Below are positions 1 to 15,327 of a stretch of 15,327 nucleotides of DNA, piece by piece. Source of the stretch: Candidatus Heimdallarchaeota archaeon. GTDB taxonomy: Archaea; Asgardarchaeota; Heimdallarchaeia; Hodarchaeales; LC-3. Both the position numbers and the translations under genes were made by a program. The notes under the pieces were generated by a model, which saw nothing but the letters and a program-made list of their open reading frames with translations, searched no databases and was not told where the DNA came from. Each line of letters starts with the position of its first letter. The first letter of the stretch is position 1. The stretch is taken from contig DAHXPE010000075.1 of assembly GCA_027364495.1 (NCBI GenBank), forward strand, positions 1-15,327. Reading direction: 5' to 3'.

Positions 1-67
1 ATCTTTCTTTGTATTTTTTTTTGTGAAATTTTAAAAATTCTTGCGTTATTTCTTCCAAAAGATAATT

Positions 68-727
68 ATGAACGTTTTACTAATCAATGGTACAAATCTT
101 CCTTTAAAGCACGAGATTATTGATTTTTTTGTCAATAGACCAATTATTGAATATGTAATATTGCTTGAAGGGAATAATATTATTACTCAACCCCTTTATC
201 CTAAGGTCAATTCAGGAGTAAATTCTAAGGTAAAAATAATTTTTGCGGATTTTTTAGCAAAAAAACAGATCTTCAATACTATTAAAGAACTATTTACTAA
301 TCTTAAAGAAGTACAATTGGTACTTTACGTTGATAATAGCTTGACGAATTTTGAAAAAGATTTCTATCAATTAGATATACTTGCTTTTAAAAATTTGATA
401 AATGCTGAGGTTGTTAAAAAAATTTTTGTCTTTCAGGCTCTTATTATAACTTTGAAACAGTATCAATTGAGCTCTCAATTTATCATCTTAGTACCTCATA
501 CTGCCCAAACACGACTAATCAACAATAATATCAAACAGAATGTTTTATTTTCGAGTCTTCATATGCTAACAACATCGTTTGCTGATGAATTTATTGATTA
601 CAATCTGTATTGTAATGGTGTAATTGATGATGAATATGTATTTAAAACCTTAGAATGGTTATTGTTTGAAAAAAAAGATAAAATCCAAGGTAAATTATTT
701 TCCAATAAACAAATTATCGAATGGTAA
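68..727 (+). CDS. Degenerate SDR-fold (Rossmann) protein, probably non-catalytic
   Basis: Function unknown. Numbered from the ATG at 68 (219 aa), the order of segments follows a short-chain dehydrogenase: a first beta strand with a glycine turn (VLLINGTN, 3-10), a third strand ending in Asp (VKIIFADF, 55-62), a fourth strand ending in DNS (LVLYVDNS, 84-91, where SDRs have NNAG), a fifth strand (FIILVPHTA, 138-146), then an SDR-like helix (LTTSFADEF, 167-175) and an 'IQGKLF' end resembling 'itGq'. The TGxxxGxG loop is not intact and no YxxxK occurs anywhere, so ordinary SDR catalysis is unlikely. A TTG nine codons upstream (41) is a possible longer start, but the ATG places the first strand at the N-terminus, as in SDRs. 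The gene converges on arginase with two bases between stop codons. Eight T's at 738-745 could end its transcript inside the arginase 3' end. Family assignment is from pattern only. Confidence 0.6.
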   Translation: MNVLLINGTNLPLKHEIIDFFVNRPIIEYVILLEGNNIITQPLYPKVNSGVNSKVKIIFADFLAKKQIFNTIKELFTNLKEVQLVLYVDNSLTNFEKDFYQLDILAFKNLINAEVVKKIFVFQALIITLKQYQLSSQFIILVPHTAQTRLINNNIKQNVLFSSLHMLTTSFADEFIDYNLYCNGVIDDEYVFKTLEWLLFEKKDKIQGKLFSNKQIIEW

Positions 728-729
728 AA

Positions 730-1653
730 TTATAATATTTTTTTTCCAAGTGCGGATCCTATTAATCCCACAGCAAGTTCAGCTGTGGTGTTTTTAAAAT
801 CCATTGTTGGGTTAACCTCTACCATTTCCATAGAAGTTAACTTTTCTGATTTATAAACCAATTCCATTAATAAATGAGCTTCACGATATGTTAAACCACC
901 AGGAACAGGAGTACCAGTTCCAGGTGCTTCTTTAGGATCTAATGCATCAATATCAAATGAAACATGTAGATAGTCAACATCTTGGGTAGCAATTTTTATT
1001 GCTTGACGAGCAACATTTGCAAAACTCATTTCATCAATATCTGACATGGTAAAAACATTTACACTTGATTGTTTTAATGTTTTTCCTTCTAAGGGATCAA
1101 TATCCCGTACACCAATTAGAACCGATCTATTTTCTATCAAATTTGGTGATGGACCAATGCCAGTAAGTCTAGGATCTCCTCTGTTCGTATGTACTGCAAA
1201 AGGCATTCCATGTATATTCCCAGAGGGTGTTGTAAGTGGAGTGTTAAAATCGGCATGAGCATCAACCCAGATAACACCTGTTTTAGCTTTAGTCATTCGT
1301 TGTAAGCCAGCCATGGTACCAATACTAATGCTATGGTCTCCACCTAAAACTAATGGAAAACATTGGTCATCTATAACTGTGCCAACACGACTTTTCAATA
1401 ATTTTGCAGTTTCAACAACATGCTCTAAATATCGTAATTTAGGATCATCTCCATATTCATTTTTAGATCTTATATTTTCTTCAAAATCATGACATTTGAC
1501 ATTACCATAATCATTGACAACGTAACCAAGGTGTTCTAATGTTTGTCTCAAACCGCCGATCCTAATAGCTGATGGCCCCATATCAACACCTCTTCTACTG
1601 GCTCCAAGATCTTGAGGTACACCTATAATACCTATTTTTTCCTTTTCTACCAT
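730..1653 (-). CDS. rocF: Arginase (ureohydrolase family)
   Basis: Hydrolyses L-arginine to ornithine and urea in the cytoplasm with a two-manganese centre. The 307-aa length is normal for the family. All expected metal ligands are visible: H107 in GGDHS, D131/H133/D135 in DAHAD, D234/D236 in SFDIDALDP. H148 in SGNIHGMP and E279 in EVNP match the catalytic and substrate-binding residues of arginases. The NTPLTTPSGNIHGMP loop and the N-terminal DLGASRRGVDMGPSAIR segment are those of bacterial RocF and eukaryotic arginases, not of agmatinases, which are the commoner ureohydrolases in archaea. The start is an ATG with a T/A-rich TATA-like stretch about 20 bases upstream and no Shine-Dalgarno site. 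It stands alone on its strand: no ornithine or urea pathway gene is adjacent. Formiminoglutamase or another ureohydrolase is less likely given the arginase-specific loop. Confidence 0.93.
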   Translation of the reverse strand: MVEKEKIGIIGVPQDLGASRRGVDMGPSAIRIGGLRQTLEHLGYVVNDYGNVKCHDFEENIRSKNEYGDDPKLRYLEHVVETAKLLKSRVGTVIDDQCFPLVLGGDHSISIGTMAGLQRMTKAKTGVIWVDAHADFNTPLTTPSGNIHGMPFAVHTNRGDPRLTGIGPSPNLIENRSVLIGVRDIDPLEGKTLKQSSVNVFTMSDIDEMSFANVARQAIKIATQDVDYLHVSFDIDALDPKEAPGTGTPVPGGLTYREAHLLMELVYKSEKLTSMEMVEVNPTMDFKNTTAELAVGLIGSALGKKIL

Positions 1654-2036
1654 AAATTAAACTCGGCTATAAAAATAAACTAATATTACATTTCTATTTT
1701 TTAAAAAAGACAAAGTTCACTATGTTAAATATATGAGCAGAAAATCATTTATTAAATTTTAGACAAACTCATAATCAAAATTTTTCTATTTCGATTACTC
1801 CTTTATAAATCTATAATACAGTGATAGAGTAATTCTATAGTGAATATAATTGCTAATTAGATTTTTATGAGCTTTCTAGTGAAAATATTATCTAACTGTC
1901 TGACAATACAAGATTTAAGGAAATTTATGTTTCTATTTATGATAAATTCTTTGTACTATGATTTAACTTAAAAAACTTAATTTTTTTCCTACACTAAAAA
2001 CCTCCATTGATGAAAATTTGATATGATGTTCTTATT
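1654..2036. other. 383-base A+T-rich intergenic region between divergent genes
   Basis: It separates the arginase (leftward) from the small membrane protein gene (rightward) and must hold both promoters. Visible structure is limited to the TATA-like stretch near 1670 and a 7-base inverted repeat (ATTACTC at 1794-1800, GAGTAAT at 1827-1833, 26 bases apart). I see no tRNA, repeat array or convincing open frame. Confidence 0.5.
1667..1680 (-). promoter_or_regulatory. Possible TATA box for arginase
   Basis: On the minus strand this reads GTTTATTTTTATAG, centred about 20 bases before the arginase ATG. That is roughly the archaeal TATA position for a leaderless or near-leaderless transcript. The surroundings are A+T-rich, so the match is weak evidence. 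Confidence 0.3.
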
Positions 2037-2537
2037 TTGGCTATAAATAGAAACCTTATTTTTCTTGAATCATTTTCTGTAATTCTTGTTATTTCTGTAT
2101 TTGGTAACGTCGAGGAATTTGTCAGGACACTTATATCAGACCATCCTAATAGTTATTTTATATATTTAATTGGATACGTGGTAATTGTTGCAATTGTCAT
2201 TTTTGGATTTTACAAAATTACTTATAGAACTCCCAGATATGAAAAGTTAATTAATAAGTCCCAACAACGCCAAACACTGCTTATTGATGGTTTGAAATCT
2301 AAAATTGATACAATTGACGAAAAAAAGAAAAAACAAGAAGAGAAAAAGCAAGCTAAATTACGTGAAAAAGTAGAAAATGTCCAAGAAAAAGAACAGGAAA
2401 AGGACCAAACTAGAGTCCAAAAAACAAAATCATCAATAGCAAAACCAGCTTCAACCTTTTCAACCTCAAGAAATTTAAAATCTTCGACGAATAGCAAATC
2501 TACTTCAAAATCAAAAACAGTTAGAAGAAGAAAATAA
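2037..2537 (+). CDS. Small two-helix membrane protein with charged coiled-coil and basic tail
   Basis: I do not recognise this 166-aa protein. Residues 7-24 and 41-60 are hydrophobic and long enough to span the membrane. Residues about 70-130 are dominated by Lys, Glu and Gln in a pattern suited to a coiled coil (IDTIDEKKKKQEEKKQAKLR). The last 35 residues are Ser/Thr/Lys-rich and end in VRRRK, so the tail is very basic, disordered and probably cytoplasmic. The start must be near here: an in-frame TGA lies at 2019 and TTG at 2037 is the first usual start codon after it. No Shine-Dalgarno site is visible. It lies 238 bases upstream of the haem-protein gene on the same strand, so a shared job is possible but unproven. 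The strong compositional pattern and intact frame argue for a real gene. Confidence 0.6.
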   Translation: MAINRNLIFLESFSVILVISVFGNVEEFVRTLISDHPNSYFIYLIGYVVIVAIVIFGFYKITYRTPRYEKLINKSQQRQTLLIDGLKSKIDTIDEKKKKQEEKKQAKLREKVENVQEKEQEKDQTRVQKTKSSIAKPASTFSTSRNLKSSTNSKSTSKSKTVRRRK

Positions 2538-2742
2538 ATGGTGAAACGACAAATGCTGATTAATGAAACTAATATTGATCATTTTTTTATAAACGAATTC
2601 TTTAAAATATATGTCGTACAAAATTAAATTTTAATAGAAGAAATTCAATTATGTCTAAAAATCGAAAAAAGTTCAATTTTTTATTCTATAAATAACGAAG
2701 ATCATTAAATAAAAATACATCCAAAATGTTTCCTAATTTGTC

Positions 2743-2752
2743 AAATAAATTT
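2743..2752 (+). promoter_or_regulatory. TATA-like box for the haem-protein gene
   Basis: AAATAAAT centred about 28 bases before the ATG at 2776 is where an archaeal TATA box would lie for a leaderless transcript. A short GTGAAG lies just before the ATG and could be a weak Shine-Dalgarno site instead. Supported by position only, in an A+T-rich setting. Confidence 0.35.
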
Positions 2753-2775
2753 TTTCTACCCTAATGTGAAGCTGT

Positions 2776-4203
2776 ATGATTTCAAAGAAATTAATTTTAA
2801 TTTTTGTGTATTTAACAATTATTTCATCCTTTCTAATGATTTCGATGGGTTCAAATAATAGCCTAACTGGTAATCAATCCTGTGATACGGTTGGCTGTCA
2901 TGATAGCCCATCATCAATTGGTCATGTCAGTTTTTCAGTGGTATTAACAGGTGCACAAACTGTACAGACTGGATCTGAAGCTACAATCACAGCAACTATC
3001 AAAAATAGCGGCTACCCATTAGATAGTGTTTCATTAACATTAGAATCATCTTCATATTATAGCCTTGCCGGTGGTTCACCTTCTATTAATGTAGGAAATG
3101 TAGCAAGAGGTGGTCAACAATCTGAATCTTGGAATTTAAACTTTCATGCATCATCTGATCAATCAGCAGTAGTAACTGTCGATTTTTCAGGCCAGGCTTA
3201 CGCCGCAAGCCATATGCAGTACACTTTTTCTGGTTCTCAATATACTTATTCAAAAAGCATTTATATTGTTACAACCCCAGTACCGATATTAAAGGTAGAT
3301 TCTAATCCATTGCCTGAAACAACCTTATTTGTCGGTTCATCAAATACATCTGGATTATTAACAATTCAAAATGCTGGAAAAATTGATATGACAAATGTAT
3401 CTGTTGTAACAAGTGGTCAAATTCTTGTTAATAATAAGACAAGTTTCGTTATAGCAAACATTCCTGCATTAAGTCAAATTTCTTTTCCAATTAAAATAGA
3501 TACATCTAAAACAGGTGCAGGTACAATCACAGTTACTTATATTGGAACTTTTAAGCAACAAACAGTAATAAATATTTATTTGAGACCAAATCCAGCAGAT
3601 TCTTTTACATTGTTCCTTGGAAGATTGTTTGGTTATATTGCCTACATTCTTTTGTTTCTTTCCGTAGTAGCTGGAGCGGGAATTTATCATTTGAAAAAAC
3701 ACATTTCAGGAAGGAAAATACGTATCTTACACTCAGATTTAGCCAATCTGAGTTTTACTATGGTTATTATTCACGCAATAGTGCTTACAATTCCAAATTC
3801 TCCATGGGCTAGTAATTATTTATTCTTTGAATTATTACCAGAACGTATTCCTACTGATATTGGAAGCTTAGGGCTTGCTTTAGGTAGATCAGCATTAGTA
3901 TTAATGTATATAAGCGTATTTTCCGGTTATTATCTAGCAAAATTAATCAAGCGGTATGGTAAACGTGTAGGTATATCAATTCATATGCTTAGTTATATAG
4001 CTTTAATATTTGGCTTTCTTCATACCATAATACTTGGTGGATGGGCTAGAGAATACCCTATTATCGGAGTAATCTTATTTGTTTCCATAATTTCAGTTGG
4101 TTTTCTAAAATTTGATGCCCAACGAATGCTAAACAAGAAAAAGAGAGAGTATCAGATGAGATTAGCTCAAAAAGCACTTAAAGCTGAAGAGGAACAAGCA
4201 TAA
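2776..4203 (+). CDS. Exported mono-haem c / beta-sandwich protein fused to a ferric-reductase-like bis-haem-b membrane domain
   Basis: Predicted transmembrane electron carrier, 475 aa. Order: a signal or anchor helix (5-24); a c-type haem site CDTVGCH (C36, C41, H42; spacing CX4CH) with H50 as possible distal ligand; two Ig-like beta-sandwich domains (about 52-165 and 170-270, CARDB/NEW3-like); then five membrane helices (about 283-303, 318-339, 363-388, 399-420, 426-444). H319 and H333 lie on one helix and H403 and H416 on another. The spacing HX13H and HX12H is that of the two haem-b sites of the NOX/ferric reductase family (PF01794 type). Loops 305-316 and 389-398 and the C-tail are rich in Lys/Arg, which puts them inside. 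H319/H403 would then bind the inner haem and H333/H416 the outer. There is no FAD/NAD(P)H domain, so the cytoplasmic partner is unknown. It sits 60 bases before the toroid gene and probably shares its transcript. Confidence 0.75.
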   Translation: MISKKLILIFVYLTIISSFLMISMGSNNSLTGNQSCDTVGCHDSPSSIGHVSFSVVLTGAQTVQTGSEATITATIKNSGYPLDSVSLTLESSSYYSLAGGSPSINVGNVARGGQQSESWNLNFHASSDQSAVVTVDFSGQAYAASHMQYTFSGSQYTYSKSIYIVTTPVPILKVDSNPLPETTLFVGSSNTSGLLTIQNAGKIDMTNVSVVTSGQILVNNKTSFVIANIPALSQISFPIKIDTSKTGAGTITVTYIGTFKQQTVINIYLRPNPADSFTLFLGRLFGYIAYILLFLSVVAGAGIYHLKKHISGRKIRILHSDLANLSFTMVIIHAIVLTIPNSPWASNYLFFELLPERIPTDIGSLGLALGRSALVLMYISVFSGYYLAKLIKRYGKRVGISIHMLSYIALIFGFLHTIILGGWAREYPIIGVILFVSIISVGFLKFDAQRMLNKKKREYQMRLAQKALKAEEEQA

Positions 4204-4263
4204 TTTAAGTATTAATATTTTAATTAAGGTAAATAAAATCAAAATTAAATCTGGAATATTGTC

Positions 4264-5742
4264 TTGGATCAAAAATCAATTTCTAAAAAAATCACTTACG
4301 TTATTTTAGCAATTTTATTATTGGAAGTCCTAGTCTTTGCAGGATGGTATTTTACTGAACCAACCTACAAAGCAACTGTACTTTCAATTGTTAAAGATCA
4401 TGAATCTCCAGATCAAAGTTATTTCTATACATCAACTACAAATCAAAACTTTTCTATTGATGCTATTTATAATGCACTCTCGATCTATTCTAGTTTGAAT
4501 CAATCTATGCCCAATAAGAATGTTATTACCTCTTCAATATTGGGATCCTACAACTTCTCAACAGGTTTGTTTTCAAAAAATAATGTCTCTTCTCTTGAAA
4601 CAACTTTTCAAGCTGTGTCAGCATTATCAATACTAGGCCAGGTAAACAAAATAAATAAGACAAAAACTATAGATTCTATATTAGCTCTTAGGACAACTGA
4701 TTCTTTATTTAGGGAGTATAATGAGTTTAATGATTCAAACCAGATTTTGGTTGGCGAATTAGATCATCTCTATCAAGGGTTAGCATCTTTACGGATTCTT
4801 TATCAAAATAACACTAAATTATTCTCTGATATAAATAGTACTAAAATGATAAAAAGTATTTTTTCTTTACAATCTGGAGATGGAGGTTTCTTAGAGGGTA
4901 TTTTATATAATACATCCAATATGAAAAATGCCTATTATTTAACTAAAATTTTTAGTTTACTGAACAATCCATTAAGTTATTACGAATCATTGGGATTCAG
5001 AGCATCAGATTTAGAGCAATGGATACAATCAATGTACACAAATAAAGGATTTAAGATGCAAGGCACATCAGAACCATCAGTTGAAGCAACTGCTTATGCT
5101 TTAATTACTCTACGATTTTTAGAAGCATCAACTCAATCTATTAAGGCAAACTATTCAGATGGAGTTAATAGCATAATGAATTTTTTGAGCACAAATTTTC
5201 TAAATGATCCAACTCGTAATTCATTGGACGTTCTGAATGATATTTTAAGTGCATTAAGTCAAATAAATCAATTAACAACGTTAAATAAAACTTATTTTAG
5301 CTTAACCGCTCAGTTTTATTTTGGAAGTATGTTTACAATAACAATCTTAGCATTTGTCATAAATATATTAATTAATTTATTTTTTGCTCTCAAAGAGGAT
5401 GATAACAAATATTTTGAAGGTAAATTACACATTGTAATACAAAAAATAATTGAAGGCAACGATCAAGACTTATTAGAGCTTTCATCATTATTAGGTGAGA
5501 CAATCAATACTATTGAAATAATACCAATTGAAAACGATGAAAAATTAGCTTTACTCAAAGCCAGTGCTAATAATGTTTTCTTTTTGATCTCATATGAAAC
5601 ATTTAATGGTCTTGCAAAGAAAATAGAAAAATATTCAAATCAGGATGATCTTTTGTCAGTCATTGACTTTTTAGAATCAGATATTTTCTTTACAATTGAT
5701 CAGGGTCGTTCACATTTAGTAGAGAACAAAATATCCGACTAA
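4264..5742 (+). CDS. Membrane-anchored alpha/alpha-toroid (prenyltransferase/squalene-cyclase-like) protein with cytoplasmic tail
   Basis: Precise function unknown; 492 aa. Helix 10-30 and helix 353-376 span the membrane. The region between (about 31-352) carries helical repeats of the terpenoid cyclase/protein prenyltransferase toroid type: SIFSLQSGDGGFLEG (198-212), a more worn SILALRTTDSLF (138-149), and WIQSMYTNKGF (253-263) followed by SVEATAYALITLRFL. The toroid is probably outside the cell: 11 N-X-S/T sequons (N62, 79, 97, 107, 131, 156, 182, 191, 216, 296, 341) all fall between the two helices, none in the 116-residue C-terminal tail. That tail is acidic, helical and unrecognised. No DxDD or zinc-ligand set marks it as an active cyclase or prenyltransferase, so a binding or scaffold role is more likely. 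TTG is the only usual start near the N-terminal helix. It follows the haem protein by 60 bases. Confidence 0.65.
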   Translation: MDQKSISKKITYVILAILLLEVLVFAGWYFTEPTYKATVLSIVKDHESPDQSYFYTSTTNQNFSIDAIYNALSIYSSLNQSMPNKNVITSSILGSYNFSTGLFSKNNVSSLETTFQAVSALSILGQVNKINKTKTIDSILALRTTDSLFREYNEFNDSNQILVGELDHLYQGLASLRILYQNNTKLFSDINSTKMIKSIFSLQSGDGGFLEGILYNTSNMKNAYYLTKIFSLLNNPLSYYESLGFRASDLEQWIQSMYTNKGFKMQGTSEPSVEATAYALITLRFLEASTQSIKANYSDGVNSIMNFLSTNFLNDPTRNSLDVLNDILSALSQINQLTTLNKTYFSLTAQFYFGSMFTITILAFVINILINLFFALKEDDNKYFEGKLHIVIQKIIEGNDQDLLELSSLLGETINTIEIIPIENDEKLALLKASANNVFFLISYETFNGLAKKIEKYSNQDDLLSVIDFLESDIFFTIDQGRSHLVENKISD

Positions 5743-5930
5743 AAAGTTAAAAAATACTTCATCCTTAATACATGAACTAAAATCAATAACTTACAAATTT
5801 GGGATGTAATGAGTGAAATTTTATTATTATCCCTGACTTTCTTTTTTGCATTGTAAATAATAGTTAAGAATTGAAGGGAATTTTTTTAAACATTGAATAA
5901 TACATTTTTAGATAAAGAAGATTGATTAAA

Positions 5931-6761
5931 ATGATAGTAGGAGCAGCAATAGCACCGCATGGAAGTTTGATTTTACCTGTATCAAGTACTGGTGATTCCA
6001 AAGCTAGTAAAATACATCAATCAATGGAAATACTAGCAGAACATATTCAATCGCTCAAACCAGATATAATATTCCTTTCAACTCCTCATGGTATTGCATT
6101 GGAAACGGATTTTGGAATATATAAGAATGAAAATGCCTATGGGACCGCTGAATGGAAAAATGATTATAAAGAGTTTACCTCTTCCCTATTTTTAGATGTT
6201 AAAGTAGCATCTTCCTTACTGCAAAATTTACAGACAAAATCACATAAGATTCAAGGCATAACAACCTATTCAGCTTTAGAGCCAATTCCATTACGCTGGG
6301 GTGAAGTCGTACCAACCTGGTTCTTGCGAAATATTAAAGCAAAATATATTATTTTAACACAACCAAGCAGAAGGATAAACCATGCTTTAGACATGATATC
6401 CGAGCTTGAAAAATTAGGCCAAGATGCCGGATCTTTTTTTAATTCGATTAATGAACGAGTTTTTATTCTTATAAGTGCAGATATGGCTCATACCTATCAA
6501 GAAGATGGACCTTATGGAATTCATCCATCAGCTCAACCATTCGACGATGAGGTTGAAAAATGGGCTAAAACTTTGAATAGAAAATATCTAATTGAGGGAG
6601 CAGGACCAATGCTCTACACAGCATTAGCCTGTGGTTATACAGGATTTGTACTGGTGGATGCATTAATGAGATCCTTAAAAATCAAAGTCAAGTCAGAGGT
6701 CCTTTGTAATCTCCACCCAACATATTATGGTATGATGGTAGTGAAATTTGCATTTTCCTAA
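5931..6761 (+). CDS. LigB-fold protein, class III extradiol dioxygenase-like
   Basis: Numbered from ATG 5931 (276 aa). The protein has the LigB/extradiol class III layout: an N-terminal strand ending in APHG (H10), a second histidine in STPHG (H53), WGEVVPTWFL (123-132, matching the family's 'G..VPL..L' segment), and a SADMAHT motif (H187) where the family has its catalytic histidine. H10 and H53 are the likely metal ligands; the third acidic ligand may be in FDDEVE (204-209) but I cannot place it surely. Related archaeal proteins occur alone or joined to AMMECR1 domains, and the related Memo family shares the fold. No aromatic-degradation gene is near, so ring cleavage of a specific substrate is not supported. 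A TTG three codons earlier is possible. The gene stands alone between the toroid and thioredoxin-V4R genes. Confidence 0.75.
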   Translation: MIVGAAIAPHGSLILPVSSTGDSKASKIHQSMEILAEHIQSLKPDIIFLSTPHGIALETDFGIYKNENAYGTAEWKNDYKEFTSSLFLDVKVASSLLQNLQTKSHKIQGITTYSALEPIPLRWGEVVPTWFLRNIKAKYIILTQPSRRINHALDMISELEKLGQDAGSFFNSINERVFILISADMAHTYQEDGPYGIHPSAQPFDDEVEKWAKTLNRKYLIEGAGPMLYTALACGYTGFVLVDALMRSLKIKVKSEVLCNLHPTYYGMMVVKFAFS

Positions 6762-6773
6762 ACTTTTTTCTAA

Positions 6774-6797
6774 AAATATATATCCAATTATATATTT
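6774..6797 (+). terminator. A+T-only inverted repeat after the LigB gene, possible terminator
   Basis: AAATATATA (6774-6782) and TATATATTT (6789-6797) are perfect reverse complements with a six-base loop. They start 13 bases after the stop codon and follow a T-run (6764-6769). Archaeal termination mostly needs the T-run. The stem is weak because it has no G-C pairs, and it could instead be TATA-like promoter sequence for the next gene. Confidence 0.3.
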
Positions 6798-6918
6798 AGT
6801 ACATTTCAGCTAGTTTTTAAACAAATAATTAATCAACGATTTGGAATTTTACTAATAAAAATTTTAAAAATAATGAAGAATTCCTCTTGGTACTGAACCT
6901 TGAGAAGAATGTTGATCT

Positions 6919-8532
6919 ATGACTGAGAGTATAAGCAAAGTAACTATAATTCTGTTTGAAAATGCGGTTTGTCCTCCTTGCAAAACCGTAGAGCCTATTT
7001 TACGGCAGATTGTAACATCTAGTACTGGATCAGCTTCGTTAACCATTATAGATATTGATAAAGAAAAAGATTTAGCAAATAAATACAATATCAATGGAAT
7101 TCCTGCCGTTTATTTTAATGATAAATTAGTACTTTCAGCACACCAAGCAGTTATGTTAATGAGCGGTTCTGGTTCAGTTGATGAAAATCCGTTTTCTTTA
7201 CTTAATGCTGATGAAAAAAACGTTGGTTTTACAGATATTTTCGGAAATGGACAATCAGGACTTTTCAATCACCTTTTTAATCAATTAATTTCATCTTCAA
7301 TTGATTCAAATGCTGAAATGCTGGAAAGGAGATTGAAATTTAATATGTTGGCTATTTCTCAGAAAACTATGACACCAGAGGCTTTTCAAAATATAACTAG
7401 ACCTGCTTTAGGTGATTATGTTCATATTGGTATTCTCCAATCTATTGTCACATCTATTTTAGCTATTAACCCCAGATCAAGTGAATATTTGTATAAAGTT
7501 GGAAGGGATATGGGAAGATTTGGAAATGTCCAATTTCAATTTTTACGACATTACCCCCAAATATATGAACATTTTGAAACAGCTGATAAATTCCGTGTTC
7601 TTTTAGACGGTTTACAGGAACTTTACAGCGCTTATAGCTTAGGATTTCCTCTCTTTATTGCATCAAGATCTTTGATAAATCATATAAATGAAAAAACAGC
7701 AAAATTGACTGTATATGATTCAGCGTATTGTGCTCAAATAAGTCCAATAGGTCAGCCAGTGTGTTATCTTATAGCAGGTGAGATAGCTGGTCTGATTGAA
7801 AGCACCTTAGGTGAACAAGTATCTGTTGTTGAAACCAAATGTTTTGGTTTAGGAGATCCTTTTTGTCAATTCCAAATTGAGCTTGATAAAGAAAGAGATT
7901 TTTCATTTATAAGCGAGAGAAATTTCCTTTCCGAACCGGAAAAGGAAAGATTTCAACAATGTCTTTTAACTATATCAAAAAATATGTATTATAGTTCATT
8001 AATTAGAAATATTTTGCGACCTGGACTTTCAGATCATGTACATATTTCTGTGCTTCAACAAACGTTAAATGGGATAAAATTCAGTGATCCATTTTTTAGT
8101 ACTCTTTTATTTTATGCTGGATTACACTATGGGAAATATGGTGTTGATTATGCAATAATAGAACGAATTGTAGAAGAAAAAGAGTCAATTGTTTATCCTA
8201 TGGAATTTTCCAAAAGTTTAGAGTTACTGACAGCTTTCTTTAATGATCCAGCTACTATTTTAACGCGCTGGCAAGGGAATGCTGAATTAGAAATTATAAA
8301 TAATGAAACAGCCTATATCAATATCTACGAATCAGCAAATGCATCTGGTCTAAATATGAAAAGTCCTGATTTTATTTTAGATGTTGACGTTGAGACAACC
8401 TTGTGTGATTTTACTGCTGGTTTTATACAAGGTAGATTATCAAAATTGAGTTCAGAAACTATTCAAGTAACTGAAGAAACTTGCTTAAGTGTTGGCTCTG
8501 AATTTTGTCGATTTAAAATAACGCTTAATTAG
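6919..8532 (+). CDS. Thioredoxin-fold domain fused to two V4R domains
   Basis: Predicted cytoplasmic redox or ligand sensor, 537 aa. Residues 1-80 are a thioredoxin fold with CPPC (C18, C21) at the start of helix 1 and the cis-proline segment GIPAVYF (P62). A linker to about 135 is followed by two V4R (4-vinyl-reductase) domains, about 140-322 and 345-537. They are clearly duplicates: RPALGDYVHIGILQ (161-174) matches RPGLSDHVHISVLQ (367-380), and both end in the V4R signature CFGLGDPFCQF (308-318) and CLSVGSEFCRF (522-532). The first copy also has C271 and C282; the second keeps only C496 of that set, so the copies may have diverged in metal or ligand binding. V4R domains bind small hydrophobic ligands in XylR/DmpR regulators and share a fold with TRAPP Bet3 proteins. 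No DNA-binding domain is seen. The gene converges on the GH1 gene. Confidence 0.85.
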   Translation: MTESISKVTIILFENAVCPPCKTVEPILRQIVTSSTGSASLTIIDIDKEKDLANKYNINGIPAVYFNDKLVLSAHQAVMLMSGSGSVDENPFSLLNADEKNVGFTDIFGNGQSGLFNHLFNQLISSSIDSNAEMLERRLKFNMLAISQKTMTPEAFQNITRPALGDYVHIGILQSIVTSILAINPRSSEYLYKVGRDMGRFGNVQFQFLRHYPQIYEHFETADKFRVLLDGLQELYSAYSLGFPLFIASRSLINHINEKTAKLTVYDSAYCAQISPIGQPVCYLIAGEIAGLIESTLGEQVSVVETKCFGLGDPFCQFQIELDKERDFSFISERNFLSEPEKERFQQCLLTISKNMYYSSLIRNILRPGLSDHVHISVLQQTLNGIKFSDPFFSTLLFYAGLHYGKYGVDYAIIERIVEEKESIVYPMEFSKSLELLTAFFNDPATILTRWQGNAELEIINNETAYINIYESANASGLNMKSPDFILDVDVETTLCDFTAGFIQGRLSKLSSETIQVTEETCLSVGSEFCRFKITLN

Positions 8533-8571
8533 ACCGTTTCATAAAGTTGAACATATAACCTTGGCCTTGTT

Positions 8572-8589
8572 AAAAAAAAAAAAAAAAAA
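8572..8589 (-). terminator. 18-base A/T homopolymer; T-run terminator of the glycosidase operon
   Basis: Eighteen consecutive A's on the plus strand read as T18 on the minus strand, starting two bases after the GH1 stop codon. A run of U's at the transcript end is the known signal for archaeal termination. The exact length may be a sequencing or assembly approximation. Confidence 0.55.
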
Positions 8590-8591
8590 TT

Positions 8592-9914
8592 TTAAAGATT
8601 TAAAGGTTTAATAGGCCAATCAAGGTATTTTTGAATAATTTCTGATGAGATTGAATTAGATTTAGCAATTCGTGAATACAGTTCAGCACTTCCACGTTTG
8701 CTTCGTTTTTGAGTGTTAAAATCGACTTCATAAAGTCCAAATCTTGATGAATAACCTTCAGCCCATTCAAAATTATCCATCAATGTCCATTCAAAGAATC
8801 CTTTAACATTAACGCCTTCTTGAATAGCTTGATAGACCTTCATTAAGTGATGAATAAGATATCTTTGACGCCAATTATCATTATTCGTTCCAATGCCATT
8901 CTCCGTTATATATACAGGAATTCCAGGAAATTCCTTATTGATCCTTCGGAGGTTAAAGAGTAAACCATCAGGATAAGGCTCCCAGCCTAAACCCTCACAG
9001 AGGTACTGTTTATCTGTATCTGGACGTGCAACTATATTCAAATCTGGAAGTTTTTGACTGACCAATGCAAAATTGTAATAATTTAATCCAATAAAATCAA
9101 AAGAACGTTTAATAAATTTTTTTGATCGTAATAAATTTGTATATAGCTTTCCAGTCCTTAAAGCACGAAAGATAACTCCATTCATAGAATAATCGACAAA
9201 TTTGGCAGAAATTCTATCCTTTCGAGATTTTTTATTATAAGGAATGGTGTAAACCATATTCTTGACTAAACCAACTTTCGAATCAGGTTGAAAATTTTTT
9301 ATTATTCGGTAGGTTTTACCATGGAGTATTAATAAGGTGTTTAAAGCCTTTATTGACTTAAGAAGACTTTTTTCACCTGGTGGGAAATTACCAAGAAAAT
9401 AGGCTGAAGTTGCAAGGATTTCAGGTTCATTAATGGTATTCCAAAATTGAATTTTCTCTGAAAATTCTTTTACCAAGGTTTCTACAAAGAATTCAAAATG
9501 TTTAAGATGATTAGATTTTTTGTTAAGTAAAGAGCCTTCTGCGTTCCACCAAATAGGTTCAGAAAAATGAAGTATAGTAATAAAAGGAGTAATATTTCGT
9601 TTGATAAGACTATCAATCATTTTATGATAGTGTTCTAAAGCATCTTGATCAATTTTATTTGGTTCTGGGATTACTCTACTCCATTCAACCGACATTCGAT
9701 AAGCATTATTATTTAATTCATTTATAAGATTAAAATCTTGTTCATATTTATCCCAATGTTGACATGCCTGTTCAGAGGTGTTTCCATTTTTAATTTTACC
9801 AGGAATTTGTTCCCATTGCCACCATTGGTTATTTTTATTACCGCCCTCAATTTGATGAGCCGCAGTAGCTGTTCCCCATAAAAATTCTGGTGGGAAATTT
9901 AAATTAGTATCCAT
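8592..9914 (-). CDS. GH1 family beta-glycosidase (beta-glucosidase/beta-galactosidase type)
   Basis: Retaining exo-glycosidase that removes a beta-linked sugar from oligosaccharides; cytoplasmic, no signal peptide. Numbered from ATG 9914 (440 aa, normal for GH1): N-terminal FLWGTATAAHQIEGG signature (11-25), acid/base E163 in NTINEPE, nucleophile E338 in YITENG, sugar-binding Q21, H116, N162, Y279 in GLNYY, and the C-terminal WTLMDNFEWAEGYSSRFGL (376-394). The frame stays open 27 codons further upstream, but that part would run into the GH57 gene and lacks family similarity, while GH1 proteins start just before FLWG. The start lies five bases after the GH57 stop, so the two are co-transcribed. 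Neighbouring GalK and GalT favour galactosides as substrates, but glucosides cannot be excluded from sequence. Confidence 0.92.
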   Translation of the reverse strand: MDTNLNFPPEFLWGTATAAHQIEGGNKNNQWWQWEQIPGKIKNGNTSEQACQHWDKYEQDFNLINELNNNAYRMSVEWSRVIPEPNKIDQDALEHYHKMIDSLIKRNITPFITILHFSEPIWWNAEGSLLNKKSNHLKHFEFFVETLVKEFSEKIQFWNTINEPEILATSAYFLGNFPPGEKSLLKSIKALNTLLILHGKTYRIIKNFQPDSKVGLVKNMVYTIPYNKKSRKDRISAKFVDYSMNGVIFRALRTGKLYTNLLRSKKFIKRSFDFIGLNYYNFALVSQKLPDLNIVARPDTDKQYLCEGLGWEPYPDGLLFNLRRINKEFPGIPVYITENGIGTNNDNWRQRYLIHHLMKVYQAIQEGVNVKGFFEWTLMDNFEWAEGYSSRFGLYEVDFNTQKRSKRGSAELYSRIAKSNSISSEIIQKYLDWPIKPLNL

Positions 9915-9919
9915 GTCGC

Positions 9920-11125
9920 CTAAACACCAAGTTCTTTGTAAATTTGTTGTAAAGCTGTATAAGCTTCTAATTTTCGTTCTGGAAGAGGTCCCCATCCTCG
10001 TGCATCAGAGTTTTCAGCTATTCTTAACAATGGCTCAATCTTAGTCATTATTTCTGTATTCCATTTTCTTTGGCTTAATTCTGAGTAGATATAATGTAAT
10101 TCTCTCATTAATTCTCTATTATCTTCACTATCAGTCCAAATACTGAATGATTTATTCTCTGACCAAGAACCTGCACTTATAAAAGAAGGTTCAACTTTCC
10201 ATTCATCTTTTGAAAGGGAACTGGGAGTAATTGTTTGTATATCTATCTTCTGAAGTTTTTTTAGAAAATTAATAAGTAATTGTGGCTGAGGAATTTTACC
10301 TCCGAATTCACGATAGCCAAAAAATTCAATGTCGCTGGTATAAATCGGTAAAAATTGATTTTGACTCTTTTTAATTAGGTCAATATGTTTTGATTCTTTG
10401 TATAGACTTGTCGTCTTACTAATTGCGAATCTAGTGGAATTCCACCAGCTTTGACTACTAATGACAGCATTGATGCTCTTGGTAGAATTCAAATTTACCT
10501 TTTCTAGTGAATTTTTTAGTGACAAGTTTAATCTTACCAAGTATCTTAACGCTTTAGTATAATTATGAATTGTTGCAATTGGGTTTTTTGAAAAGTAGGC
10601 ATCTGCCAATATCTCAGTAGAACTTAGTTTTCTTTTTTCAAAGGGGTTTGCAACATTTGTGAGCATTTGAGACTGCAAAAGGTGCTCATGATCAATGGTA
10701 ACCCAATCATAACCAAAATCTTTGATATATTGGAGAACTAAAGGTGTGATAGCTAATTCAGGAGGCCAAAAACCATTCAAATGAACTGGAAATGTTTTTT
10801 CCAGTAACGTACGTTGATCAAGAATTTGTTTTTTAATTCTCATTGGATTGAGTATTGGTAAAATAGGATGGGAGTAACCTGTTCCTAATAATTCTATTAT
10901 GTGAGATTTAAGAAGACTTTTGAGCATATCAATGGTTTCTGGGTTATGATTAAGTAAATATTCAATCGTGTGACCAGTTATATTACAACAAATCGTTCCT
11001 TCAAAATCTTCAAGAGCTGAAAGCATTGTATTATATGAAGAAGCAACTACCTTAGGCAATTCACTTCTTGGAATTTCAGCGTAATCAGTATTCCAATGGA
11101 GAATTACATAAACTGATTTGTTCAC
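9920..11125 (-). CDS. Short GH57 family glycoside hydrolase, possibly an alpha-galactosidase
   Basis: Retaining alpha-glycosidase of family GH57, 401 aa, no signal peptide. GH57 landmarks appear in order: region 1 at ILHWNTD (8-14, H10), region 2 at CNITGHTIEYL (47-57), ELLGTGYSHPILP (78-90), region 3 FWPPELA with presumed nucleophile E123, and region 4 YTSDIEFFGYRE with presumed acid/base D265. The C-terminal part has the family's SW...FSIW and ENSDARGW segments. Most GH57 amylases and glucanotransferases exceed 600 residues. The short length and the position beside galK and galT resemble the Pyrococcus alpha-galactosidase GalA, itself a short GH57 enzyme next to galactokinase. That activity is inference; a short alpha-amylase or unknown specificity is the alternative. 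The ATG overlaps the MFS stop codon (ATGA, 11122-11125), a sign of translational coupling, and the stop lies five bases before GH1. Confidence 0.85.
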   Translation of the reverse strand: MNKSVYVILHWNTDYAEIPRSELPKVVASSYNTMLSALEDFEGTICCNITGHTIEYLLNHNPETIDMLKSLLKSHIIELLGTGYSHPILPILNPMRIKKQILDQRTLLEKTFPVHLNGFWPPELAITPLVLQYIKDFGYDWVTIDHEHLLQSQMLTNVANPFEKRKLSSTEILADAYFSKNPIATIHNYTKALRYLVRLNLSLKNSLEKVNLNSTKSINAVISSQSWWNSTRFAISKTTSLYKESKHIDLIKKSQNQFLPIYTSDIEFFGYREFGGKIPQPQLLINFLKKLQKIDIQTITPSSLSKDEWKVEPSFISAGSWSENKSFSIWTDSEDNRELMRELHYIYSELSQRKWNTEIMTKIEPLLRIAENSDARGWGPLPERKLEAYTALQQIYKELGV

Positions 11126-12561
11126 TGATTTCCCTGCAAAGTTTCTAATTCATTTTTTCGAGATTTCAAAACAAGGCCAATTCTTTGTTTATCAGATGGA
11201 TAAGTGAAATATACAAAGAAATAGATAAATAGACAAAAAAGCCAAGGTACAACCGTTGCAATTAGCATTGCATTTGCTAAAGCATTAATATTCGTAGTTC
11301 GAATAGTTTGGCTTAATTGATTGATTGCAATACCTGGAGCGGGAGTATAATAATTAAAGAAATTTACAGCTAACCAACCGACAATTAAAGTACCACTAGC
11401 AGCAAATGCGCCTTCAAAGAATCTGTCAATTGAAAAAGCCGTGCTTCGAATTTCAGGTTCAAAAAGTTCAGCAAAGATAGGGCTGTTACAGGCAGTTGCT
11501 GCCCAAGAAATTAACATTCCTGTTATAAAGCCTATGACTATATAGGCTAACAACATATCCGTGTTTCTAGGTAAAAACCAAAAGATAATGAACATCATGG
11601 GTATGCCACTAAAAACGGAGATTTGTGCCACAATCAATCTTCCTTTTTCAGGGTTCCACCGTGCAGCTTTATCACCAAGCACTCCTCCTAGTAAGTTACC
11701 TAATGCAGCTCCCATAGCAATAACAGCAAATGAGATAGCCGCTAATGGGGCTGATAATCCGATATATTGGAACCAATCAATGATAAATAAAATACTGGAC
11801 CAAGGGATTAAACCAGCCATACCTTGTAAAACAATAAGATCAAAAGACTTATTAGACAAAATCTTTTTGACATCAGAACGTGAAATTTTGTATTTTTTCT
11901 CAGTTGATTCATTGATCAAGCCTTTGAGTTGTTCTTCTGAATAACCTCTCAAGGGGTCCTTACCAAAAATATGAATGAGAAATCCCAGAACAAAACTTAC
12001 AAGAGCCATAGTAGCAAATGCCACTCGCCAACCCTGTATACCAAAAATAAGAGAATCAGATATACTAGTTGCATAAATAGTTCCAATAACTGAACCAATA
12101 ATTCCAGTTAAGCCAAGTAAACCAAATGCTCTTCCACGGGAATTATCAGGATAATAATCGGCTAACAAACTACTAGCAGTGGGGTATAAAACTGCGAGAC
12201 CAATACCCGAAAGTGCACGAGAAATAAGCATGGTTTCAAAAGAAGAAGAAAAGGCAACTAGCAAAGTAAAAATAGCCCAAATATAACAACCAAAGGCTAA
12301 CAATGTTTTTCTGCTAAATTTATCGCCATAATATCCCCAGACAGGATTTGTAACGCTTTGTAAAAGTGATCTTATAGCGGTAATTAACCCTAATTGGACT
12401 GGATTAAAACCTAAATCACGTTCAAGAGAGTTATAAACGGCAGGAAGTAATTGAACATCTGCCTGATCAATGATATTCGCTGTGTTGATAAGAGCAACTG
12501 AATTTTTTCGATCATGGCTAAAATTCTTTGATGTTTTATTTTCGGACATAATTATCAGCAT
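11122..12561 (-). CDS. MFS transporter, probably for galactosides or other sugars
   Basis: Twelve-helix major facilitator permease, 479 aa. Motif A is clear after the second helix (GYYGDKFSRK, 76-85), with a worn copy in the second half (GGVLGDKAARWNPEKGR, 292-308). Helices are visible at about 55-75, 86-104, 110-133, 147-167, 178-199, 240-262, 272-294, 309-329, 336-356, 380-402 and 428-453, with a charged central loop (201-235). The N-terminal LLPAVYNSLERDLGF resembles Spinster-like MFS members. Its place directly before two intracellular glycosidases suggests it imports their oligosaccharide substrates, but specificity cannot be read from the sequence. Start uncertain: ATG at 12561 or ATG four codons later (12549); neither has a Shine-Dalgarno site. 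First gene of the MFS-GH57-GH1 unit, with its own TATA box. Confidence 0.88.
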   Translation of the reverse strand: MLIIMSENKTSKNFSHDRKNSVALINTANIIDQADVQLLPAVYNSLERDLGFNPVQLGLITAIRSLLQSVTNPVWGYYGDKFSRKTLLAFGCYIWAIFTLLVAFSSSFETMLISRALSGIGLAVLYPTASSLLADYYPDNSRGRAFGLLGLTGIIGSVIGTIYATSISDSLIFGIQGWRVAFATMALVSFVLGFLIHIFGKDPLRGYSEEQLKGLINESTEKKYKISRSDVKKILSNKSFDLIVLQGMAGLIPWSSILFIIDWFQYIGLSAPLAAISFAVIAMGAALGNLLGGVLGDKAARWNPEKGRLIVAQISVFSGIPMMFIIFWFLPRNTDMLLAYIVIGFITGMLISWAATACNSPIFAELFEPEIRSTAFSIDRFFEGAFAASGTLIVGWLAVNFFNYYTPAPGIAINQLSQTIRTTNINALANAMLIATVVPWLFCLFIYFFVYFTYPSDKQRIGLVLKSRKNELETLQGNQ

Positions 12562-12618
12562 TAAAGTTCCAATAAATTTGAAAATTATTTTTACATTTCG
12601 ATTAAAATGAGTTGTTAC

Positions 12619-12627
12619 TTATATAAA
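12619..12627 (-). promoter_or_regulatory. TATA box of the MFS-GH57-GH1 operon
   Basis: On the minus strand this reads TTTATATAA, a near-ideal archaeal TATA box, in the 88-base gap between galK and the transporter. Transcription would start near 12597, giving a leader of about 35-45 bases. It implies the three-gene unit can be transcribed separately from galK. Confidence 0.5.
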
Positions 12628-12649
12628 TCACGTAGTAAAATTGCTTTTT

Positions 12650-13840
12650 TTAATTGAATAAGTACATAATTTCGTGAGGGACGTCGTCTTTCGACAAAGA
12701 AGAGATTTCAGTACCATTGGATGAATTGAATTGAAAAATTGTTGTTTTTTCTTTAAATGAATTCAAAAACCATTCTTGTAATTTTTTAATAATCTCATCC
12801 TGTCTTACTTCATCAACTAAAAGTAATATTGATCCACCAAATCCACCTCCCATCATTCTAGCACCATACACTCCTAAAGATTCTAATTGTCTTGAATATT
12901 CAACAATTTGATCAGCTCGGTTCCAAGAAGCTTCAAAATTTTCTTTCAAACTTGTATGTGAGTCATACAAAAGAGCACCTAACTTTTTTACAACCGTAGG
13001 ATCCTTGCTACCATTAACAGACTGTAAAATAGAAAAAAATTCTTTTACTCGAGCATTTTCAGTCAAAACATGCTTTACTCTTAAAGAAAATGGCTTATTG
13101 ATCTTAGTCTCAATTTCATTGAAATCTTTGATCGAAAGCTCGCTTAACGAAGTAATTTTAAAGCCTAAATCTTGGATTTTCTTAAGTGCAATAGAACATT
13201 CATTAATTCTGGTATTATAAGGAGAATCGATTAATGTATGCCTGATTAATGTATCTAAGATAAGTAAAGATACATTGTCCGGTAATGATGTCTTTTCGTA
13301 TGATAAATCAGCACAATTTAATTTGAGAACATTATCAATTTCTCCAAAACGTACAATAAATTGATCCATTATGCCACAACTTACCCCAACATAGGAATTT
13401 TCGACAGACCAGCATTGTTTAACAACATCAATTGGATTAGTCTTGTGATTATATAATTGATCAAGAAGGGTAAAAAGACCAACCTCAAGAGCTGCTGAGC
13501 TACTAAGACCAATGCCTTGTGGAAGATTGGAAGTAATAGCTATGGTACAACCAAAAAAAATGGAGTAAAGTTCAACATAGGATTTAAAAATTCCAATAGC
13601 ATAAGTCAGCCAATGATCCTTTTCAGGAATATAAGATGAAATTTCATCTAAATTAATTATAAATTTTTCCTTGTAATTTTCGGAATAAACTACAATTTTC
13701 TGATCTTCACGCAAAGATCCAAATATGGTTATTTTGGCATTAATAGAGATTGGCATTACCAAACCAAGCTCATGATCTGTGTGTTCACCAATTAAATTAA
13801 TACGACCAGCAGTTTGAATCTTGGAAATCATTTTATTCAA
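12650..13840 (-). CDS. galK: Galactokinase (GHMP kinase family)
   Basis: Phosphorylates galactose at C1 with ATP, first kinase step of the Leloir pathway, in the cytoplasm. Numbered from TTG 13840 (396 aa, normal length): galactokinase signature GRINLIGEHTDH (12-23), GHMP phosphate loop PQGIGLSSSAALE (107-119), catalytic Asp in GIMDQF (D159), and C-terminal motif ARMMGGGFGGS (327-337). The signature has His where most members have Tyr (HTDY), a mild deviation that leaves galactose versus N-acetylgalactosamine preference slightly open. Start: TTG at 13840 with GTGAG five bases upstream, or ATG three codons later (13831), which also fits the family N-terminus. It has its own TATA-like box and is followed after 88 bases by the transporter. 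The divergent galT strongly supports the assignment. Confidence 0.93.
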   Translation of the reverse strand: MNKMISKIQTAGRINLIGEHTDHELGLVMPISINAKITIFGSLREDQKIVVYSENYKEKFIINLDEISSYIPEKDHWLTYAIGIFKSYVELYSIFFGCTIAITSNLPQGIGLSSSAALEVGLFTLLDQLYNHKTNPIDVVKQCWSVENSYVGVSCGIMDQFIVRFGEIDNVLKLNCADLSYEKTSLPDNVSLLILDTLIRHTLIDSPYNTRINECSIALKKIQDLGFKITSLSELSIKDFNEIETKINKPFSLRVKHVLTENARVKEFFSILQSVNGSKDPTVVKKLGALLYDSHTSLKENFEASWNRADQIVEYSRQLESLGVYGARMMGGGFGGSILLLVDEVRQDEIIKKLQEWFLNSFKEKTTIFQFNSSNGTEISSLSKDDVPHEIMYLFN

Positions 13841-13872
13841 AATTTCTCACATTTTAGATCAATATTGTTATT

Positions 13873-13882
13873 GGTATATATG
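13873..13882 (-). promoter_or_regulatory. TATA-like box for galK
   Basis: Minus strand reads CATATATACC, centred about 38 bases before the TTG start and 47 before the ATG. A transcript starting near 13852 would have a short leader holding the GTGAG sequence (13846-13850), a possible Shine-Dalgarno site for the TTG start. Confidence 0.4.
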
Positions 13883-13929
13883 ATAGTAAGTAATGTCTAG
13901 TTACAAAATTGCTTATTGCACTGAAGGAA

Positions 13930-13966
13930 CCTCGTCAAAGGATTTAAACTAAACACCTTTAGGAGG
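13930..13966. other. Imperfect hairpin upstream of galK
   Basis: CCTC (13930-13933) pairs with GAGG (13963-13966), and AAAGG (13937-13941) with CCTTT (13956-13960), leaving a small internal loop and a 14-base A/T loop. It is the most G+C-rich patch of this gap. It lies just upstream of the galK promoter and downstream of the small minus-strand frame at 13975-14226, so it could be an operator, an RNA structure or chance. Confidence 0.25.
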
Positions 13967-13974
13967 AACCGCCA

Positions 13975-14226
13975 TCATCTAAACGATTGGATGTTTAATC
14001 CAACGAATTCTAATTGAATGAAGGAAAAGGATAAAAAAATTATATCAATTGGTATATGGTGAATTTTAATAATAATTAACTTATTTAAGAGACTAACAAG
14101 AGCATCAACAACTAAAACAATGGAACTAAAAATGAAAACCAGAGCAAATAGTAAAAAATAAACACTTTTAGATTTAATATAATAATTAATGAATATTGGA
14201 ACCGAAAAGGAGCTAATAAGGCTCAT
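13975..14226 (-). CDS. Possible small two-helix membrane protein
   Basis: Weakly supported 83-aa frame. Residues about 21-48 are strongly hydrophobic (YFLLFALVFIFSSIVLVV inside) and residues about 50-72 form a second, weaker hydrophobic stretch; there is no known motif. In favour: an ATG start, TTTAAA about 22 bases upstream as in leaderless archaeal genes, and the AGGT in the same interval. Against: frames rich in Ile, Leu and Phe arise easily by chance in such A+T-rich DNA. If it is not real, the 562 bases between galK and galT (13841-14402) hold only promoters and the hairpin at 13930. Confidence 0.3.
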   Translation of the reverse strand: MSLISSFSVPIFINYYIKSKSVYFLLFALVFIFSSIVLVVDALVSLLNKLIIIKIHHIPIDIIFLSFSFIQLEFVGLNIQSFR

Positions 14227-14340
14227 TTATACCTAACCTTTGATTTAAAGTTATGTAATCCAATATTTCAACTCATAGTATTATTTAATATTTTTTATGT
14301 TATTTATCAACTTATTTTTATGTAATTTTTTACTGATATG

Positions 14341-14373
14341 AGGGGAGGATTTTAAAAATTATTGATATTTATT
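14341..14373 (+). promoter_or_regulatory. Probable galT promoter region with purine tract
   Basis: AGGGGAGGA (14341-14349) runs straight into TTTTAAAAATT (14350-14360), followed by GATATTTATT (14364-14373). Either A/T stretch could be the TATA box, giving a leader of roughly 8-22 bases before the galT ATG. The purine tract is too far (over 50 bases) to be a ribosome binding site for galT. It may be a BRE-like or regulator-binding element. Confidence 0.35.
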
Positions 14374-14402
14374 TCCTTTTAGATTTCATAATGATGATTT
14401 AA

Positions 14403-15327
14403 ATGGCTGAAATTAGAATAGATCCATTAACAGGAGAATTTATAATTGTTAATGACAAAAGAATGGAACGACCAGTAATAACTTCTCAATTAAAATCATC
14501 GCCTGAATGTCCATTTTGTGCAAACTCATCCAAAAGGCATCCAGGCTTACCTTTTGAATATGAATCCATTTCTGTTGAAAATTTATATCCATCTTTAGTA
14601 TTAAAACCAGATCAGACTGATAAAAACATTTCTGAACTAAGAAAAGGAAATATTAATAAATCGATGCCAAATATGGGAAAATGTGAAGTATTGTTATATT
14701 CATCAGATCATAATTTAGAATTTTATAATCAATCAAAGATATTAACAACAAAGATCATGAAATTGTGGAAAGAAAGAGTTCTTGAATTACAAAAAAACAC
14801 AGAAATAAAATATATTTTCATTTTCGAGAATCGAGGTTCAGCAGTTGGAGTAACTATATTACATCCACATGGTCAATTGTACGCTTTACCCTTTATTCCT
14901 CCTATTGTAAAAAAAATGCTGAAAAATCATAAGAAATTTTATTCTAGAAATAAAGAATGCCTTATGTGCTCAATTATAGAAAATGAAAAGACTGATGGGA
15001 AAAGAATGATACTAGAAAATAAATATTTCATTGCTTTTGTACCTTATTCAGCAAAATTGTTATTTGAAGTTCAAATTGTACCTACTACCCATCATGAAAC
15101 GATTGTTGAACTACAAGATGAAGAATTAGAAGCTTTTGGATCAATTATACAAGCTATAAGAAAAAAATATGACTTGCTTTTCAAAAATAAAAAAGCATCT
15201 TTTATGATGATGCTGTATAACGCACCAGTGAATACAGAAAAGAAAAATATTTTTCATTTTTATTTACAATTTGTCTGTTTAGATAGGGATGACAATAATT
15301 TCAAGTATAGAGCAAGTGCGGAAACTG
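14403..15327 (+). CDS. galT: Galactose-1-phosphate uridylyltransferase, 3' end outside window
   Basis: Transfers UMP from UDP-glucose to galactose-1-phosphate (Leloir pathway, cytoplasm). I translated 308 codons without a stop; the gene runs off the window. Seen in order: start MAEIRIDPLTGEFIIV; zinc-type pair ECPFC (C36, C39); SSDHN with H103 at the position of the E. coli third zinc ligand; FENRGSAVGVTILHPHGQ (141-158) with H154 as fourth ligand and H156 as the catalytic, uridylylated histidine; a second Cys pair CLMC (C186, C189); SFMMMLYNAP (266-275) and FHFYLQF (284-290) matching the family's C-terminal strands, where the usual HFH is here HFY. Start: ATG with no Shine-Dalgarno site close by. 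It is divergent from galK about 560 bases away. An archaeal or bacterial GalT usually has about 320-350 residues, so perhaps 20-40 are missing. Confidence 0.93.
   Translation, partial: MAEIRIDPLTGEFIIVNDKRMERPVITSQLKSSPECPFCANSSKRHPGLPFEYESISVENLYPSLVLKPDQTDKNISELRKGNINKSMPNMGKCEVLLYSSDHNLEFYNQSKILTTKIMKLWKERVLELQKNTEIKYIFIFENRGSAVGVTILHPHGQLYALPFIPPIVKKMLKNHKKFYSRNKECLMCSIIENEKTDGKRMILENKYFIAFVPYSAKLLFEVQIVPTTHHETIVELQDEELEAFGSIIQAIRKKYDLLFKNKKASFMMMLYNAPVNTEKKNIFHFYLQFVCLDRDDNNFKYRASAET

What the first reader, a model, noticed from the sequence alone, without database searches (positions are those of the whole stretch)
2776..4203. Exported c-type haem domain fused to a NOX/ferric-reductase-like membrane domain with no flavin domain
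Seen: CX4CH at C36-H42 behind a signal helix; H319/H333 and H403/H416 with HX13H and HX12H spacing, the same as NOX2 (H101/H115, H209/H222); Lys/Arg-rich loops that place H319/H403 on the inside. Known: NOX and FRE proteins carry a cytoplasmic FAD/NAD(P)H domain. Here that is absent and a haem c sits outside instead. Inferred: electrons cross the membrane by two b haems to or from an outer c haem, with quinone or a separate flavoprotein as inner partner. I do not know this domain order as a described system.
Basis: partly seen in the sequence, partly recalled or inferred. Interest (0 to 1): 0.72.

Follow-up and report, generated by a model that had tools for sequence, protein, structure and literature searches.

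The report
Archaeal three-haem membrane electron wire (predicted)
This gene, probably from an uncultured Asgard archaeon, appears to encode a membrane protein that passes electrons across the cell membrane through two haems of the kind used by NADPH oxidases and ferric reductases, but with an extra haem held outside the cell and no flavin domain inside, an arrangement I did not find described.

Summary
ORF 2776-4203 (475 aa) has only two cysteines, both in C36-X4-C41-H42 behind an N-terminal helix, and H319/H333 (HX13H) and H403/H416 (HX12H) on helices that start at Lys/Arg-rich inner loops. In 25 aligned rows the sites are kept: C/C/H in 24 of 24 rows reaching them (CX2CH in 21, CX4CH in 3), H50 and H146 in 24 of 24, H319, H333 and H416 in 25 of 25, H403 in 24 of 25. 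The membrane part is remotely ferric-reductase-domain (FRD) like: Pfam is below cut-off, but a profile comparison with MsrQ-type FRDs puts three of the four histidines in register, and 0 of 100 shuffled profiles reach its score; a weak model's best structural neighbours are bacterial NOX and STEAP. No flavin domain is fused; 12 of 25 rows match a zinc ribbon at E <= 0.1 instead. I read it as an electron conduit: inner donor, two b haems, outer haem c. Haem content, donor, acceptor and direction are untested. FRDs without flavin domain and b/c-haem fusions (CbcL) are known; this combination is a new variant.

The parts
2776..4203 (+). Whole gene, 475 aa: N-helix, outer haem-c-type site, two beta-sandwich domains, FRD-like membrane domain, short basic tail
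2785..2850 (+). N-terminal hydrophobic helix, residues 4-25: signal peptide or retained first transmembrane helix
   Evidence: helix in model; hydropathy peak 2.47; full-length in 16 of 25 rows, conserved about as well as the first sandwich (0.41 against 0.42 mean pairwise identity in those 16)
2881..2901 (+). C36-X4-C41-H42, haem-c-type attachment motif
   Evidence: C/C/H in 24 of 24 rows that reach it; CX2CH in 21, CX4CH in 3
2923..2925 (+). H50, candidate second axial ligand of the outer haem
   Evidence: 24 of 24 rows that reach it
3211..3213 (+). H146, other candidate second axial ligand
   Evidence: 24 of 24 rows that reach it
2926..3270 (+). First beta-sandwich (about residues 51-165), choice-of-anchor-V/CARDB-like
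   Evidence: NF041895 over residues 28-135, E 7.3e-5, 22.9 bits, below its cut-off of 42; 18 of 25 rows match it at E <= 0.1; CARDB 16.7 bits, cut-off 22.7; strands in model
3283..3585 (+). Second beta-sandwich (about residues 170-270)
   Evidence: model strands, block pLDDT 72-94; multi-domain beta-sandwich matches of the whole model
3601..3693 (+). Transmembrane helix out to in (residues 276-306); TM2 if the N-helix is retained
3694..3789 (+). Basic inner loop and helix with H319 (3730-3732) and H333 (3772-3774); TM3 by FRD numbering; the best conserved stretch
   Evidence: H319 and H333 25 of 25; mean pairwise identity 0.82 in 16 rows; H333 aligned to E. coli MsrQ H91
3859..3957 (+). Transmembrane helix (residues 362-394); TM4 by FRD numbering
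3979..4035 (+). Helix with H403 (3982-3984) and H416 (4021-4023); TM5 by FRD numbering
   Evidence: H403 24 of 25 and H416 25 of 25; aligned to MsrQ H151 and H164
4057..4116 (+). Last transmembrane helix (residues 428-447); TM6 by FRD numbering
4117..4203 (+). Basic cytosolic tail where NOX/FRE proteins would carry the flavin domain; 12 of 25 rows match a double zinc ribbon (E <= 0.1), this copy does not

Best explanation
A single-chain transmembrane electron conduit. The membrane part is an FRD-like helical bundle that holds two stacked b haems, the inner between H319 and H403 and the outer between H333 and H416. The ectodomain carries one covalently bound haem c (C36/C41/H42, with H50 or H146 as second ligand) on two beta-sandwich domains. 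Electrons enter at the strongly conserved basic inner face from a separate donor (a soluble flavoprotein or a membrane quinol), cross by the two b haems and leave by the haem c to an outside acceptor such as Fe(III), a redox protein or a partner cell. Shown: sequence, conservation, absence of a fused flavin domain, sidedness by charge, remote FRD likeness. Inferred: haem binding, second ligand, donor, acceptor, outward direction. If the N-helix is retained, the fold is a six-helix FRD with the ectodomain inserted between TM1 and TM2, which puts the His pairs in TM3 and TM5 as in NOX2.
Confidence: 0.6

Rival explanations
1. The membrane part is a real di-haem b conduit, but the outer C/C/H/H/H site binds a metal ion (zinc, iron or copper) rather than haem c, so the protein is a plain transmembrane reductase with a metal-sensing or metal-delivering ectodomain.
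For: The motif is single; no maturation machinery could be shown; besides C/C/H two further histidines, H50 and H146, are conserved in 24 of 24 rows that reach them, enough for a metal site.
Against: Spacing varies between CX2CH and CX4CH while the C/C/H is kept; CX3CH and CX4CH are counted as haem c motifs beside CXXCH in PMC5566968 and PMC10734462 (passages seen); the site sits on the side where haem c is assembled (sidedness inferred).
Confidence: 0.2
2. Electrons flow inwards: the outer haem c takes electrons from an extracellular donor and the b haems deliver them to a quinone or cytosolic acceptor.
For: PMC6295460 (passages including most of the abstract) argues that CbcL/MtrH/MtoC homologues work in both directions; nothing in this sequence fixes direction.
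Against: NOX and FRE carry electrons from cytosolic NADPH to outside acceptors (PMC3591440 passages), and MsrQ serves a periplasmic reductase (PMC8238504 passage).
Confidence: 0.2
3. The membrane part belongs to another di-haem b family (cytochrome b561, or the cytochrome b of bc1/b6f or of fumarate reductase) that has similar His spacing by convergence.
Against: b561 profile E 0.11 and within shuffles; no cytochrome b family among the four Pfam hits of the window copy at E <= 1; in bc-type cytochrome b the His helices run the other way across the membrane (recalled).
Confidence: 0.1
4. A degenerate, non-electron-carrying membrane anchor for a surface beta-sandwich protein, with the histidines kept for other reasons.
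For: H403 is Asp in P0008; no clear redox partner in the window.
Against: The His helices with their inner loops are the best conserved of 12 stretches compared (0.82 and 0.71 mean pairwise identity in 16 rows, against 0.42 and 0.48 for the sandwiches).
Confidence: 0.05

Closest known systems
Ferric reductase domain superfamily, long forms (NOX, FRE; bacterial SpNOX)
   Same: Two helices each with two histidines, spacing 14 and 13 as in NOX2, inner and outer haem, same inferred sidedness; SpNOX heads the structural list
   Different: No FAD/NAD(P)H domain; an outer haem-c-type ectodomain; Pfam score below cut-off
MsrQ/YedZ (short FRD, no flavin domain)
   Same: Membrane domain without fused flavin domain; three histidines in register
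   Different: Arg in place of the first His (R77 invariant in 8 of 8 MsrQ-type sequences aligned; described in PMC3591440); no ectodomain; its partner is the separate molybdoenzyme YedY/MsrP
FRD proteins with extra electron-transfer modules (Fer2, Rieske, DOMON, peroxidase-like)
   Different: No c-type haem module named in the parts I saw; the figure with the full list of modules is not held, so I cannot exclude one
CbcL/MtrH/MtoC quinol:cytochrome c oxidoreductases
   Same: Exported c-haem part fused to a predicted di-haem b membrane part; works like it in outline (PMC6295460 passages)
   Different: CbcL has nine CX2CH motifs (3-23 in homologues) and a HydC/FdnI-like membrane part, found only in Bacteria in that 2018 survey; here one motif and an FRD-like part
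Mco of ANME archaea
   Same: Archaeal cytochrome b paired with outer c haems (PMC9012536, section 21 read)
   Different: Separate VhtC-type cytochrome b and a 7-11 haem protein, not one chain with one haem c
NCBIfam NF041895 choice-of-anchor V domain
   Same: Window copy matches over residues 28-135, motif included; 18 of 25 rows match at E <= 0.1
   Different: 22.9 bits against cut-off 42; that members of the family carry CxxCH is recalled, not checked
Eukaryotic CYBDOM/FRRS1 proteins (DOMON or Reeler plus cytochrome b561)
   Same: Outer beta-sandwich joined to a membrane di-haem b domain
   Different: Cytochrome b561 instead of FRD; no haem c; resemblance from recall and from abstract starts in listings, not tested

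Membership tests
Ferric reductase domain superfamily (PF01794) | Four haem histidines in TM3 and TM5, spacing 14 and 13 | tested here: met
   H319/H333/H416 25 of 25, H403 24 of 25; NOX2 positions from PMC3591440. TM3/TM5 numbering holds only if the N-helix is retained
Ferric reductase domain superfamily (PF01794) | Passes the Pfam gathering score | tested here: not met
   Window 12.8 bits, E 0.13, cut-off 28; 7 of 25 rows at E <= 0.1, best 0.0024, their bits not shown. So I call it FRD-like, not a filed member
Ferric reductase domain superfamily (PF01794) | Six-helix fold with stacked haems | tested here: inconclusive
NOX/FRE enzymes | C-terminal FAD- and NADPH-binding domains | tested here: not met
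MsrQ/YedZ | Arg in place of the first TM3 haem histidine | tested here: not met
   H319 in 25 of 25; R77 invariant in 8 MsrQ-type sequences
Cytochrome b561 | Profile similarity to b561 | tested here: not met
CbcL/MtrH/MtoC | Multihaem (3 or more CX2CH) N-terminal part | tested here: not met
   One motif in each of the 24 rows that have it
CbcL/MtrH/MtoC | HydC/FdnI-like membrane part | tested here: inconclusive
   No such family among Pfam hits of the window copy at E <= 1; not compared by profile
Choice-of-anchor V (NF041895) | Passes the curated score | tested here: not met
   22.9 bits against 42; 18 of 25 rows at E <= 0.1, best 7.3e-5
c-type cytochrome | Exported C-X2..4-C-H motif | tested here: met
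   24 of 24 rows that reach it; export inferred from N-helix and charge
c-type cytochrome | Covalent haem and maturation genes in the host | not testable with these tools
   No genome held; haem staining is a bench test

The most novel reading that the evidence does not exclude
A lineage-specific Asgard electron-export protein: a NOX-type four-histidine haem channel that lost or never had its flavin domain and instead has a haem-c ectodomain built into the loop between its first two membrane helices, giving a one-protein, three-haem path from cytosol to the cell surface in relatives of the archaeal ancestor of eukaryotes.
Probability: 0.35. Interest if true: 0.72.

Novelty: new variant of a known kind. 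Interest (0 to 1): 0.5.

Why it matters
Some Asgard lineages are predicted to need syntrophic partners (abstract of PMC9723726 in the listing), and few surface electron-transfer proteins are known for Asgard archaea (recalled). A single-gene, three-haem membrane conduit would be a simple candidate that can be tested by expression. It would also show that a NOX/FRE-type haem pair can work without a fused flavin domain and with an outer c haem.

Tried and rejected
Cytochrome b561 as the membrane fold: profile score within shuffles. NOX proper: no fused flavin domain. A special meaning of CX4CH: it is a minority form within the family. Searches that found nothing: sequence relatives in the PDB (two matches, E 2.1 and 6.8; seven matches, E 0.44 or worse, none to the membrane part); genome contigs (16 and 55 stretches matched a pattern, none a relative); viral contigs (29 stretches, none a relative); plasmids by tblastn at E <= 1 with the membrane part and with the N-domain. 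Absence from genome contigs does not show rarity in nature: contigs under 3 kb are not held. All three protein searches scored only the 7995-7996 candidates that share most words, so more distant relatives may be missed. The membrane-only search gave P0010 again and three further proteins (P0025-P0027, 257, 150 and 101 aa, longest contigs 961, 1332 and 1027 bases), probably fragments, not aligned or counted in the 25 rows. The idea that the N-helix is conserved more than a signal peptide would be: its identity (0.41) is about that of the first sandwich (0.42), not decisive. A Nostoc CARDB protein encoded next to an FRD gene was looked at in part and set aside. Promoter-like scan of 2500-6000: 25 found against 21.7 expected; terminator-like 2 against 1.2; no signal. 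Literature: Asgard plus ferric reductase plus cytochrome c plus heme, 0 papers; Thorarchaeota, cytochrome, c-type, iron, 2 papers listed, none on such a protein by title or abstract start; Thorarchaeia, cytochrome, heme, 0; one search listed 6 of 6; some searches listed 15 of 93, 15 of 24, 20 of 488 and 15 of 6,459; none of the listed titles or abstract starts describes this fusion. The claim that the combination is undescribed rests on these searches only.

Full report
What is in the sequence. The ORF at 2776-4203 encodes 475 residues. Its only two cysteines form C36-X4-C41-H42; C.{2,4}CH appears in 31 of 100,000 shuffles of the protein, and no other of the 12 window ORFs examined has such a motif. 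In the membrane part H319/H333 lie 14 apart and H403/H416 13 apart; both patterns in that order appear in 576 of 200,000 shuffles. The inner loops carry on average 5.0 and 4.6 Lys/Arg and 0.0 Asp/Glu, so H319 and H403 should lie inside, H333 and H416 outside. About 28 residues follow the last hydrophobic stretch.

Homologues. A protein search found 24 relatives and a profile search the same 24; both scored only the 7995 candidates sharing most words. In the 25-row alignment C/C/H is present in 24 of 24 rows that reach it (P0010 starts later): CX2CH in 21, CX4CH in 3 (window, P0002, P0004). H50 and H146 are present in 24 of 24; H319, H333 and H416 in 25 of 25; H403 in 24 of 25 (Asp in P0008). 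The stretch with the basic inner loop, H319 and H333 is the best conserved (0.82 mean pairwise identity over the 16 rows with a full N-helix), then the second inner loop with H403 and H416 (0.71); the two sandwiches have 0.42 and 0.48. A conserved inner face next to the inner haem fits a docking site for an electron donor (inference). Of 25 rows 12 match a double zinc ribbon at E <= 0.1; the window copy does not. A membrane-only profile search added three short proteins, not aligned.

Origin. No genome is held for the window. One relative (P0011, 49-50% identical) is named by its source as Candidatus Thorarchaeota, which the taxonomy places in Promethearchaeati; that this is the Asgard group is recalled. 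That the window is Asgard is an inference from this one name.

Domains. The N-terminal part matches choice-of-anchor V below its cut-off (22.9 of 42 bits, residues 28-135), and 18 of 25 rows match it at E <= 0.1; CARDB matches weakly (16.7 of 22.7 bits). The full-length model (pLDDT 70.1) shows two beta-sandwiches and helices; its first 50 PDB rows are mostly multi-domain beta-sandwich proteins such as integrins and transglutaminases. The haem-c region itself is not modelled with confidence (residues 20-49 below pLDDT 50).

Topology. FRD proteins hold the histidine pairs in TM3 and TM5 (PMC3591440, section 11). If the N-terminal helix (full in 16 of 25 rows as called) is retained, the pairs here are in TM3 and TM5 of six helices, and the ectodomain is an insert between TM1 and TM2. 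The helix is about as conserved as the first sandwich, which neither proves nor excludes a cleaved signal.

How it likely works. Donor at the basic inner face, inner b haem (H319/H403), outer b haem (H333/H416), haem c (C36/C41/H42 plus H50 or H146), outside acceptor. Haem binding, donor, acceptor and direction are inferred. No clear flavoprotein or other cytochrome was recognised in the 11 of 14 listed window ORFs scanned with Pfam; a FAD_binding_7 match at 5922-6761 stays below cut-off.

Compared with what is known. Most bacterial FRD proteins are the membrane domain alone; short forms mostly keep two or three of the histidines and only a few keep four (PMC3591440, sections 11 and 12). Thus a four-histidine FRD-like domain without flavin domain is unusual, not unknown. 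That paper names Fer2, Rieske, DOMON and peroxidase-like modules fused to FRDs (passage); the term 'cytochrome c' does not occur in its main text, but its figure of architectures is not held. Fusion of outer c haems to a membrane di-haem b part is known from CbcL, with many haems and a different membrane family (PMC6295460 passages); archaeal Mco uses two proteins (PMC9012536, section 21). PMC8238504 (passages) describes MsrQ-like proteins with FMN-binding partners. Archaeal haem c maturation exists (PMC9084895, passages), but whether this host has it could not be tested.

Verdict. Real, conserved, and a new variant of a known kind; interest 0.5.

Noticed in passing
4264-5742 (+): Next gene, 60 bases downstream on the same strand: N-terminal hydrophobic stretch, prenyltransferase-type alpha-alpha toroid (PF00432, E 8.9e-17) and a further hydrophobic stretch; a possible operon partner of unknown role.
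   Followed up: partly
6919-8532 (+): Thioredoxin-like domain with CPPC followed by two V4R stretches, weakly MsvR-like: looks like a redox or ligand sensor.
   Followed up: no
5922-6761 (+): LigB/MEMO-like protein (PF02900 E 1e-7; AmmeMemoRadiSam B below cut-off).
   Followed up: no
8592-13840 (-): Probable sugar-use cluster: GH1 glycosidase, GH57-type protein, MFS transporter, GHMP/galactokinase-like kinase.
   Followed up: no
P0006, P0012, P0013, P0014, P0018, P0020, P0021, P0023: Eight relatives (besides fragment P0010) are called without a full N-terminal helix, often starting just before the C/C/H motif, three of them (P0013, P0018, P0021) with contigs of 8.7-11.2 kb; perhaps start miscalls, unchecked because their DNA could not be read.
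   Followed up: partly
P0008: H403 is Asp and further residues nearby differ from the other rows; this copy may have lost the inner haem.
   Followed up: no
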